A stretch of DNA of 64,000 nucleotides from Halobaculum halobium (GTDB lineage Archaea > Halobacteriota > Halobacteria > Halobacteriales > Haloferacaceae): assembly GCF_030127145.1 (NCBI RefSeq), contig NZ_CP126159.1:1-64000 (forward strand). Direction: 5' to 3'. The first letter of the stretch is position 1, and every line of letters starts with the position of its first letter. A program made the position numbers and the translations under genes. Below, piece after piece: positions 1-64,000 of the stretch. The notes below the pieces were generated by a model that was not told the origin of the DNA, did no database searches, and saw only the letters and a program-made list of their open reading frames with translations.

Positions 1-795
1 GAAGACCTCCGGAAGGCGTTCGATCTGGCACACGAGGACGCCGACTTCTTCGCCACGCAGCTGCGACGCGAACCCGTGATGCGAATCGCCGCCGGAAGTC
101 GCGACTACTACTCCGTCGGGTCGCGCCTGAAAGAGGAGACCGGCGAGGACGATCTCAAGGGGAAGCTCAAGCGACGCTCGACGCACGGAAAGCTCTCGCA
201 CGGTCAGTTGGAGGAGGCGATCTCGGTCGCCGCGACGTCGGACGTGATCGGCTACCTCCAAGGCGAGGGACTCATCATCGACATGGACGGCGAGTACCTG
301 GTACGGAGCGCGCTCGACGAGTTCGCCGAGAAGCTCGGCGACGACTTGGGCGACGACGTGGCCCGATCGTTCGACGACGCGGGCAACGTGATGCCGACCG
401 GCGAGTACAGCTCGCTGATCGAATCGGAGATCGAGGTCCGCTCGAACGTCCTCGCGCACGTCAGATCCAGCGGAGCGGACATCGGCAAGCGCGACGTCAT
501 CGAGGCCGTCCAAAGCGAGTACAACGACGACGCTGCCGATCCGCACATCGACGTGCTCGATGCCCGCAGCTTGGCGGTCGCCGTCGAGCCGTTCGAGCAG
601 ATGGTCGAGGCGCGAGCTGAGGACCTCACCCGTCCGCTGCTCCAAGACCTGACGGCCGCGACGGCGGACTCGCTGAAACAGGAGCTCCGCGAGTCCATCG
701 ACGACCTGCACCTCACGACGAGCGACGCCGGAAACGCCTACGCCCGCACGCAGGTTCGCGAGCGCGGCGAGGAACTGATCGACGAGCGATTCTAA
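1..795 (+). CDS. Helical protein of the tubulin/AAA locus, 5' end outside the window
   Basis: The reading frame is open from base 1, so only the last 264 residues are visible and the true start lies upstream. The visible part is acidic and mostly helical. A segment at about window residues 65-100 (from LSHGQLEEA to the DGEYLV hairpin) has the helix-helix-strand-turn-strand layout of a winged helix, which is my inference from pattern only. No transmembrane segment, signal or catalytic motif is seen, so a cytoplasmic location is likely. The next gene starts 31 bases downstream on the same strand and has a similar winged-helix-like stretch, so the two may be related partners. I do not recognise a family. 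Confidence 0.75.
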   Translation, partial: EDLRKAFDLAHEDADFFATQLRREPVMRIAAGSRDYYSVGSRLKEETGEDDLKGKLKRRSTHGKLSHGQLEEAISVAATSDVIGYLQGEGLIIDMDGEYLVRSALDEFAEKLGDDLGDDVARSFDDAGNVMPTGEYSSLIESEIEVRSNVLAHVRSSGADIGKRDVIEAVQSEYNDDAADPHIDVLDARSLAVAVEPFEQMVEARAEDLTRPLLQDLTAATADSLKQELRESIDDLHLTTSDAGNAYARTQVRERGEELIDERF

Positions 796-826
796 CCACC
801 CGCAGCCACTGCCCCTACCACATCCA

Positions 827-1860
827 ATGCGATACACCACCTTCGACGAAGACGAGGAGTCCGGAACAGTCGTCGCGCGACCCAAGAGCCAGACCGACTC
901 GGCGGTTCGATTCGAGTTCGGTTTCGCCGAGTGGGCTGACGAAGACAGCGGCAACTGGGAGGAGTTGCTCGCCCATCTCATGGAAGAGGTGCTCGGCGGC
1001 GAAGAGCTCTCCATCGACCAAGACGGCAACGCGGTCATCGACGTCAACGAAGCCGCACAGACCCTCGCAGAAAGCGACCACGCCCGCAGCGAGGACTCGG
1101 CTCGCGCCATCATCGACTACCTCGGGCACAACGACATCGTCTCGATCGAGAGCTCCACCGTGACGGTCCTCCGTCCGCCACACACCTACGACGAGGACGA
1201 GATGGACCGGGCGGTGAAGATGTACAGTAACTGGGCGGCGGCCTTCGACACGCTCACAGAGCGGATCGAAACGGCGGTCGGCCGGGTCGAGGAGGCACAA
1301 GAGCGACTCACCTCACGGGCCGAGGAGACGACCGACGTGACCGAACACCTCCAGAACCTTCGAGAAAAGCGCGAGGAGTACAAACAGGAGATGCTGTCGG
1401 TCGCCGGCGATCGCGATATCTCAGACCTCGAAGAGGAAGAGCGCCGGAAGTTCGATCACGCCCGCGAACAGTATTACCACTACGACAACCTCGTCGAGCA
1501 GGAGGAGAAACAGGGCGACACGATCCCGAATCCGAACCCCGACCAGATGGACCTCGGGAGATCATCGATCAGCTCGAGTCGACGAAAGACCAGTTCTCGA
1601 TCGAACAGGAGCGCCTTCGCGATCGGATCCGTACGCAGCAACTGTGGCCGACCGAGGCCGTCGCGGCATCTGAGCAGTTCACAAACGTGCTCTCGGCGAT
1701 GGGCAACGTCGTCCCGAAGCAAGAGCGGATGGAAGAGGAGGACCCGCAGAACTTCCTCGACGACCTCCGCGGCAACTCCGACGAGATGGAAAAGTTGAAC
1801 GAGTCGTCTCAGGCGATCACCCAAGAGGACGCCGGGACGGAGACGATCACGGAGTCGTGA
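827..1860 (+). CDS. Acidic coiled-coil protein with winged-helix-like N-terminal half (frameshifted)
   Basis: The first frame reads well from ATG 827 to about 1555, then turns into Ser/Arg-rich shadow sequence. The sensible frame resumes right after the GGG at 1556-1558 (GEIIDQLESTKDQFSIEQ) and ends at TGA 1858-1860. Adding one G to that run gives a continuous protein of 344 residues. Residues about 75-120 look like a winged helix ending in a beta hairpin (SSTVTVLRP). Residues about 130-290 are a long charged coiled coil. No signal or membrane segment is present. It sits between another helical protein and the AAA+ ATPase gene group, and could be an adaptor or scaffold for it. The family is not recognised. 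Confidence 0.7.
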
Positions 1861-1862
1861 CG

Positions 1863-1949
1863 ATGTCGGCCGGGATCCGATCGAGCGGCGACGCGGCCGC
1901 GGTGGTGTGCTCGATCCGCCGACCCGCGGCGCGGCGAGGCGGGAGGTAG
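1863..1949 (+). other. Possible 28-codon small ORF
   Basis: An ATG two bases after the preceding stop opens 28 codons (MSAGIRSSGD...). Its end overlaps GGGAGGT at 1941-1947, which is well placed as the Shine-Dalgarno site of the next gene. The Arg/Ala-rich product is unlike the acidic proteins around it. It may be a translated leader or simply chance. Confidence 0.15.
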
Positions 1950-1953
1950 CCGC

Positions 1954-2598
1954 GTGACACGTCCCGTTCGCGCAGAACCGTGGGTCGAGCACGTGGCAGC
2001 CATCGAGGAGACCAGCGAACGGATCCTTTCGTGGACGTCGCCGCCCGAACCACGGGAAGTCTGGGCAGCGATCGCTTCGTTCGACGGGTCGCTGCGCGGA
2101 CTGGGGACGCTGCTTGCGGACGCGTTACCCCTCCCGGTACCCGCCACAGTCGACGACGGACGCGTCGCCGCGGCAGTCGAGCAGGTGATCGGAGCGGCAA
2201 TCGACGGGGAAGAGCCGCCAGCGGAGGCCGTCGAGACCGCGCGAGCAGCGAATCGGATCTCCGTCGGCGACATGGACACACCGACTGTGCCCCTGGCGAC
2301 CGTCGGCGAACCGGTCGCGAACTGGTTCGTGCTCGTCCCCGTTCTCACCGATCGGCTCGAACGAGCCGCGGCGATGGTCGAGCGCGGCGCCGGACGAATG
2401 GAGCTGTACAGCCGCGACGACTCCGCGGCCGCGTTGTACGACGTGGCGGGCGCGCTCCAGGACACCGTCACGACGGTCAGGAACGTCGCCACGCGGACGC
2501 TGTGGGTCAACCCGCCCGACGGGTTGATCGACGCCGAGGACAGGCGGGTTCGCGAGTACGTGACCCGAACGATGAACGCTTACAACCCAGTCGCATGA
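1954..2598 (+). CDS. Small helical protein upstream of the AAA+ ATPase
   Basis: A 214-residue protein starting at GTG 1954. The start is supported by GGGAGGT at 1941-1947, six bases upstream. It is mainly helical and acidic, with no signal peptide and no membrane segment; the hydrophobic patch WFVLVPVLTDRLERA is too short and polar to span the membrane. The stop overlaps the ATG of the AAA+ gene (2595), so translation is probably coupled and the two products may act together. It could be a cofactor of the ATPase. I cannot name a family. Confidence 0.75.
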   Translation: MTRPVRAEPWVEHVAAIEETSERILSWTSPPEPREVWAAIASFDGSLRGLGTLLADALPLPVPATVDDGRVAAAVEQVIGAAIDGEEPPAEAVETARAANRISVGDMDTPTVPLATVGEPVANWFVLVPVLTDRLERAAAMVERGAGRMELYSRDDSAAALYDVAGALQDTVTTVRNVATRTLWVNPPDGLIDAEDRRVREYVTRTMNAYNPVA

Positions 2599-4222
2599 CG
2601 AGTGTCAATCTCACGCCGATCACGAAAGAAGAGCAGCCGACCTCCCACGTCACCGTGGGAAAGAGTAAAGTCGGGTCGCGGGCGGAGATCGCCCGCGTCC
2701 GCCACGCCGGCCGCGAGGCGTTCTTTCGAGTCGACACCGAGGAGGACGGCTTCGCGTCCACGATCAAGAACAAGGTCTATCTGAACAGTAACGTCGCGAC
2801 GCTGTTCGGGGGATCAACCGAACCAACGACTTCTACGTGGACACCGACGTGTCGCTCGGGAGCGTCAGAGCCTGCAAGCGCGCGACCATCTACGCCGAGG
2901 GAGTAAACGAGGAGGCGTTGACGTCGGCGCTCGCCGAGCGACAGTTCCTCTTGCACCCCATCCACGAGGTCGTCGATATCGGCGGCGAGCGCGTCGAGTT
3001 CGTCGTCGACGAACTGGAGCCGCGCGGGACGACCCTCCGCGTGGACGAGGACACCGAGTTTGTGTTCCTCGATGAGCCGCCGGCGAGCACGGGCCCGCCG
3101 GCGGGCGCCGGGGACGGGACCGACGCCGATGGAGCGCCCGGCGGCGACGGGTCCGGCGGGGGCGGCGCCGCGGGCGACGAGGAGGAGGCCAACATCGACA
3201 TCACCCCGCAGAACCCGACGACGAGCTTCGAGGAGGACGTCGCGGGACTCGAGGAGGTGAAGAACACCGCAGAGATGATGCTGTCGCTGTTCGAGCCCGA
3301 CGTCCGCGACGAGGTCGTCGAGCGCTACGGGGAGGAGTTCGCCGACCGCGGCGGCGGCATGATGCTGTACGGCCCCGGTTGCGGGAAGACGCTCGTCTCT
3401 GAGGCGATCGCCTACGAGGCGAAGCACAACACCGACATCGAGGACAGCTACGGCGAGGTTGTCTTCCTCGAGGTCCGCGGCAGCGACGTGGTCTCAAAGT
3501 ACTCCGGCGAGTCCGAGAAGAACGTCCGCGCAGCCTTCGAACAGGCACACGAGGCGGCCGGCGACGGGTTCGCCGTCCTCTTTTTCGACGAGGTGGAGAC
3601 GCTCATCCCGGACCGCTCGGACGACATCCAACGCCACGAGCGCGCGCTGACGAACGCGTTCCTGCAGGAGATGAACGACGTGGAGGACAACCTCCTCGTC
3701 ATCGGCGCGACGAACATGCCGTTCAGCATCGACCCGGCGGCGACCCGTCGATTCCCGATCCAGCAGTTTATCCCCCAACCCGACGCGGCCGTGATGTCTG
3801 AGGTGTGGCGCACGTCGCTCGGGCGTATCAGCGAGGAACTTGGCGAGGAGGCCATCGCAGAACTTGGCGAGGCGTCGGTCGGATACACCCCCGCGGAGAT
3901 CGCTGACCGCATACTCGGCTCGGAACTGCAGCGCGAACTCATCGAGAGCGTCATCGACGGCGACGCGATCACGCCAGACAAGGAGTACCTCATGGAGAAG
4001 CTCGAGGAGTCCGAGCCCAAGACCGTCCGGCAGTACGTCTCCTCGACGATGAAACAAGCCTCGGAGCTGGAAGGATACCCGGAGATGAAGCGCTACCTCG
4101 AGGAACAGGCTCAGCAGATCCGCGAGGAGAACGCCACGAGTGCGAACGCGGCCGCGACATCCGACGGCGCCGCAGGCGAAGAGGGATCGGCCGCGTCTGG
4201 GAGCGACACGGAGGCCGAGTAG
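2595..4222 (+). CDS. CDC48/VAT-like AAA+ ATPase (frameshifted)
   Basis: The N-terminal frame from ATG 2595 is lost at the G run 2808-2812. One more G there joins it (LFGG-INRTNDFYVDTD) to the downstream frame, giving about 542 residues. Residues about 1-165 resemble the CDC48/VAT substrate-binding N domain, ending in the typical pattern FVVDELEPRG...VDEDTEF. An acidic Gly-rich linker follows. A single AAA+ module then shows a P-loop YGPGCGKT, Walker B VLFFDE, sensor-1 IGATN and RRF arginines. The P-loop is one residue shorter than GPPGCGKT (see findings). By family it should use ATP to unfold or disassemble protein complexes. Its place beside three tubulin-like genes suggests filament remodelling, which is inference. 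The C-terminus is an acidic Ala/Ser-rich tail. Confidence 0.9.
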
Positions 4223-4224
4223 CC

Positions 4225-7200
4225 GTGGGTGACGCGGGCTCGGACCCGGATGATTGGGGCAGTGCGTCCGCCGATCCGGAGTCGGACGAGTGGGGAGATC
4301 AATCAGACGGCGACTCGAGCGGGCCCGCAGACGCCGGGGCCGAGGGCGAGTCGAACGCGACTGCGCCGACAGACACAGCGGAGACAGCGGACGAACCGGC
4401 CGAGACAGAAGCAACGGAGTCGACGAGGGGATCGGGCGACGACGACACCACGCGCGACGTCAGCAATGAAGTCGGAGCGGACGCCGACGACCCTGAGGTT
4501 CCCGAGCGCTACGTTCAGGTGGACGCCTTCGACGTGGCGGAGGTCGCGGCCGCCGATGCCGGCGCCGGCGCCATCGCGGTCGCGACCGCAGACGGCAGGG
4601 TGTCGCTCATCACGTCAGGCGACCGTCGCCGCGTCGCGCGCAAGGACGGCGTGATCGACGTCGCCGTCGCCGACAGGGTGTACGTGCTCAGCGGTGCAGA
4701 ACTGGAGGCGTTCTCGCACGCGGGGAGCCGAGTGTGGGGCGTCGACGTTCCGGACGGCCAGTCGGTCGACGCCGACCCCGACGACGACCGGGTGTACGTC
4801 CGGACCGGCGACGGAGAGTTCGTCGTCGTCGAAGGACGAACCGGCATCGAGGCCGGCCGGTTCGAGCAGCCCCACGCGGATGTCGCCGAATCTCCGGCTG
4901 TCGCGGCAGCCGACGGTCGCCTTGCGGTCGCCTCGTGGTCCTTCCTGACGGTGCTCGATTCGACGGGCGAACAACTCGACGAACAGACGCTATCGGGCGC
5001 GGTCACCGACGTCGGGTTGCTTCCCGGACGGGCGGTTGTCTCCTTGAAAGACGGCCAACTCGTCGGCTACGAGGGTGACGACTGCCTGTGGGAGATCGAC
5101 GGGGACGTCTCCTGGCTGGCTGACGCCGGCGTCGCAGCGCTTGCGGCCCGTGTCGCCGGCAGCGACTTCGCGGTCGACGCCGACGGCAACCGCCACCCAC
5201 TCGACGGAGTGAGCGGTACGCCGATCGCGGCGACGCCGTCGCTGGATCTGGTGTGTACGGTCGGCAGCGGGACGGCGACAGTGTACGCCGCCGTCGGCCG
5301 AGCCGACGAGTCGGTCACCGTGACCGTCGAATCGGAATCGCTTCGCCCCGCTGACCCGACGGTGGTGCTCGCGTTCACGAACGAGGGCGACCGCGCAGTC
5401 GAGGTCGATGCGACCGTCGACGCCGATGGCGCCAGCGTCGCTTCCTCGACCGTCTCAGCTACCATCGACGCCGGATCGACCCAGCGGCGGCGCGTCTCGT
5501 TGGGACCCTTGTCGGCCGACGAGGTGACCGTCACCGCCGCGGTCGGCGACGCGTCGACCGAGAAGGTCCTGGAGGTCCAAGAGGAAACGACTGCGCTGCA
5601 CGTCGAATCGGTCCTCCACGGCGTCGAAGACGGCGTGCTGTCGGCGGCCATCGACGTGGAAAACGACGGGGATACGAGCGTAACTGGGGTGACCGTCGGC
5701 GAGACGACGGTCGGGACACTCGATCCGGGCGAGTCGGAACGGGTCCCGCTCGAACAGGACCTGCCGAGCGGCGCAGTGACGGTCCGGGCGGACGGCGTTG
5801 ACCCGCTGGAGACCGAGACGACCGTTCCCGCGACCCCCACGGGGATCGACATCGAATCGGCGTCCAAGGGTTTCCTCTCGGTGACGTTGCACAACGACAC
5901 GCCCGTCGCCGTCGACGATCAAGTCACTGTCGAGGGCGTCCCCGACGACGACGGGTCCTTCTCGATGCCGGTGTCGATCCAGGCGAACGGCGCCTACCGC
6001 CTCGCGCTCCCAGTCGCGTCCGCCGGCGAGCGCTCCGTTACCGTCGAAACGAGTGGTGGGCGCGTCTCAGAACGGCTCTCGCTGACTCGGTGTTCGCTGC
6101 TTCAGGACGACGCAGACCGAGGCGCCGCGAGTCGAGGGAGTTCCGGCGGCAGCGCCCACCGCGGAGCTGCCACGTCGCGGTCTCGATCGACTGCCGACCC
6201 GCAGTCCCACCGCGGCGACAGCGGGTCCGTCCCGGTGTCCATGGACCGGCAGTATCCGTCAGCCGACCCCCGGCGAGGCGTCGTGTTCGAAGAGCGGTTG
6301 GTGGTGGCGAACGAATCGGCCGAGCCCGTCGAGTTCGAGCTCCGGACGGACGACGGCGCGTACGCACAGCGGCTGAAGGTCCGCGCGAACGGGCAGGCAG
6401 TCGGCACCAGATACCACGTGCCACTGGAGTCGACGCTGTCGCTCCCCCGGGTGGAACTCGATCACGGGGGACGAACCGTCTCAGTCCCCGCGACCGATCT
6501 TGCGGTCGAGGACGGCGAGTTGGTCGCGATGGTCACCTGGCAGCGGGCCGACGACGGCGACGGGGGTGAGCTCTCGGTGAACGTCGAGAGCGACGAGGGA
6601 ACGTGGGAGGTAGAAGAGGCTGTCGTGGGCGGCGAGCCGTCTGCGCCCATCGATGCGAGGGTGTCTCCCGACTCGCCGGCACACGTCACGGTCGCGACCC
6701 CATACACGCTCGATGGTGACGTGGCGAAGGCGTTCGTTCGTGCCCACCGGGTCGACGGTGGATCGACAGAGGGTGAGGTCCGCCAGATTAACACCCTCGT
6801 CGTGCACGAGTCGACCGTAGACGGGGACAGTGACCGCGTGGACGATCTGACGGTCGCGGTCGAGCCCGAATCGCGCGTCGAACGCGGGTTCGGTTCGGTG
6901 TTTCTCTCGGTCTCGAACGACGGATCGCGGGCAGTGCGCGGCGTCACGATCAACGCGGACGGCCCACACGTCGAGAAGGCGATGTACGCCGACGGGGACG
7001 ACGGCGAGACGGTTGCCCCGGAGTCCTCGATCCGGTACCTCGTCGACCTCGAGGGCGTCGATCCGGGCGAGGAGGTCGTCGTCAACGCGGAGATCGCGGC
7101 CGGCGAGGCCACCACACGGGCGACCGTCACGGCGAACGCCGACGACGAGGCGGCCGTCGCCTCGGACGACTGGACCCTTGACGTCGAGACGGACGAGTCA

Positions 7201-7236
7201 CGGCTACCGTCTCGGCTCTCGACGCAGTACGAGTAG
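4225..7236 (+). CDS. Large beta-propeller plus Ig-like repeat protein
   Basis: 1003 residues from GTG 4225, two bases after the ATPase stop. Residues 1-90 are a disordered acidic tail. Residues about 92-360 form short beta repeats of PQQ/WD-propeller type (AIAVATADGRVSLIT, VYVLSGAELEAFS). From about 365 onward there are repeated Ig-like/CARDB-like sandwiches (VVLAFTNEGDRAVEV; VSNDGSRAVRGVTI). Residues about 625-685 are an Arg/Ser-rich linker (SRGSSGGSAHRG, TSRSRST), unusual in this acidic proteome. There is no signal peptide or membrane helix, so it should stay in the cytoplasm although such sandwiches are usually extracellular. It is likely a scaffold for the AAA+ protein or the cytosolic Ig domain of the 11177-14058 protein. 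Family not recognised. Confidence 0.85.
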   Translation: MGDAGSDPDDWGSASADPESDEWGDQSDGDSSGPADAGAEGESNATAPTDTAETADEPAETEATESTRGSGDDDTTRDVSNEVGADADDPEVPERYVQVDAFDVAEVAAADAGAGAIAVATADGRVSLITSGDRRRVARKDGVIDVAVADRVYVLSGAELEAFSHAGSRVWGVDVPDGQSVDADPDDDRVYVRTGDGEFVVVEGRTGIEAGRFEQPHADVAESPAVAAADGRLAVASWSFLTVLDSTGEQLDEQTLSGAVTDVGLLPGRAVVSLKDGQLVGYEGDDCLWEIDGDVSWLADAGVAALAARVAGSDFAVDADGNRHPLDGVSGTPIAATPSLDLVCTVGSGTATVYAAVGRADESVTVTVESESLRPADPTVVLAFTNEGDRAVEVDATVDADGASVASSTVSATIDAGSTQRRRVSLGPLSADEVTVTAAVGDASTEKVLEVQEETTALHVESVLHGVEDGVLSAAIDVENDGDTSVTGVTVGETTVGTLDPGESERVPLEQDLPSGAVTVRADGVDPLETETTVPATPTGIDIESASKGFLSVTLHNDTPVAVDDQVTVEGVPDDDGSFSMPVSIQANGAYRLALPVASAGERSVTVETSGGRVSERLSLTRCSLLQDDADRGAASRGSSGGSAHRGAATSRSRSTADPQSHRGDSGSVPVSMDRQYPSADPRRGVVFEERLVVANESAEPVEFELRTDDGAYAQRLKVRANGQAVGTRYHVPLESTLSLPRVELDHGGRTVSVPATDLAVEDGELVAMVTWQRADDGDGGELSVNVESDEGTWEVEEAVVGGEPSAPIDARVSPDSPAHVTVATPYTLDGDVAKAFVRAHRVDGGSTEGEVRQINTLVVHESTVDGDSDRVDDLTVAVEPESRVERGFGSVFLSVSNDGSRAVRGVTINADGPHVEKAMYADGDDGETVAPESSIRYLVDLEGVDPGEEVVVNAEIAAGEATTRATVTANADDEAAVASDDWTLDVETDESRLPSRLSTQYE

Positions 7237-7437
7237 TTCCGAGCTCCGAGAACGGGTAAGCCACGGTAACGGGGACGGATCACTCTCCAACGCATCCGAT
7301 CGGCGGACGGTTCGACAGTTCTCAGCCGGTATCGTCGAGTGTCTTGAACCAGTTCAGACGGCGTACACTCACACCGTCGAACGATCCTGGGTCGAGTGAA
7401 GGCTGCGATTGCGGGTCAGATGTGACGATGCACCCGT

Positions 7438-7471
7438 GAGTTCCTCACGTAGACATCTGTGTGAGGAACTC
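7438..7471. terminator. Perfect 11-bp inverted repeat at the convergent junction
   Basis: GAGTTCCTCAC (7438-7448) and GTGAGGAACTC (7461-7471) are exact reverse complements around a 12-base loop. The hairpin overlaps the stop codon (7445-7447) of the minus-strand gene, and the plus-strand operon ends 200 bases to the left. It may terminate or stabilise transcripts of the minus operon. No clear T run follows. The stretch 7237-7437 between the operons holds nothing else I can support. Confidence 0.35.
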
Positions 7472-10176
7472 TCCCGTCGTGGCCGCTTCGGCGTCCTGCA
7501 CGTACGCGTACGTGCGGAAGGCGACGCGCACGAGCACCAACACAACGACGAGTCCATAGGCTCCGATCGCTCCGAAGAGCCCGTATCGACTGATCGTCAG
7601 GCGTTCTTCGACTGTCGCCGCACGGTCGGCGGCTGTGCTCGCCTCGTCGGTCGCCCCGGCCCGCTCGAACCCTCGACCGAGTCGTCGTACCGACTGTTGA
7701 TCTGGTCGACCTCTTGGAGCACCGTGTCCGTGCGCGCGGGATTGAACACGAGCGGATAACCGGCGAGCACGAGGGTCGCGTTCGAACGGTATCCCGCGTA
7801 CGCGGAGTCAGCCGTCGCACGGTCACTTGCAGCGTCGTCGACGAGCGACCGGTAACGCGCCGACGCGTCTTCGTAGCTGGACTGATGTCGCCGTTCGGCC
7901 TCCTCGTCGCCGGTGTAATCGGCGAGTTGCATTAGCGCCCGGTGTGCCTCCGCCGACTCGATCGCCGATTCGTTCGCCTCGGCGACACCGGTGTAGTGCT
8001 CACGTTGGGTAGATGCGGTGGCCTCGAACGCTGAATCGGCCGCCGCGACGCCGCCCTGTGCGGTCGACCGAAGCTCGGGCTGCTCCAGCGACCCGGCGTA
8101 CTGTCGCATCAGGTCCCGGGCGACTGCCGCCCTCGCGAGCGATCGCTGTGCCTGTGCGTAGCTTCCGTTTTCCTGTGCCGCCCGAGCGGTGTCGATCGAG
8201 TCGACGAACAGCAACGTCGCCCGTCCCGCGGCGAGTCCTCGCGAGAGGTCAGAGCCGGGAACGTCGGCGTCACCGCGGAGGCGCTCCTCCATCGACAGGA
8301 GCATGTCGTTCATCGGTCCGGCCGTGTCGGCTTTCCACTGCTCCTCTGAGTCGTACGCGCCGAGTGGTTCCGTGATACGATCGAAGCTGTACGGCTTCGC
8401 CGCCGCGGTCACGGTGACCGTCTGCGTCTCGACGCCGTCACCGGAAATTCGGAAGCGCCAGCGATACTGCTGGTACAGTTCCGCCTGCGTATCGAACTGC
8501 AACGCGACGACCATCGGCTTGACCTCTCCAGCCTCGACGGTGCCGCTGGGTCGGCTGACCACCGTGAGCCAGCGGTCCGGTCCGTCCACCTTCTCCACCT
8601 GCAGGTTCTCGATCGACTCGAAGCCGAGCCGCTCGGCCACGTCGATCGTCTGTGTGCGGTTCTCGGTGATCGTCACGTCGCCGTACGTGACGGAGTCGGC
8701 CACCGCTAGGTCGGGTTCCTGTGCGATCGTCACCGTCCGCGTGATCGTCTGTGTGCCGGCGTCTTCCGTCCGAACGGTTATCTCGACGTCGTACTCGCCC
8801 TCCGGCGTGTCGTCGTCGGCCGAGAGCGACAGGGTCGCCGACCCGGTCGAGAGGCCGTCGACGGTGTTCGGAAGGTCCGAAACGTCGGCTGTGATGTACT
8901 GACTTCCGGACGCCATCGTCGCATCGGCGCTCAAGACGTTCATCTCCAGGTCGCCGGAGTTGACGATGCCGACCTCCTCACTCGCTTGGAACGTCGAGGT
9001 CGAAGCTTTGGGTTCGTCGAACGGAATATCCGGGTCGGACGCCTCGACGCGTTCGAGGTTCGCGGGGTAGATCACCCGCCCGGTGACGGTGAACGTGTAG
9101 CTGGGCGCGTCCTGCGCCTCGGGCGTCACCCGCACGTCCCACTCCAGGTCCTCGTGTTGGTCCGCGCTGTCGCGGGCGGACATCGTCGCCGAGACGGTGT
9201 CGCTGCCGCCCGGGCTCGTGGTGGCGTACTGGAGGTCATCGAAAGAGACGCTGCCGTCCGTCTCCGCGCCGATGACCTCGACGTCGAGCCCGTCGAGGCC
9301 CTCGTTCCCGGCGACCTCCTGGATCTGGAAGTCGACAGTGCTGGAGGAGCCAACGAGCACGTCGCCGACGTTCACCTCGTCGTCGGGAACCGAGACGATC
9401 GGCGGCTTCACCACATCGACGGAGACGGTCACGTCTCGGGTGTTGCCGAGGTTGTCCTCCAATCTCATCGTGAAGCTGTACGATCCCGCGGACACGTCGT
9501 CGTCTGCGGTGACTTGGATCTCCACGTCGCCCTCGTCGTTCGCGTCGATCGTGCCGGGGATCGACTCGGTGTCGACGGAGAAGCCCGAGGGAACGTTCGA
9601 GAACGTCGCATCGGAGATCACCATCGCCCCCTCGCCCGTGTTCGGGACGCTCACGTCGAAGGTACTCGACTGCGACTGGCTGTTGGAATCGTCGAAGACC
9701 AACGTCGGGTTCCCGGCGTCAGGGAAGCCGAACTCGGGGTACAGTACGTCGACGTACACGTCGAGTCCCTCGGAGTGGGACGCGGCACCCGAGATTTGGG
9801 CCGTTCCGGAGTACGTCTGCTCGCTGACTTCTCCGGTCACGATCACATCGTACGTGACCTCGTACTCCGCTCCGGCGACGGCGGTCCAGGAGCTGGAACT
9901 CCCGCCGCCACCGCCGCCGGCGTCGATCCGATCCCACGAGTCGAACTCGAAGACGACGTTCCCGTTCGCTCGGCTGATCTCGTCGGTCGCCTGGACCGTT
10001 CCGTTCGAGTCAGCCGTGAACGTGAACGAGAGCTCGTCGGTCACCGTCTGATCGGTGAGCGCCGCGTCCGTCTCGACGGTCGTAGAGACGCCGAGGGCCG
10101 GCGTCGCCGCGCCGAGCGCGACGACGACCGTCAGCAGGACCGCGAGGAACGGGACTGACCGCGTCCGGCGGCTCAT
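7445..10176 (-). CDS. Exported NEW3/CARDB-like repeat protein with C-terminal membrane anchor (frameshifted)
   Basis: Starts at ATG 10176 with an N-terminal signal (FLAVLLTVVVALGAATPALG). The first frame runs to about 7673. There the coding strand reads GAGGGTTCGAG, and one extra G (complement of 7670-7672) restores EGFERAGATDEASTAADRA and a hydrophobic anchor (LFGAIGAYGLVVVLVLVRVAF), ending at 7445. The corrected length is about 911 residues. Residues about 30-620 are beta-sandwich repeats like the COG1470/NEW3 type (VPNTGEGAMVISDATF, SAGSYSFTMRL). About 680-870 is a helical bundle, and then a single transmembrane helix with a short cytosolic tail. The gene overlaps the upstream gene by ATGA. 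The likely role is surface-exposed anchor or sensor of the tubulin complex. Family not identified. Confidence 0.85.
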
Positions 10177-11174
10177 TGGCCCGGCACCTCCACTGGGTCG
10201 CGCGGAACGATCTGTCCTACCTTCGAGCCGTCGACATCCTCGGCCCACGTCGCGATCCGCCAACCGAACGCGGCCGCGACGAGTCCGACAATGAGGGCGT
10301 ACACGAGCGACAGTATCGTCGCGGCCACCGACAGCGAGAACAGCGCGTCGCTGGTCGCGGTCTCGAGCGTGTTCGCACGCTCGCTCTCGGCGTCGAGGCC
10401 GTGCTTCTCGGCCAGTTGGACTGCGACGCCAGCGTCGGCTGTCGCAGAGCGCGCGTCGGTGTAGGTGCCGAATACGCCTGGACCGAGCGTCGTCATGGCA
10501 GCGACGGGCGACCCGCACGCGTCGCCGCAGTCGTCGACGAACGCGCCGGCGGCGGTTATCGACGACTCCATTCGCTCGCGGTCGGACTCGTAGATCGCTC
10601 GAATGCGACTCGCCTCGGCGCTGACGGCCGAATATCGGCTGCTCGCCCCGGCGGCTTCAAACGCCGACGCGGCGCTCTCGAGGTCTTCGAGTTCGTCCGA
10701 CGTGTCAGTCGCCTCGCGTGATCGCTCATACAACACCTCGCCGCGTTGGCGGTAGAACCGCTCGAGGCCGAGGCGTGCCAACGTCGCGTAGTTGTCGCCG
10801 TCCGCCGCTTCGAGCTGATCGATCGCTTGTGCGGTGGCATCGGCTCGCTCGAGGCTCTCATCAGTGCTGTCGTTCTGCGCGGCGCGATAGGCCGCGGAGA
10901 ACTCCTCGAGCACGGTCACGACCGCGGCCATTCGCTCGCGGTCGGCTTCTGTGAATTCGCCCGTCTGTACGTCTGTGACCGCCTGTCCGCGCATCACCTC
11001 GAATTCGCTGTACGTCGACAGCGCCGGCGAGTCCTCGTATTGCCGCAGCTCCGCGAGGAACTCGTCGGCCGTCTCGGCGTCCGTCTGGGTCGCCCCGACG
11101 GGTACCGTGCCGACGACGAGCAGGAGACACACGGCGATCGTTGCGATCGGTGGGGTAAGTTGGTCGGATAACAT
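10173..11174 (-). CDS. Exported helical-bundle protein with C-terminal membrane helix
   Basis: 333 residues from ATG 11174. The N-terminus is a signal peptide (IATIAVCLLLVVGTVPVGA). Residues about 30-265 are almost entirely helical and acidic, outside the cell by topology, with two Cys (DDCGDACG) that could form a disulfide. A hydrophobic segment at about 275-302 (LSVAATILSLVYALIVGLVAAAFG) anchors it, followed by a short cytosolic tail. The layout of signal, external helical bundle and anchor recurs in the C-terminal part of the next protein downstream and in the 17344-18387 protein. Start and stop overlap or abut both neighbours, so it belongs to the same operon. No family recognised. Confidence 0.85.
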   Translation of the reverse strand: MLSDQLTPPIATIAVCLLLVVGTVPVGATQTDAETADEFLAELRQYEDSPALSTYSEFEVMRGQAVTDVQTGEFTEADRERMAAVVTVLEEFSAAYRAAQNDSTDESLERADATAQAIDQLEAADGDNYATLARLGLERFYRQRGEVLYERSREATDTSDELEDLESAASAFEAAGASSRYSAVSAEASRIRAIYESDRERMESSITAAGAFVDDCGDACGSPVAAMTTLGPGVFGTYTDARSATADAGVAVQLAEKHGLDAESERANTLETATSDALFSLSVAATILSLVYALIVGLVAAAFGWRIATWAEDVDGSKVGQIVPRDPVEVPGQ

Positions 11175-11176
11175 GG

Positions 11177-14058
11177 TCAGTACATCGTCCTGTTGAGTCG
11201 GTCGAGCAGCCGCGGGTGTTCGAACAGTTCCGTCACCGCCTCGACGAATCCAGCGACTGCGAAGACGAACGCGGCGTTGCGCACCTCATCGGACTCTCTC
11301 GTCTCGCGTTCGTACTCCCGGAGTTCTTCGAGGACGTCGCCGGCGGGCGAAATGACGTTCACCTCGCTCCGTTGGTCCTCGACGGTCGATTCAGCTTCTG
11401 AGAGCCGCGATTTTAATTCCGCTCGCTGGCCCACGCGGTCGGACGCCACAAGATCGAAGAGGTCGTCGAGGTCGTAGTCCGCCCGCCATTCCTCGGAGAC
11501 CCCTCGCATGTCGGCGCACGCGCTGAAGAGGTCGACGTTGTGTTTCGTGTTCATCGCGTTGTCGACCCCCTCGACGCAGCCGCGCCCAGCCGATACCATC
11601 GCGTCGACGACCGGGTCGGGATCGATGCTCGTCTCCGCGAACCGGATGCCCGACTCAGGGACCCGTTCGGCGGCGTCGGCCAACGAGCGTGCGACGCTGG
11701 CGTAGTACCCGTGAACGGCTGAGTCGAGTCGCCCGCTCGGGACGAGTTCGTCCGCCTCGCTGCGCAACGCCTCGATTGCTTCCCGCTGTGTCGCCGACAA
11801 CTGGTACTCGAAGGGCACGTCCAGTGTGACGGCCACCGTGTCGTCCTCTGGGACCGTGACACGCTGTCGTACCTCCTCGAACGGTGCGGCATCGACCGAG
11901 CCGACGAGCGTGTACTCGCCCGCCGGAAGGCCGACCGCGTCGCCGCCCTCGTCCGTCGGGTTCGACTGCTGGAGCCGCTCGCGCAGCCACTCGTCGTCGG
12001 TGTCCAGACTAACTTCGACCGCGTCGGTCGGATCGCCGCCGATGGCGGTTTCGACTCGGAGCGTCCCGGTCTTCCCGACGACGCGCAGTTCAGACGGGAG
12101 GTCGTTCGGGTCGGTCACCCGGCGCGTGTCCGGTTCGTATCGGTCGTGTTCGGCGGTCACTTCTACGGTGGAGGCGGTTACCGGGAGCGTCAGCGACGCC
12201 CGCCCGTTCGCGTCGGTCGGCTCGGAGATCCGCTGACCGTCGAACTCGGCGGTCACGGTCGCACCCTCCACCGGCTCTCCCGTCTCGTCGATGACGCTGA
12301 CGTGTTTCGTCACGGGTTGGAAGCTGAGCGTCAGTCGTTCGTCGAGCAGCTCCGCCGTCTCGGTGACGGTGGCCCCGTTGTAGGAGGCGGTGAACTCGTA
12401 CGGTTCGGCCTTGAGCGTCCACGTGACGATCCCGCCGTCGACGGCCTCTTCGCGGCCGCCGCCGTTTCGATTCACGCCGCTGGTCGATGCCGACGACTGT
12501 CCCGTCGGGCGCGCGGTCAGGTACACCTCCTCGGAGAGCTGCTCGTTCGCGAACCCGTCGGTGATCCGAACTCGCACGTCTCGCGTCTGCTGTGTGGCCG
12601 CGGCCGACCCGCCGGCGCCCGAACCGCCGCCCATCGACTGTCCGACGGCGTATCCGACTCCCAACACGAGAAGCACGATCAGCCCAGCACCCAGCCCGAG
12701 CGTGAACTGTCCGAAGGGGATGCCTCCCGAGGAGAATGGCAACAGGGACGACTCGTTTCCGGTAGATCCGTTCGCCGTTCCGTTCGTGTCGGGCGATGGA
12801 TCGGTAGCCGGCTGGAGCGATGACAGCTCACCGCCGTCGCCGACGCTGACGGTCGTCGCCGGCGCGTCGGCAAACGCGACGACCATCCGGTAGGAGCCGG
12901 CCGGGTTCAGTTCGGATTCGTTCGGGAGCCCGGACAGTGAGAGCGTCGCGCCGTCGACCGACGCGTCACTCATGACGCTGACCTCACTCGATGTAGCCAG
13001 GAGGACGAACGAGACAGCACCACCGCTGAACGGGCCGTCTTCGAGCGACACGCTACGGTTCCCTTCGTTGACGGTCGCGGTGTTCGGATCAGTGTCGTTG
13101 TAGGTCGGAGACACCACAGACGACCCCGCAGTTGTGACGTCGACAGCGACGCTGTCGGCGCCAGCGAGGTACTCGTTCTCGACGGTCACCGACGTGACGC
13201 CGTCTGTCTCGCGTGCGGACGTGGTGGCTGCGTACTCGCCGTCCGGTCCGGTCGTGGTGAGGTGAACGCCGTATTCAGTGCCGCCGACCAACAGCGGCGA
13301 CTGGACCGTCACGCGCCCAGGGGACACGAGGACTGTCGCGGGGCGTGCCGCGTCCGCGAGCGACACGTCCGTATTGCCCGAGAGCGACGGGCCGCCGTCG
13401 GTAGCCGCGAGCGTCAGGGTCGCCGGCGGGGTCAGTAGCCCGGTAAACGCGTCGTTGCGGTCTATCGTGACAGTACCGTTGTCGAGCGTCGCCGAGAGCG
13501 TCGCAGAGCGACCGTCGCCGGCGGCGGTCGCCGCCAGTTGGAACGACGACCCGTCGAGCCCGGCGGTGTCGTTCGTCGCCGTCAGGGTGAGCCGTCCGCT
13601 GTCGTCGAAGGACGCGCTCGCTGCGGTGTCGAGGTGCCGGAGGTCGACGCCCTGTTCGGTGAGATAGTCGGTTCCGTTGCCGCCCTCGGCCGAGACCGTG
13701 ATCGTAGTGTTCGCGAGCGGGAAGTCGGGGAGGTCACCTGACGCGATCCGGTAGCGGTACACGTCGTTCGAGTTCGGATTTTCGGCCGTCGTGGTAACGG
13801 TGTCTTCCCCGCCGGACGACTCGAACAGGACGTTCACCGCCGACTCGTTCCCGACGCGCTCGGCATCGAGTTCGAATCGGAGCGCTCCCGAGTCCGCCTG
13901 GCTGAGATCACCGGCCGCCGTCACCGTCCCCGACTCAGTCAGCCCGTCGGCCGTACTGCGCCAGGCGCTGCGACCGTTGCCGCGGCCGTCGCCGGCCCGG
14001 CGACGAGTCCGATCGCGAGGAGTGCCACGAGCACCGACTGAAGCGTCTTCGTTCCCAT
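11177..14058 (-). CDS. Bitopic protein: external beta-sandwich, TM helix, cytosolic Ig-like and helical domains (frameshifted)
   Basis: The signal peptide is in one frame from ATG 14058 (MGTKTLQSVLVALLAIGL). The rest is in another. One extra G near 13961-13962 (coding CCTGG to CCTGGG) joins them as TVAAPGRSTADGLTESGT. The corrected length is about 960 residues. Residues about 30-435 are beta-rich and external, with Ala/Ser/Asn tracts. A transmembrane helix (FTLGLGAGLIVLLVLGVGYAVG) lies near 450. Cytosolic residues include a carboxypeptidase-regulatory-like Ig fold (GEPVEGATVTAEFDG...TDANGRASLTLP) near 560-620 and a helical C-terminal region with paired acidic helices. This is a natural bridge between outside and the tubulin-like proteins; the tubulin gene starts immediately upstream in the operon. 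Family unknown. Confidence 0.85.
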
Positions 14059-14063
14059 TTCGA

Positions 14064-15263
14064 TCACCTCGCGTTTATCGACACGTAGCGTTCGAGGTTC
14101 TCTGACAGGTCGGCGACGTGGGCCTCGGAGATGGCGTCTTCGGGCGTGTTGCCGAGTTGGCGAGCCGCCTCGACGTTCTGCTTGTGGGTTTCGAAGGCGT
14201 CCCGCGAGTGATCGAGCAGCGGGTTCAGATCGAACCCGCCGAGCAACACAAGCACGTCGACGTCGTTGCCGCGGGTCTGCTTCGGCGTGAGCGTCGTCAT
14301 CCCGACGGCGCCGCCGATGTCGTTGTCCCGCTTCCACTCGCCGAACGCCGACTGGATCCCCGTCTCCGTGATGTCGCCCGACTCGATGAGCTGTTCGGGC
14401 GCACGAACGACTGCGTACGCCGCCCGCGAGGTCGTCACGTCCATCGGGACGAACGTCTGCTCGGCCGCGCGGTCGAACATCAGTTCGTACTCGAGCATCC
14501 GTCCGTTGAGTCCGGTCGCGACGGCGGGCGTGAAGTGGTACGCCCCGATGTTCGACGGCTGGGCGACGTAGTCCTCAACGTCGATGACGCCGCGGGCCTC
14601 GCGCCCGGCGCTGATGAACAGGTCGATCGCGGTGACGATCCGGTCGTTGACCGCGTCATAGCTTCCTTGGGTCCCGTCACCGTCGAGGTGTGAGTTACTC
14701 GCCAGCAACACCATATCGGCGTTCTGCTGACCGTCGCGTCGCATCAGGAGCCTGGACAGCCCCATCACGGCGTTAAACTGGCGCTGTGCGGGTTCGTCGT
14801 AGTACGGCCACGCCGCAAGCGCGACGTGAACGACGCTGTCCATCCACGGCCGGAGGTTCGACGCCTCAGATCCGCCCGACAGTTGCTCGATCAGGTACGG
14901 GATCGAGCCGTTGCCGGTGCCGCCGCCGAGCGTCGTCATGTGCATGAACGCGTCGGCACCCGTCATCCGCTCTTGAATGTCGCCAGTGATGAGGTCGATG
15001 TCCTCGCGGGCGCACTCTTCGCCCGCGATGAAGTTGTTGCCAACGCCGCGCTTCGAGCCAAACACCGTCGTGTACTCGGAGGTATCGTCGAGTGACGCCC
15101 GCTCGATGGTGTTCAGGATGTCCGCGCGGTTCGTGTTCAACAGTGCGATCCTGTCGTCGATTCCGGGATTTTCCTCGCGTGCGAGCAACTCGGCCGCGAT
15201 CCGGCCGCCGCCCTCCCCCGACGAGATAACCCCCCAGCGAGTGAACGTGTCCGCCCGGGACAT
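14064..15263 (-). CDS. Tubulin/FtsZ-superfamily GTPase, paralog 1
   Basis: 399 residues, intact frame. The N-terminal nucleotide loop GVISSGEGGGRIAAELL lies at 11-27. The tubulin signature GGGTGNG is at 113-119. A T7-loop-like stretch IDVEDYV has acidic residues at 228 and 231, matching the DxxD spacing that activates GTP hydrolysis in the neighbouring subunit of FtsZ filaments. The length fits an FtsZ/CetZ core without long tails. It diverges strongly from cell-division FtsZ and resembles the non-canonical archaeal FtsZ-like families; this is from motif reading, not a search. Expected role: GTP-dependent filament formation at the membrane. The ATG overlaps the stop of the upstream 2-TM coiled-coil protein, so both are probably co-translated partners. 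Confidence 0.9.
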   Translation of the reverse strand: MSRADTFTRWGVISSGEGGGRIAAELLAREENPGIDDRIALLNTNRADILNTIERASLDDTSEYTTVFGSKRGVGNNFIAGEECAREDIDLITGDIQERMTGADAFMHMTTLGGGTGNGSIPYLIEQLSGGSEASNLRPWMDSVVHVALAAWPYYDEPAQRQFNAVMGLSRLLMRRDGQQNADMVLLASNSHLDGDGTQGSYDAVNDRIVTAIDLFISAGREARGVIDVEDYVAQPSNIGAYHFTPAVATGLNGRMLEYELMFDRAAEQTFVPMDVTTSRAAYAVVRAPEQLIESGDITETGIQSAFGEWKRDNDIGGAVGMTTLTPKQTRGNDVDVLVLLGGFDLNPLLDHSRDAFETHKQNVEAARQLGNTPEDAISEAHVADLSENLERYVSINAR

Positions 15264-17347
15264 CAGGCGCTCACCCCGGTCTCGTCGGCGTCGACATCCA
15301 CGTCGAGTTCGCGCAACGTCGTGCGGATGAGGTCATCTGAAGCCGGTACCGAGAGGAACTTCCGCCGCATTTCGTCGTATGTCATCGTATCGCCGTCACT
15401 CAGGTTGTGGGTCGTGATCGTGTCTAGGCGGGACCGGAACTGGTCGTGGTCGTACACGAGGACGCGCCCGTCGTCAAGCGCCGCCTCGTGGCCCTCCTCC
15501 TCGGCCCATAGCACGAGCAGACAGGGGACGTACTCGTCGGCAACCGGGATGTCCGACTCCGGCGTGAGGTACTCGTCGGCGGCGAATCCGGTCTCCAACT
15601 TCGGCGCCACCGTCGGGAGTTGGCTCCGCACGTCCTCGGCGTTCCCGCCGCAGACGCGTTCACGGAGCCCGACTTCTTCGAGCACGAGTTCGACGGACTC
15701 GTCGTCGGCCACTTGGATCGTTTCCGCTTGGTCGGCGAACTCCTCGGTCGGGGTACTCCCCGACACCGTGTACTCTCCGTAGGGGACATCCTCGAACGTC
15801 GATTCCGTGGCCACGTACGTGCTCGCCGTCTCGCGTTCATCGACGCCGTCGCCCGATAGCTCGATCACCAGTTCGTGTTCGTCCCCGGTCGAGGTCGCCA
15901 ACTGCGCAGTGACAGTTACGTCGAACGACTCACCGCCGCCGTCGACGACGACGGCTGGCACCGACGGATCGAACTCGACCTCCGACTCCCCTTCGGCGTA
16001 TAGTTCGAGGAACGGGGTCGGATCGCGGACCGGGAGGTCGTCGCCGGTCACGCGGCCGTCCGTTCGGATCCCCTCGTCGATCCGGTCTTCGACCATATCG
16101 TACGAGTCGGCCACCGACGCTTTCGTCTCTGCAGCCTCGACCGCTTCCGTCAGCTCACCCGCGGCCGCGAGCCACTCCTCGCGGAACGCGTCGAGGTCCT
16201 CCGTCTCCCGTAGTCGCGCCTCGAAGTCGGTTGCGACTGCCGGCGGCGCCGTGTAGAAGCCGACCGGCACGTTCGCCTCGCGGATCACCTCGACGTCGGT
16301 TTCGAGCTCCGTTTCCAGCGTCGCGACGACGCTCGTGGCCGCGCGACGGACATCCTCACCGACCGCGTCCAGTTCGTCGCTGGCGAGCGCCGAGTCGATG
16401 CCCGCGAGCGTCTCGCGCGCCTCTTCAACCGTCCGGAGGTCCTCGTCGGCCGCGTAGCGGTCGACGTCGACGGAGTCGATCGTCGACAGGAGCTTGTCGA
16501 TGCTCTCGCGATCGGCGGTGAATGCCGCACTCACCTCAGATTCGGCGTCACCCTGGGCGTCTGCGATCGCGGCGCTCGCCCCGTCCCAGTCGGCGTCCTC
16601 GATACACTCGCGTGCGGTGTCGAGGTGCGACTCGATCCGCGCGGCGTCGCCGTCGTACTCGTCGACGGTCGCTTCGATGCGGTCGACTGCGTCCTCGAAC
16701 ACTCCCGCGGCTTCCTCGCGTGCCGTCGAGACGGCCCGCTCCGTCTCCTCGGGAGTCGCGCCGGCGGGCACGTTGTCCGACGTCATCGAGATCGGCACCC
16801 CGGTACCGTCGAGGACGGACTCGTTCACCGAGCGCGCCCCCTGCCGGGCGTGTTCGATCTGCGACCGTCCGAACTCCGCGAACGATTCGTCGCGGTCGTC
16901 GGCAAACGCGCTCACGTCCGCTTGGAGCTTGTCGAACTCCTGGACCCGGCCGGGCGAATCGACCGAGATCGTCGCCGCCGAGACGTCGACCGCGACGCCG
17001 GCGTCCGCGAAATCGTCGGCGATCTGGCGTGCCCGCGTTTCGAGTTCCCCGGGTTCCCATCGGTCATGGGTAGCCGTGAGCCCGTTGTACGTCGTCAACT
17101 CGGTTCGAAACGCCTCGGCGGCCGCGCGGGCGGCTTCCTGTACGAAATCGCCTTGGCTCGTGTTGTCGCGCGTGAGCACCCCGCGGACGTACAGTCCGAT
17201 AGACGCGACGACCGCCAGAGGCGCGCCGACGCCGATGACGTACACCCCGATCTGTGAGCCGAAATAGAGGAACGAAACCAGACCCACGAGTGCGGTCGCG
17301 AGAACGATACCACCGATTCCGAGTGCTGCCTTGTACTGTCGCTTCAT
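15263..17347 (-). CDS. Membrane-anchored coiled-coil protein (two N-terminal TM helices)
   Basis: 694 residues from ATG 17347. Two hydrophobic helices at about 8-30 and 34-55 form a hairpin, placing nearly the whole protein in the cytoplasm. Residues about 70-440 are long acidic coiled coils. About 470-575 is beta-rich (FDVTVTAQLATSTGDEHELVIELSG; YGEYTVSG), like an Ig fold. The C-terminal 110 residues look globular (YVPCLLVLWAEEEGHEAALDDGRVLVYDHD). It overlaps by four bases with both its upstream neighbour and the tubulin gene below it. A role as membrane tether for the tubulin-like filament is plausible but not shown. It shares its design (TM at the N-terminus, cytosolic coiled coil) with the 23054-25066 protein. 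No family name. Confidence 0.85.
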   Translation of the reverse strand: MKRQYKAALGIGGIVLATALVGLVSFLYFGSQIGVYVIGVGAPLAVVASIGLYVRGVLTRDNTSQGDFVQEAARAAAEAFRTELTTYNGLTATHDRWEPGELETRARQIADDFADAGVAVDVSAATISVDSPGRVQEFDKLQADVSAFADDRDESFAEFGRSQIEHARQGARSVNESVLDGTGVPISMTSDNVPAGATPEETERAVSTAREEAAGVFEDAVDRIEATVDEYDGDAARIESHLDTARECIEDADWDGASAAIADAQGDAESEVSAAFTADRESIDKLLSTIDSVDVDRYAADEDLRTVEEARETLAGIDSALASDELDAVGEDVRRAATSVVATLETELETDVEVIREANVPVGFYTAPPAVATDFEARLRETEDLDAFREEWLAAAGELTEAVEAAETKASVADSYDMVEDRIDEGIRTDGRVTGDDLPVRDPTPFLELYAEGESEVEFDPSVPAVVVDGGGESFDVTVTAQLATSTGDEHELVIELSGDGVDERETASTYVATESTFEDVPYGEYTVSGSTPTEEFADQAETIQVADDESVELVLEEVGLRERVCGGNAEDVRSQLPTVAPKLETGFAADEYLTPESDIPVADEYVPCLLVLWAEEEGHEAALDDGRVLVYDHDQFRSRLDTITTHNLSDGDTMTYDEMRRKFLSVPASDDLIRTTLRELDVDVDADETGVSA

Positions 17348-18387
17348 AGAATCACCGCCAGGAGGTCACCGCCGCCGAGGACCGCGCCGGCCGCCGCCGT
17401 GAGCAGCGCCACCGCGCCGACGGCCAGCGGAACCGCGATCTGCTTCGGGCTGTACTGGGTTGCCGTCGAGACACCGCGGTCGATCTCGATTTTCTCTAAC
17501 GTCCGTCGGGCGAGGAAGTATCCCAGGCCCCCGCCGACGACAAGTCCGCCGACCAGCGAGCCGACGAGGACAAGCCGGACGGTGTTTGCCGCGCGTTCCC
17601 CGCGCTGTTCGAGCGCGACGAGATACGCCTGCAGGTTCTCGCGAGTCGTCTCGCGGGTGGCCGAGCGCGATGTTCTGACGCCGTCGATCACCGTCCGCGC
17701 GTCCTCGGCATCGCCCGACTCGGCGGCAGCGAACGTCGCCCGTTCGAGCTGCTGGCCGGCGGTCGTTAGGTTGGCTTCCTCGATGGTCGCCAGTCGGTCG
17801 GCCGGGTCGGTCTCGAGCGCGTTGTCGTCTTCGGCCGCCGCTGCGAGCGCTGCCGAGGCGTTTCTCATGGCCGAGCGCCGAGTCTCGAAGGTCTCGTTCG
17901 CATTCCGGTACGCCTCCAAATCCGACTGAGAGCCGAACTGGAGGGTAACTGGCTCGCCGTCAACAGTTGTAGTGGTCGCGTACCCCTGCTGGATACCGAT
18001 CGTCGGTCCGCCAAGGTCTGCCTTCTGCGTGACCGCATCCGCGAGTGCGACCGAGTCTGCGTCGGCAGTGGCGCGGACGACGACGCTCTCCTCACGCTCC
18101 GTCTGAACGTCGATACCCTGTACTGCGCCCGCGTCGAAGCCCCAGGCCACGTCGTACGGCTCGGGCTCGCCGCTGGAACAGACGTACAGCGTCAGCGTCG
18201 TCTCCGGGTACACCGTCGCGTCTCCGACGCGGTCGTCAGTGTCGTAGTAGGCTACGAGCCGGTTGTCATCAACGCCCGCACACGGTGCGTTCGGGCTCGC
18301 GGCCGCCGCGGCGCCGGCAGGTCCGACTGCGAGCGCGACCGCGAGGAGCGCTACCGTGAGCGCGACGCCAGTTCGCGTGCGGGTCAT
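17344..18387 (-). CDS. Exported helical protein with two C-terminal membrane helices
   Basis: 347 residues from ATG 18387. Signal peptide VALTVALLAVALAVGPAGAA. Residues about 30-150 are beta-rich with two Cys (NAPCAG; LYVCSSGE) that could pair outside the cell. Residues about 155-265 form a helical bundle. Two membrane helices follow near 270-292 (LVLVGSLVGGLVVGGGLGYFL) and 318-345 (IAVPLAVGAVALLTAAAGAVL), so the loop between them (LEKIEIDRGVSTATQYSPKQ) is cytosolic. It starts one base after the 18389-18676 stop and overlaps the next gene. It may be an external sensor or anchor subunit. Upstream in-frame Arg-rich codons (to 18615) are rejected as non-coding in this frame. Confidence 0.8.
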   Translation of the reverse strand: MTRTRTGVALTVALLAVALAVGPAGAAAAASPNAPCAGVDDNRLVAYYDTDDRVGDATVYPETTLTLYVCSSGEPEPYDVAWGFDAGAVQGIDVQTEREESVVVRATADADSVALADAVTQKADLGGPTIGIQQGYATTTTVDGEPVTLQFGSQSDLEAYRNANETFETRRSAMRNASAALAAAAEDDNALETDPADRLATIEEANLTTAGQQLERATFAAAESGDAEDARTVIDGVRTSRSATRETTRENLQAYLVALEQRGERAANTVRLVLVGSLVGGLVVGGGLGYFLARRTLEKIEIDRGVSTATQYSPKQIAVPLAVGAVALLTAAAGAVLGGGDLLAVIL

Positions 18388-18388
18388 C

Positions 18389-18676
18389 TCAGCGCATCCC
18401 CCGGTTCCGGTACGCGAACACCGCACCGCCGATGGCGCCGACCCCGACGCCGAGGCCGCCGCCGAGAAGCGCCGGCGAGAGGGGAAGCGACGCCATGGAT
18501 ACCGCGGCGTTCGTCTCCTCGTGCTGACTTGTGATCTCGTCGGTGAGCGTTGCGATCGTCGGAGTGTCATCGGCGGACTCTTGGGCGAGGCCAGGCGCCG
18601 CGAACACGCCGCCAAGCAGGATCAGTCCGACCGCGAGAAGCAGTGCGACGCCGCGCGTACTGTCGACTCCCTTCAC
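18389..18676 (-). CDS. Small two-helix membrane protein
   Basis: 95 residues starting at GTG 18676, overlapping the tubulin-like stop (GTGA). Residues about 8-30 are a signal or first membrane helix (GVALLLAVGLILLGGVFAAPG). A short acidic stretch of about 35 residues follows and could lie outside the cell. A Gly-rich membrane helix at about 67-88 (LLGGGLGVGVGAIGGAVFAYR) ends in a basic tail RNRGMR, consistent with a cytosolic C-terminus. It sits between a tubulin paralog and an exported helical protein. A small linker or assembly subunit is likely. No family recognised. Confidence 0.7.
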   Translation of the reverse strand: MKGVDSTRGVALLLAVGLILLGGVFAAPGLAQESADDTPTIATLTDEITSQHEETNAAVSMASLPLSPALLGGGLGVGVGAIGGAVFAYRNRGMR

Positions 18677-19835
18677 GGCGTCACCCCCGCCGCGTGCTCG
18701 GCTGCGAGGTCTTCGATCTCCGACAGCCGAGAGATGTCCTCACGAGCGAACGTCAACAGCGTCGTGAACGACGCGAGGTTCCGCTTCGTTAGCGTCATCC
18801 CGATGTTGACCTCTGGGCAGTACGAATCGAGCAGTCCCCGGATCACCGACACCTGGATCCGGTAGTCATCGTCGACCAGGTACGGCGCCGGCGCTCGAAC
18901 CTGCCCGATCGCTTTGACCGCGTCCGCTGGACTCACGTCCTCGACGCTACGCTTCGAGACGGCCAGTCGAGAGAGCGTCGCCCCGTCGACCGATTTGCGC
19001 CCGATGAACGGAAGGAGATAGCCGGGGAGCGAGCGCGTCATCGTGACCGATCGGCCGAGCGTCGCGTAGCCGACATCACCGTCGTCGAGCGTGAGTGACG
19101 TGACCACGTCCTGCAGGTCGATGACAGGTGCGTCGAGATCGTCGTACTCGCCGGGGTTGATCCGCTCGAGGATCGGCCCGGAGATGAGGTCGACGATGGC
19201 CGAGGCCGCGTAGTCGTTGTACTCGTTGAACCGCCCTCTGCGGCGTCCTCGTACGCGAGCCGCTGGTTATCGATGAGGATCACGCCGTCGACGTGCTCCT
19301 CGAGACGGTCGAGCCCGTAGATCGCGTTGGTCGCCTGTCGCGTGGCACTGGGCCCGTCATCGCCCGTCACTTGGCCCGCGGTGTTCGGCAGCACCGCGAC
19401 GGCGATGATGTCAGTCGAGGACCCGCCGTACTCGCGGATCGCCTCCGCGAGATGCGGTGCGATCCCGCAGCCGGTGCCCCCACCCAACCCGAGGAACAGG
19501 AACGCGAACGGCGGTGAGCCGTCGCCGAACCGCTCTTCGTAGGCGTCGACCAGCTGCGGCTGCTGGCCGGCGAGTGCGGCGTCAGCCTTCTCCGGGTCCC
19601 GGCCGAATCCGCCGGTCACCTCTTCTTCGAACCCAGCCGTCGTGCCGGGCACGAGTCCGCTCCCCTCTGAGACACCATACCACGCCTCCCGTTCGATATT
19701 CGAGAGGTTTTGGAGGTCCCGTATCGTCGAATTGAACGCGATTGGCGTGGCCAGCTGGGCGACCCGCTGATGACTGAACACCGAATCCACCAGCGAACAC
19801 CCGGCCTGACCAGCGCCGACAAAGAGATATGGCAT
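18673..19835 (-). CDS. CetZ-like tubulin-superfamily GTPase, paralog 2 (frameshifted)
   Basis: Starts at ATG 19835. The first frame is good to about 19237. The coding strand then reads GAGGGCGG, and one extra G (complement of 19234-19236) restores AAEGRFNEYNDYAASAIV and runs to 18673, about 387 residues. The nucleotide loop GAGQAGCSLVD (7-17) is close to the GQAG of tubulin and CetZ. The signature GGGTGCG is at 118-124. The VAVLPN and ILIDNQ stretches (near 146-191) resemble CetZ. The T7-like IDLQDVV has Asp at 240 and 243. Among the three paralogs this is the most CetZ-like, and CetZ proteins control cell shape in haloarchaea. An 80-base gap (19836-19915) separates it from the upstream gene, and a promoter there is possible. 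Confidence 0.88.
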
Positions 19836-19915
19836 TGTCTACCTGTGTCTGACTTTTGGTAACGTCGACATAACTCTACCGTCACCTGTACACATTGCGA
19901 TAACTGGAGTCGTGA

Positions 19916-21406
19916 TCACCCGCGGAGTTGTCTGAGCATCACGCTGTACTCGTTCCGTTCGTACAGCGCCTCGACATGGTCGAGCAGGTCGTCGGTCGCC
20001 GTGGCGATCCCCTCAGCACGTGCCCGCTCGCCAGCCATGAGTGACTCGCGTGCGCGCTCTTCTAACGACTCCGTCAGCGACACGAAAAACATCGGGATGC
20101 TGTGGTTGTGGTCGGTCCGCGAGTCGACGTACCGCGTTCTGATCTCTTGTCTGCGTTCTTCCAACGCGTCGACAGCTGCACTAGCGTCGTCGGCCACCGT
20201 CCCCTCGGGTGCACTATCAGCGGTCGGTCCGTCCGTCTCTGCGGTGCTATCGGCCGTTCCCGATTCGAGCACCGGGACCAGATCGCGTTCGTAGAAGGCG
20301 ACCTCCTCACGGATCGCGTACGGGACCACCGTGTTGCTTTCGTCCGCGCGCTCCAGCATGGCGTCGAGCCGGTCGGCGCGGTTGTCGAGCGCGTCTGCGA
20401 CGGGGCCGTCGATTCCGGACACTGTCTCCCCGAGTGACTGGACCCGGGCCGACACGTCGGCGGGGTCGACGTCGACGGTGAGGTTACGCACCGTTGCGGC
20501 CTCGTTGAGCGCATCGACGCCCGCACGGAGCGCGTCGGCGACCTGCTCGGTGTCGTCGCTGGCGACGCCGTCGAGCAGATCCCGCGCCGGCTCGCACTCG
20601 GCACGATTGGTACCGCGGACGCGACGCGCCGCCTCCGCACCCGGCGCGTCAGCGGCGGAATCGGAGTCGGAGTCCGCGGCGGCCTCCGCGAGGTGCTCGA
20701 TCCGATCGACCAGCGTCGCATCCCGTTCAGGGGTGGGGGAATCGGTGCGCTCGAGCGCGCGGTCGACGGCGACACGCGCATCCTCGATCTCCGTCGCCGC
20801 CGTCTCGTCGCCCCGGTCGCCCGCGGCTTCCGCCAGACGGGCCACGTCGGCGGCGAGGTCGTCGTCGACGCCAGTCAGTCGACCGGCAGTCCGATCCGGG
20901 TCACCGGGTTCGAGCGCGCGGTCGATATCGTCGGTCGCCTCAAGGCGCTCAACGGCGGCCGCTATCGCCTCTCGGAGCGCCCCTTCTCCCGTGGCCGACG
21001 GCGTCGCGAGCGCATCGAGCAGCGCCGCGGATCGATGCCCCGTCGGTCGCTTCGATCGCGACACGTCCTCTGCGACGGAGGCGACGACGCCGTCGTCCTC
21101 GGATCCGCCCGCGGCGTGACTCTCCGAGGCGGTGCGATCGATGCTGAGCTGCCCTCGATCGACCAGCGTCGCAAGCTCCCGCGCCTTTGCGGCGGGCGGG
21201 GCGTCGTTCTCGACGCGGCCGTCAGGGCCGGCGATATCGGCGGCCGCCGCCAAGCGGTCCATCGACTCCGCGAGTTCGTCGAGCGTCCGTTTTACGTCGC
21301 CCTCGGTCGGGCGGGAGCCGAGACGATCGGCGATCGCCTCGATATCCGGGTCGTCGGAGCCGCCGAACAGGCCCATGAACACGGCCGCAATAGGTGGTCC
21401 CGACAT
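19916..21406 (-). CDS. Soluble acidic coiled-coil protein
   Basis: 496 residues. I use ATG 21406, four bases after the upstream tubulin stop; an alternative is ATG 21376 (MGLFGGSDDPDIEAIA), which looks like a more natural N-terminus. The protein is almost wholly helical, very acidic and rich in Ala, Asp and Glu, with many heptad-like stretches (ALLDALATPSATGEGALREAI; VDALNEAATVRNL). No signal peptide, membrane helix or catalytic motif is seen. A Ser/Thr/Asp-rich low-complexity stretch at about 385-415 separates the main part from a C-terminal helical region. It lies between tubulin paralogs 3 and 2, so a filament-binding or bundling role is a reasonable guess. Family unknown. Confidence 0.8.
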   Translation of the reverse strand: MSGPPIAAVFMGLFGGSDDPDIEAIADRLGSRPTEGDVKRTLDELAESMDRLAAAADIAGPDGRVENDAPPAAKARELATLVDRGQLSIDRTASESHAAGGSEDDGVVASVAEDVSRSKRPTGHRSAALLDALATPSATGEGALREAIAAAVERLEATDDIDRALEPGDPDRTAGRLTGVDDDLAADVARLAEAAGDRGDETAATEIEDARVAVDRALERTDSPTPERDATLVDRIEHLAEAAADSDSDSAADAPGAEAARRVRGTNRAECEPARDLLDGVASDDTEQVADALRAGVDALNEAATVRNLTVDVDPADVSARVQSLGETVSGIDGPVADALDNRADRLDAMLERADESNTVVPYAIREEVAFYERDLVPVLESGTADSTAETDGPTADSAPEGTVADDASAAVDALEERRQEIRTRYVDSRTDHNHSIPMFFVSLTESLEERARESLMAGERARAEGIATATDDLLDHVEALYERNEYSVMLRQLRG

Positions 21407-21409
21407 GGG

Positions 21410-23031
21410 TCACAGCATGTTGGACCGGCCGAGGCAGTCGAACAGCGGCTGCACCTCGTTCCACACGTCGCGGATGTCCTCCGCCTGCACGCTCTGGCCC
21501 TCGTCCTTCAGGCGCTTGGCGTGCTCGTACATTGACTCCAGCGACGGCATTCGGGGGTTCCACAGCGTCCCCCACATGAACACGTCGTCGAGGTACGGGA
21601 TGACGAGCTGGTTCACCTGCACGTCCACGGTTTCGACGCCCGAACGAGTGCCGGCGTCGAGGAACTCCTCGCCGTTGAGGATTTCCTGGAGCGTCCCGTC
21701 GGTGACGTACTCGGAGATGTCCGACATCTGCTCCTCCGGCCCGTAGATCATGAAGTTGCCGCCCCACGCCGTCGAGGGATCGAAGTCCGCGAGCCGGTTT
21801 TGCAACAGCGTGTTACGCGCGAGCAGTTCGAGGCTGGACTCCGAGATGTCGTCCGAACGGAGGCGTCCCAGCGCGGGCGCGAGCACGACCGCCGGGCGTT
21901 CCTCGGGCGCCATGTCGTGCGGGTACTTGTCTTCGACCAACCGGAAGCTGTCGGCCACGTCGAAGACGCTCCCGCGGATGCTCATCGTCGCATCGCGGTC
22001 AGTGAGCTGCGGCGTCGAGGACATGGTAAACGCTTCGAGAAACGCCACGAGCGGCTTATTGAGGTCCGAGAACTCGGGCGGGTTGTACCGGTCGATTCCC
22101 TCGATCCGCGGGTGGATGTCGGTGCTCGCTTGGCGGAGGTGGTCGTTGTTGAACGGGATGATCGCGTCGGCCGACCGCGAGATGCGCGACAGGCCGATCA
22201 CGCCGTTCGTCTTCGCGCGGCCGCCGACGGCGGACTGTTGACCCCTTCCGACGGGATGACGACCGAGCTGAGAATCGCCTGGTCGATGACGAGGCCCGAC
22301 TCTTGGACCTCCTCTCGGAGCTTCTCGGCGATGACCGGCGTCGCGCCGCACCCGGTTCCTTTCGTGACGCTGTGGACGAGCATCACCGCTTGCGCGTCGC
22401 GGATGTCCTGACTCGTCATGTCCCAGCGGTCGCGGAAGGGGTTGCTTCCGTCGGCGAAATCGGCCTCGGCAACCTTCGCGCCGTTGCTCCATCGGTATCC
22501 CATCCCGCTGTACCCGTGTTTGCCGAACCCGATGATCGAGTTCGACAGCAGGTCGTTTCGGGAGTACTCTTTCAGCTCCTTCGTGTAGTAAGTCTGTTCC
22601 AACTCTGCGATGTTGGTGTTGAGCAGGCCGTAGCCCGCGAGCCCGCCCTGCCAGATTCGGGCGCGGTCCTCGTGGTTGCGCGCGAGCGTGTCGCGGCGCA
22701 TCAACACGGCGTCGACGATGTTGTTCCCCGCGCCGCCGATCCCGATCAGGAACCACTTGCGACCGTACATCTCGCCGTCGTCGTCCATCGATACCGGGCC
22801 GAGGTCATCGGCGCCGCCCGGGTCACCCGGAGCGTCACCGCCCGAGGGATCGGGGCCGTCGGCGTCGGCGACCGCGTCCGCGCCGTCCTCGAACAGGCCC
22901 GCGAACCGGTCACCGTAGATGGCTCGGACCGATGGCTGCGCGTCACCGTGAGCGTGCAGCAGGTGTTCTTCGATGGTATCTGTCTCCCAGTCCGCCGGTT
23001 CGGTGTAACATATCTCGCAAGATTCGGTCAT
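21410..23031 (-). CDS. Zinc-finger tubulin/FtsZ-superfamily GTPase, paralog 3 (frameshifted)
   Basis: Starts at ATG 23031. The frame breaks at the run 22242-22245; one extra G on the coding strand gives PSEGGQQSAVGGRAKTNG, and the protein continues to 21410, about 540 residues. Residues 1-28 hold CEIC and HLLHAH, a C2H2-type zinc-finger pattern (C5, C8, H23 or H24 region, H28). An acidic Gly/Asp linker follows. The GTPase core begins with GIGGAGNNIVD at 97-107. The tubulin signature is altered to TKGTGCG (223-229). T7-like FDVADSF has Asp at 358 and 361. The C-terminal 100 residues are extra. It is probably a filament-forming GTPase with a binding module at the N-terminus. It lies 22 bases after the 5'-most gene of the minus arm. 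Confidence 0.88.
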
Positions 23032-23053
23032 TTTGTATACTCAGTGGATACGG

Positions 23054-25066
23054 TTACGTGTACTTTTCGCGGAAGCGCCGGTGCGCCGTCGACATGGATC
23101 GCTCGATCGACGCCCCGTCCGCGGGCGTGAACTCGATGAACCCGGGCGGTTCGGGGCTCTGTAAGTCGACGGCCTCGAACAGATCGGACTGCCGCCCGGC
23201 GAATCGCTCGACGTTGACGAGCACGTCCGGCGTCGCGACCGCCTCCGGGAGGTCTTCGAGCCGGAACTGGACGATCCGGTCGTCGCCGTCGGCGGCACGC
23301 TCGAACTCGCGGAACGCGTACAACACGCCGTCGACGACCTCCTCCGGCGAGGCGACGCGAACCGACTCTCGCCCCGAACCGGTCCCGACAGTGTCGGGCT
23401 CGTTCGATGGACCGTCGCGATCGCCGGTGTCGCCCGAATCGAGGTCGTTCACAGCGTCTACTTCGGTTGATGATTCCGACTCGCCTGCGACCGCGTCGTA
23501 CGTGAACGTGATTCGACCGCCGGCAGCGTCGATAGTCGCGTCGACGCCGTCGTACCCGGCCCTGATGGCGGGAAGGATCGCCTCGAGGTATCCGTCGGGT
23601 ATCTCCGTTGGGATCGAAACGGTGGCGTGACGAGCGTCGATCGTCGCCTCCAGTGTCGACACCAACTCGGCCGTCGTGACGAGCGTCGCCGCCTGCGTGG
23701 CGGCGTCCTCGGCGGTCGACAGCGCGTCTTCGAACTGGCAGTCGTGCAGGGATTCGCGCGCGCTATCGAGTTTCGATCGGACGTCGCGTGCGCCGACGAG
23801 ATCGGGGTCGCGTCCGGCGAGCAACACCTCGTCGATCCGATCTCGGAAGGGAACATCCATCGCTCCGATCTGTTCGTCGAGCGTGTCGAGGCGGGCCTCG
23901 GTCGTCGAAATCGCTTCGACGACTGGCGCCTCCCGCTCGCGGACGTGCGCTCGGACACGCTGCCGGTGCGCGTCGACCGCCTCGACCGCCGCGGCGACGG
24001 CGCCAAACGAGTTGGCTGTCCGCGTCAGCGACTCGAGTTCCTCGTCGACGTGATCGAGGTGGACTGCGTCCGCACCGCCTGGGATCGACACCTCGCGGTG
24101 CTTCGTCGGGAGGTTGACTGTTCGGTAGCGGTCGCCGTATTCGGAGCTGACGATGAACTCACCGTATTCAGTTCGGATACCGCTGGCGAGCGCCTGCCGG
24201 AGGCGCTCGGTGAGCTCTTCGATTCGGGCGTCCGGATCGACGCCGTCGATCTCCGACTCGACGCCGGCACGGGCTGCCTGGGCCGCCTCGCCGTCGGACA
24301 TCGACCGGATCTCGGCGATGTCTTCGTCAATCCCGTCCAGGCGAGCGCGGAACTCATCGGCTCCCTCTCGAACGTCGCGAACGCCGCCGGGAGCGACGTT
24401 CGAGAGCGTTTCGAGCCCCTCGAATCGCGTGTCGAAATCGGTGTTGAACGCGGACCGGCGATTCGCGAGGTCAGCCTCCAGCCGTCCGAGGTCGTCGCCG
24501 GTCTCCTCGAGTACTACCTCATTCCACGGGTACGTCCCGACAGCGACCAACTGTAGCGCGGCCGCGCACACCGGAACAGCGTAGAACGCACCGAGCTGGA
24601 CGAGCGGGATATCAGCCGAAGTCAGCGGTGCGTACACGCCGAAAAACAGCGCGAAGAACAACACCGACGAGAGCGTGGCTGCCCCGTAGGCAGCCTCTCT
24701 GTGTTCGACGACCAGCATCGCTGCTCCCTGCGCGGCCCACGCAAGCGCGATAAGCAGGAACAACCCCATTACGACCGCCGAACTGTTCTTGAAAACCACC
24801 GCCGCCTCGAACAGCACCGGGATAGACAACACCGGCTCGGCGATGGGCGTGAGTCCCGCAGAGCTCGACGTGTAGCCGAACAGCGCCAACAGTGTTTGCA
24901 CGAGCGCGATCACGAGGGGAACGCCCGCCGCTCCCCAGGCGATCGTTTGTCCGTGCGCGGTTCTGGCATATACTACCAGCCACACACGGGCACACGTATA
25001 AAACAGTTGACCGTATTTTTCGGATCTGAGAGTTGAGAGAAAACTGAGTCTCTGCGGAGTGCTCAT
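23054..25066 (-). CDS. Polytopic membrane protein with long cytosolic coiled coil, first gene of the minus arm
   Basis: 670 residues from ATG 25066. Hydrophobic segments at about 43-64, 97-119, 127-147 and 154-177 suggest four membrane helices, with a possible fifth near 76-92. Residues about 185-500 are acidic coiled coils, including a beta hairpin region near 320-345 (EYGEFIVSSEYGDRYRTV). An acidic Ser/Thr linker near 555-590 leads to a globular C-terminal part (GVLYAFREFERAADGDDRIVQF). A TATA-like TTTATAC lies inside the gene at 24996-25003, so a later start such as GTG 24985 cannot be excluded. It probably anchors the tubulin/coiled-coil complex to the membrane. No family recognised. Confidence 0.8.
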   Translation of the reverse strand: MSTPQRLSFLSTLRSEKYGQLFYTCARVWLVVYARTAHGQTIAWGAAGVPLVIALVQTLLALFGYTSSSAGLTPIAEPVLSIPVLFEAAVVFKNSSAVVMGLFLLIALAWAAQGAAMLVVEHREAAYGAATLSSVLFFALFFGVYAPLTSADIPLVQLGAFYAVPVCAAALQLVAVGTYPWNEVVLEETGDDLGRLEADLANRRSAFNTDFDTRFEGLETLSNVAPGGVRDVREGADEFRARLDGIDEDIAEIRSMSDGEAAQAARAGVESEIDGVDPDARIEELTERLRQALASGIRTEYGEFIVSSEYGDRYRTVNLPTKHREVSIPGGADAVHLDHVDEELESLTRTANSFGAVAAAVEAVDAHRQRVRAHVREREAPVVEAISTTEARLDTLDEQIGAMDVPFRDRIDEVLLAGRDPDLVGARDVRSKLDSARESLHDCQFEDALSTAEDAATQAATLVTTAELVSTLEATIDARHATVSIPTEIPDGYLEAILPAIRAGYDGVDATIDAAGGRITFTYDAVAGESESSTEVDAVNDLDSGDTGDRDGPSNEPDTVGTGSGRESVRVASPEEVVDGVLYAFREFERAADGDDRIVQFRLEDLPEAVATPDVLVNVERFAGRQSDLFEAVDLQSPEPPGFIEFTPADGASIERSMSTAHRRFREKYT

Positions 25067-25299
25067 CGGGAGCGGCCGTTATTGGTCGAAATAGGCGTCT
25101 CCTACCAGTCAGACACGGACCGTTGGTTACCGAGACCGAGCCAATCATGATCACTGGCCCAGTTTTTCTCGTGACACCTTCTCCGTTCAAAATGGAGCCT
25201 GTCCGTGCCGAGTTAGAAGTGCGAGATGCACACTGCTCAGCGGGAAAGTTGTCGTACGCCAACCGTCGCGCTTTCATTGACCGGTACCAAGGTGCAGGT
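25067..25299. promoter_or_regulatory. Divergent intergenic region between the tubulin arm and nosL
   Basis: 233 bases separate the divergent starts at 25066 (minus) and 25300 (plus). Both transcripts must begin here or just inside the genes. I see no strong TATA box or inverted repeat that fixes either start. The long frame running back from nosL to 25123 is not convincing coding sequence. Confidence 0.35.
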
Positions 25300-25938
25300 A
25301 TGGTCTCACGCAACTCGGCGGGCGACGGAGATAACTTGGGTGAGGAACGAACCCACGAATCTCTTTCCGACGGGAGCGTCTCCCGCCGAACCGTCCTCTC
25401 GGGCGCGGTTGCAGCCGGAGTCGTCTCGATTGCTGGCTGTGCGGGGACAGGGGGCGGTGGCGCCGATTCCGCTCCCGACGCAGTGACACTCTCGGAGGAC
25501 GCGACGTGCGACGTGTGTGGAATGGTCATATCGAAGCATCCGGGTCCGAGTAGCGAGGCGTTCTACGAGGACCAGGAACCGAACGGACATGCGAACCCGG
25601 CACGCTTCGACAGTACGTGGGAGGCGTTCCAGTTCGACTACGAGCGCGAAGGCTGGACTCGTACGTCATTTTACGTCACCGACTACTCGGCGGTCGACTA
25701 TGAAATCCGAACTGACGGTGACCAGCAGCTCATCTCCCGGCACGTCGAGGCGTCGACGTTCGTATCCGCCGACTCGGTCACGTTCGTGGCCGATTCGGCT
25801 GTCGTCGGGACTATGGGAGCCGATCTCATCGGATTCTCCGAGCAAGCAGACGCGGAGGCGTTCCGATCGGAATACGGTGGCGAGTTGGTTACTGCTGACG
25901 AGGTGACGAAAACTCTGATCGGTCAACTTGGGAAGTAG
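25300..25938 (+). CDS. nosL: NosL-type copper chaperone lipoprotein
   Basis: 212 residues from ATG 25300. Near residue 27 there is a Tat-type motif SRRTVLS, followed by a hydrophobic stretch and a lipobox SIAGC, so the mature protein is an outward-facing lipoprotein. The NosL hallmark DVCGMVISKH follows, with Cys and Met as known copper ligands of the family. The C-terminal half contains VVGTMGADLIGFSEQADAEAFRSEYGGEL, typical of NosL (quoted in part: MGADLIGF then FRSEYGGEL). NosL delivers Cu(I) for assembly of the copper centres of nitrous oxide reductase. Ten bases downstream lies nosD. No nosZ is seen in this window. Confidence 0.93.
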   Translation: MVSRNSAGDGDNLGEERTHESLSDGSVSRRTVLSGAVAAGVVSIAGCAGTGGGGADSAPDAVTLSEDATCDVCGMVISKHPGPSSEAFYEDQEPNGHANPARFDSTWEAFQFDYEREGWTRTSFYVTDYSAVDYEIRTDGDQQLISRHVEASTFVSADSVTFVADSAVVGTMGADLIGFSEQADAEAFRSEYGGELVTADEVTKTLIGQLGK

Positions 25939-25948
25939 AGACCCGTCG

Positions 25949-27907
25949 ATGTACGCACGAGCAGCTGTGATCGCCGTCGCGCTGTCGGCACTGGTGTTGG
26001 GCAGTTCTTTCGCCGTCCCTGTCGGCGTCGGCGATTCGGTTGGTCCGGTGCCGTTCGAGGACACCGTATCTCTCGGAATGACCAGCACCACGCTCAGGGC
26101 CGCCGACGCGGAGGGAGTAGCGTTACCGAAGGTAGAAGTGTTCTACGCGGAGTACGAGTACGTGATCGGGTACTACGGGGTCGAATCGTATCTCGCTGAG
26201 CACCGCCGAACCGGCCACGACCGGCAGTTCGGGCAGCCGCTGGCGGTGTTCGTAACCGATTACGCGGGAACGAACGTCTCGCTCACCGAACGCGGCTATC
26301 CCGTCGTAGACACGAACACGGACCCGTCGTTCGTGCGCGCCAGTGATGCGTACGTCGTAATCGGGAGCGAGGCACGAACCGCGACGGGGTCTCTTGCCAT
26401 GCCGTTCTCCGATCGTGAGGCCGCCAGCGAGTTCACCGAACGCTACGGCGGCGAGGTGATCCCCTGGGATGGCGTCGACGAAGCGGTTGAGGCCTCCAAC
26501 CCGATCACCCGCGAGCGCTACGAAGCGACTGTCGACGAGCGCATGCAGTGGGCGGATCGTGCGGTCGAGGCGACACGGCCGCTCCGTGAGCGCCCAGTTA
26601 CCGTGACGGTGGGCGAGGACGTGCCGACGCTACAGGCGGCGGTGGAGGCTGCGCCGCCGAACACCACAGTGTTGCTGCCGCCGGGTGAGTACGCAGTCGA
26701 TGAGGTCATCGTGAACAAGTCGGTCACGATCAGAGGTGCCGGCGTCGCAACACACATCCGCGGCGACGGTAACGGATCGGTCCTCCACATGAACGCGAGT
26801 CACGCGGCCGTGACCGATCTCCGGATCTCGGGCGTCGGCTCGGTCGGCAGTCCAGAACGGTCCGCCAACACTTCCAGCGATTGGTCGGAATCCGTCGAAC
26901 TCGCGTACGGCCGCGGAGACGCCGCAATTCGGCTGGACGGTGCCGACGGCGCGCTCGTGGAGAATATCGTGATCGACACGCCAGCGAGTGGAATTATCTC
27001 CAGAGCCGCGGATGGAGCTGTCGTACAGAACATCACGCTCCGTGGCGCAGCCGCCCCCGAAAACGGGTTTATGGGCGTCGTTGCGATGTACGCGCCGGTT
27101 GTCGTTGAGAACAGCAGCTTCCACGGCGGTCGGGACGCCGTCTACACCCACCGTGCACACGAGACTGTAATACGGAACAACGAGATGGCCGATGCCCGGT
27201 TCGGCGTCCATTTGATGTACACATCGCGGACGCTCGTTGCGAACAATGAGATTCACAACGAATCCGTGGGCGTGATCGTCATGACGCGTCCCACCGGAAA
27301 TCTCGTCGTCGGAAACCGCGTGTCTGCCACGCGCACCGGCATCAGCACTGTCGGGGCAGACTCATACTACGCGGAGAACGTCCTGACCGACAACAAGTGG
27401 GGGATGACTGTATCGGGAACCGGCTCGCTGTACACTCGAAACACGATCGTGAACAACACATACGGCCTACGTGGGTCGTCACTGCTACCGACGAATCTCG
27501 TGACGCACAATGACGTGGTCGACAATGAATATCCCGTCGACTCGTATCTGGGCGCGTTGCGCGTGTGGACCGTCGACGGTGAGGGCAACTACTGGGGTCG
27601 GCTCCCCGGCGCGGACCGCGACGGCGACGGGACCGTAGAACGGCCGTACCGCCCGTCGGGGGCGATTGACAGTCGCCTCCACTCAACGCCCGGCGCGTGG
27701 ACGCTCGCCCGGTCACCCGCGGTCGCGCTAACGCGGGGGCTTGCGAGTTCTGTTCCCGGGCTCCGGGCAACGGGTGTCGTTGACACGGCGCCGCTGACCG
27801 CGCCGGTTCGACCGGACGTGCTCACGACAGTACGCACAAACGAGAGTGACGCTCCCAACGAGACCAGCGCCAACGCGTCCGGTAGTGCCACGGAGGTGCC
27901 GACGTGA
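25949..27907 (+). CDS. nosD: NosD beta-helix copper-assembly protein with an extra N-terminal NosL-like domain
   Basis: 652 residues from ATG 25949. The N-terminus has a signal peptide (RAAVIAVALSALVLGSSFAV). Residues about 40-165 resemble a NosL domain without its CGM copper motif: AYVVIGSEARTATG then AMPFSDREAASEF and RYGGEVIPWD. Residues about 205-540 are right-handed parallel beta-helix repeats (CASH/NosD type), with recurring V-x-N and N-x-I steps such as LVANNEIHNESVGVIVM. The C-terminus is Ala/Thr/Asn-rich. NosD works with NosF and NosY to mature the CuZ centre of nitrous oxide reductase outside the membrane. The stop overlaps nosF by four bases. Confidence 0.93.
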   Translation: MYARAAVIAVALSALVLGSSFAVPVGVGDSVGPVPFEDTVSLGMTSTTLRAADAEGVALPKVEVFYAEYEYVIGYYGVESYLAEHRRTGHDRQFGQPLAVFVTDYAGTNVSLTERGYPVVDTNTDPSFVRASDAYVVIGSEARTATGSLAMPFSDREAASEFTERYGGEVIPWDGVDEAVEASNPITRERYEATVDERMQWADRAVEATRPLRERPVTVTVGEDVPTLQAAVEAAPPNTTVLLPPGEYAVDEVIVNKSVTIRGAGVATHIRGDGNGSVLHMNASHAAVTDLRISGVGSVGSPERSANTSSDWSESVELAYGRGDAAIRLDGADGALVENIVIDTPASGIISRAADGAVVQNITLRGAAAPENGFMGVVAMYAPVVVENSSFHGGRDAVYTHRAHETVIRNNEMADARFGVHLMYTSRTLVANNEIHNESVGVIVMTRPTGNLVVGNRVSATRTGISTVGADSYYAENVLTDNKWGMTVSGTGSLYTRNTIVNNTYGLRGSSLLPTNLVTHNDVVDNEYPVDSYLGALRVWTVDGEGNYWGRLPGADRDGDGTVERPYRPSGAIDSRLHSTPGAWTLARSPAVALTRGLASSVPGLRATGVVDTAPLTAPVRPDVLTTVRTNESDAPNETSANASGSATEVPT

Positions 27908-28716
27908 CCGACTCAGTCGTCTCGCTGTCCGACGTGCACATGAGCTTTGGTGACGTGACCATCGTTGACGACTGCTCGGTGTCGATCGAGTCTGGCGAAC
28001 TTGTCGCGCTTGTCGGTCCAAACGGCTCCGGTAAAACGACGTTTCTCGAACTGCTTACTAGCATTCGACAACCAAATTCGGGGACCGTCTCTCGACCGAC
28101 TCCGCAATCTCGTCGGCTGTCCGAGGGGACCGAGGACCGTCGCGACGTTGCGTACCTCCCGCAGTCGCCGTCGTTCCGACCGGGATTCACTGCGGCGGAA
28201 ACACTCCAATTCTACGCGTCGCTGGCCGGGACCTCGGTCGACCCCGAAGCCGCGTTGGGTCGGGTCGGGCTCGCATCGGCGACTGACCGCCGCGTCGGGG
28301 CGCTCTCCGGCGGGATGACGCGTCTGCTCGGGATCGCCCAAGCGCTCGTAGGGGATCCGCCGCTTGTCGTACTGGACGAACCCACAAGCGGACTCGACCC
28401 CGAGATGGCCGATCACATCTTCGCGACAGCCCGCGACGTCGTAGACGAGGACCGAGCACTCGTCGTCGCGAGTCACGATCTTGCAGGCGTCGAGCGGGTC
28501 GCCGATCGCGTCATGGTACTCGCCGACGGCGAGATAACGCTCGACGGATCGCCGGCGGAGCTCCGATCGGAGATGGGCGCGGAAACGCTGCGCGACGTAT
28601 TCTCCGGATTGGCGACGAGTCGTGATCACGATCGGGTCGTCCCACCGGCGAAGGCGGCGACAACTGACGGTTCGCCACCGACTGACACGGCGGAGTCAGA
28701 GGTGTCGAAGCGATGA
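27904..28716 (+). CDS. nosF: NosF ABC transporter ATPase
   Basis: 270 residues from GTG 27904, overlapping nosD. All ABC motifs are present: Walker A GPNGSGKTT (about 38-46), signature LSGGMTRL, Walker B PLVVLDEPTSGLDPE and a switch His in VVASHDLAG. It is the cytoplasmic energiser of the NosFY exporter, which the family data link to sulfur or copper-site maturation of nitrous oxide reductase. The C-terminal 50 residues after the ABC domain are variable and Thr/Ala-rich. The gene overlaps nosY by four bases. Confidence 0.95.
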   Translation: MTDSVVSLSDVHMSFGDVTIVDDCSVSIESGELVALVGPNGSGKTTFLELLTSIRQPNSGTVSRPTPQSRRLSEGTEDRRDVAYLPQSPSFRPGFTAAETLQFYASLAGTSVDPEAALGRVGLASATDRRVGALSGGMTRLLGIAQALVGDPPLVVLDEPTSGLDPEMADHIFATARDVVDEDRALVVASHDLAGVERVADRVMVLADGEITLDGSPAELRSEMGAETLRDVFSGLATSRDHDRVVPPAKAATTDGSPPTDTAESEVSKR

Positions 28717-29525
28717 GTCGCCGCTCGCGGACGGCAGCGGTTTTCGACCGCGAGCTTCGAACGCTCGTCCGAACGCGGTCGTTACTCGCGGTCGCAGCCG
28801 CGTTCGCGTTGATCGTGATCGCCGTCGCTGGTGGGGCAGTCGGCGCGCCTGGCGGGTACGTTTCGCTCACGTTGGACTTGCTGACTGTGGTCGAAGTCCT
28901 TGTGCCGGTGTTGTCGTTCGGAATCGTGTACCGCTCGATCCGAGGGGACGCAGAGCGGTCAGAGCTCGACGTGATACGGACGTATCCCATTTCGCGGGTG
29001 GAGTACGTCGTCGGCGTCTATCTTGGCCGGACGTTCGGGGTGCTTGCAGTTGTTTCGGCGTCACTGGCGGTTGCTGGCGCGCTCGCATCGTTCGCCTCGC
29101 CCAGCGCTGCCTCGTTCCTCGCAACCCACTCAGCGGGCGACTCACCGATTGTATTCGTTCGCTTCGTCGCCCTCGCGATGTTGTACGCGCTGACCGTCTC
29201 GGCGGTGATCACTGCCGCCTCCGCGGCCGCGCGGACCACCAGAGAGGCGCTCGCGGTCGGTGTCGCCCTCGTCGTAGCTGTCGCCGTCGGCCTCGATCTC
29301 GCGATCGTCGGGCTCCTCTCCGGCGGCGTCGTCGGTGGCGGTCTCGAGGCGTTACTCGGAGTGAGCCCGGCCGCGTTCCGCGGGCTCGTGATCGAACTCG
29401 CGGTCGCGCCGGCCTTGGCGTCGCCGCCACCGATTCCGGCGGCGTCACCGGCTGTGAGTCTTTTCGGACTTGCCGGCTGGACAGCAATATCGCTGGGTAT
29501 CGCTTGCCTCGCTGTCTGGCGATAA
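28713..29525 (+). CDS. nosY: NosY ABC transporter permease
   Basis: 270 residues from ATG 28713. It begins with a cytosolic stretch typical of ABC-2 permeases (VFDRELRTLVRTRSLLAVAA) and contains about six hydrophobic helices, the last near the C-terminus (LFGLAGWTAISLGIACLAVW). A conserved cytosolic element EVLVPVLSFGIVYRSIRGDAER lies between helices 2 and 3. With NosF it makes the transporter that supports NosD. The gene ends the nosLDFY operon. Confidence 0.93.
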   Translation: MSRRSRTAAVFDRELRTLVRTRSLLAVAAAFALIVIAVAGGAVGAPGGYVSLTLDLLTVVEVLVPVLSFGIVYRSIRGDAERSELDVIRTYPISRVEYVVGVYLGRTFGVLAVVSASLAVAGALASFASPSAASFLATHSAGDSPIVFVRFVALAMLYALTVSAVITAASAAARTTREALAVGVALVVAVAVGLDLAIVGLLSGGVVGGGLEALLGVSPAAFRGLVIELAVAPALASPPPIPAASPAVSLFGLAGWTAISLGIACLAVWR

Positions 29526-29941
29526 CACCGCTTCGACGATTTGGGTCGACGGTGTTCAAAACGGTGGACACAGCACCATCCGGTTTCGGACCGTAGCGAA
29601 CCGTGGCTGATCGACACCGACGAACCACCGCCGGGCGCCGGGGTCCCGGAAGTGCTCCGTGACGAGACGAACTCCGCGGGCAGATCCCGTCCCGAGCGCC
29701 GAGCGGTTGTCCGAGGAGGATTGGGAACCGACTAACGGTGTACGTGTAGTGTTGGGGCCCACCGTATGAACATAGAACACCAGTGGCTCACCCAGATCAC
29801 TAACTACTCAGTGCTGCTCATCGACGGCCTGTTGATGTGAGCATTTCACACCTGAACATATCGCCACTGCGTGGTTCTCGGCGGTGGTGTGAGTCTGCTT
29901 CGATTCGTAGTCGTCAGATCCAGGCGGTACCTCACGTCAGT
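29526..29941. other. Intergenic stretch between nosY and the sulfurtransferase
   Basis: 416 bases between convergent genes. The only ATG-led frame of note is a 24-codon one at 29766 (MNIEHQWLTQITNYS), which could be the start of a lost gene. I see no RNA gene or clear terminator. Confidence 0.3.
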
Positions 29942-30868
29942 TCACTCTCCGACTTCGATCGGAACCCCGATCAAATTACCCCATTCAGTCCAGGACCCGT
30001 CGTAGTTGCGTACGTGTTCGTACCCGAGCAACTCTTCGAGCACGAACCAGGTGACCGACGAGCGCTCACCGATCCGGCAGTAGACGATCACGGTGTCGTC
30101 GGGATCGATCCCGCGTGACTCGTACACCGCTCGGAGATCGTCCGGCGATTTGAACCTGCCGTCCGGGCGGACGTTCTCCGCCCAGAAGACGTTCGTCGCC
30201 CCCGGGATGTGGCCGCCGCGCAGTGCACCCTCATCAATCCCCGGCGGCTTCGTGATGTCGCCGCGGAACTCCTCCGGGAGGCGGACGTCGATAAACACCG
30301 TCTCTGGATGAGTGTTGAGCGCCTCGCGTACGTCCTCGCGATATGCTCGCACCGCAGGCCTGGCTGGGGGATCGAGCGTGCCTCCGTACTCCACAGTCGG
30401 AGGGGAAACCTGTTCGGTCGTGATTGGGTAGTCGTAGTCAGTCCAGTACTCACGGCCGCCATCCATAATCCGGACGTCGGGGTGACCGTAGTAGGTGAGC
30501 TGCCAGTAGAAGTGCGTCGCAAACCAGTTCGAATTGTCGCCGTAGACCACGACGGTCGTGTCCGCGGTGATCCCACACGATCCGAGGAACGACTCCATTT
30601 CACGAGGTCCAAGGATATCGTGGGAATCGGCCGATCGAAGGTCGGTCCGCCAATCGACGTCCACGGCGCCCGGCGCGTGCCCGGTCTCGTAAAACGCCGT
30701 GTTAACGTCGACTTCAAGCAGCCGCATGTCGGAGTCGGCGGCGGCGAACTGGCCCAGTCGGGCGTCAACCCAATCAGGGCTGACCAGTACGTCTACTGGA
30801 TACTGTGTCTCTGCCGATGCGTCGGTTCGCGTTCGATTGGCGTCGTCTGGTGGGTTCTCGGCGGTCAT
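29942..30868 (-). CDS. Thiosulfate/3-mercaptopyruvate sulfurtransferase (two-domain rhodanese)
   Basis: 308 residues from ATG 30868, the usual size of a tandem rhodanese. The N-terminal domain (about 25-150) has lost the catalytic Cys (VVVYGDNSNWFAT). The C-terminal domain (about 165-305) has the active loop YCRIGERSS, with Cys and the two Arg that bind thiosulfate in the TST subgroup. It transfers sulfane sulfur from thiosulfate to an acceptor such as cyanide or a thiol. No signal peptide is seen, so it is cytoplasmic. Its ATG overlaps the stop of an HTH regulator, so the pair is one operon, and the regulator may control it. It adds to the sulfur genes found at 39-45 kb. Confidence 0.93.
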   Translation of the reverse strand: MTAENPPDDANRTRTDASAETQYPVDVLVSPDWVDARLGQFAAADSDMRLLEVDVNTAFYETGHAPGAVDVDWRTDLRSADSHDILGPREMESFLGSCGITADTTVVVYGDNSNWFATHFYWQLTYYGHPDVRIMDGGREYWTDYDYPITTEQVSPPTVEYGGTLDPPARPAVRAYREDVREALNTHPETVFIDVRLPEEFRGDITKPPGIDEGALRGGHIPGATNVFWAENVRPDGRFKSPDDLRAVYESRGIDPDDTVIVYCRIGERSSVTWFVLEELLGYEHVRNYDGSWTEWGNLIGVPIEVGE

Positions 30869-31584
30869 AGTTGCTGGTTTGCGAATCGTTTCGCCAGCTC
30901 CGCGGTCGCTCGTCGGAGCCGATACGACACGGTCGAACGGGGTAGTTCAAGTTCCTCGGCGAGTTCGTCGAGCGTCACCTCACGGGGCGTTTCGAAGTAG
31001 CCGCGGTCGACAGATACCTTCAGGATCTCGCGCTGCTCCGCGCGGATGTCCGCTCGGGAGAGCAGCCCGCTTTCCCAGTTAGTGACCTCGATCAGATGCT
31101 TAAACGAGAACGACAGCCCTTCCCCGAGTTTTGCGGACAGCGTGTCATACAGGAGACCGATCTTCGAGTCGTCTTGCACAAGCACGCGCCACCGCACCGT
31201 ATCGCCGGTCCGGGTCTGCTCGAAGAGGACACCACCGTCGATGTATTTCGCGGCTATCAACGGGACAGCTTCGCAGTAGTCTACCTCAGAAACGTAGGTG
31301 TACGTGACCCGCCGCCGCTGTTCCTCAGTGAGGAGGCTCGTCGTTCGGGTCGAATTACACTCCCGACCGCTGATCGACTCGCGCTCGACGGACTCGTCCA
31401 ACAGCAGGTCGTCGACGGCCGCGAGGTCAGCAGGGTCTCCCGTTACCGATTCCAGCGTCCATAGTTCCGAAGGGTCGAGACACGAGTATATCGCCTCAGA
31501 CCGCAGCGAATCGCGATCCATGAACAGGTCGACGTACTCATCGGCTCCGGCGTCATACGTTATTTCGAACGTGAAGTCGTACAT
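30865..31584 (-). CDS. Bacterio-opsin-activator-type HTH regulator
   Basis: 239 residues. I choose ATG 31584 (MYDFTFEITYDAG), since the upstream extension to 31788 is not acidic and not family-like. The N-terminal 150 residues form the sensory beta-rich domain common in haloarchaeal HTH_10 proteins. The C-terminal helix-turn-helix (about 185-235) contains ILKVSVDRGYFETPREVTL then LAEELELPRSTVSYRLRRA, the HTH_10 signature. The protein is expected to bind DNA and respond to redox, light or metabolite signals. It is co-transcribed with the sulfurtransferase and may regulate it or the nearby oxidase genes, which is inference from position. Confidence 0.9.
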   Translation of the reverse strand: MYDFTFEITYDAGADEYVDLFMDRDSLRSEAIYSCLDPSELWTLESVTGDPADLAAVDDLLLDESVERESISGRECNSTRTTSLLTEEQRRRVTYTYVSEVDYCEAVPLIAAKYIDGGVLFEQTRTGDTVRWRVLVQDDSKIGLLYDTLSAKLGEGLSFSFKHLIEVTNWESGLLSRADIRAEQREILKVSVDRGYFETPREVTLDELAEELELPRSTVSYRLRRATAELAKRFANQQL

Positions 31585-31737
31585 CAGCAGGTGAGTTTGT
31601 GGGTGCCGACCAGCGTCGTCTGCCACGGCTGTGACAGCGGCGATCTGGTGGAGTTCATTGATCGTGTCTCGGTGCGTGAGCCGGTTGGCTCTCGACAACA
31701 CTCCCGATATGGGTTCCAGAGACGTACCGTGTCTCGT

Positions 31738-31977
31738 ATGGAAGTTCCAAACCCAACCACCGGGGTAGTTGGTGCGCTCCGGAGCCACCTACTGGTCCCC
31801 GCATTCGTCGCGCTCGTCGCCGGCGTCGGCGGCGTCGTCTTCGGGTTCTCCCACGACGACGTCGTCACCGCGCTGGGTGCGTTATTGTTCATCCCGAGCG
31901 CGTTGCTATTGTTCGGCATCGTTGCCAAGCGCCATGAGATCGGCCCGTTCGGCTCCACCTCACGTCGGACGGACTGA
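31738..31977 (+). CDS. Small two-helix membrane protein
   Basis: 79 residues from ATG 31738. Two hydrophobic helices at about 18-37 (LLVPAFVALVAGVGGVVFGF) and 42-60 (VVTALGALLFIPSALLLFGI) are linked by a short DD turn. The C-terminus KRHEIGPFGSTSRRTD is hydrophilic. The frame extending upstream to 31591 is rejected because it is Arg/Ser-rich and overlaps the regulator promoter. It stands alone on the plus strand, so a function cannot be assigned. Confidence 0.6.
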   Translation: MEVPNPTTGVVGALRSHLLVPAFVALVAGVGGVVFGFSHDDVVTALGALLFIPSALLLFGIVAKRHEIGPFGSTSRRTD

Positions 31978-32092
31978 CGGCTATCTGCGCTCCGTTCGAT
32001 GGACTTCAGTTCGGTTCCGCTTCGAACCCCGCGCCTGTACTGGTTCATCAACTGTGTTTCAGAGGCTGAGCAACCACTGCGAGCTGCCTCGG

Positions 32093-32338
32093 TCACGTTC
32101 CACCTCGGATCCGTGCGGCCACGAGTCGGTCGACGTTGTACATGACCACCGCAACTGACCCCAGTATCGTCGCGAGGTAGACGATCAACTGGGGCGGTCC
32201 GGAGGCGGCGCCGCCCAGCGCGGCGCCCACGAACCCGACAACGAGCAGCTCTGCCCACGTGATTAGCACGCGCGACAGCAGCAGCGTCCCAACTGGCGAG
32301 ACACGCTCAACTGTCCCAGTCCTGGATTTATCACTCAT
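32093..32338 (-). CDS. Small membrane protein of the cyd operon
   Basis: 81 residues from ATG 32338, starting one base after the cydB stop. Two hydrophobic segments at about 22-42 (LITWAELLVVGFVGAALGG) and 49-68 (LIVYLATILGSVAVVMYNV) are preceded by a basic cytosolic start MSDKSRTGTVER. Its position suggests an accessory subunit of cytochrome bd oxidase, comparable in role to the small CydX/CydS subunits of bacteria, but I see no sequence similarity to either. It is the last gene of the operon. Confidence 0.7.
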   Translation of the reverse strand: MSDKSRTGTVERVSPVGTLLLSRVLITWAELLVVGFVGAALGGAASGPPQLIVYLATILGSVAVVMYNVDRLVAARIRGGT

Positions 32339-32339
32339 A

Positions 32340-33341
32340 TTAGTACGCCTCCTCTGCCGATATCGGCCCGCTGAACGCCGAGTACAGCACGACAAAGTAC
32401 GTCGCCACGAGCGGCAACAAAAGCGCCGCGCCGATCGACATGAGATTCAGCGGCAGCGTCGAGACGATCGCGTCGGCGACGGTGAGGTTCGCGGCGGGGT
32501 CGACGCTCGGGTACATGACCACCGCGACGACCGCAATGAGCCCGTACGTTAGACCCGCAGCTGCAGCGAGCGCAGCGAGGTTCGACCCGCGTCGGAGCGT
32601 GACCACGTAGCCGCCCGCGAGCACGATCGAAGCGACGACGAGTCCGATCACCGGTGCCGTCAACAGCGCGTCGACGCCGGCGGGGAGCCGAACTGCGAGG
32701 ACCCCGAGCGTCAGTATTACCGAGAGCAGATACGCCGCGACTGCGCCGGTACCGATCCGCCGCACGGATTCCGGAAGCGCGCTTTGAGCCTTCAACCGTA
32801 GGAACGCGGCTCCGGAGACGACTGTCAGTGCCGTCACGGTAACCCCGACGACGACGCCAACGAGCGTGAATGACCGAGGGCTTCCGGCGAGCCAGTTGCC
32901 CGCGAATGCGCCGAGGAGAAATGGCGCGAGGACGCTCCCGGCAACGAACGATCGGCCCCACCAGCGCTGCCACCGTTCGTCGTGGCGCTGTTCGTACATC
33001 TCCGGAGCGAGCCCACGGAGGATGAGCGCGCCGAGGATCCCAAACATGAGGAGGTAGTGGCGGCTGAACAGGTTGGCATACACCGACGGAAATGCGGCGA
33101 ACAACGCACCCCCGAAGACCACGAGCCACACCTCGTTTCCGTCCCAGAACGGGCCGATAGCAGAGAGGACCGTTTCGCGCGCTTCGTCGTCGTCGAGCGT
33201 CGCGAATATCGCGCCCGCGCCGAAGTCGAACCCATCGAGAAACAGAAACGTCCCCAGCATAGCGAACACCAGCGCGAACCACAGCTCCGGCAGCGGCAAA
33301 CCGAACAGCGGCCCCGCCGCGAGCGTCTCGACGCTAGTCAT
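32340..33341 (-). CDS. cydB: Cytochrome bd oxidase subunit II
   Basis: 333 residues from ATG 33341, overlapping the cydA stop by eight bases. The family start LPELWFALVFAMLGTFLFLDGFDFGAGAI (quoted in part: FLDGFDFGAG) and WDGNEVWLVV are plain, and about eight to nine membrane helices follow. CydB pairs with the heme-bearing CydA in the membrane to reduce O2 with electrons from quinol without proton pumping. High-affinity bd oxidases serve at low oxygen or in the presence of sulfide and nitric oxide, which fits the neighbouring sulfur and nos genes. The in-frame stretch upstream to 33443 is cydA sequence in another frame and is not part of this gene. Confidence 0.95.
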   Translation of the reverse strand: MTSVETLAAGPLFGLPLPELWFALVFAMLGTFLFLDGFDFGAGAIFATLDDDEARETVLSAIGPFWDGNEVWLVVFGGALFAAFPSVYANLFSRHYLLMFGILGALILRGLAPEMYEQRHDERWQRWWGRSFVAGSVLAPFLLGAFAGNWLAGSPRSFTLVGVVVGVTVTALTVVSGAAFLRLKAQSALPESVRRIGTGAVAAYLLSVILTLGVLAVRLPAGVDALLTAPVIGLVVASIVLAGGYVVTLRRGSNLAALAAAAGLTYGLIAVVAVVMYPSVDPAANLTVADAIVSTLPLNLMSIGAALLLPLVATYFVVLYSAFSGPISAEEAY

Positions 33342-34766
33342 CGCTGGATACCCCCGCAGGAGTCTCCTGGTCGGGCGTCGGATCCGGCATCGACTCGATT
33401 TCATCGCTGCCGGGCGGGCCATTCCGGATGATCCGGGCAACAACGTACGTGTACAACGCGAGTAGCGTGGTGTAGACGCCGACGAAGCCGGCGAGCGTGA
33501 TCGCCGCCTCGGTCCCAGTTAGTCCAGGCGAAACGCCCTCACTCGTCTTGAGTACCCCCTGGATCACCCACGGCTGGCGGCCAACTTCGGTGACGATCCA
33601 GCCGAGTTCGACCGCGACGATCCCGAGCAGACTCGAGCCCATCAACGCCTTGTGCAGGAGCCCGTCTTCGAATAACCCACCCGTGAACCACCGGTAGCCG
33701 CCCCAGAACGCCAGCAGGATGAACCAAAAGCCCATCCCGACCATGGCTCGGAAGGACCAGAACACGATAGCGACGGGCGGCGCTTCCGAGTCGAAGGAGT
33801 TCAGCCCCCGTATCTCCGCGGTCGGGTCTCCCCGCCAGCGAGCCAGGACGCGCCGCCGGGAATCCCGATACCGAACAGTTCCTTCGCTCGCGGGTCGGTT
33901 AGCTGACTCAGGTCCGTCGGTATCGCGAAGATGTACTCGGGGACGTACGCCTCGGTATCCCAGACGGCCTCCATCGCAGCGAACTTCTGCGGCTGCGTCT
34001 CGTACACGTGACGGGCGTACAGATCGCCTTGTAACACCTGCAGCGGCGCGGTGATCAACAGTGCGACGAGCGCGATCTTGAGCGTCTTCTGCCAGAACGC
34101 GATATGTTCGACGGGGTAGCCCCACACGTGGTGGCGGTAAACGTAGTAGGCTGCGACGCCCGCCATGAACAGCGCGACCGACTCGACTGCCGCGTTCTGC
34201 ATGTGGACGAACATGAACCCAAATCGCGGGTTTAGATACGCCGCTATCGGGTCGACCAAGTGGACGATCGTCTGGCCGTTCTCGGTGGCGACTTCGTAGC
34301 CCCGTGGGGTTTGCATCCACGAGTTCGCGATGAGGATCCAAACGGCCGACAACCACGTCCCGAGACCGACCGCCACGCTGGAGATCATGTACAGCCGGTC
34401 CGACACCCGCTCGCGCCCGAACACGAAGATCCCGAGGAACGTCGCCTCAAGCATGAACGCCATCATGCCCTCGACGGCGAGCGGACCACCGAACAACTCG
34501 CCCGCGGCCGTCGAGAACGCCGCGAAATTCGTCCCGAACTCAAACTCCAGCACGATCCCCGTAACCGTTCCGACGACAAACGAGACCGCGAATATCTTTG
34601 TCCAGAAGCGACGCAACTGTTCGTACACGGGATCGCCGCCTCGAACGTCTTTCCACGTGAAGTAGATGAGGAAGGGCGCAAGGCCCATACTCATCACCGG
34701 AAAGATGATGTGGACGATCGTTGTCAGGGCGAATTGGAGCCTGCTTGCGATTATGGGGTCGATCAT
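33334..34766 (-). CDS. cydA: Cytochrome bd oxidase subunit I (frameshifted)
   Basis: From ATG 34766 the N-terminal frame gives His19 (heme b595 ligand, in TTIVHIIFP), the EGMMAFMLEATFLG acid cluster and His188 (FVHMQNAAVES, heme b558). The frame stops near 33798. The C-terminal half, with SFRAMVGMGFWF carrying the second b558 ligand Met, is in another frame from about 33830. One more G in the run complementary to 33830-33833 gives WLAGGGDPTAEIRGLNSFD and a protein of about 478 residues, a normal length for the short Q-loop type. With CydB it forms the quinol oxidase. The break is probably a sequencing error; otherwise the oxidase would be dead. Confidence 0.93.
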
Positions 34767-34965
34767 TATTGATATGTCTGGGAGTTGCCGTTACGGTGCT
34801 TTCTGCACGAACGTCATAGTTCGGGTCGCTCAATACGAACAACACACTACGGATCGTTAACCACCCGTTTGGCGTAGGACAACTACCGTACCGACGTGAT
34901 TGTCAGTTGATAGGGCTGCGGTCAGTTCCTTGGTCAATCCCCCCACGCTGAAGCCACACCTCACA

Positions 34966-34979
34966 TTGTCGCAGGACAA
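34966..34979. promoter_or_regulatory. Short inverted repeat in the cydA-oxidase intergenic region
   Basis: TTGTC-GCAG-GACAA lies about 38 bases before the ATG at 35017, inside the 250-base divergent region shared with cydA. It could be an operator for oxygen-dependent control. It is short enough to arise by chance. Confidence 0.2.
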
Positions 34980-35016
34980 ACGATCATCCATACTGGGTCC
35001 TCCATTGAGCGAACCT

Positions 35017-36816
35017 ATGGACGTTGGGCCACAACTAGCGTTGACTATCCTCATGGGGGCGCTTCTGTTTGGAGTCGCCTTCTGGGTCTCTCGGCTGGAG
35101 AACTGGCGGGTTGCATCGACGGCGGCCGACGGCGCCGCTACCGGCGATCGATACGGTCGCGAGAAACCGTCCGGTGTGATCCGGTGGCTTACCACGGTCG
35201 ACCACAAGGACATCGGGCTCATGTACGGCGTCTACGCCGTCAGCATGTTCGCATGGGCCGGCGGAGCCGCGGTCTTGATGCGTGCTGAGTTGATTACGCC
35301 GGAGTCAGATCTCTTCGCGGCCACGTTCTACAACTCGCTGCTGACGACCCACGGTATTGCGATGTTACTGCTGTTCGGGACGCCGATCCTTGCTGCGTTC
35401 GGAAACTACCTCATCCCACTGATCATCGGCGCCGACGACATGGCGTTCCCACGCATCAACGCCATCGCATTCTGGCTCCTTCCGTTCGGAACGGTGTTCG
35501 TGTTTGCCGGCTTCCTCCCGATCGAGGGACTGATCCCTGCCCAGACGGCATGGACGATGTACCCGCCGCTGTCCGCCGGGATTGGTGCCGGTAATCAGGG
35601 GAATGTCGGGGTCGACCTGATGCTGCTGGGGCTGCATCTGACCGGAATCGGCGCGACGATGGGCGCGATCAATTTCATCGTCACCATCTTTACCGAACGC
35701 GCCGAGGAGGTAACTTGGGCAAATCTCGATATCTTCTCGTGGACCATTCTAGTGCAGTCTGGACAGATCCTGTTCGCGTTCCCACTGCTGGGCTCTGCGA
35801 TGATCCTCCTCCTACTCGATCGGAACTTCGGGACGACGTTCTACGCCGTTGACGGAGGCGGCCCGATCCTCTGGCAACACCTGTTCTGGTTCTGGGGCCA
35901 CCCCGAAGTATACATCCTGATCCTCCCGGCGATGGGGATCATCAGTCTGCTCATTCCCAGGTTCTCTGGGCGCAAGCTGTTCGGATTCAAGTTCGTCGTC
36001 TACTCCACGCTAGCGATCGGCGTGCTCTCGTTCGGCGTGTGGGCTCACCACATGTTCACGACGGGCATCGACCCGCGCCTGCGCGGGTCATTCATGGCAG
36101 TCACGCTCGCGATCGCGATCCCGTCCGCCGTGAAGACGTTCAACTGGATTACGACGATGTGGGGCGGAACGCTCCGTCTCACGGTGCCGATGCTGTTCAG
36201 TATCGGCTTCCTCTCGAACTTCATCATCGGCGGTGTGACGGGCGTGTTCCTCGCTTCGATCCCCGTCGACCTCGTACTCCACGATACCTACTACGTCGTC
36301 GGCCACTTCCACTACTTCCTGATGGGCGGGATGGTGTTCGCCGTGTTTGCGGGTATCTACTACTGGTTCCCGCTGTTCACGGGTCGGTGGTACCAGCGCC
36401 GTCTCGGGAGAGCGCATTTCTGGCTGACACTCATCGGGACAAACATCACGTTCTTCGCGATGATCCTCCTCGGGTACGGCGGCATGCCCCGCCGGTACGC
36501 GAGCTATCTCACACAGTTCACCGACCTCCACCAGATCGCATCGGTCGGCGCACTGTTCATCACTGTCGGGCAGTTGATCTTCCTCTGGAACGTCGTGCAG
36601 TCGTGGTTCGAGGGGAAACGCGTCGAGAGCGGCGACCCCTGGGATCTCAAGGCCGACGACGTGTTCACGGAGGAATGGGCGTGGTTCGAACGGCAACGTG
36701 AGACAGCACTCACCGACGGCGGCGACGCGGACGGTGAGGCCGTCTCCAACGACGGCCAGCCAACGGCCGAGACCGAGGGCCCGACGCGCGACCGATCAAC
36801 GGGTGACGACGACTGA
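35017..36816 (+). CDS. Heme-copper cytochrome oxidase subunit I
   Basis: 599 residues from ATG 35017 (MDVGPQLALTILMG); the longer frame from 34900 lacks family character. About 13 membrane helices. Metal ligands are visible: TTHGIAMLL (low-spin heme His), WGHPEVYI (CuB His and cross-linked Tyr, with the Glu of A1-type oxidases), AHHMFTTG (two CuB His) and VGHFHYF (heme a3 and heme a His). PDP-loop-type GADDMAFPRINA is present. It reduces O2 to water and pumps protons in the cell membrane. No CuA subunit II or subunit III gene is adjacent, so the partner must lie elsewhere or the electron donor differs. The C-terminal 60 residues are an acidic tail. The gene overlaps the next one by ATG/TGA sharing. 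Confidence 0.95.
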   Translation: MDVGPQLALTILMGALLFGVAFWVSRLENWRVASTAADGAATGDRYGREKPSGVIRWLTTVDHKDIGLMYGVYAVSMFAWAGGAAVLMRAELITPESDLFAATFYNSLLTTHGIAMLLLFGTPILAAFGNYLIPLIIGADDMAFPRINAIAFWLLPFGTVFVFAGFLPIEGLIPAQTAWTMYPPLSAGIGAGNQGNVGVDLMLLGLHLTGIGATMGAINFIVTIFTERAEEVTWANLDIFSWTILVQSGQILFAFPLLGSAMILLLLDRNFGTTFYAVDGGGPILWQHLFWFWGHPEVYILILPAMGIISLLIPRFSGRKLFGFKFVVYSTLAIGVLSFGVWAHHMFTTGIDPRLRGSFMAVTLAIAIPSAVKTFNWITTMWGGTLRLTVPMLFSIGFLSNFIIGGVTGVFLASIPVDLVLHDTYYVVGHFHYFLMGGMVFAVFAGIYYWFPLFTGRWYQRRLGRAHFWLTLIGTNITFFAMILLGYGGMPRRYASYLTQFTDLHQIASVGALFITVGQLIFLWNVVQSWFEGKRVESGDPWDLKADDVFTEEWAWFERQRETALTDGGDADGEAVSNDGQPTAETEGPTRDRSTGDDD

Positions 36817-37208
36817 TGTCAGGTGCGACACCCGAGACGGCCGACGATCGATTCTCCGACGACCATCCGGCCACGTCGGGGCTGTATCACGTGTTCGTCG
36901 CGTTCGGCTTCGCCGGCGCCGAGGTCGGCATTGCGCTCGGACTCCCGCTCCTGGCCGCCATCGGACTCACGATGTTCGGGTGGAGTGTGGCCGGGATGCT
37001 GGGTGAGACCGGCCTCCTTGAGGCGACCAATCGCGCTCAACATGTCGGGGCCGCCGGGGGCGTGTACGGCCTCGCGGCAGCCGGCCTGGTTGCGCTCGCC
37101 AGGCCGGCCGGGATCACGCTCCCGCAGCGTGAGCTCGCCTTCGCCGCCGCTGCCGGTGCACTGATCGCGTTCGCCGGGTACGACGCGGTCCGGCCAGACG
37201 GACGCTGA
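36816..37208 (+). CDS. Oxidase-cluster membrane protein (four helices)
   Basis: 130 residues from ATG 36816, which shares bases with the oxidase stop codon, so translation is coupled. The first 22 residues are hydrophilic, then about four hydrophobic stretches follow (LYHVFVAFGFAGAEVGIALG; LLAAIGLTMFGWSVAGML; VYGLAAAGLVALARP; LAFAAAAGALIAFAGY). Similar small proteins accompany oxidase genes in haloarchaea and are called cox cluster proteins. A structural or assembly role is likely. Confidence 0.75.
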   Translation: MSGATPETADDRFSDDHPATSGLYHVFVAFGFAGAEVGIALGLPLLAAIGLTMFGWSVAGMLGETGLLEATNRAQHVGAAGGVYGLAAAGLVALARPAGITLPQRELAFAAAAGALIAFAGYDAVRPDGR

Positions 37209-37291
37209 CGACTGATTGGTCGCACGGACGCTGATCGTCGATTGGCGTGCGCCAACAGATCCTTTTGGGCATCGGGACCAATAGTGGACGT

Positions 37292-37471
37292 ATGGAAACG
37301 CGCCACGCTGTGCTGGCGCTCGTCGCGCTCGTCACGCTGGTGATGGCCGTCCGAGGAGTTGTCGCCGGCCTCAACGGGGACTTCGGGACGGTCGGCCGAC
37401 AGGTCGGCGTCGGCGGCTTCATCCTCGCGTTCGGCGTAGTATTATACCGAAACTGGGAGGCTGTCGGGTGA
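37292..37471 (+). CDS. Small two-helix membrane protein of the oxidase cluster
   Basis: 59 residues from ATG 37292 (METRHAVLALVALVTLVMAV). Two hydrophobic helices at about 5-24 and 37-53 (VGVGGFILAFGVVLYRNW) flank a loop GLNGDFGTVGRQ. The frame upstream to 37247 is less likely. It lies 83 bases after the preceding gene on the same strand. The function is unknown; it may be an oxidase accessory subunit. Confidence 0.55.
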   Translation: METRHAVLALVALVTLVMAVRGVVAGLNGDFGTVGRQVGVGGFILAFGVVLYRNWEAVG

Positions 37472-37544
37472 CTGATCTACGCAGCGTCCGCCCGCGCAAC
37501 GAGCACGACGCACACGCGAACGCGCGACCACTACTACGACATCG

Positions 37545-38069
37545 ATGAGTGAGACACGACCCTCGACCAGATCTGATGGAACCGCCGAGGAGTTGCCCGA
37601 CCGACAGGAGTCGATCGCGAGGCGACTCGTTCGCATCATCGGCGTGCAGTTCGGACTCGTGGCCGTCGGACTCCACTTCACGTGGGGACTGCCACGCGCG
37701 CTCGTGTACTTCGAAACGGGAACCCTCGCCGACCCGCGGCCGTATCTCTTCGTCGCCTCCGGCATCGCGGTGACGCTCGCACTGCTTGGACTGTACATGG
37801 TCCCGGAGTACTTCCCGGAACGTGGGGTGTTCGCGTTCGCCGCGGTCATGATGACGGTGTGGATCGGCGGATACATCTGGTGGCACCTCGGCGGCCACGG
37901 CGGTGCGATCCCCGGCGTCGACGGGTACGGGCACCCCGAGTTGGGGAACGTGGCGATCCTATTCTCCGACCAGCACCTGTTCCAGCCGCTGGACTTCGCG
38001 ACGGTGTCCTCGGAGGTGATAGCGATCACCGCCTATCTGTGGCTGCTGGCGACTGGTGGGTCCTCATAG
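37545..38069 (+). CDS. Four-helix membrane protein of the oxidase cluster
   Basis: 174 residues from ATG 37545. After a 28-residue hydrophilic start, four hydrophobic helices are seen: about 32-52 (IIGVQFGLVAVGLHFTWGL), 68-88 (LFVASGIAVTLALLGLYMV), 96-116 (VFAFAAVMMTVWIGGYIWW) and 152-170 (VSSEVIAITAYLWLLA). Several His residues lie near helix ends (HFTW, WWHLGGHGG, GHPELG, SDQHLF) and could bind heme or copper, which is speculation. It is probably a small subunit or assembly factor for the oxidase. No family identified. Confidence 0.7.
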   Translation: MSETRPSTRSDGTAEELPDRQESIARRLVRIIGVQFGLVAVGLHFTWGLPRALVYFETGTLADPRPYLFVASGIAVTLALLGLYMVPEYFPERGVFAFAAVMMTVWIGGYIWWHLGGHGGAIPGVDGYGHPELGNVAILFSDQHLFQPLDFATVSSEVIAITAYLWLLATGGSS

Positions 38070-38217
38070 CTGGGCTCGCTTCTCGAAGGGAACCCGACGG
38101 GTGGTCCGAGCCACCGAGACCAACCGGTACTGTCGCTACCGAATCTTGGAGGCTCGACTGGGCTTCGACCGCCGTTCAACTTGCGCGTTTTCGACGACAG
38201 ACGGCCGATTCGCCTGA

Positions 38218-38904
38218 CTACAGTCCCTCTTCGATTGCCGACGATATCGTCGAGTAGTCGGGTCTGTCGAGGAGAGTTCCGTCGACGAACACGCTGGGGG
38301 TAGCCTCTACTCCCCGGTCGAGGCCCGATTCGCGGTCGGCCTCCAACACCGGGCGGTATCGATTGCCGCTCGCGTCGGCCACTACGGTGTCGGGGTCCGC
38401 GTCGACGGCACTCGCGAGATCGCGCAGGAGCGACTCGGAGTACGTCGGCGACCCGTCCGACCATCCTTCCTCGAACAGTCGCCCGGTGAACGTGAAGAAC
38501 GCCTCGTCCCCGACCGTGTTCTGTACCGCTCGCGCGGCGCCGGGAGCCTCCCACGACCAGCGGTCGTCCACCGGGATCGGGAAGTCGTGATGCTCGAATC
38601 GTACGTCGCCGGAACCGACGTACTCGTCGACGATTCTCGGCTGGACGTCGACGGCGAACGTCCGACAGTGCGGGCACGCGAAATCCTCGAACACCGCGAC
38701 CGTCACCGGCGCGTCCTCGTCGCCGTGAACTGGCGTGGGCAGCGATTCGACAGCGTCGGCGGGTACCTCATCGCTCCCGCCGCTACTGCCGCCACCGCCG
38801 CCGAGACAGCCGGCGGTGGCGGTTGCCGCAGCCGCAGAGAGCCCGGTGAGGACGGCGCGTCTCGATGGAGAGGTCCGATCGGGCCCGGATATCTGTCGGG
38901 TCAC
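38218..38904 (-). CDS. Exported DsbA-family thiol oxidoreductase (lipoprotein)
   Basis: 228 residues if the start is GTG 38904. A Tat motif SRRAVLTG is followed by a hydrophobic Ala/Thr stretch and a lipobox ATAGC, then a Gly/Ser linker. The thioredoxin fold (about 55-225) has the active site FACPHCRTF (CPHC) and the cis-Pro loop GVEATPSVFVDG, as in DsbA/DsbG-like proteins. It would oxidise or isomerise disulfides, or carry copper, on the outer face of the membrane. It may serve the copper sites of the oxidase or the nos proteins, or the Cys pairs of exported proteins. It is convergent with the oxidase cluster and divergent from the sulfur operon. Confidence 0.9.
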   Translation of the reverse strand: MTRQISGPDRTSPSRRAVLTGLSAAAATATAGCLGGGGGSSGGSDEVPADAVESLPTPVHGDEDAPVTVAVFEDFACPHCRTFAVDVQPRIVDEYVGSGDVRFEHHDFPIPVDDRWSWEAPGAARAVQNTVGDEAFFTFTGRLFEEGWSDGSPTYSESLLRDLASAVDADPDTVVADASGNRYRPVLEADRESGLDRGVEATPSVFVDGTLLDRPDYSTISSAIEEGL

Positions 38905-39048
38905 ACTCGAGAGCCGGACTCCGCGAGCAACACAGTTGTGGTCCGATCCCGGTATTCGAGAGTCGTACCAAACCGTCCGACGGCCCCGGGCGTTCGTCGA
39001 CGCCAACATCTCGATATCAGGCCGGTAACGACGTTGCACTGCCAAAAG

Positions 39049-39067
39049 GTATTGTGCACTATTTACA
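39049..39067 (+). repeat. First copy of a GTATTGnGCAnTATTTA element
   Basis: GTATTGTGCACTATTTACA matches the element at 39230 in 15 of 19 positions. It lies in the 370-base gap between the DsbA-like gene and the sulfur operon. No ORF starts downstream of this copy, so it may be a second operator or a remnant promoter. Confidence 0.45.
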
Positions 39068-39229
39068 AGACAGATTCTATCGGTTGCAGTGTTTTACTTA
39101 CTATTCAATAGTACTTAGCCTGCGGTCAGCAGTCCCCAGGCCGATAACACCCTCTAAAGCGCCCTCAAAGAGAATTTTCGACGTGAGCACGGCTATCTCA
39201 CACGGCACCCTCGGCAAATGGTCTTGGTT

Positions 39230-39249
39230 GTATTGCGCAATATTTATTA
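39230..39249 (+). promoter_or_regulatory. Promoter and candidate operator of the sulfur operon
   Basis: GTATTGCGCAATATTTATTA lies about 25-44 bases before the ATG at 39274. TATTTATTA (39241-39249) fits an archaeal TATA box at the distance expected for a nearly leaderless transcript. The perfect palindrome ATTGCGCAAT (39232-39241) covers the BRE position just upstream, where a repressor could block TFB. Confidence 0.55.
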
Positions 39250-39273
39250 TTCCGACTCCCATTGAGTCTCGTG

Positions 39274-40464
39274 ATGGCAGACGAATTTCCCGAGCCGGAG
39301 GTCGAGGTCGAATCGATCGCACCAGAGGATCTCAAGAGCCGCATCGATGCCGGCGAAGAGGTCACGCTGCTTGATTCGCGGATGACCTCCGACTACGAGG
39401 AGTGGAAGATCGACGGCGAGAACGTCGACTCGATTAACATCCCGTACTTCGAGTTCTTGGAAGACGACATCGACGACGACGTTCTCGATCGGATCCCCGA
39501 CGATCGGGAGGTAACCGTCCTGTGTGCGAAGGGCGGGGCCAGCGAATACGTCGCCGGCGCCCTGAAGCAGCGCGGCTACGACGTGAACCACCTCGAGGAG
39601 GGGATGAACGGCTGGGCGCGTATCTACGAACGCGAGGAGGTCACGGAGTACGACGGACCCGGCTCCGTCTACCAGTACCAGCGGCCCTCGTCGGGCTGTC
39701 TGGGCTACCTCCTCGTCGACGGCGACGAGGCGGCCATCGTCGACCCGCTGCGCGCGTTCACCGACCGGTACCTCGAGGACGCCGAGGAACTGGGCGCAGA
39801 TCTGACGTACGCGTTCGACACGCACATCCACGCCGACCACATCAGCGGCCTCCGCGAACTCGCCGCGGAGGGCGTCGAGGGCGTCATCCCCGAGAACGCC
39901 GTCCCGCGCGGCGTCACGTACGCCGACGAGATGACCACGGCGGCCGACGGCGACGAGTTCGACGTCGGCGACGCGACCGTCGAGACGATCTACACCCCCG
40001 GTCACACCAGCGGGATGACCTCCTACCTGCTCGGCGGCAGCCTGCTCACCACCGGCGACGGGCTGTTCATCGAGAGCGTTGCTCGTCCCGATCTCGAGGA
40101 GGGCGACGACGGAGCCCCAGCCGCCGCAGAACAGCTGTACGACACGCTCCAGGAGCGCGTGCTGACGCTGCCTGAGGAGACGCTCATCGGCGGCGCCCAC
40201 TTCAGCGACGCCGCCGTCCCGGCCGACGACGGGACCTACACCGCGCCAATCAGTGATCTAAAAGCGCGGATGGACGCGCTCAGTTACGACAAGGAGGAGT
40301 TCGTCGAAACCGTCCTCGCCGACATGCCGCCGCGTCCCGCGAACTACGTGGATATCATCGCGACCAACCTCGGCCAGCAGGACGCCGACGACGAGGAGGC
40401 GTTCACCCTCGAACTCGGCCCCAACAACTGCGCCGCGAGCACGGACGCAATGACGAGCGACTGA
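39274..40464 (+). CDS. Rhodanese-metallo-beta-lactamase fusion, persulfide dioxygenase-like
   Basis: 396 residues from ATG 39274. The N-terminal rhodanese domain (about 10-120) has Cys84 in VLCAKGGAS. The C-terminal metallo-beta-lactamase domain (about 130-360) has the iron-binding THIHADHISG (His184, His186, Asp188, His189) and GHTSGMTSY, as in ETHE1/persulfide dioxygenases. Such enzymes oxidise glutathione- or low-molecular-weight persulfide to sulfite; in haloarchaea the thiol carrier differs. The rhodanese part can move sulfane sulfur between thiosulfate, persulfide and protein carriers. It is cytoplasmic. It heads the sulfide-oxidation genes and has its own promoter with a palindromic operator candidate. 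Confidence 0.93.
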   Translation: MADEFPEPEVEVESIAPEDLKSRIDAGEEVTLLDSRMTSDYEEWKIDGENVDSINIPYFEFLEDDIDDDVLDRIPDDREVTVLCAKGGASEYVAGALKQRGYDVNHLEEGMNGWARIYEREEVTEYDGPGSVYQYQRPSSGCLGYLLVDGDEAAIVDPLRAFTDRYLEDAEELGADLTYAFDTHIHADHISGLRELAAEGVEGVIPENAVPRGVTYADEMTTAADGDEFDVGDATVETIYTPGHTSGMTSYLLGGSLLTTGDGLFIESVARPDLEEGDDGAPAAAEQLYDTLQERVLTLPEETLIGGAHFSDAAVPADDGTYTAPISDLKARMDALSYDKEEFVETVLADMPPRPANYVDIIATNLGQQDADDEEAFTLELGPNNCAASTDAMTSD

Positions 40465-40673
40465 TCGCCGGCGGTACCCTGTGACCGCCCAAGTGTTCCC
40501 ACCCTCTTGACCGACCGCTTCAGCGGGTCACCCCGAATTCCGCTGGTGTGGTCGATTTCCCCCTTTGGGAATCTGACAGTGTGAGTATCGAGGCCAGCTT
40601 CCACTCCGTATTCGACCGAGAGTATTGCACAGATTACGAAAGATAGATACCACCCTGAAGTTTTCTTGCACAT

Positions 40674-41180
40674 ATGGGATTGGTAGTTCCTTACGACGGA
40701 TCGACGCTCTCGGACGCAGCGCTCGTCCGCGCGAACCAATTCGACTGCATCCTCGAAGAAGGTGTGACCGCAGTGACGGTGATTCCCAAAGGGAACAGGA
40801 CATACGCCCGGGATCACGGGTGGATCGGGTCTAATGAGACGTACGACACCGATGTGATCGTTGAGACACTCCGGCAGTCGGTGCATGCCATCGTACCCGA
40901 TGCTCGCTTCGAACCGATCTTCGTGGGTAGTCACGCGCCGTTCGGAACGATCGCAGGCCGAATCCGACGGTTCGCACGCGACAACGACACGAGCATCGTC
41001 TTTCTTGGGAGTGACAACGCCGGGCGGATGGTCGGATCGCTGAGCGTCGGAGGGGCAGTCACAGCGGACAAGACCTACGACACGATGATCATCTCCCAAT
41101 CAATCCCAGCGGAGATCGAGAAACTCGAGGAGGAACTCCCCTGTGACGAACTGTTGGCTCGCGCCACCGTCGACAACTAA
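40674..41180 (+). CDS. Universal stress protein (UspA) family protein
   Basis: 168 residues from ATG 40674. It begins with the Usp-type strand and loop GLVVPYDGSTLSDAALVRA, and ends in the alpha/beta fold core (ARDNDTSIVFLGSDNAG). The classical ATP motif G-2x-G-9x-G(S/T) is not clear, so nucleotide binding is uncertain. The start of the gene is preceded at 40622-40640 by GTATTGCACAGATTACGAA, a weak third copy of the element in front of the persulfide dioxygenase gene. Its place in the sulfur operon suggests a stress or regulatory role during sulfide exposure. Confidence 0.85.
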   Translation: MGLVVPYDGSTLSDAALVRANQFDCILEEGVTAVTVIPKGNRTYARDHGWIGSNETYDTDVIVETLRQSVHAIVPDARFEPIFVGSHAPFGTIAGRIRRFARDNDTSIVFLGSDNAGRMVGSLSVGGAVTADKTYDTMIISQSIPAEIEKLEEELPCDELLARATVDN

Positions 41181-41392
41181 CGCCGACGACGCCGACTAAC
41201 ACCGGCAGTCCCGTTCGCTCCGTCCGTCCGTCCCGACTGTTGTCATCCGCCCCTCCGATACGTTCACCGATCGATCGTACAGTCGTGTGTGAGTTATACA
41301 CGCTGGCTGCCCGCCGAGAGCGCGAAGTTGTCGTGTGCCAACTCAAAACCGATGTGACGCGGTCGCTTGCATCCGCCACGGAGCGATACTGA

Positions 41393-41638
41393 ATGAGCGA
41401 CGCACAACTCGAGGCCGACGTGACGGTGAACGCGGTCGGATCGTCGTGTCCCGGCCCGATGATGGAACTGATCGGGAAGGTCAAAGACGTCGATCCGGGG
41501 ACGCTGATCCGACTCCAGAGCTCGAACGAGGGCACCGAACCGGACGTGTCGGAGTGGGCCGAGACGTCCGGGAATGAGCTGGTCGAGGTGGTCGACCACG
41601 GCGACCACTGGGACCTGTACGTACGGGTCGATGACTGA
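41393..41638 (+). CDS. TusA-like sulfur carrier protein
   Basis: 81 residues from ATG 41393, the normal size of the TusA/SirA family. The catalytic CPGP is present with Cys19 (VGSSCPGPMMEL). TusA-type proteins receive persulfide from rhodaneses and pass it on. Here the partners would be the rhodanese domains and the sulfide:quinone oxidoreductases encoded next to it. The stop overlaps the next ATG (41631), so it is coupled to the first SQR gene. Confidence 0.92.
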   Translation: MSDAQLEADVTVNAVGSSCPGPMMELIGKVKDVDPGTLIRLQSSNEGTEPDVSEWAETSGNELVEVVDHGDHWDLYVRVDD

Positions 41639-42776
41639 GCGCGTCGTCATCGTCGGTGGCGGGACCGCCGGGTCGGTGCTCGCGAACAACCTCGCTGACG
41701 AGGTCGCCGCGGAGATCGACGCGGGCGACGTCGAGGTTGTCCTCGTCAACGATCGCGAGGAGCACGTGTACAAGCCGACCTGGCTGTACGTCCCCTTCGG
41801 AGAGAAGACGCCCGAGGACGCGAAACGACCACTCGACGACCTGATCGACCGGCGGGTGGATCTGCTGATCGACCGGGTCAGCGCCGTCGACACCGACGCC
41901 GAGACGGTGTCGTTCGAAGGGAGCCGCAGCGATCTGGCGTACGATCACCTCGTGCTCGCGATGGGCGCGCAGGTAACGCCCGAGGAAACGCCAGGGCTGG
42001 CGGAGGGCGGCCACCACTTCTACGGGCCCGAGGCGACCGAGGAGCTCCGCCAAGAACTCGCGGAGTTCACCGAGGGGCATCTCGTGATGTCGGTCGTCGG
42101 CGTGCCGCACATGTGTCCGGTTGCGCCGCTGGAGTTCCCGCTCATCGCGGATACCTGGCTCCGCGAGCGGGACCTGCGCGAGGACGTCGACATCACGTAC
42201 ACCTATCCGATCAATCGCGCTCACGGGATCCAGTCGGTCGCCGACTGGGTCGGGCCGCTGATGGAAGAACGCGATATCAACGTGGAGACGTTCTTCAACC
42301 CCGAGCGGGTCGATCCCGACGAGCAGGTCGTCCACACCGTCGAGGGGCGAGAGCTGTCGTACGACCTGCTGGTGACGATCCCGCCACACGACGGCAGCGA
42401 CATCGTCCGGGACGCCGGGCTCGGCGACGACGGCTGGGTCGACGTCGACCCGGCGACGCTGGAGGCGACACACGCCGAGAACGTGTACGCGCTCGGCGAC
42501 ATCGCGGACCTGCCGACGAGCAAGGCCGGCAGCGCGGCCCACTACGCGGCCACGTCGCTGGCCGACCGGCTGGCCAGCGTCGTCCGCGGTCACCGCCCGA
42601 CCGCCGAGTACGACGGGAAGACCGTCTGCTTCATCGAGAGCGGCGAGGACGAGGCGACGTACATCTCCTTCGACTACGACGAGGAGCCGACGCCGAAGCA
42701 GCCCTCGAAACTGATCCACTGGTCGAAACTCGGGTACAACCAGTCGTACTGGCTGACCGCTCGAGGGGTGTTGTGA
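41631..42776 (+). CDS. Sulfide:quinone oxidoreductase-like flavoprotein, copy 1
   Basis: 381 residues from ATG 41631. The FAD-binding motif VVIVGGGTAGSVLANNL is at the N-terminus, and the second flavin motif NVYALGDIADLP is near 284-294. Redox Cys are placed as in SQR: Cys162 (VPHMCPVAPLEFP) and Cys333 (YDGKTVCFIESG). It should oxidise sulfide to bound persulfide or polysulfide and reduce membrane quinone. The C-terminal region (LIHWSKLGYNQSYWLTARG) is amphipathic and suits a monotopic membrane contact. It overlaps the TusA and DUF1641 genes on either side, so the three are translated together. Confidence 0.92.
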   Translation: MTERVVIVGGGTAGSVLANNLADEVAAEIDAGDVEVVLVNDREEHVYKPTWLYVPFGEKTPEDAKRPLDDLIDRRVDLLIDRVSAVDTDAETVSFEGSRSDLAYDHLVLAMGAQVTPEETPGLAEGGHHFYGPEATEELRQELAEFTEGHLVMSVVGVPHMCPVAPLEFPLIADTWLRERDLREDVDITYTYPINRAHGIQSVADWVGPLMEERDINVETFFNPERVDPDEQVVHTVEGRELSYDLLVTIPPHDGSDIVRDAGLGDDGWVDVDPATLEATHAENVYALGDIADLPTSKAGSAAHYAATSLADRLASVVRGHRPTAEYDGKTVCFIESGEDEATYISFDYDEEPTPKQPSKLIHWSKLGYNQSYWLTARGVL

Positions 42777-43441
42777 TGAGCGCGCTCGACGGCGGCGACG
42801 GCGGCACGGACGCCGACGCGGAGTCGCTCCCGCCGGAGGTCCGTGAGGCGATCGCGGACAATCCCGAGACCGTCGCTGCCCTGCTGGAGCAGTCGGGGCA
42901 GCTGTCAACGCTGCTCGACGCGCTCGCGCTCATCGAGGACAGCCTCGACGATGAGATGGTCGAATCGCTCGCCGGCGACGCGACGACGCTCGGACTGGCG
43001 GCGACCGAACTCGCCGACAACGGGACGGTCGAACTCGGCGCGGCCGTCGGAGAAAACGGCGACGAACTCGCCGCGGCCGTCCGCCGCGTCGCGGTGCTCC
43101 AGCGGACCGGGACGCTCGACCGACTCACGGAAGTCGCCGACGCGGTCGCGCTGTTGACGGACGCGATGGACGACGAGATGATCGAGACGGTCGCGGCGAC
43201 CGGCACCTCGCTGGGCGAACTCGCCGACACGGCGACCGACGACGAGGTCAACCGGGGCATCGTTCGGATGCTGGAGGGCGTCGGCGCGGCCGGATCGGCG
43301 GAGGCCGAGCCGGTCGGCCCCATCAGCTTGCTCGGCGCCTTGCGCGACCCGGAGGTGAAAGCCGGGATGGGGTATCTCGTCGCGGTCGCCCGCGGCATCG
43401 GCGCTGCAGGTCCCGAACCCGACGGATCGAACGACGACTGA
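42776..43441 (+). CDS. DUF1641 family protein, partner of SQR copy 1
   Basis: 221 residues from ATG 42776, sharing bases with the SQR stop codon. It is acidic and helical, with repeated motifs of the form LLDALALIEDSLDDEMVESL and VALLTDAMDDEMIETV, and a Gly-containing segment near the C-terminus (LLGALRDPEVKAGMGYLVAVAR) typical of DUF1641. The biochemical role of the family is not established. Its coupling to SQR genes here, twice, indicates a dedicated accessory or membrane-docking subunit of the SQR complex. Confidence 0.88.
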   Translation: MSALDGGDGGTDADAESLPPEVREAIADNPETVAALLEQSGQLSTLLDALALIEDSLDDEMVESLAGDATTLGLAATELADNGTVELGAAVGENGDELAAAVRRVAVLQRTGTLDRLTEVADAVALLTDAMDDEMIETVAATGTSLGELADTATDDEVNRGIVRMLEGVGAAGSAEAEPVGPISLLGALRDPEVKAGMGYLVAVARGIGAAGPEPDGSNDD

Positions 43442-43461
43442 CTACCGAAGCCACATTCACC

Positions 43462-44637
43462 ATGACAGCAACACGACCGAACGTCCTCATCCTCGGCGGC
43501 GGCGCCGGGGGGACGATGACAGCGAACGCGCTCCGTCGGCGCATCGACGCCGACGTGACCGTGATCGACAAGAGCCGGACGCACAGCTACCAGCCCGCGT
43601 ACTACCTGATCCCGTTCGACTACATGGACCTCGACGAGCAGCAGCGAAACACGCGTGACCTCCTCCACAAGGAGGTCGAGTTCGTCCATGACGAGGTTGT
43701 CGGGATCGACCCGGACGAACAGACCGTCGCAGGAGAAGCGGACTCTTACGAGTACGACATCCTCATTTCCGCGGTCGGGAACAACCGCCGACCGGACGCG
43801 ATCCCGGGGATGCTCGAAGGCTGGAACCGGACGGACTCGGTGTACCCGTTCTATCACGCCTCTGCCGCACGAGCGTTGGGCGACGCTGTCGACGAGTTCG
43901 ACGGCGGGCGCTTCCTCGTGACGGTTCCGGACACGCCGATCAAGTGCGGCGGCGCACCGCTGAAGCTCACGATGCTGATGGAGGAGTACCTCCGGAAGCG
44001 CGGCGTTCGCGAGGACGCCGAGATCGTGATGACCAAACCGGGATCCGAGGTGTTCGGAACCGGACCGAAGGCACCGTACCAGGAACGGATCGAAGAGATC
44101 TGGGAGGACCGCGACATCACGTTCGTGCCCGACTTCACCGTCTCCGAGGTCGACTACGAGAACCAGACGGTCCACTCGGAGGAGGGCGACTCACTCGAGT
44201 ACGACCTGTACGCGCCGGTTCCACCCCAGTACGGCCACGAGTTCGTCGTCGAAAACTCGCCGCTGACCGACGGTGGCGAGTACGTCTCCGTCGACGACAA
44301 CACGCTCCAACACGAGACGTATTCGAACGTCTTCGCGCTTGGCGACAACGCCGACGTGCCCACCTCCCGGACCGCCTCGGCGGCGCGCAAGCAGTCGCAC
44401 GTCGTCGTCGACAACGTCGAGCGGTTCCTCGAGGACCGGCCGCTGGCGCCGGAGTACGACGGGTACACCGCCTGCCCGATCCTCACTGAGAAGGGGAAGG
44501 CGATGATCGCGGAATTCGACTACGAGGACTCCATCTCCGCACCGGTCGTGAGCCGGCTCAACTGGATCCTCGACATCAACGTGATCCCGTCGCTGGACTG
44601 GAACGTCTGGATGCGCGGATACGACCCGGTTCCCTGA
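43462..44637 (+). CDS. Sulfide:quinone oxidoreductase, copy 2 (SQOR-like type)
   Basis: 391 residues from ATG 43462. FAD motif VLILGGGAGGTMTANAL at the start and FALGDNADVPTSRT near 291. The active Cys162 lies in VPDTPIKCGGAPLKL and Cys338 in EYDGYTACPILTEKG; both stretches closely match the human SQOR type (type II SQR), which makes persulfide or thiosulfate with sulfite as acceptor. It reduces quinone at the membrane. The gene is followed after one base by a second DUF1641 gene. Copies 1 and 2 differ greatly in sequence, so they are not a recent duplication and may use different acceptors. Confidence 0.95.
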   Translation: MTATRPNVLILGGGAGGTMTANALRRRIDADVTVIDKSRTHSYQPAYYLIPFDYMDLDEQQRNTRDLLHKEVEFVHDEVVGIDPDEQTVAGEADSYEYDILISAVGNNRRPDAIPGMLEGWNRTDSVYPFYHASAARALGDAVDEFDGGRFLVTVPDTPIKCGGAPLKLTMLMEEYLRKRGVREDAEIVMTKPGSEVFGTGPKAPYQERIEEIWEDRDITFVPDFTVSEVDYENQTVHSEEGDSLEYDLYAPVPPQYGHEFVVENSPLTDGGEYVSVDDNTLQHETYSNVFALGDNADVPTSRTASAARKQSHVVVDNVERFLEDRPLAPEYDGYTACPILTEKGKAMIAEFDYEDSISAPVVSRLNWILDINVIPSLDWNVWMRGYDPVP

Positions 44638-44638
44638 C

Positions 44639-45568
44639 ATGAGTGAATCACCACCCGACGCGGACGCGTTCGCGACCGCCGCCGGCGGCGATGCCAACTT
44701 GGAGGCGTTGGCCGCCCGCGTCGACGCGCAGGCGGATGATCTGATCGCGCTGTTAGACCTACTCACGGTCGTCCGCGGGCTGAGCGACGAACTCGTGCCG
44801 GAACTGCGCACGGCCGTCTCGGAGAATCGCGAGCCGCTGGCGGACCTGCGGACCTCCCTGGAGAACGAGGAGACGATGCACCTAGTCGAGCAGGTGGGCG
44901 ACAACGCCGACGCGCTCGCGGACCTGCTCGATCTGGTCGTCGTCGCCCAGGACCTCTCGGCGGAACTCGTCCCCGAGTTGCGCACCGTCGCCGCCGAGAA
45001 CCGCGGCGAGATCGCCAAGCTTCGCGTCGCGTTCGAGCGCGAGGAGACGCTGGTGCTGTTGCGACAGATCGGCGACAACACCGACACGTTCCTTGACCTG
45101 CTGTCGACGCTTGAGGTCGCGAGCGGCGCCCTCGCGGATGTCGCCCCGGAGGACGAAGCGGCCGCCGAGGCCGCCCGTGAGGACGTGCGCCGCCTCGCGA
45201 CGGCGTTCGACCGCGCGGAGTCCGTCGACACGCTCGTCGCGCTCGGGGAGAACATGGACACCGTCCGCGGGCTGCTCGCGCTCGTGGAGGGCTTCGGCGA
45301 CGCCGCCGACCGAAGCACCGAGGAGTACTACCGGCTCGGCACGCAACTGGGCCAGGCCGCCGACGTGGCCGAGCGCGCGAGCGATCCCCGGGTTATCGAG
45401 ACGCTCGACGCCGGCGCGAGCGCCTTCGCCGACGAGACGGCCGACCGCCGGGTCGGTCTGTTCGGGCTGTTCTCCGCCCTCCGCAACGACGACGTGCAGC
45501 GGACGCTCGGAACCCTCGTCGATGCAGCCGAGCGGGTCGGGCGAACGCGCAACTCCGGTTCAGAGTGA
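44639..45568 (+). CDS. DUF1641 family protein, partner of SQR copy 2
   Basis: 309 residues from ATG 44639, one base after the SQR stop. The protein is helical and acidic and consists of at least three related repeats (DDLIALLDLLTVVRGLSDELVPELR; DALADLLDLVVVAQDLSAELVPELR; DTFLDLLSTLEVASGALADV, each quoted within the limit only in part: LLDLLTVVRGL, LLDLVVVAQDL, LLSTLEVASGA). The DUF1641 C-terminal element appears as FGLFSALRNDDVQRTLGTLV. It is longer than the first copy because of the repeats. A docking or regulatory role for the SQR is inferred from the neighbourhood. Confidence 0.88.
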   Translation: MSESPPDADAFATAAGGDANLEALAARVDAQADDLIALLDLLTVVRGLSDELVPELRTAVSENREPLADLRTSLENEETMHLVEQVGDNADALADLLDLVVVAQDLSAELVPELRTVAAENRGEIAKLRVAFEREETLVLLRQIGDNTDTFLDLLSTLEVASGALADVAPEDEAAAEAAREDVRRLATAFDRAESVDTLVALGENMDTVRGLLALVEGFGDAADRSTEEYYRLGTQLGQAADVAERASDPRVIETLDAGASAFADETADRRVGLFGLFSALRNDDVQRTLGTLVDAAERVGRTRNSGSE

Positions 45569-45726
45569 CGACGCGTTCCCCGCGGCCGTCCGTCCAGCCG
45601 TCGCGGTGTCGCTCGACGTCTCGGTTGGCACGCACTCGACCGCGAGAGCAACACCGAAGTACGACACCAGCCAACGCCAGTTCGTGACAGTCGACGAGCG
45701 CCAGACGAGGCCCGGGAGGCACCGCG

Positions 45727-46329
45727 ATGGCTGAGAAGGGCCCGATCGATGTAGGAACGTTCACACCGGTGTGGACCGCCGGCTGGCAGTGGCCGTGGGC
45801 GGTGGTACTGGCACTACTGCTGGGCGGCAACTTCGTCCTCGCCGCCGATCGGATCTATCTGGGGGCCGCGATCCTGATCGGCGGGCCGGCGCTCGCGGTC
45901 GCGGGGGTCCGAGCGGTGAAGCGCGGCGCCGCCGAGGCGCTCGCCGACGCGGAGGCGGACATCAAACGCGCGGCGGTCGCGGCCCTCGACACCGACCCGG
46001 ACCGGACTCCGACGTACACGATGACCGCCGCCGGCGATTCCGTCATCGGGATCGACGAGTCCAAACAGTACCGGGTCACGGTCGTGGCCGTCGGCGAGTC
46101 GGCGTTGACGATCCGCCCGGACGCCGAGGCGAATCTGCTCAACACGAGTTGGACGCTCGGCGCCGACACCGAGGAGCTACCGTACGACCGGATCGTCGGC
46201 GTCGACTACACCGACGGGGCGGTGCACGTCCGGTTGACCGACGGCGACAACCTGTCGTACCCAGCCGACCGACGCCCAGACGACTTGCTGTCGGTGATCG
46301 AGCGACGGCGATCGGCTGCCGGTGTGTGA
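45727..46329 (+). CDS. Membrane protein with two N-terminal helices and beta-rich domain
   Basis: 200 residues from ATG 45727. Hydrophobic stretches at about 22-38 (WPWAVVLALLLGGNFVLA) and 43-62 (YLGAAILIGGPALAVAGV) form a short membrane hairpin. The remainder (about 95-190) is beta-rich, with a PH-like look (SVIGIDESKQYRVTVVAVGES; YDRIVGVDYTDGAVHVRLTDG, quoted in part). It ends the sulfur operon but may have its own function. No family identified. Confidence 0.75.
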   Translation: MAEKGPIDVGTFTPVWTAGWQWPWAVVLALLLGGNFVLAADRIYLGAAILIGGPALAVAGVRAVKRGAAEALADAEADIKRAAVAALDTDPDRTPTYTMTAAGDSVIGIDESKQYRVTVVAVGESALTIRPDAEANLLNTSWTLGADTEELPYDRIVGVDYTDGAVHVRLTDGDNLSYPADRRPDDLLSVIERRRSAAGV

Positions 46330-46442
46330 TCCATTCGTCAGCGGCACAGGGCGTCAGTCCGATAAACAAGCACCTGGACGACTGCGAACCGGCCGGCCTG
46401 TCCGCACACGATTTCGACGCGGTCGATCCTCTCAAGAGCACT

Positions 46443-46640
46443 TCAACGAGACTCTACCCCCACTCGGAGTTCGTGTTCGTCTTCATTGGGTTTGCTGATG
46501 ACGCGCAGGATTCCGGCTGACCCCTCGAAACACGCTCCCTCGTATGGCAAGACACTGATGTGGTCCTCACAGAGAACTGATTCCTCATCCTTTAGCTGAA
46601 TCTCGATTTCGAACTGCACACTATCGGGCCCGTCCGATGA
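46443..46640 (-). pseudogene. Remnant of a secreted-type protein (C-terminal part only)
   Basis: The minus strand reads without a stop from about 46640 to TGA 46445-46443. It contains VQFEIEIQLKDEESV, DHISVLPYEGACFEGSAG and KPNEDEHELRVGVES, which is an acidic beta-sandwich pattern like real haloarchaeal coding sequence. No start lies in frame because the 5' part is replaced by the plus-strand fragment beside it. I interpret it as the tail of a deleted gene. Confidence 0.4.
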
Positions 46641-46825
46641 GAGAATACGACCAAGATGTGCTTCTGCTCGTGTACCTGTCGGCCGCGTACCCGCTCCCCG
46701 GACTCTTTCAGTTCGGTGGTATCGCCACGGTCGAACTCTCGTGGCTGCCGTACACGCTCGGCGCCGAACACGCCGTACTCGTCTCGATGGGTGCGTACGT
46801 TCTCGCCCTCGAGGCGTTAGTCACG
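46637..46825 (+). pseudogene. Truncated membrane protein (N-terminal part)
   Basis: From ATG 46637 the frame gives MREYDQDVLLLVYLSAAYPL then LGAEHAVLVSMGAYVLALEAL, two hydrophobic stretches of a plausible membrane protein. After about 46825 the sequence is antisense to another coding-like fragment, and the frame stops at 46879. It looks like the start of a gene cut by rearrangement, or a very short functional gene. Confidence 0.35.
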
Positions 46826-46998
46826 TCTACGGCATCGGGTTGTGTCAGCCATCGTCCCTCCTCACGACCGGCCTTATAGAGATAGGCCGGGGCGACCCCG
46901 GCAGGATGGACGACCGTCGTCACGCCGCGCTTCTCGGCCTGCTCGGAGAGCGTTCGGACCGCTGTCGGATCCCATCCGGCGACTCTCGTCAAGTCATC
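46813..46998 (-). pseudogene. Coding-like fragment downstream of the reductase
   Basis: The minus strand gives VAGWDPTAVRTLSEQAEKRG then VTTVVHPAGVAPAYLYKAG and EGRWLTQPDAVDV, which looks like genuine protein. It could start at a TTG right after the reductase stop (LTRVAGW). It runs into non-coding sequence at about 46812, where the plus-strand fragment begins. I treat it as the N-terminal remnant of a third gene of the aldehyde dehydrogenase operon. Confidence 0.35.
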
Positions 46999-48065
46999 GC
47001 GTCGGACCGCGCATCGTTCGTTCGTGCGTACTCGACGAGCACGTCCACGTACGATGCGAAAGGTGGACACCGGATGCCACTCCCCGCGAGTGCGCGGCGA
47101 GTCGCAGGGTTGGCGTACCGTGTCGGGAGCGTGAAGTAGTCGAGCGTCTCCGGCGGAATGCCCGTCACTGAGCGGACCGCCCGCGACCCGAGCAGGCGCT
47201 TCCCAACGCCTAGGGTGGTCGGGACGCGAAAAACCTGGGTGTTCGTAGCGTCGGCGAACAGTCGCGTGAGTTCGGGGATGGTCGGCGGATTGGGGTCACA
47301 GAGCTGGTAGACTGCACCGGGTTCACCATGCTGGCTCAGGTGGTCGATCGCATCGACCACGAAGTCCCGTGGGACGACGTTCAACTCCGTCGAGTCCGCC
47401 CCCGGGAACCACGGGAGCGGAGCGACGCCCGGACAGCGCTGCAACCAGCGCAACACGTAGTACGGACCGTCGTATTTCTCGGTTTCCCCCGTTTCGCTGT
47501 GCCCGACGACGATGGCGGGCCGGTACACGGTCGCCGGGAATCCCTCATCCATGCGCTCTTGTACCAGGCGCTCGGCTTCGAACTTCGTCGCCTCGTAGTG
47601 GTTGTTGAACGACTGCCCCACGTCGAGGTCCGATTCGGTAAACACGCCGTCGTAGCGGCCGCTCACGTAGCAGGTGCTCACGTATTGGAACTCCTCGACA
47701 TCACAAGCGGTGGCGAAATCGAGGACGTGCTGAGTCCCGTCGACGTTGACTGCTTCGCCGACCGCTCGACTCACGCCCAAGTCGTACACAGCAGCGAGAT
47801 GGAATACCTCCCCGACAGCGGCGTGAAGTGCGCTTTTGTCCTCGGCGGTGAGTCCGAGCCCCTGCTCGGTGATGTCCCCTTCGTAGAGGCTGACGTCCGC
47901 CCGCCAGTCATCGCCGGCAATCTCGGCCGCGCGGACCTCGGCGGCCGCCCGGTATTTCGGCTGGACGAGACAGTGGACCGTCTCAGTTCGAGTCACGAGC
48001 CGCTCAACTAGGGACGCCCCGAGGAAGCCAGGGAACCCCGTTACGAACACCTCCGGGGTGGTCAC
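46989..48065 (-). CDS. Extended SDR reductase, fatty acyl/thioester reductase-like
   Basis: 358 residues from GTG 48065, which overlaps the aldehyde dehydrogenase stop (GTGA); GTG 48074 is an alternative. The NAD(P) motif VTGFPGFLGASLVERL is at the N-terminus. Catalytic residues are seen in VSTCYVSGRY and NHYEATKFEAE (YxxxK). The stretch TVYRPAIVVGHSETGE is typical of the male-sterility/thioester-reductase group, which reduces acyl thioesters to aldehydes or alcohols. The aldehyde dehydrogenase upstream suggests a pathway that interconverts an acid, an aldehyde and an alcohol. The substrate is not known. Confidence 0.85.
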   Translation of the reverse strand: MTTPEVFVTGFPGFLGASLVERLVTRTETVHCLVQPKYRAAAEVRAAEIAGDDWRADVSLYEGDITEQGLGLTAEDKSALHAAVGEVFHLAAVYDLGVSRAVGEAVNVDGTQHVLDFATACDVEEFQYVSTCYVSGRYDGVFTESDLDVGQSFNNHYEATKFEAERLVQERMDEGFPATVYRPAIVVGHSETGETEKYDGPYYVLRWLQRCPGVAPLPWFPGADSTELNVVPRDFVVDAIDHLSQHGEPGAVYQLCDPNPPTIPELTRLFADATNTQVFRVPTTLGVGKRLLGSRAVRSVTGIPPETLDYFTLPTRYANPATRRALAGSGIRCPPFASYVDVLVEYARTNDARSDAMT

Positions 48066-49617
48066 CGCAGCCACCCCGGAAGTCGCTTGAGAAGCTTCGA
48101 GAAACTGCTCATCAACCGTGCCCAGACCCAGTCGGGAAGTGGTCCCGGCCCGATTTGGATCCCCCGTTGGACCGCCACCGTCTGGGCCTCTGTGTACTTC
48201 AACAACCCTTCGTCACCGTGTCGCCGACCGATACCCGAATCACCCATCCCGCCCATCGGCGCATCCACCGACGCCCATGCAGCCGCGTAGGCTTCGTTGA
48301 CATTCACCGTGCCGCAGTCGATGCGTTCAGCAACGCGCTCACCGCGGTTGCGATCGCCCGTCCAGACAGATGCATTCAGCCCGTATCGAGAATCGTTCGC
48401 CCGTTCGACGGCTTCTTCGACGTTCCCGACCGGGTAGAGGCTCACCACTGGCCCGAACGTTTCCTCATCGTAGAGGGTCATCTCGGGGGAGACAGCCGAC
48501 AACACCGTCGGTTCGTAGAAGTATGGGCCCACGTCCGGCCGAGGCCGCCCCCGACGAGTACCTCGGCACCCTTCTCGATGGCGTCGGTCACGTGGCGTTC
48601 AGTCTTGTGCAGTTGTGCGGCGGACTGCAGCGATCCCATATCTGGCCCGTACGCGAACCCAGTTCCAAGGTTGAGATCCCGGGTCTCAGCGACGAAGGCG
48701 TCGCGAAAGTCTTCATAGACAGACTCGTCGATATAGAGCCGCTCGGTGCTGATACAGAGTTGGCCCGCGTTCGGGAAGCAGGCACGGATTGCCCCACGAG
48801 CTGCCTTCCGTGGGTCAGCGTCGTCGAGGACCAGCAGCGGGTTCTTCCCACCAAGTTCGAGCGAGCAGTCGATGAGCGCACGCCCCGCGCGTTCGGCGAC
48901 ACTCCGCCCCGCCTCGGTCGATCCGGTGAAACAGACGTAATCGACGCGGTCGACGAGTTCGGCCCCCACCCGTTCACCTGTCCCGGAAACGACCTGAAAC
49001 AACTTCGGCGGGAGGCCAGCGTCGACGAGCAGCCGGCGAGCCAGTAACGCCGTATGGGTGGTCTCTTCTGCGGGTTTCAACACCACGGCGTTGCCCGCGA
49101 GCAGCGCCGGCAGTGCGTCAGAAACCGACAGCGTGACGGGATAGTTCCACGGCGAGATGAACCCGGCTACTCCCTTCGGCCGACGGTGAACCGTGGTCTT
49201 CGTCAGCCCCGGGATGGCCCCACTTCGACGCTCGCTCTCGAGTAGTTCCGGGCCAGCATCGGCGTAATGGTTGGCTGTCTGGACGACGTCAAGCACTTCC
49301 TCGAAGGCGTCCCGCCGAGTCTTTCCCGTTTCCAACTGCGCGATATCGAGTAGCTCGTCCTGTGCATCGAGCACCCGGTCGGCATATCGCTCCAGAATGG
49401 CCGCCCGCTCGGTCACCGGACGGTCGGCCCACGACGCTTGTGCCGCCTCAGCCCGCCCGACGGCGGCCTCGACATCCGCCTCAGTCCCTGCGGGAATCGA
49501 TGTGAAAGGGTCGCCGCTAAACGGCGCGATAACGTCCAACCGCTCACGCTCACCGGTTACAACAAGGGCTTCACGGAGCGATTCGAGTCGGTCCCTTCCG
49601 ACTCGGCTTTTGTGCAT
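48062..49617 (-). CDS. NAD(P)-dependent aldehyde dehydrogenase, succinate-semialdehyde type (frameshifted)
   Basis: From ATG 49617 the first frame contains FISPWNYPVTL, the cofactor loop FTGSTEAGRSVAERA, the catalytic Glu in LELGGKNPLLV and the catalytic Cys in NAGQLCISTERLY. The frame breaks at the run 48548-48552. One more G on the coding strand gives VGGRPRPDVGPYFYEPTVLS and continues through EETFGPVVSLYP to 48062, about 518 residues. The enzyme oxidises an aldehyde to its acid in the cytoplasm. The C-terminal 30 residues (LPDWVWARLMSSFSKLLKRLPGWLR) are an unusual amphipathic basic tail that could touch the membrane. It is co-transcribed with the reductase below it. Confidence 0.92.
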
Positions 49618-49640
49618 ACAGGACCTACATAGAGACGGAG

Positions 49641-49662
49641 TATAAACCGCGGTGAAGCGGTT
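49641..49662 (-). promoter_or_regulatory. TATA box and inverted-repeat operator before the aldehyde dehydrogenase
   Basis: On the minus strand TTTATA lies about 25 bases before the ATG at 49617, which fits a leaderless haloarchaeal transcript. Overlapping its upstream side is a perfect inverted repeat AACCGC-TTCACC-GCGGTT (49645-49662), well placed for a repressor or activator at the BRE. Confidence 0.55.
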
Positions 49663-50009
49663 CATCGATCGTCTTCTTCATCGAACGCGATACAGCCGTC
49701 GGTTGACCGCTCGGGTACGTTTGATGTGGGAGTGGTGCTCTTGGACGACGGACCGGAGTGCCTAGAGGATCATCTCAGCAGCCAGCGGCGAAATATCGAT
49801 GAACCCGCTGCTCGAGAGACAGTCAAGCGACTGTAGAGCACCGGTGAGGTACCGCTCGTACTCACGGACGTCGAAACGGTACGTATGCAGCTTTGCTTCG
49901 AAACAGATCTACCAGACGTTGCGGCGACAGAGGCGTTCACCTGTCTCGAAGCGCTCTTCGAGAACTCTCCTGATATGATCGACCGACAAGCGACAGACTG
50001 TCGCGTCAG
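49663..50009. other. Intergenic stretch without a supported gene
   Basis: About 350 bases between the aldehyde dehydrogenase promoter and the decayed gene. A plus-strand frame beginning at 49885 covers part of it but becomes Arg-rich and is antisense to the decayed gene, so I reject it. Confidence 0.3.
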
Positions 50010-50446
50010 TTACAACTTGACCGTGGCCAGATCCGCTTCCAACTCCGCCACAGCTTCGCTGTACGCTTCGACGAATCCACGAAGCTGGGGCACGTACTGG
50101 CGAACGTCGGCCGCCGATGGAGCGTCGTACTGCGAGAAGAGTAGGCGCCGCCACTGGCGCCCGCCCGAAGGTAGAGACGCCGTCGCGGTCCCATTTCAGA
50201 TCCCAATGGACACCGTCGACGCGGGCGGCGTAGGTGCCGTAGTCGTCCCCCCTCGTAGCGGTGGAGTTTCCCGGCGATCCGATCGCAGGCATCGTAGACG
50301 GCGTCAAGCGCGCGGTCGCGCTCGGCGACGACTAGTCTCGGTGGTCATCGCCTCCGCGTAATCAGGCGAGACGTTGTCGAGAACGCCCCAGCGAGTCCAC
50401 GGGGCGTTAAACCCGCGGACAAAGGCGTCGTCGTCGGCCAGCGCAT
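50010..50446 (-). pseudogene. Decayed gene of unknown function
   Basis: The minus strand holds coding-like pieces in different frames: DDDAFVRGFNAPWTRWGVLD and SPDYAEAM (near 50345-50440), then ERDRALDAVYDACDRIAGKL (near 50285-50335), then YGTYAARVDGVHWDLKWDRD (near 50180-50245), then RQYVPQLRGFVEAYSEAVAE ending at TAA 50012-50010. At least three frame changes are needed, including extra as well as missing bases. This differs from the single missing G seen elsewhere and points to real decay. No start is identifiable. The protein family is not recognised. Confidence 0.5.
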
Positions 50447-50742
50447 CTCCTCATCGACAGCGGGGCCCGTTTTACAGGCGTTCGTCAATGAGAACCCACT
50501 CCGAAGGATATCTCGTCGCTGCCGAAGAGTCGCCGGTACCCGAGAGTACCGGAGGCGTCTGTCACAAAGACGTGTCAGCTCAGGTGTCGTTCAGAGACTT
50601 CCGAGTTCAGTTTTGTTGGTATGCTGACGACGTGGACTCCATCTATTGAGCAATCAGCCAACCGGATATCTCTGCGCTGTTGGTGCGTCTTCCTCATGAG
50701 AATGGACAAAAGACCTAAGAAATCCCACTCAAAGGTTTTCGT

Positions 50743-50899
50743 ATGGCGACTTGTGGAAACTGTGAGGGCTTCGTTACGCAGCGGTATGTCGATGTGTTTG
50801 CGCCGACTGGCTCAGATTCTGTTCGGGTTTTGTCCAAACTGCGAGGACATCATCCGCGACGGCAATGGGGTCAGAGAAGCACGCAGTTCGAGGCAGTGA
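50743..50899 (+). CDS. Small CxxC zinc-ribbon protein (frameshifted)
   Basis: From ATG 50743 the frame gives MATCGNCEGFVTQRYVDVFA and then changes at TTTT 50828-50831. Removing one T joins it to VCPNCEDIIRDGNGVREARS, a 51-residue protein with two CxxC pairs (C4, C7, C30, C33). Such short zinc ribbons are common in haloarchaea and may bind nucleic acid or proteins. The extra T is the opposite kind of change from the G losses elsewhere, so either an assembly error or true inactivation is possible. Confidence 0.55.
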
Positions 50900-51277
50900 C
50901 CGTTGTTGCTGACAATACCGATTAAAAAATAGGGAAGATAGGTAGCTATCGTACGACGATCAGTCCCCCTCGGTGCTGGGAAACCGATCAAGATGTAGCG
51001 CAATTGCTCCACCACCTCAAAGAGTGATATCCTCATTGGGTTGCCATCGGAGTCCTCTCCTTGACGAAACCTAGCGGCCTTCCGAACAATCTCTTCGTAG
51101 AACGGCACGGAGGCGCGATATTCCGGTGCTTTTGATTTTTGGTTACTAACAGGACAAGCTCAGCGGATCGTTAGATACTGATCAATGGCCCATCAGTTCA
51201 ATCGTTCCTGTATTCGTCTACCGGCGAATCGATAATAACAGGACATACTTGTCGGCTCGCCATGGCCCGAGGTGGAG
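50900..51277. other. AT-richer stretch before the MFS gene
   Basis: A minus-strand frame (51108-50812) starts MPFYEEIVRKAARFRQGEDS and contains FEVVEQLRYILIGFP, which could be a degraded fragment, but it is antisense to the zinc-ribbon gene at its end. I do not call it a gene. The rest holds the upstream region of the MFS gene. Confidence 0.25.
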
Positions 51278-52510
51278 ATGGCTGGGCGTGTACGAGACGG
51301 GAGTAGTCGAGTGTTCTCCGGTGCCATCCTGAAGTACTATCTCTACAAGTCGACGAAAGCTGTCGAGTTTTATCGGCCAATTATGTATCTGTTCTTCCTG
51401 GCTCAAGGGCTTTCGTTTACCCAGATAGCGATTTTGGAGGCGATCTACAACCTGACAACGCTGCTCGGGGAAATCCCGACCGGCTACATCGGCGACCGTG
51501 TCGGGCGACGCAACAGCTTACTCCTCGGAACAGCTTTGATCGCAGTGACGCTGTTCGGTATCGGGCTTTCCAACTCGTTTCTTCCGTTGGCGGGGCTCTA
51601 CGTCTGCTGGTCGATGGGGTACAATTTCCGCTCCGGCAGCGAGGACGCATGGCTCTACGATACTCTCACAGATGACCTCTCGGAGGACGAATTTGCCCAC
51701 GTCAGGGGGCGTGGCGAATCGGCAGCGTTGGCGGTCGGCGCGGTAGCAGCGATACTCGGCGGCTATCTCGGGAGTATCGACCTCTCGTACCCGTGGTTCG
51801 TCGCGGCGGCAGTCACCAGCATCGGTGTCGGGGTACTGCTGACGATCGATGAACCAGAGGCGTACAGGCAGACTGAGACCGACACACTGAGTCTTCGCCG
51901 AACGGTTCGTATCGTGCGGGATGTCCTCGCTCGTCGTCAATTGCGTGCGTTCCTGCTGTATTACTACGTACTGTACGCTGCAGTCACTTACCTCGTGTTC
52001 GTCTTTCTCCAACCGATCTTCGAGACGGTCGTTCTCGATCTTGGGATAGCTGAGCCGCAGGTCGAAGCGTTGCTAGGGTGGTTCTATGCAGCGTACAGTC
52101 TCGTCGGCGCAGTCCTCAGCTATTACACGGGGGCGATCAAGGAGACGGTCGGCGTTCAAACATGGTTTCTGGTCATCCCGTTCGCTGTCGGCGGGGCGTT
52201 GGTCGGGATGTACTTCATGCCCGTCCTCGCGCTCCCGACGTTCCTCCTCATCCGTGGGGTGTCGGACGTCACCCGTTCGTTCGCCGGCCAGTACATCAAC
52301 GACCACGTTGAAACGCTCGGTCGGGCGACCGTGTTGAGTGCGATGGCGATGGTCAGCGGCCTAGCTGTCGTCCCATTCCAGCTCGGGAGTGGCGTCATCT
52401 CCGACGTCGTCTCACCGCTGTTTGCGCTTGGAGTCGGTGGAGTGGTTCTCGTCATCGGAGCAGCGGCTATTCTCCTGTGGGGAGGTCCGCTCATCGCAGA
52501 GTCGGGTTGA
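51278..52510 (+). CDS. Major facilitator superfamily transporter
   Basis: 410 residues from ATG 51278 (GTG 51272 is two codons earlier). Twelve hydrophobic helices can be read. The MFS motif A between helices 2 and 3 is present as GYIGDRVGRRNSLLLG, preceded by LLGEIPT. The central loop near residue 200 (YRQTETDTLSLRRTVRIVRD) separates the two halves. It belongs to the drug/metabolite efflux-like part of the family, but the substrate cannot be told from sequence. It stands alone among decayed genes. Confidence 0.9.
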   Translation: MAGRVRDGSSRVFSGAILKYYLYKSTKAVEFYRPIMYLFFLAQGLSFTQIAILEAIYNLTTLLGEIPTGYIGDRVGRRNSLLLGTALIAVTLFGIGLSNSFLPLAGLYVCWSMGYNFRSGSEDAWLYDTLTDDLSEDEFAHVRGRGESAALAVGAVAAILGGYLGSIDLSYPWFVAAAVTSIGVGVLLTIDEPEAYRQTETDTLSLRRTVRIVRDVLARRQLRAFLLYYYVLYAAVTYLVFVFLQPIFETVVLDLGIAEPQVEALLGWFYAAYSLVGAVLSYYTGAIKETVGVQTWFLVIPFAVGGALVGMYFMPVLALPTFLLIRGVSDVTRSFAGQYINDHVETLGRATVLSAMAMVSGLAVVPFQLGSGVISDVVSPLFALGVGGVVLVIGAAAILLWGGPLIAESG

Positions 52511-52984
52511 CCGGTTGGACCTCTCAGGAGTATTTAAAAAGTAGAATTCAGTTTGATCAGCTGTCCAGATGGGCGAACCGGCGAACCTCTGTAATACCTG
52601 TGGTCGCTGACAATCTCATACGACACTCTCACACACCTGTGAGAAGGTTGGTCGGCATCTTACGGTAAGGCCTGAAAGCTCTCACACTGTTGGTAGCGGT
52701 TTCAGACTACCCCGGCAAGCACGTGCTTGCTGTCTTGTGACACCACCAAGGGAAGGCGCACAGTTAGAGTTGCCAACGTGGTGGTGAGTCCCCGCAGTTG
52801 GTCCGTTGCTTCTAACGGGCAGCCACATACCTCACGTGATACTAATGCCCAATAATTTATACATGGTTCCATTGTATCAGCCACGCATCACGGAGCTAGC
52901 ATGCGAATTCCAATAGTCGCTGTCTCCCCGAGATAGCCACCACTCTCCGATGAACCAGACCTACTCCACAGACGCTTACCCTGT
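52511..52984. other. Intergenic stretch with small palindromes
   Basis: 474 bases without a supported gene. It holds a short hairpin CTCACA-CACC-TGTGAG (near 52628) and a palindrome CAAGCACGTGCTTG (near 52710). Neither is clearly placed as a terminator or operator. It contains the promoter of the protease gene. Confidence 0.3.
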
Positions 52985-54901
52985 ATGACCCAACAGTATC
53001 GCTCAACGTTCGCTTTCATCGGGGCCTGTCTCGTCATCGGGACACTTGCGTTGACCCCTGCAGTTGCTGGTACTTCCGTACCAACCTCTCCCTCTTCTGC
53101 CGACATGACGGAAGCAAGCACTTCCGACGGTGCCGTGAAAGGAAGCGGCGCCCAGCTTGAATCACCGCGCCCCCAGGTCTCTGACGCCATCCCGGAAGAA
53201 CGGGTGATTCCAACCACAGTTGAGATCAGACGGCTCAATGAAACCAATACAGTTCACTTCACATATGAATTCGATCTTCCCAGTGACACGGTCGAATTCA
53301 GAATCACCGATATCGACTATATTGAGAGGTACTCCGTGGTAGAGACGACTGGGTTCGAAGACAATCAAAAATTAACGTGGGATACCACGACAGCTGCGCC
53401 CTCACTTACGATCGCACATCCGCTTCCCAACGACTCAAACGCTGGGATGCACCGTGTCACCGTTCCGTCTCCGTCGGGAGAGGTTCAGCGTGAGGATCCC
53501 CCTGATGAGCGGTTTGTCGACTCAGTGTACGAAGAGCCCGTCGGGTTTCACCTAGACACAACCATCGAGGTTCATGGTGAGGGTGACCTCGCAGCCCAGT
53601 ATTTCGTCACTGGTTCATATACAAAATACTCTGAACGGGCGGATGGGAAGGTGATCTCACTGTACGTGCCTGAACGGGTCGAAATGGCAGTCTCGCCGGA
53701 GACAGCTATCAAGGCACTTGCGGCAACTGAACGGACAATCCAAGGTGATCCGCAGCGAGACGTTTCTGTCTTCGTTCTAGAGGGCCAGTTTGGAGCTGGG
53801 GGGGCAGGGCGATCAGATGCAGTTGTTCAAGCGGGGTCTCCGCTTTCGATTTATGTTCATGAAACCGCTCATATCAATGAGATCACATTTTATGATAGAG
53901 ATATGGCGTGGTTCACCGAGGGCAGCGCTACCTACTACGGATCATCTTTCGAGCCTGACGGCGGCCAACTCAGGTGGAAGCCTGCCACAATTCTTCGCAA
54001 AACCGATCCGGACACGAAGTGGCCACGGGGAGACCATCACGAGGATAGCACACTTGGTGACGCCGACACCTATGACCATCGCACTAGTTATGAGAAAGGC
54101 TCACGACTGCTGTTCGCACTGGATGTGAAACTCAGAGAGGCAACAGATGGTGAGGCGACGATACACGACGTGATGTATCGAGTCAATCAGCGCAGTGGAC
54201 AGGGCAGCCTGAACTACACCGAGTTCCGGGGTATCGTTGTTGACCTCGGCGGCGAAGATCTGGGTACTTGGCTTGATCCCTACGTGCTGACTTCACAGAA
54301 CCCACCGCAACCCAACGCCAGTGTGTTTGGGCCCACACCAAGCTTCGCCGAGGGTACGACTAACACCAGCGGCGATGCACGCGAGACGTACGAATTTACC
54401 ATCACGATTCCGTCTGGCGACCAAGCGCGCCTTGACTCGGTCACAGTATCGATCGAATCACGGTGGTCAACGGTTACCGCTGTCGTTGCAGATGAAAATA
54501 ATGATGGGCGTGTGAGGGTCCAGTTCCAGCCGTATGGGCCCGATGGTGGCACCGTTTTGCAACCGACCGACGCTGCAGATGAACTGACCCTCACGGAGGG
54601 CGGGTTGGAGGAACCAGTTGCTTCCGAGGTTCTGCAAATCAAACTGCAAGTGACGGATACAACCGGCTCCTATACACTAGCCACGCGGTCGATTACGTTG
54701 GAGTCAATACCAACGACGACACCACAGTCGGAACCATCTCCGACACAGGACGGAGATAGCTTCGCGGCCCTCGGGATCGATCGCTTACAGAATCACCTCT
54801 ATACGTATGCGTCCAAGCTCCCCCTATTTAACGCGGTACTCGGGGTGCTCCTTTGTAGTGCTATTGTTGGTCTTATGATAAAAGGACGATATGTAGAGTA
54901 G
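52985..54901 (+). CDS. Exported membrane-anchored HExxH metallopeptidase-like protein
   Basis: 638 residues from ATG 52985. Signal peptide FAFIGACLVIGTLALTPAVAG. The zinc motif HETAH is at 292-296, followed by WFTEGSATYYG with Glu312 as likely third ligand, the gluzincin (peptidase MA clan) arrangement. Residues about 70-235 are a beta-rich N-terminal domain, and about 450-570 form an Ig-like domain. A Thr/Ser/Pro stalk (SIPTTTPQSEPSPTQDG) precedes a C-terminal membrane helix (FNAVLGVLLCSAIVGLMI) and a short basic tail. The active domain therefore faces outward on a stalk. Codon use is richer in A and T than in neighbouring core genes, which suggests transfer. Substrate unknown. Confidence 0.85.
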   Translation: MTQQYRSTFAFIGACLVIGTLALTPAVAGTSVPTSPSSADMTEASTSDGAVKGSGAQLESPRPQVSDAIPEERVIPTTVEIRRLNETNTVHFTYEFDLPSDTVEFRITDIDYIERYSVVETTGFEDNQKLTWDTTTAAPSLTIAHPLPNDSNAGMHRVTVPSPSGEVQREDPPDERFVDSVYEEPVGFHLDTTIEVHGEGDLAAQYFVTGSYTKYSERADGKVISLYVPERVEMAVSPETAIKALAATERTIQGDPQRDVSVFVLEGQFGAGGAGRSDAVVQAGSPLSIYVHETAHINEITFYDRDMAWFTEGSATYYGSSFEPDGGQLRWKPATILRKTDPDTKWPRGDHHEDSTLGDADTYDHRTSYEKGSRLLFALDVKLREATDGEATIHDVMYRVNQRSGQGSLNYTEFRGIVVDLGGEDLGTWLDPYVLTSQNPPQPNASVFGPTPSFAEGTTNTSGDARETYEFTITIPSGDQARLDSVTVSIESRWSTVTAVVADENNDGRVRVQFQPYGPDGGTVLQPTDAADELTLTEGGLEEPVASEVLQIKLQVTDTTGSYTLATRSITLESIPTTTPQSEPSPTQDGDSFAALGIDRLQNHLYTYASKLPLFNAVLGVLLCSAIVGLMIKGRYVE

Positions 54902-54957
54902 TGGCTGCTGGATACGGAATCACCGGTTCTTAGGCGTGATCCGACACAGGTGAAGAC

Positions 54958-55248
54958 ATGGAGTATTCGGATGCATTTGAATCGGATCTTGAAGATTTAG
55001 AGGATGCGGCAATTCAACTCGTCACAAAGACAGAGGACAGACTTGAGCACGAACGCCGGTTCGCCGCCATTCTGGATCACATCGTGAACACGTATCCGAT
55101 CGAGTGTGAACAAGTTGTGACGCACACGAAAACCGTTGCTCGCATCTGGGAGACGAGAACGCACGCGACAACCGCCAGCAAACACACCGACACGGTGCAT
55201 CAAGCGTTTCTGGATGGAATCTGTGACGACTACGATCCAGTGTATTGA
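54958..55248 (+). CDS. Hypothetical acidic helical protein
   Basis: 96 residues from ATG 54958, 56 bases after the protease gene on the same strand. It is acidic at the N-terminus (YSDAFESDLEDLEDAAIQLV) and His/Thr-rich near the end (THTKTVARIWETRTHATTA). No membrane helix or known motif is seen. It could be co-transcribed with the protease gene. Confidence 0.5.
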   Translation: MEYSDAFESDLEDLEDAAIQLVTKTEDRLEHERRFAAILDHIVNTYPIECEQVVTHTKTVARIWETRTHATTASKHTDTVHQAFLDGICDDYDPVY

Positions 55249-55276
55249 GGATTTGGTTTAGACCCTGTTCGTTGCC

Positions 55277-55687
55277 TCATTGGTCCTCTACTCTCTCGAT
55301 GAGGCCTCCACTGTTAACATTCGTCGGAGTGATCCCAAATTCCGAGTATAGCCGCTGTAGTTGATGGGCGAGCAGTCTGACGTTTGTGTTCTCAGGATGG
55401 GGTGACTCTTCGATGAATTCTTTGAGAGAATAAATCTCAAACAGGATCGACTTCGGATCGTCGGGAGTATTACTGTTAGTCAGCATGGGCCGGACATCGT
55501 CGAAGCGGGGGTCTTCAGAATGGATTGGCCGCCCTGCTCGAAGATCCGCGATAGTGACATCCGTACTCTCGTCTCTAGCATCGTCCAGCGTCAACCCATC
55601 AGATGGGTACTCAAGTAGTTCCCAAGCATATGCTATCCAATCGTTTTGCGTAAATGACACAAAGTCTTGATCAGAGTTTGTCGGCAT
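55277..55687 (-). CDS. Hypothetical acidic protein
   Basis: 136 residues. I choose ATG 55687 (MPTNSDQDFVSFTQNDWIAY), since the upstream frame to 55729 is not acidic. It contains WELLEYPSDGLTLDDAR and SILFEIYSLKEFIEE, a mixed alpha/beta small domain with no recognised motif. It is convergent with the preceding gene. Upstream (55850-55900) lies very AT-rich sequence (ATATATAAATATATT) that could hold a promoter. Confidence 0.5.
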   Translation of the reverse strand: MPTNSDQDFVSFTQNDWIAYAWELLEYPSDGLTLDDARDESTDVTIADLRAGRPIHSEDPRFDDVRPMLTNSNTPDDPKSILFEIYSLKEFIEESPHPENTNVRLLAHQLQRLYSEFGITPTNVNSGGLIERVEDQ

Positions 55688-55927
55688 TGAGAACCTCGTT
55701 ATCGTGTGTAGAGATATCGATGTAGGCACTTAGTGTACTTAGCGACTGTTGTGAACGTTCGCTATCACCGATCGAATGATTTCAGCAACGTTTCTGTTGT
55801 GACCGACTCTGGCACTATTTTCAGCAGTGACACGCGGATATCAACGGACTCTAGCAGAATATATAAATATATTAACAATTTATCCTGTCGGCTGTTTCAT
55901 ACATCCGTACAGTCGGCGGGTCACATC

Positions 55928-57979
55928 TCACGACGCCTTCGGGAGTCGGATCGTGACCGTTGTGCCCTCATCTCTCACCGTCGTTTCGAGTTCGCCGTCG
56001 AGGCTGGTGACGATCCAGTGGATCAGCCACAAACCGAGGCCCTCGCCGTGAATTAGCGGCGTCTCCACGTTCGACTGCAGGACTTCCCGTTCGATTTCGG
56101 GGAGCCCCGGTCCGTTGTCCACGACAGCAATCGTTACCCACGTTTCGGTGACCGTCACGTCGATCTCGACGACGGGCGGGTCACCACCGTGTTTCGCGGC
56201 GTTTTCGACAACCTCCCACAGCGCCGTTTTGAGTCGCTCGTGAGTATTCACCACGACAGTGTCGGGGGTGTCGATGCCTACCGATGCCTCGGGATACTGC
56301 ATCTGGAGCTCCGAAACGGTGTCCTCGAGCATCGGGACGATGTCGACAGGTTCGAGCTCGGGTGACAGCTCCCGATACTCCTCGAGACGCTGGGCCGACT
56401 CGGTCAGGTCGAGTAACTGGTCGGCTGTGTTCTTGATCTTCGTCGCCTTCTCGGCGTCCTCTCCGCTGAGTCGGGCTTCGAGCATCTCCGCGTACCCGGT
56501 GATAATACCCATCTTGTTCCGCATGTTGTGACGTAGAACGCGGTTGATGACGCTGATGAGGCCCTCGCGCTCCCGGCGTTTCGTCGCGTCACGCACCATG
56601 AATTGAACGCCGACGATGTCTTCGGTCGTTCGCTTGTCGGCGGGTACGCTTCCTTTATAAATAGGGGCACCACGCACGTCCGTGAACACGGTCGCCCCGG
56701 CTTTCGTCTCTAGTGGAAAGTCCCGCACCATGTTGCGTTCGCCGTTGAAGATCGGCTCGATCTCCTTCCACGCCCGGTCGACCGTCGCCTCGTTCGGGAG
56801 AGTGACCGAAACCGGTTGGCCTTCGAGTTCTGCTGGCGAGTAGCCGAGGAACTCTTCTACGGACGGCGAAGCGAAGGTGAACCGGCCCTGCTTATCGATC
56901 CGGAAGACGAAGCCGAAACTGACGTCGATAACGCCCCGATAGAGTTCGTTCTGATCGTTGATTTCGGCCTCGCGATCGGCGAGTTGACGGCGCTGGCGCT
57001 CCGTCCGAGTCACGTCCGATAGCAGTACGACCTGTGCTCCGGCGTCACCGAGCATGGTGGTACTCGTGGAGACGAAATAGTACCGCTGTTCGCCGGACTG
57101 CTCGCGTTCAAGTATTTGAGTATCGCTTTCAAGGGCCTCAACGACCGACGGAACGGCTTCGGAGAGGCGATCGCCCGTCGAGTCGTCGAGTTCCGGTAGC
57201 ACCTCTCTGACAGTCGCAGAGTAGTCGCGGATACATCCCCGTTCGTCAAGATAAATAGAGAGGTCGTCGCCGAACGACGCCCGCTGTACCGCGAGGAAAC
57301 GGCGTTCGAAAACGAACAGTACACCGATTGCGAACACTGCCACCCCGATGGGCGCGTAGATAATGTTGATGAGCAGCGGCGTGAACTGGGCGACGATGTC
57401 AAGTACGACCGGGAGTCCGATCAAGACCGAGAGCACACTGAGGGGTCGGGTGTCGTACTCCGATTCAAAGAAGAGTTGGAAGATCATGAATAGCCCTACC
57501 GCCGACAGCACGTACGACAGGCCTGTCGCAGTCCAGTGGAGCACATTGTGTTCTACCGCGAGGTGTACGAACGGCGTCGACACCTCCCTCGCAGTGAAGT
57601 ACGCCCCGTGGATGGGATTCGTGACTTTGATTCCGAGCACGGTGAGAAAGATGGCCGCACTCGCTCGTCGTAGCGACGTGTTGCGGTGGTAGATCCGGCC
57701 GGAGTAGGCGGAACAAAAATAGAGCCACGCCCAGACGGTGGTGAACCCGATGGCGAGTCCGACGATGTACGCCGGCACACGGAACGGATCGGGGAGCAGG
57801 AACCCGACGGCTCTGAGAAGCGCCCACCCGCCGGAAGTGGCGAGTAACCCGACCAGTCCCCGGCGAACATCAGGATCCTGAAACTTCCGTGCGCGACCGA
57901 TAGCAGCGAAGCAGACGATACCGCTGAGCGCGAAGACGCCGATATATAGCTGTCCGACTATACCCAGATTGTGTAGCAC
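55928..57979 (-). CDS. Sensor histidine kinase with 7TM sensor and PAS domains
   Basis: 683 residues from ATG 57979. Residues 1-230 carry seven membrane helices of the N-terminal 7TM histidine-kinase sensor. A degenerate PAS-like region (about 235-330) and a clear PAS domain (about 345-465, FRIDKQGRFTFASPSVEEFLG) follow. The H box is INRVLRHNMRNKMGI with His484. The ATPase domain has N box WEVVENAAKHG, G1 DNGPGLPEIE and G2 GEGLGLWLIH. It autophosphorylates in response to a membrane or cytoplasmic signal and passes phosphate to a response regulator, which is not encoded nearby. A long AT-rich region (57980-58080) precedes it. Confidence 0.93.
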   Translation of the reverse strand: MLHNLGIVGQLYIGVFALSGIVCFAAIGRARKFQDPDVRRGLVGLLATSGGWALLRAVGFLLPDPFRVPAYIVGLAIGFTTVWAWLYFCSAYSGRIYHRNTSLRRASAAIFLTVLGIKVTNPIHGAYFTAREVSTPFVHLAVEHNVLHWTATGLSYVLSAVGLFMIFQLFFESEYDTRPLSVLSVLIGLPVVLDIVAQFTPLLINIIYAPIGVAVFAIGVLFVFERRFLAVQRASFGDDLSIYLDERGCIRDYSATVREVLPELDDSTGDRLSEAVPSVVEALESDTQILEREQSGEQRYYFVSTSTTMLGDAGAQVVLLSDVTRTERQRRQLADREAEINDQNELYRGVIDVSFGFVFRIDKQGRFTFASPSVEEFLGYSPAELEGQPVSVTLPNEATVDRAWKEIEPIFNGERNMVRDFPLETKAGATVFTDVRGAPIYKGSVPADKRTTEDIVGVQFMVRDATKRREREGLISVINRVLRHNMRNKMGIITGYAEMLEARLSGEDAEKATKIKNTADQLLDLTESAQRLEEYRELSPELEPVDIVPMLEDTVSELQMQYPEASVGIDTPDTVVVNTHERLKTALWEVVENAAKHGGDPPVVEIDVTVTETWVTIAVVDNGPGLPEIEREVLQSNVETPLIHGEGLGLWLIHWIVTSLDGELETTVRDEGTTVTIRLPKAS

Positions 57980-58544
57980 TAAGTATAGGATAGTCTTTGC
58001 TAGCGAAGATAAACGTTAGCTTGTAGAACACAAATTGTTCTTTCAAAAATGTTTAACAAATTACCAATAATTGAGTGGATTTGATGCGGGGTATCACATC
58101 TCGAATCCAGAATGCTAAATGCGCATCTCTCATCGACCGGTTGTTTCAGATAAGATTCTGTCTGAAGAAGAGGATTTCAACAGAGCCGAAGTCAGAGATG
58201 TTGCGATTGAGAGAAGTTGGGCTGAGAACAGCTACGTCAAGCGAGCCCGGTCGTTGCTCGATTGAGTCGGTGGTCACTCCGAGTAAGAGGCTCGTATCCG
58301 GTGACACCCCAGTGTTTCATCGAGGAGCTCGCCGCCGTAACCAGCGCCTGATTCTTGTGGTTTCGAAATTCGAACGTGGATTGTTCAACCGATGTCGGAT
58401 CCATACCCGCAATAACGGACGAGATTCTTGTCGTGAAAAATAGAGTCAAGAGTCACTCCCTCCGCTGTTCGAGTTCTAGCTGTGGTTCGCCCTCCTGTGT
58501 ATGTGAGGGTACCCGCTTATGCCCTCGTACTGAGCTATCAGTGT
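57980..58544. other. Intergenic stretch before the serine hydrolase
   Basis: 565 bases. The first 100 are AT-rich and should contain the kinase promoter. Frames from 58075 (plus) and 58237-58449 (minus) are basic and Ser-rich and do not look coding. The promoter of the serine hydrolase is expected near 58510-58540. Confidence 0.3.
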
Positions 58545-59933
58545 ATGGCACCTCTTGTTGACGACTCGCTCTCTGAGGAGACGCGGACCGACCTAGAGAA
58601 CTTCGTCACCGACTGGATGGAAACACACGACGTCCCCGGCGCAGGCGTCGCTATCGTCGACGGAGATGAGACAGTCTACTCCGCTGGATTCGGCGCGAAA
58701 GACCTGGAATCGAACGCAGCGGTAACACCAGAGACGCTATTCGGGATCGGCTCAGCCACGAAGTCGTTTACCGCGGTTGCGATCATGCAACTCGTCGAAC
58801 AGGGTGGCCTCGCCGTCAACAACCTCGTTGCCGACCACGTTGACCGGTACGAGGGGACAGACATCACCATCAGCGACCTCCTGACGCACAGTTCCGGGAT
58901 GCCGAGCGATGGCAGCGCAGTTGCACTCATCTCTCGTCTCGTCGGGCTCGATCCCGTCGAAGTACCGATGAGCAGCTCCGACGACTTCGCTCGGCATCTC
59001 CGGGAGTCCAGCTCAGAGCGGCTGACCGACAGGGACCAGTTCTTCTACTACAACTCGGGGTACACTGTGCTCGGCGAGGTGATCGAAGCGATCACCGGTC
59101 AGTCGTACGAGGCGTACATCGAGGAGTCAATCCTCTCACCCCTGGGGATGGAACGCTCGACGTTCGACCGCCAGACGTTCGAGGACGATGGAGACCGGAT
59201 GACTCCCTACTACAAGGAGGACGGGAACACGACAAAGGGAGAATTCCCGTTTGACGAGATTATCTATGCCCCTGGAGGGCTTCTGAGTTCGGTCGACGAA
59301 CTCACGTCCTACCTGCGGTTTCATATGAATGGCGGCACTGTCGACGGGCGAGCGATCCTCGACTCGAGTCTTGTCGCGGAGATGCACGAACCGGTTTCGA
59401 CGCGGCGGGTGAGCCTCTCCGGTACTCCACAGGAGTATGGTTACGGGTGGATGGTGTCCGAATTCCTCGACGATACGCTCGTCGGCCACGGGGGATCGAT
59501 CACGGTGTCGACAGCGTACGTCGGCTTTCTCGAGGACGCGGGCGTCGGCGTCGCAGTCGCATGCCAGAGTCAGCCCGCCGCCCACCCGATGGTTCTGGGC
59601 CCCGCGCTCTTAGCCATCACGCAGGGAGCAGACCCTGTGGCCGCGGTCCCGCATTTCGCGCTCACTGAGAAGAACGACCTCGTCTCCGGCGACTACAGTT
59701 CCTATCGGGGCCTCATGGACGCGACTGTCGAGAACACTGGTGGGAGCCTTCAGCTGACGCTCTCGACGCGCATCGGTGAACAAACCGTCCCGCTCGTCCC
59801 CGAGACTACGCATCCCGAGGATCTCCGATACTACACTGTCGACGGACTCGGTGACCGCGTCCCAGCCGAATTCCGCGAAACTGACGACGGTCTCGAATTA
59901 CTCTACGAGCGCTGGCGACTTCACGCGAAATAG
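58545..59933 (+). CDS. Serine hydrolase, beta-lactamase/class C-like family
   Basis: 462 residues from ATG 58545. The nucleophile is in GIGSATKSF (Ser70-x-x-Lys73), the second motif is FYYNSGY (Tyr168-x-Asn170) and the third is VGHGGSI, the order of class C beta-lactamases and esterases of that fold. After the catalytic domain (about 15-355) a C-terminal beta domain (about 370-460) resembles the lipocalin-like tail of such proteins. No signal peptide is seen, so it is probably cytoplasmic. Archaea lack murein, so a D-amino-acid peptide, ester or amide is a likelier substrate than a cell wall. Downstream genes are also peptide or amide hydrolases. Confidence 0.9.
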   Translation: MAPLVDDSLSEETRTDLENFVTDWMETHDVPGAGVAIVDGDETVYSAGFGAKDLESNAAVTPETLFGIGSATKSFTAVAIMQLVEQGGLAVNNLVADHVDRYEGTDITISDLLTHSSGMPSDGSAVALISRLVGLDPVEVPMSSSDDFARHLRESSSERLTDRDQFFYYNSGYTVLGEVIEAITGQSYEAYIEESILSPLGMERSTFDRQTFEDDGDRMTPYYKEDGNTTKGEFPFDEIIYAPGGLLSSVDELTSYLRFHMNGGTVDGRAILDSSLVAEMHEPVSTRRVSLSGTPQEYGYGWMVSEFLDDTLVGHGGSITVSTAYVGFLEDAGVGVAVACQSQPAAHPMVLGPALLAITQGADPVAAVPHFALTEKNDLVSGDYSSYRGLMDATVENTGGSLQLTLSTRIGEQTVPLVPETTHPEDLRYYTVDGLGDRVPAEFRETDDGLELLYERWRLHAK

Positions 59934-60073
59934 CGTTCCGCGAGGGGCCGGTTACTCTCGGTCGAAGGATTCGACGGGAATCACCTCTCTGAGGCGAGAT
60001 AGACGGGGACGCTCCGCTTTGACCCGCGATAGTGCGGTCCTCCCCTTTTGTGAGGTCCCCGAAACGGCTCTGT

Positions 60074-62035
60074 ATGGATAAACGGTCTACGTTGACACGA
60101 CATACGGATCTTCGAATCCCAGTCGGCGACGAGACGGTCGCGGCGAACCGGTATGAGCCACCGGATGGTCCGACTCCGGGGCCTGCCGTGCTGATGTACA
60201 TCCCCTATCATAAGGACGACTTCATCACCTACGGCGCGTACGACCCGTTACTTGAGTACATCGCTCACTACGGCTATCACGTCGTAGTCGCCGACATCGT
60301 CGGTACCGGCGCGTCGACGGGTGTGAAGAACCTCCCACTCGAACCGGCTGAGGGGCCGGACGCAGCGACGATCGTCGAGTGGATCGCCGACCGTGAGTGG
60401 TGTGACGGACACGTCGGGATGGTCGGGAAGTCATACGGCGGGTTGACTTGCCTCAAGACGGCAGCCGAGAATCCGGAGCACCTCGACGCAATCGTGCCGA
60501 TCCATGCGCCCCAAACCGCGTACCGAGATATTACCACCGGGGGCGCGTTCGCGTTTCACTCAATGGGCGGCCACTGGACAGCACTGATGCAGGCGCTTCA
60601 AGCGATGCCACCGACGTATCGCGACTCCGAGGGGCGGTGGGCAGAGGTCTGGTCCGAACGGCTCGATGGGCTCCATACGTACGACCCGTGGCTCTTCCAG
60701 TTCATGGACCACGAAGCGCGCGACGAGTACTGGGAGGGCCGAGACATCGCCGTCGAAGCGATCCGCGTGCCGACGCTCGCCGTAAGCGGGTGGCGCGATG
60801 GCTACCCACAGACGACCATCGAGTACGTCGAGGCCATCGACGCGCCGACGCGACTTGTCCTCGGTCCGTGGCGCCACATCATGCCCCACCGGGGCCGCGA
60901 GAGCGCGATCGACTTCCGCCGGCAGGTGGTTACGTGGCTTGACCATTTCCTGAAGGGCGAAGAGAACGAAGCCCTCGACGGACCGCCTATCCGGTACTGG
61001 ACCGAACGCGACGGCGGAGGTATCGTCGACGGGGGCGTCTGGCGTGGTTGCGAGAAGTGGCCCCGGGCCGCTGACAGTGACGTACTGACGTGGACGCTCA
61101 CTCCCGCTGGACTCGTCAGCGGAGAGGGCTTCGAGGGTGAGCCACTCGACGTCGAGTACGACGTTGACCACACCGTCGGCGTCGACTCCTTCGACCAGGG
61201 ACGGCCCACGGACACGACCCCCGATGACGTCCGATCGCTGACCTTCGAGAGCGATCCGCTTGACCGGCCGATCGAGGTAACTGGGACGGGAACCATACGG
61301 CTCCGACTCGTTGCGACGACGCCTGATCCCGTCGTCTCGGTCCGGCTTATCGACGTCCATCCCGACGGCGAGGCGCGACTCGTCAGCCACGCCGAACTCC
61401 AAGCGAGTCGCCACACGGGCGTCGAGACCCCCACAGACCTCGTTCCAGGCGAGGAAGCAACGATCGCTATCGAGTTGAAACCAACATCGCACGTCTTCGA
61501 GTCCGGACATCGGCTGCGTGTCGCGATCGCCGGCGCGTGGTTCCCGGCGATGTGTCCCACACCCGGCGAGCAGTCGCTCACCGTTCGGTCATCGTCGACC
61601 AACCCTGCGGTCGTCCGGCTGCCCGGTCGTGAACACGATGGAGAGCCGACCTTCGGCGACGCAGTCGAGATGGCTAAGCCGGACATAGCTGTCGTCCCGA
61701 CCGTGTCGCCGGCGATCGTCGACAGCGACCGATCGTGGAGCATCACCCGCGAGCAGCATCGCGACAAAGCGACGGTCGCAAGCTCGTCACGTCAGGTGGT
61801 CGACCTTCCACACGCCGAGCGGATGACGTATTCCCAAGCGATCGAGACCGCGGTCGTCGCCGACGACCCCGCCTCGGCGACGCTGAACCGACGAACAGAG
61901 ATCGAAATCGTCTATCCGACCGAGACGATTCGCGTCGCCGCCGAAAACACGGTCTCTCGAGCAGTGACACAAGCGCACACGACCGTTTCGGTGAACGATC
62001 GCACCATATTCGACGAGACGTGGACACGCCTTTAG
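60074..62035 (+). CDS. CocE/NonD family alpha/beta hydrolase
   Basis: 653 residues from ATG 60074. The nucleophile elbow is VGMVGKSYGGLTC with Ser120. A catalytic Asp is expected in SGWRDGYPQT and the His in GPWRHIMPHRG. The C-terminal half (about 350-650) is the jelly-roll domain of X-Pro dipeptidyl-peptidase and cocaine-esterase relatives (IELKPTSHVFESGHRLRVAIAGAWFP, quoted in part: HVFESGHRLRVAI). The family hydrolyses acyl esters, amides or N-terminal dipeptides. No signal peptide. It sits between a serine hydrolase and a D-aminoacylase gene on the same strand, 140 and 199 bases from them. Confidence 0.92.
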   Translation: MDKRSTLTRHTDLRIPVGDETVAANRYEPPDGPTPGPAVLMYIPYHKDDFITYGAYDPLLEYIAHYGYHVVVADIVGTGASTGVKNLPLEPAEGPDAATIVEWIADREWCDGHVGMVGKSYGGLTCLKTAAENPEHLDAIVPIHAPQTAYRDITTGGAFAFHSMGGHWTALMQALQAMPPTYRDSEGRWAEVWSERLDGLHTYDPWLFQFMDHEARDEYWEGRDIAVEAIRVPTLAVSGWRDGYPQTTIEYVEAIDAPTRLVLGPWRHIMPHRGRESAIDFRRQVVTWLDHFLKGEENEALDGPPIRYWTERDGGGIVDGGVWRGCEKWPRAADSDVLTWTLTPAGLVSGEGFEGEPLDVEYDVDHTVGVDSFDQGRPTDTTPDDVRSLTFESDPLDRPIEVTGTGTIRLRLVATTPDPVVSVRLIDVHPDGEARLVSHAELQASRHTGVETPTDLVPGEEATIAIELKPTSHVFESGHRLRVAIAGAWFPAMCPTPGEQSLTVRSSSTNPAVVRLPGREHDGEPTFGDAVEMAKPDIAVVPTVSPAIVDSDRSWSITREQHRDKATVASSSRQVVDLPHAERMTYSQAIETAVVADDPASATLNRRTEIEIVYPTETIRVAAENTVSRAVTQAHTTVSVNDRTIFDETWTRL

Positions 62036-62234
62036 AGCACGTTGGGGAGACTCGACACTGGCTGTTCGTCCGGTCAACTAGCGCTTTGGGGCGACTAGAG
62101 GATCGAGGGAGCAAGGAAGTCTCTGCGTCTCGTATCCTGCAACGTGGCGACCCGGTCGAAGAAGCGTGTATCCGCGACTCCACCCTTCTATTCTCGGGGG
62201 CGTGTTTTTCCCGGGATCAGGAGCACAACTATTT

Positions 62235-63836
62235 ATGAGCGATGTACTCATAGAGAACGCCCGGATCGTCGACGGGACGGGGGCGCCGTGGTTTCGCGGG
62301 GCGATCAGCGTCGAGGGCGACGAGATCGAAACGATCCACCGGGAGTCGTCACCTTCAGTGACGGCAGCCGAGACGGTCGACGTCGACGGCGCGGTCGTCT
62401 GTCCGGGGTTCATTGATACCCACTCTCACTCCGATATGGAACTGTTCGACGACCCGACGCTCGCGCCGAAGATCCGGCAGGGGATCACCACGGAGGTACT
62501 CGGACAGGACGGCTTCTCCATGGCCCCGATGTACCGCGACGGTGGCGCCGAGGAGTGGTCGAAGCAGCTCGGTGCGCTCGCTGGGCGTGTGGACACGGAG
62601 TGGACCTGGGGAAGCATCGGCGAGTATCTCGACGCGGTGGAAGCAAACGGGCTCGGCCCCAACGTCGGGATCTTGGTCGGCCATGGCACAGTTCGTTTCA
62701 ACGTGCTCGGAATGTCGGACACCGCTCCGAGTGTCGACGAGCTTACCGAGATGGCCGAGTTAGTGACGGAAGCGCTCGAAGACGGAGCCTTGGGGTTCTC
62801 GACCGGCCTCATCTACACACCCTGTACGTATGCCGACACGGGGGAAGTGCAGACGCTGGTATCGAGGCTCGCTCCGTTTGGGCGCCCGTTCGTTGCCCAC
62901 GTCCGGAGTGAGGGCCGATGGATCTGGGACGCGCTCGACGAGTTCGTCGATATCGGTGACGAGGAGGGGATACCGCTCCACCTCTCGCATTTCAAGGTCG
63001 CCGGACCCATGCAACAGGGGAAAGTCGACCGGGCGATCGCCCTCATCGAGGCTGCGAGAGAACGCGGCGTCGATATCACGGCCGAACAGTATCCCTACAC
63101 CGCAGGAAGTACGATGCTCTCGGCGGTCCTCCCTCCCTGGGTCCACGCCACTGGACCCGACGGTGCAATTGAACAGCTTCAGGACGAGGCCGCCCGCGAG
63201 CGAATCACTCGCGACATCGAGGAGTGGCGGATCCCCGGATGGGAGAACATTGGCGCCCTTGCCGGGTGGGAGAACGTCGTCATCGCGAACGTCGAGTCTG
63301 ACGAGAACGACCACCTCGAAGGGATGAGTGTCGCGGAGATCGCGACACAGCGCGATGTCGAACCGGTCGAGGCGGTCTGTGACGTGCTCGTTGAGGAGGA
63401 ACTGAGCGCGAGCATCTCTCTTCACATGCTCGACGAAGGCGACGTCAGAGACATCCTCTCGTATGAGCGCGTGTGTGTCGGTACCGACGGATTGTTCGGG
63501 GGAACGCCGCACCCACGAGTGTACGGAACCTACCCTCGAATCTTAGGTCGCTACGTTCGCGATGAGAACCTCTTGACCGTCGAGGAGGCGGTCAGAAAGA
63601 TGACCTCACTCCCTGCCCGTGCGATGGGCCTCGACCACAAGGGAGTCATCAGAGCGGGGATGGACGCCGATCTGGTCGTCTTCGACCCAGTGACGGTTGG
63701 CAGTCAGGCCACCTTCAAGAACCCCCGCCGGTATCCCCAGGGCATCGAGCACGTCGTCGTGAACGGAACGTTCGCTGTTCGTGACGGCGAGGCGACTGGT
63801 TCCCTGCCTGGACGAGCAGTTAGAAAATCAATGTAG
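62235..63836 (+). CDS. D-aminoacylase/N-acyl-D-amino-acid amidohydrolase
   Basis: 533 residues from ATG 62235 (MSDVLIENARIVDGTGAPWF). The amidohydrolase metal motif FIDTHSHSDMEL is at about 65-76, and further family stretches are GHGTVRFNVLGM, GLGFSTG-type ALGFSTGLIYTPC with a metal-binding Cys, HLSHFKVAG and VGTDGLFGG. The product removes the acyl group from N-acyl-D-amino acids, or related D-amino-acid derivatives, in the cytoplasm with zinc. It may work with the two upstream hydrolases on peptides that contain D-residues. The last 164 bases of the window after it hold no gene I can support. Confidence 0.92.
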   Translation: MSDVLIENARIVDGTGAPWFRGAISVEGDEIETIHRESSPSVTAAETVDVDGAVVCPGFIDTHSHSDMELFDDPTLAPKIRQGITTEVLGQDGFSMAPMYRDGGAEEWSKQLGALAGRVDTEWTWGSIGEYLDAVEANGLGPNVGILVGHGTVRFNVLGMSDTAPSVDELTEMAELVTEALEDGALGFSTGLIYTPCTYADTGEVQTLVSRLAPFGRPFVAHVRSEGRWIWDALDEFVDIGDEEGIPLHLSHFKVAGPMQQGKVDRAIALIEAARERGVDITAEQYPYTAGSTMLSAVLPPWVHATGPDGAIEQLQDEAARERITRDIEEWRIPGWENIGALAGWENVVIANVESDENDHLEGMSVAEIATQRDVEPVEAVCDVLVEEELSASISLHMLDEGDVRDILSYERVCVGTDGLFGGTPHPRVYGTYPRILGRYVRDENLLTVEEAVRKMTSLPARAMGLDHKGVIRAGMDADLVVFDPVTVGSQATFKNPRRYPQGIEHVVVNGTFAVRDGEATGSLPGRAVRKSM

Positions 63837-64000
63837 GAGTGCTGGATGACGAATGGTACAAATAGGGCCACTTCGTTGCTGGGGTCAATGCCGGGGACGG
63901 AGGTCTTTGACGGCTCTTTGCCAACTCGATTCGAGGGTACTGTTTGTGTCTAATCATAGTGGTGTCGGATTTTCCTGACATCCAACTACGACGAAAGTCG

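Follow-up and report, generated by a model that had tools for sequence, protein, structure and literature searches.

Sulfide:quinone oxidoreductase (SQR) is usually regarded as a single-subunit monotopic flavoenzyme, and to our knowledge mitochondrial SQOR has no DUF1641 partner. SQR and the flavoprotein NDH-2 both belong to the two-dinucleotide-binding superfamily. Proteins of the DUF1641 family (PF07849), a domain of unknown function, are found in other respiratory enzymes. The Bacillus subtilis formate dehydrogenase ForCE1 includes one, ForE1 (YjgD), presented in PMC8808070 as a small cofactor-less partner whose gene directly follows the catalytic gene; it copurifies with ForC1, and both MK-7 content and menadione reduction depend on it. 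In the Mycobacterium smegmatis hydrogenase Huc, HucM is described in PMC10017518 as an elongated helical menaquinone-carrying scaffold, which supports the oligomer and forms a hydrophobic menaquinone tube. In that account Huc lacking hucM was still active and not assembled, so the phenotype of a DUF1641 deletion may be subtle. Proteomics of Ignicoccus, as given in PMC3149612, recorded joint increases of the DUF1641 protein Iho_0672 and the flavoprotein Iho_0673. In Methylacidiphilum fumariolicum (MFUM_v2_0219-21) a type III SQR and TusA share one operon, much as a type-III-like SQR and TusA adjoin in the SQR1 cassette reported here; the description in PMC10205796 names SQR, TusA and DsrE2 and does not name DUF1641, whereas the SQR1 cassette has a DUF1641 gene.

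The window analyzed was the whole 64,000-nucleotide stretch at the start of contig NZ_CP126159.1 of Halobaculum halobium. Positions 41393-45568 carry five genes on one strand (forward) in the order TusA–SQR1–DUF1641–SQR2–DUF1641, in which neighbors overlap or are spaced by 1–20 nt. The first gene of the SQR1 cassette (41393..41638) encodes a TusA-family sulfur carrier with a CPGP motif, which scored 53.3 bits against PF01206 (cut-off 28.6) and fell below the NCBIfam TusA equivalog cut-off (27.5 vs 78). The ATG of SQR1 (41631..42776, 381 aa) lies inside TusA, with an overlap of 8 nt, and SQR1 overlaps the gene for DUF1641-1 (42776..43441, 221 aa; DUF1 below) by 1 nt (TGATG). After a gap of 20 nt comes SQR2 (43462..44637, 391 aa), followed at 1 nt by DUF1641-2 (44639..45568, 309 aa; DUF2 below). 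The initial annotation was thus right that each of two SQR genes has its own DUF1641 gene. It had also placed the pairs next to TusA and a persulfide dioxygenase; TusA does adjoin them, and the dioxygenase is nearby rather than directly adjacent. The latter gene (39262..40464, forward strand, with an alternative ATG start at 39274) is 0.9 kb upstream of the cassette, and a Usp-like ORF and ~0.2 kb intervene before TusA. Its product has rhodanese and Lactamase_B domains (Pfam), and the metallo-beta-lactamase part matched ETHE1-type PDB entries at 2e-22 to 3e-19, including human ETHE1 (3e-19) and BpPRF; it is probably an ETHE1-type persulfide dioxygenase, and it missed the NCBIfam Blh equivalog cut-off (34.5 bits vs 625). 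A terminator and promoter scan 3' of the cassette found none.

The same five-gene order occurs on a Halobellus limi plasmid, and two SQR–DUF1641 pairs stand in tandem in Halorubrum kocurii, which indicates that the arrangement is conserved. An apparent second copy of the locus at the contig end (449988-453904) was rejected as untrimmed circular assembly overlap: by blastn, positions 1-55333 of the window matched the contig end at 99.93% identity with differences that are mostly indels, and because of the indels an ungapped comparison had made the two contig ends look divergent. A third TusA–SQR–DUF1641 cassette on the same replicon is genuine. With the assembly overlap set aside, the genome holds three clear SQRs (>500 bits) and three DUF1641 genes, in one-to-one pairs.

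Both SQRs contain a Pyr_redox_2 domain (Pfam), and by homology both would have sulfide:quinone reductase activity. An alignment of 11 sequences has two invariant redox Cys columns (numbered C156 and C331 in its top row), and both proteins retain these Cys. SQR2 carries TPIKCGGAP...DGYTACP, as in human SQOR, its nearest solved relative (195 bits, E 1.7e-56); SQR2 and mitochondrial SQOR have both Cys in common, as well as the lysine that follows the first one. The redox Cys of SQR2 sit in the KCxGAP and YxxCP contexts of SQOR and bacterial type II SQRs, and the Cys arrangement first noted for this copy is therefore upheld. The best PDB match of SQR1 is also human SQOR; its motif is PHMCPVAPLEF...GKTVCF, with E at the position of K in SQR2 and SQOR. 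SQR1 and SQR2 are 32% identical, and the description of SQR1 as diverged with both Cys kept is borne out. DUF1641-1 and DUF1641-2 are 33% identical over 82 aa. These low identities and the tree rule out a recent tandem duplication of the pairs, which by sequence comparison are old paralogues.

In a tree built by a quick method, SQR2 groups beside bacterial type II SQR: a 29-row group (SH-aLRT 99) unites 15 haloarchaeal rows of SQR2 type with 14 of bacterial type II SQR. SQR1 belongs, by its placement in the same tree, to a large type-III-like clade, within 44 haloarchaeal rows in the type-III-like half. The label rests on this split, in a tree that held no assayed type III sequence, and on a score of 338.7 bits against the NF049943 type III model. 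This is under the 525 cut-off, which does not exclude type III since NF049943 models a selenoprotein subtype.

SQR and DUF1641 genes are paired constantly, and in a lineage-specific way, across phyla. In 97 Halobacteria genomes, 62 of 71 DUF1641 genes directly follow an SQR gene and 6 of 71 follow a molybdopterin oxidoreductase; with four more from a genus sample, SQR is directly upstream on the same strand of 66 of 75. The gap in Halobacteria ranges from -4 to +11 nt. A scan of many phyla, in which loci were found by SQR alone and the first query itself lacked DUF1641, gave a downstream DUF1641-like gene at 75 of 80 loci (72 of the 75 at -4 to +51 nt) and at 47 of 52 non-haloarchaeal loci. 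Because haloarchaeal members served to train the scan's DUF1641 profile, 28 of the 80 loci are similar to its training set. Pfam's own model reached E 0.01 for 67 of the 75 SQR-linked members of the profile and detected DUF1641 anywhere in 33 of 50 non-haloarchaeal genomes, which cover 50 of the 52 loci. Of a further 100 loci, part of a larger set of matches, 30 come from genomes chosen for having SQR and are biased for that reason. Linkage is therefore common, where rarity would have spoken against the subunit reading. Pairing is also type-specific: SQR2-type genes go with DUF2-type (13/13) and SQR1/3-type with DUF1/3-type (53/53), with no swaps. Of the 20 SQR-like partners from Thermoproteota that the tree includes, 10 lack the first-Cys motif, so some of these are not canonical SQRs.

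A profile built from the 75 SQR-linked DUF1641 proteins, the SQR1-type partner included, was compared with the PDB by hmmsearch. It matched ForE1 (8RQZ) at 3e-11 over nearly the whole ForE1 length, HucM (7UUS) at 4e-8, YjlC (9SNK) at 8.5e-7 and an 'NDH-2 membrane coupling protein' (9PXK-M) at 2e-6. The partner of ForE1 is a molybdenum enzyme, whereas here it is a flavoprotein, and ForE1 is one shorter chain, unlike the tandem repeats of the haloarchaeal proteins. In HucM the C-terminal part is homologous; its partner is a [NiFe] hydrogenase, its gene order is reversed relative to SQR–DUF1641, and the tetrameric tube is a feature of HucM. YjlC and the NDH-2 coupling protein are the nearest precedent because NDH-2 and SQR share a superfamily, although in Bacillales the DUF1641-type gene precedes an NDH-2-like gene and here it follows SQR.

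From the pairing and this homology, we consider it likely that DUF1641 is a dedicated non-catalytic helical subunit of SQR, acting as a membrane and quinone-coupling scaffold. Each DUF1641 protein would be the partner of the SQR encoded just upstream. As in homologues, SQR would oxidize sulfide at its FAD and Cys pair and pass electrons to menaquinone; in SQR1/SQR3-type cassettes, gene coupling suggests that the sulfane sulfur acceptor is probably TusA. By analogy with ForE and HucM, DUF1641 may bind and oligomerize SQR and connect it to the membrane quinone pool. The initial annotation had argued that DUF1641 is a real SQR subunit. Comparison strongly favors this, with the correction that DUF1641 is not specific to SQR, and homology to ForE1, HucM, YjlC and the NDH-2 coupling protein would supply a mechanism that the annotation lacked. 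Most of its other classified partners are enzymes of respiration or linked to quinones: formate-dehydrogenase-like proteins, an NDH-2-like flavoprotein, the small subunit of a [NiFe] hydrogenase and a quinone-binding domain of ETF-QO type. More tentatively, and at somewhat short of even chances, DUF1641 could be an exchangeable quinone socket for unrelated respiratory enzymes (formate dehydrogenase, Huc, NDH-2 and perhaps ETF-QO), with SQR as a major partner that has gone unreported. In that case type-III-like SQR would have three components, with TusA taking sulfur out and DUF1641 electrons, and the partner would have been lost in the lineage of single-subunit type II enzymes, among them the mitochondrial one.

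Recurrence of the pairing in bacterial and archaeal phyla suggests that DUF1641 is a real, overlooked part of these SQRs. If the partner does belong to type-III-like SQRs in most sampled lineages and to haloarchaeal type II SQRs, assays of such SQRs on their own may miss native quinone kinetics and assembly, and the domain would gain a role common to several respiratory enzymes. The origin of partner-free mitochondrial SQOR would become a testable question of loss.

An improbable alternative is that DUF1641 assists SQR assembly or stability (folding, FAD loading) as a chaperone outside the working enzyme. Some SQR lineages do manage without it: in the bacterial plasmid type II clade beside SQR2, 12 of 14 SQRs lack a DUF1641 partner gene, unlike haloarchaeal SQR2, and the other two have only a divergent candidate, while the type-III-like SQRs of Meiothermus, Calidithermus and Chlorohelix also have none, so DUF1641 is not essential for SQR chemistry. 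This, together with the Caldivirga type III SQR, which is reportedly active when produced alone, also weighs against the dedicated-subunit reading. A stability role does exist in a DUF1641 homologue, since PMC8808070 describes ForC1 without ForE1 as losing most formate:benzyl-viologen activity and ForC2 as not purifiable alone. Against a chaperone stand the one-to-one, lineage-specific pairing and the fact that ForE1 and HucM are structural subunits in solved complexes.

We give a smaller chance still to a role of DUF1641 on the sulfur side of SQR and not on the quinone side, as an adaptor by which TusA or the dioxygenase would dock. The order TusA–SQR–DUF1641 does recur, TusA adjoining SQR in 45 of 53 SQR1/3-type haloarchaeal loci and lying upstream of it in at least 55 of the 80 scan loci; but the SQR2-type pairs have DUF1641 without TusA (13/13), the three partner-free genera just named have TusA without DUF1641, and DUF1641 also pairs with enzymes that handle no sulfur. 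The same counts support only in part the proposal that the full gene set converts sulfide to persulfide, sulfite and thiosulfate: TusA is a firm part of the SQR1-type cassette and is absent from SQR2-type loci (0/13), and the dioxygenase is loosely linked, within the 6.2-kb SQR locus in 18 of 66 haloarchaeal loci. It is very unlikely that DUF1641 is co-transcribed with SQR by chance, as an independent membrane or stress protein: the two genes are almost constantly adjacent across many phyla, their lineages match, and DUF1641 is homologous to known subunits, even though gene neighborhood alone cannot show contact.

DUF1641-1 and DUF1641-2 belong to PF07849 (56.3 and 34.3 bits; cut-off 21), both with the motif at the C-terminus, which helical repeats accompany in the former and a ~58-aa tandem repeat in the latter (58-aa period, z 6.6 across 15 members). 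The SQR1-type and SQR2-type families are homologous by hhalign (prob 98, 171 columns). The AF2 model of DUF1641-1 is all-helical (pLDDT 79, pTM 0.34). Two AF2 models, both helical and of no more than modest confidence (pTM 0.34 and 0.39), had no Foldseek match in the PDB, ForE and HucM included, and phmmer with a single DUF1641 protein gave no useful PDB match, whereas the family profile did. No SQR–DUF1641 fusion was present among 473 ORFs with either domain (Rosetta-stone check), which, like the lack of a Foldseek match, counts against the subunit reading. An amphipathic C-terminal DUF1641 helix is clear in DUF2 (0/2000 shuffles) and not in DUF1 (231/2000) or DUF3 (187/2000), and was left out of the evidence for that reason. 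The idea that DUF1641 substitutes for a lost C-terminal membrane anchor of SQR was rejected, as tail length tracks SQR type and not DUF1641. Tails were 48 vs 49 aa by DUF1641 presence among 153 SQRs, a comparison in which the second-Cys pattern turned up in just 4 of the 20 rows from Thermoproteota and plasmid type II SQRs made up all but 6 of the rows lacking DUF1641. In the alignment, the C-terminus of SQR2 coincides with the end of a partner-free Staphylococcus SQR.

Five consecutive genes on the + strand made up the sulfur cluster of the window, in the order TusA (41393-41638), SQR1 (41631-42776), DUF1641-1 (42776-43441), SQR2 (43462-44637) and DUF1641-2 (44639-45568). The family calls for TusA and both DUF1641 proteins were clear, and human SQOR was the closest solved structure for each SQR. 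TusA and SQR1 overlap by 8 nt and SQR1 and DUF1641-1 by 1 nt, followed by a 20-nt gap before SQR2 and a 1-nt gap before DUF1641-2. The two tandem SQR–DUF1641 pairs next to TusA that were proposed in the initial annotation were confirmed. The proposed persulfide dioxygenase beside TusA corresponds to an upstream rhodanese–MBL protein (39262-40464), similar in its MBL part to persulfide dioxygenases of the ETHE1 type, but direct adjacency did not hold, as a weakly Usp-like ORF (40674-41180), scoring 17 bits and thus under the Pfam cut-off, intervenes. In the SQR1-type cassette the sulfur is probably accepted by TusA, and a dioxygenase-catalysed step to sulfite is plausible. A COX1-family terminal oxidase subunit I (34900-36816), a possible outlet for SQR electrons, lies ~2.4 kb ahead of the dioxygenase gene. 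The sulfur genes are also adjoined by a DsbA-like thioredoxin-fold protein on the - strand (38218-39045), probably a lipoprotein.

The window opens a contig of 463,690 bases (C2), and its positions 1-55333 recur at the contig end (C2:408347-463690) with 99.93% identity, 5 mismatches and 29 gap openings; the differences are mostly indels. The replicon is therefore probably a circle of ~408 kb with an untrimmed overlap in the assembly, and the apparent second copies of the SQR and DUF1641 genes were ruled out as artefacts. A third TusA–SQR–DUF1641 cassette is genuine; it lies on the - strand at ~356-359 kb of C2 (9965-12820 in locus L010) and is preceded on the same strand by a TrmB-like regulator gene. 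With the artefacts excluded, the genome carries three strong SQRs (>500 bits) and three DUF1641 genes in 1:1 pairs. A different contig, C1, carries three weaker flavoprotein matches (50-73 bits) and gave no match to DUF1641.

Both redox cysteines could be aligned in SQR1 and in SQR2, as had been claimed. SQR1 is 60% identical to the third SQR of the genome (SQR3) and 32% identical to SQR2. A tree of 153 rows, built by a quick method with SH-aLRT as its only support measure and with several long branches flagged, placed SQR2 in a 15-row haloarchaeal clade that joins 14 plasmid-borne bacterial type II rows (SH-aLRT 99), and SQR1 and SQR3 in a 44-row haloarchaeal clade inside a larger type-III-like assembly. 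A new duplication of the pair was rejected because of the low SQR1–SQR2 identity and the distant clades, which point to two pairs separate since ancient times. The identical five-gene order occurs on a Halobellus limi plasmid, and Halorubrum kocurii carries two tandem SQR–DUF1641 pairs.

DUF1641 was present in 59 of 97 Halobacteria genomes. All 71 matches outside the window's own genome were examined for their neighbours, and 62 had a same-strand SQR directly upstream (66/75 with four more from a genus sample) at a gap of -4 to +11 nt, so that rare linkage to SQR was not seen. The partner types matched throughout the haloarchaeal loci: SQR2-type genes were paired with DUF2-type genes in 13/13 and SQR1/3-type with DUF1/3-type in 53/53, while TusA adjoined SQR in 0/13 of the former versus 45/53 of the latter. 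At six loci (L099, L102, L103, L104, L106, L113) the upstream gene encoded a molybdopterin oxidoreductase, and these are probable archaeal ForCE-type formate dehydrogenases. Three short DUF1641 ORFs (L058, L094, L105) had neither an SQR nor a molybdoenzyme neighbour and are probably remnants.

Linkage was also counted from the SQR side, in a scan of species genomes with an SQR alignment, of which the best 80 loci were kept; the first row of the alignment came from Candidatus Chlorohelix and has no DUF1641 neighbour. The 80 loci included 28 from haloarchaea, the others coming from Bacillota, Nitrospirae, Leptospirillum, Actinomycetota, proteobacterial MAGs, Campylobacterales, Deinococcota, Chloroflexota, Marsarchaeota and Thermoplasmata. 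A DUF1641-like gene lay downstream of SQR in 75, of which 72 had a gap of -4 to +51 nt, or in 47/52 with the haloarchaea left out; none was found downstream at L125, L126, L138, L202 and L203. TusA was just upstream of SQR in at least 55 of the 80. Pfam's own DUF1641 model recovered 67 of the 75 rows (E up to 0.01) of profile A2, built from 74 downstream DUF1641-like proteins and DUF1641-1 of the window.

Among 17 control SQR loci on bacterial plasmids, an annotated DUF1641 adjoined SQR in one, on the Pseudomonas aeruginosa conjugative element pKLC102 (directly after SQR, L311 3172-3594), whose SQR groups with type-III-like rows. Unannotated proteins follow the type II SQRs of Priestia (186 aa, L121 4207-4767) and Exiguobacterium (182 aa, L120 4158-4706). 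They matched a DUF1641 profile at 8.5e-10 and, weakly, 0.0017 in a six-sequence search, are not recognised by Pfam, and look like divergent DUF1641 proteins. The remaining 14 had no DUF1641 by annotation; downstream proteins were profile-scored in three of them (Rhodococcus, Paraburkholderia, Paracoccus) and gave no DUF1641 match. SQRs occur without DUF1641 in other lineages, so its role would be in coupling, assembly or kinetics rather than SQR chemistry. TusA–SQR without DUF1641 in Chlorohelix (L119 3648-5095), Meiothermus and Calidithermus (L125, L126) is a natural comparison group for that role.

Searched against the PDB, A2, whose 75 proteins are of the SQR1 type, matched ForE1 (8RQZ), HucM (7UUS), YjlC (9SNK) and a protein named 'NDH-2 membrane coupling protein' (9PXK). 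ForE, the DUF1641 protein of Bacillus subtilis formate dehydrogenase, is purified together with ForC, and ForC1 made alone has low menaquinone-7 and lacks menadione reductase activity (PMC8808070). HucM forms the scaffold of hydrogenase Huc, along with a hydrophobic tube that leads to the membrane and is able to accommodate menaquinone; Huc without HucM is active but unassembled (PMC10017518). DUF1641-1 was all-helical in its predicted structure (pLDDT 79, pTM 0.34). SQR partners range from ~130 to >300 aa, with a repeat period of 58 aa (z 6.6) in the SQR2-type and 74 aa (z 3.9) in the SQR1-type family. Comparing their profiles showed these two families to be homologous (prob 98 over 171 columns).

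Comparative support for a functional SQR–DUF1641 pair, and for homology of DUF1641 to coupling subunits, is strong. The simplest account is that DUF1641 would serve as a dedicated scaffold for the SQR encoded beside it and would couple that SQR to quinone, a mechanism we infer. DUF1641 as a substitute for a lost SQR membrane anchor was tested and rejected. The literature searched, which covered neither preprints nor the papers behind the YjlC and NDH-2-coupling-protein structures, which may mention SQR, yielded no report of the pairing, also among its nine papers that name DUF1641; relative to that literature SQR would be a new partner, the coupling-subunit family itself being already known.

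Partners were classified at 100 further DUF1641 loci, with phylum and order labels taken from the loci that served as centres. SQR-like partners were counted at 21 of 30 loci in genomes picked for SQR (7 formate-dehydrogenase-like, 2 other), 3 of 4 in Bacillota (1 other), 6 of 8 in Actinomycetota (1 formate-dehydrogenase-like; 1 other, L298, adjoining a [NiFe]-hydrogenase small subunit) and 24 of 29 in Thermoproteota (1 formate-dehydrogenase-like, 4 other). In Bacillales (n = 29), 20 partners were formate-dehydrogenase-like and 4 SQR-like, at 3 loci DUF1641 was followed by an NDH-2-like flavoprotein, and 2 were other. DUF1641 is therefore not SQR-specific, and most partner enzymes feed the quinone pool. 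A Parageobacillus Huc-type hydrogenase operon contains a DUF1641 gene (PMC12976888). Published tables list a DUF1641 protein increasing together with a neighbouring-numbered flavoprotein in Ignicoccus proteomics (PMC3149612) and, among Haloquadratum expression levels, both a DUF1641 protein and an 'anaerobic dehydrogenase alpha subunit' of neighbouring locus number (PMC9684190). 'SQR-like' is a loose label in Thermoproteota, where the first-Cys motif was present in just 10 of the 20 rows placed in the tree, so that further flavoprotein partners may exist there. Thermoproteota genomes (L268-L296) carry up to five DUF1641 genes each. At one 'other' locus (L215 3-1635), an ETF-QO quinone-binding domain protein lies ~0.3 kb upstream of DUF1641 and is a possible further partner.
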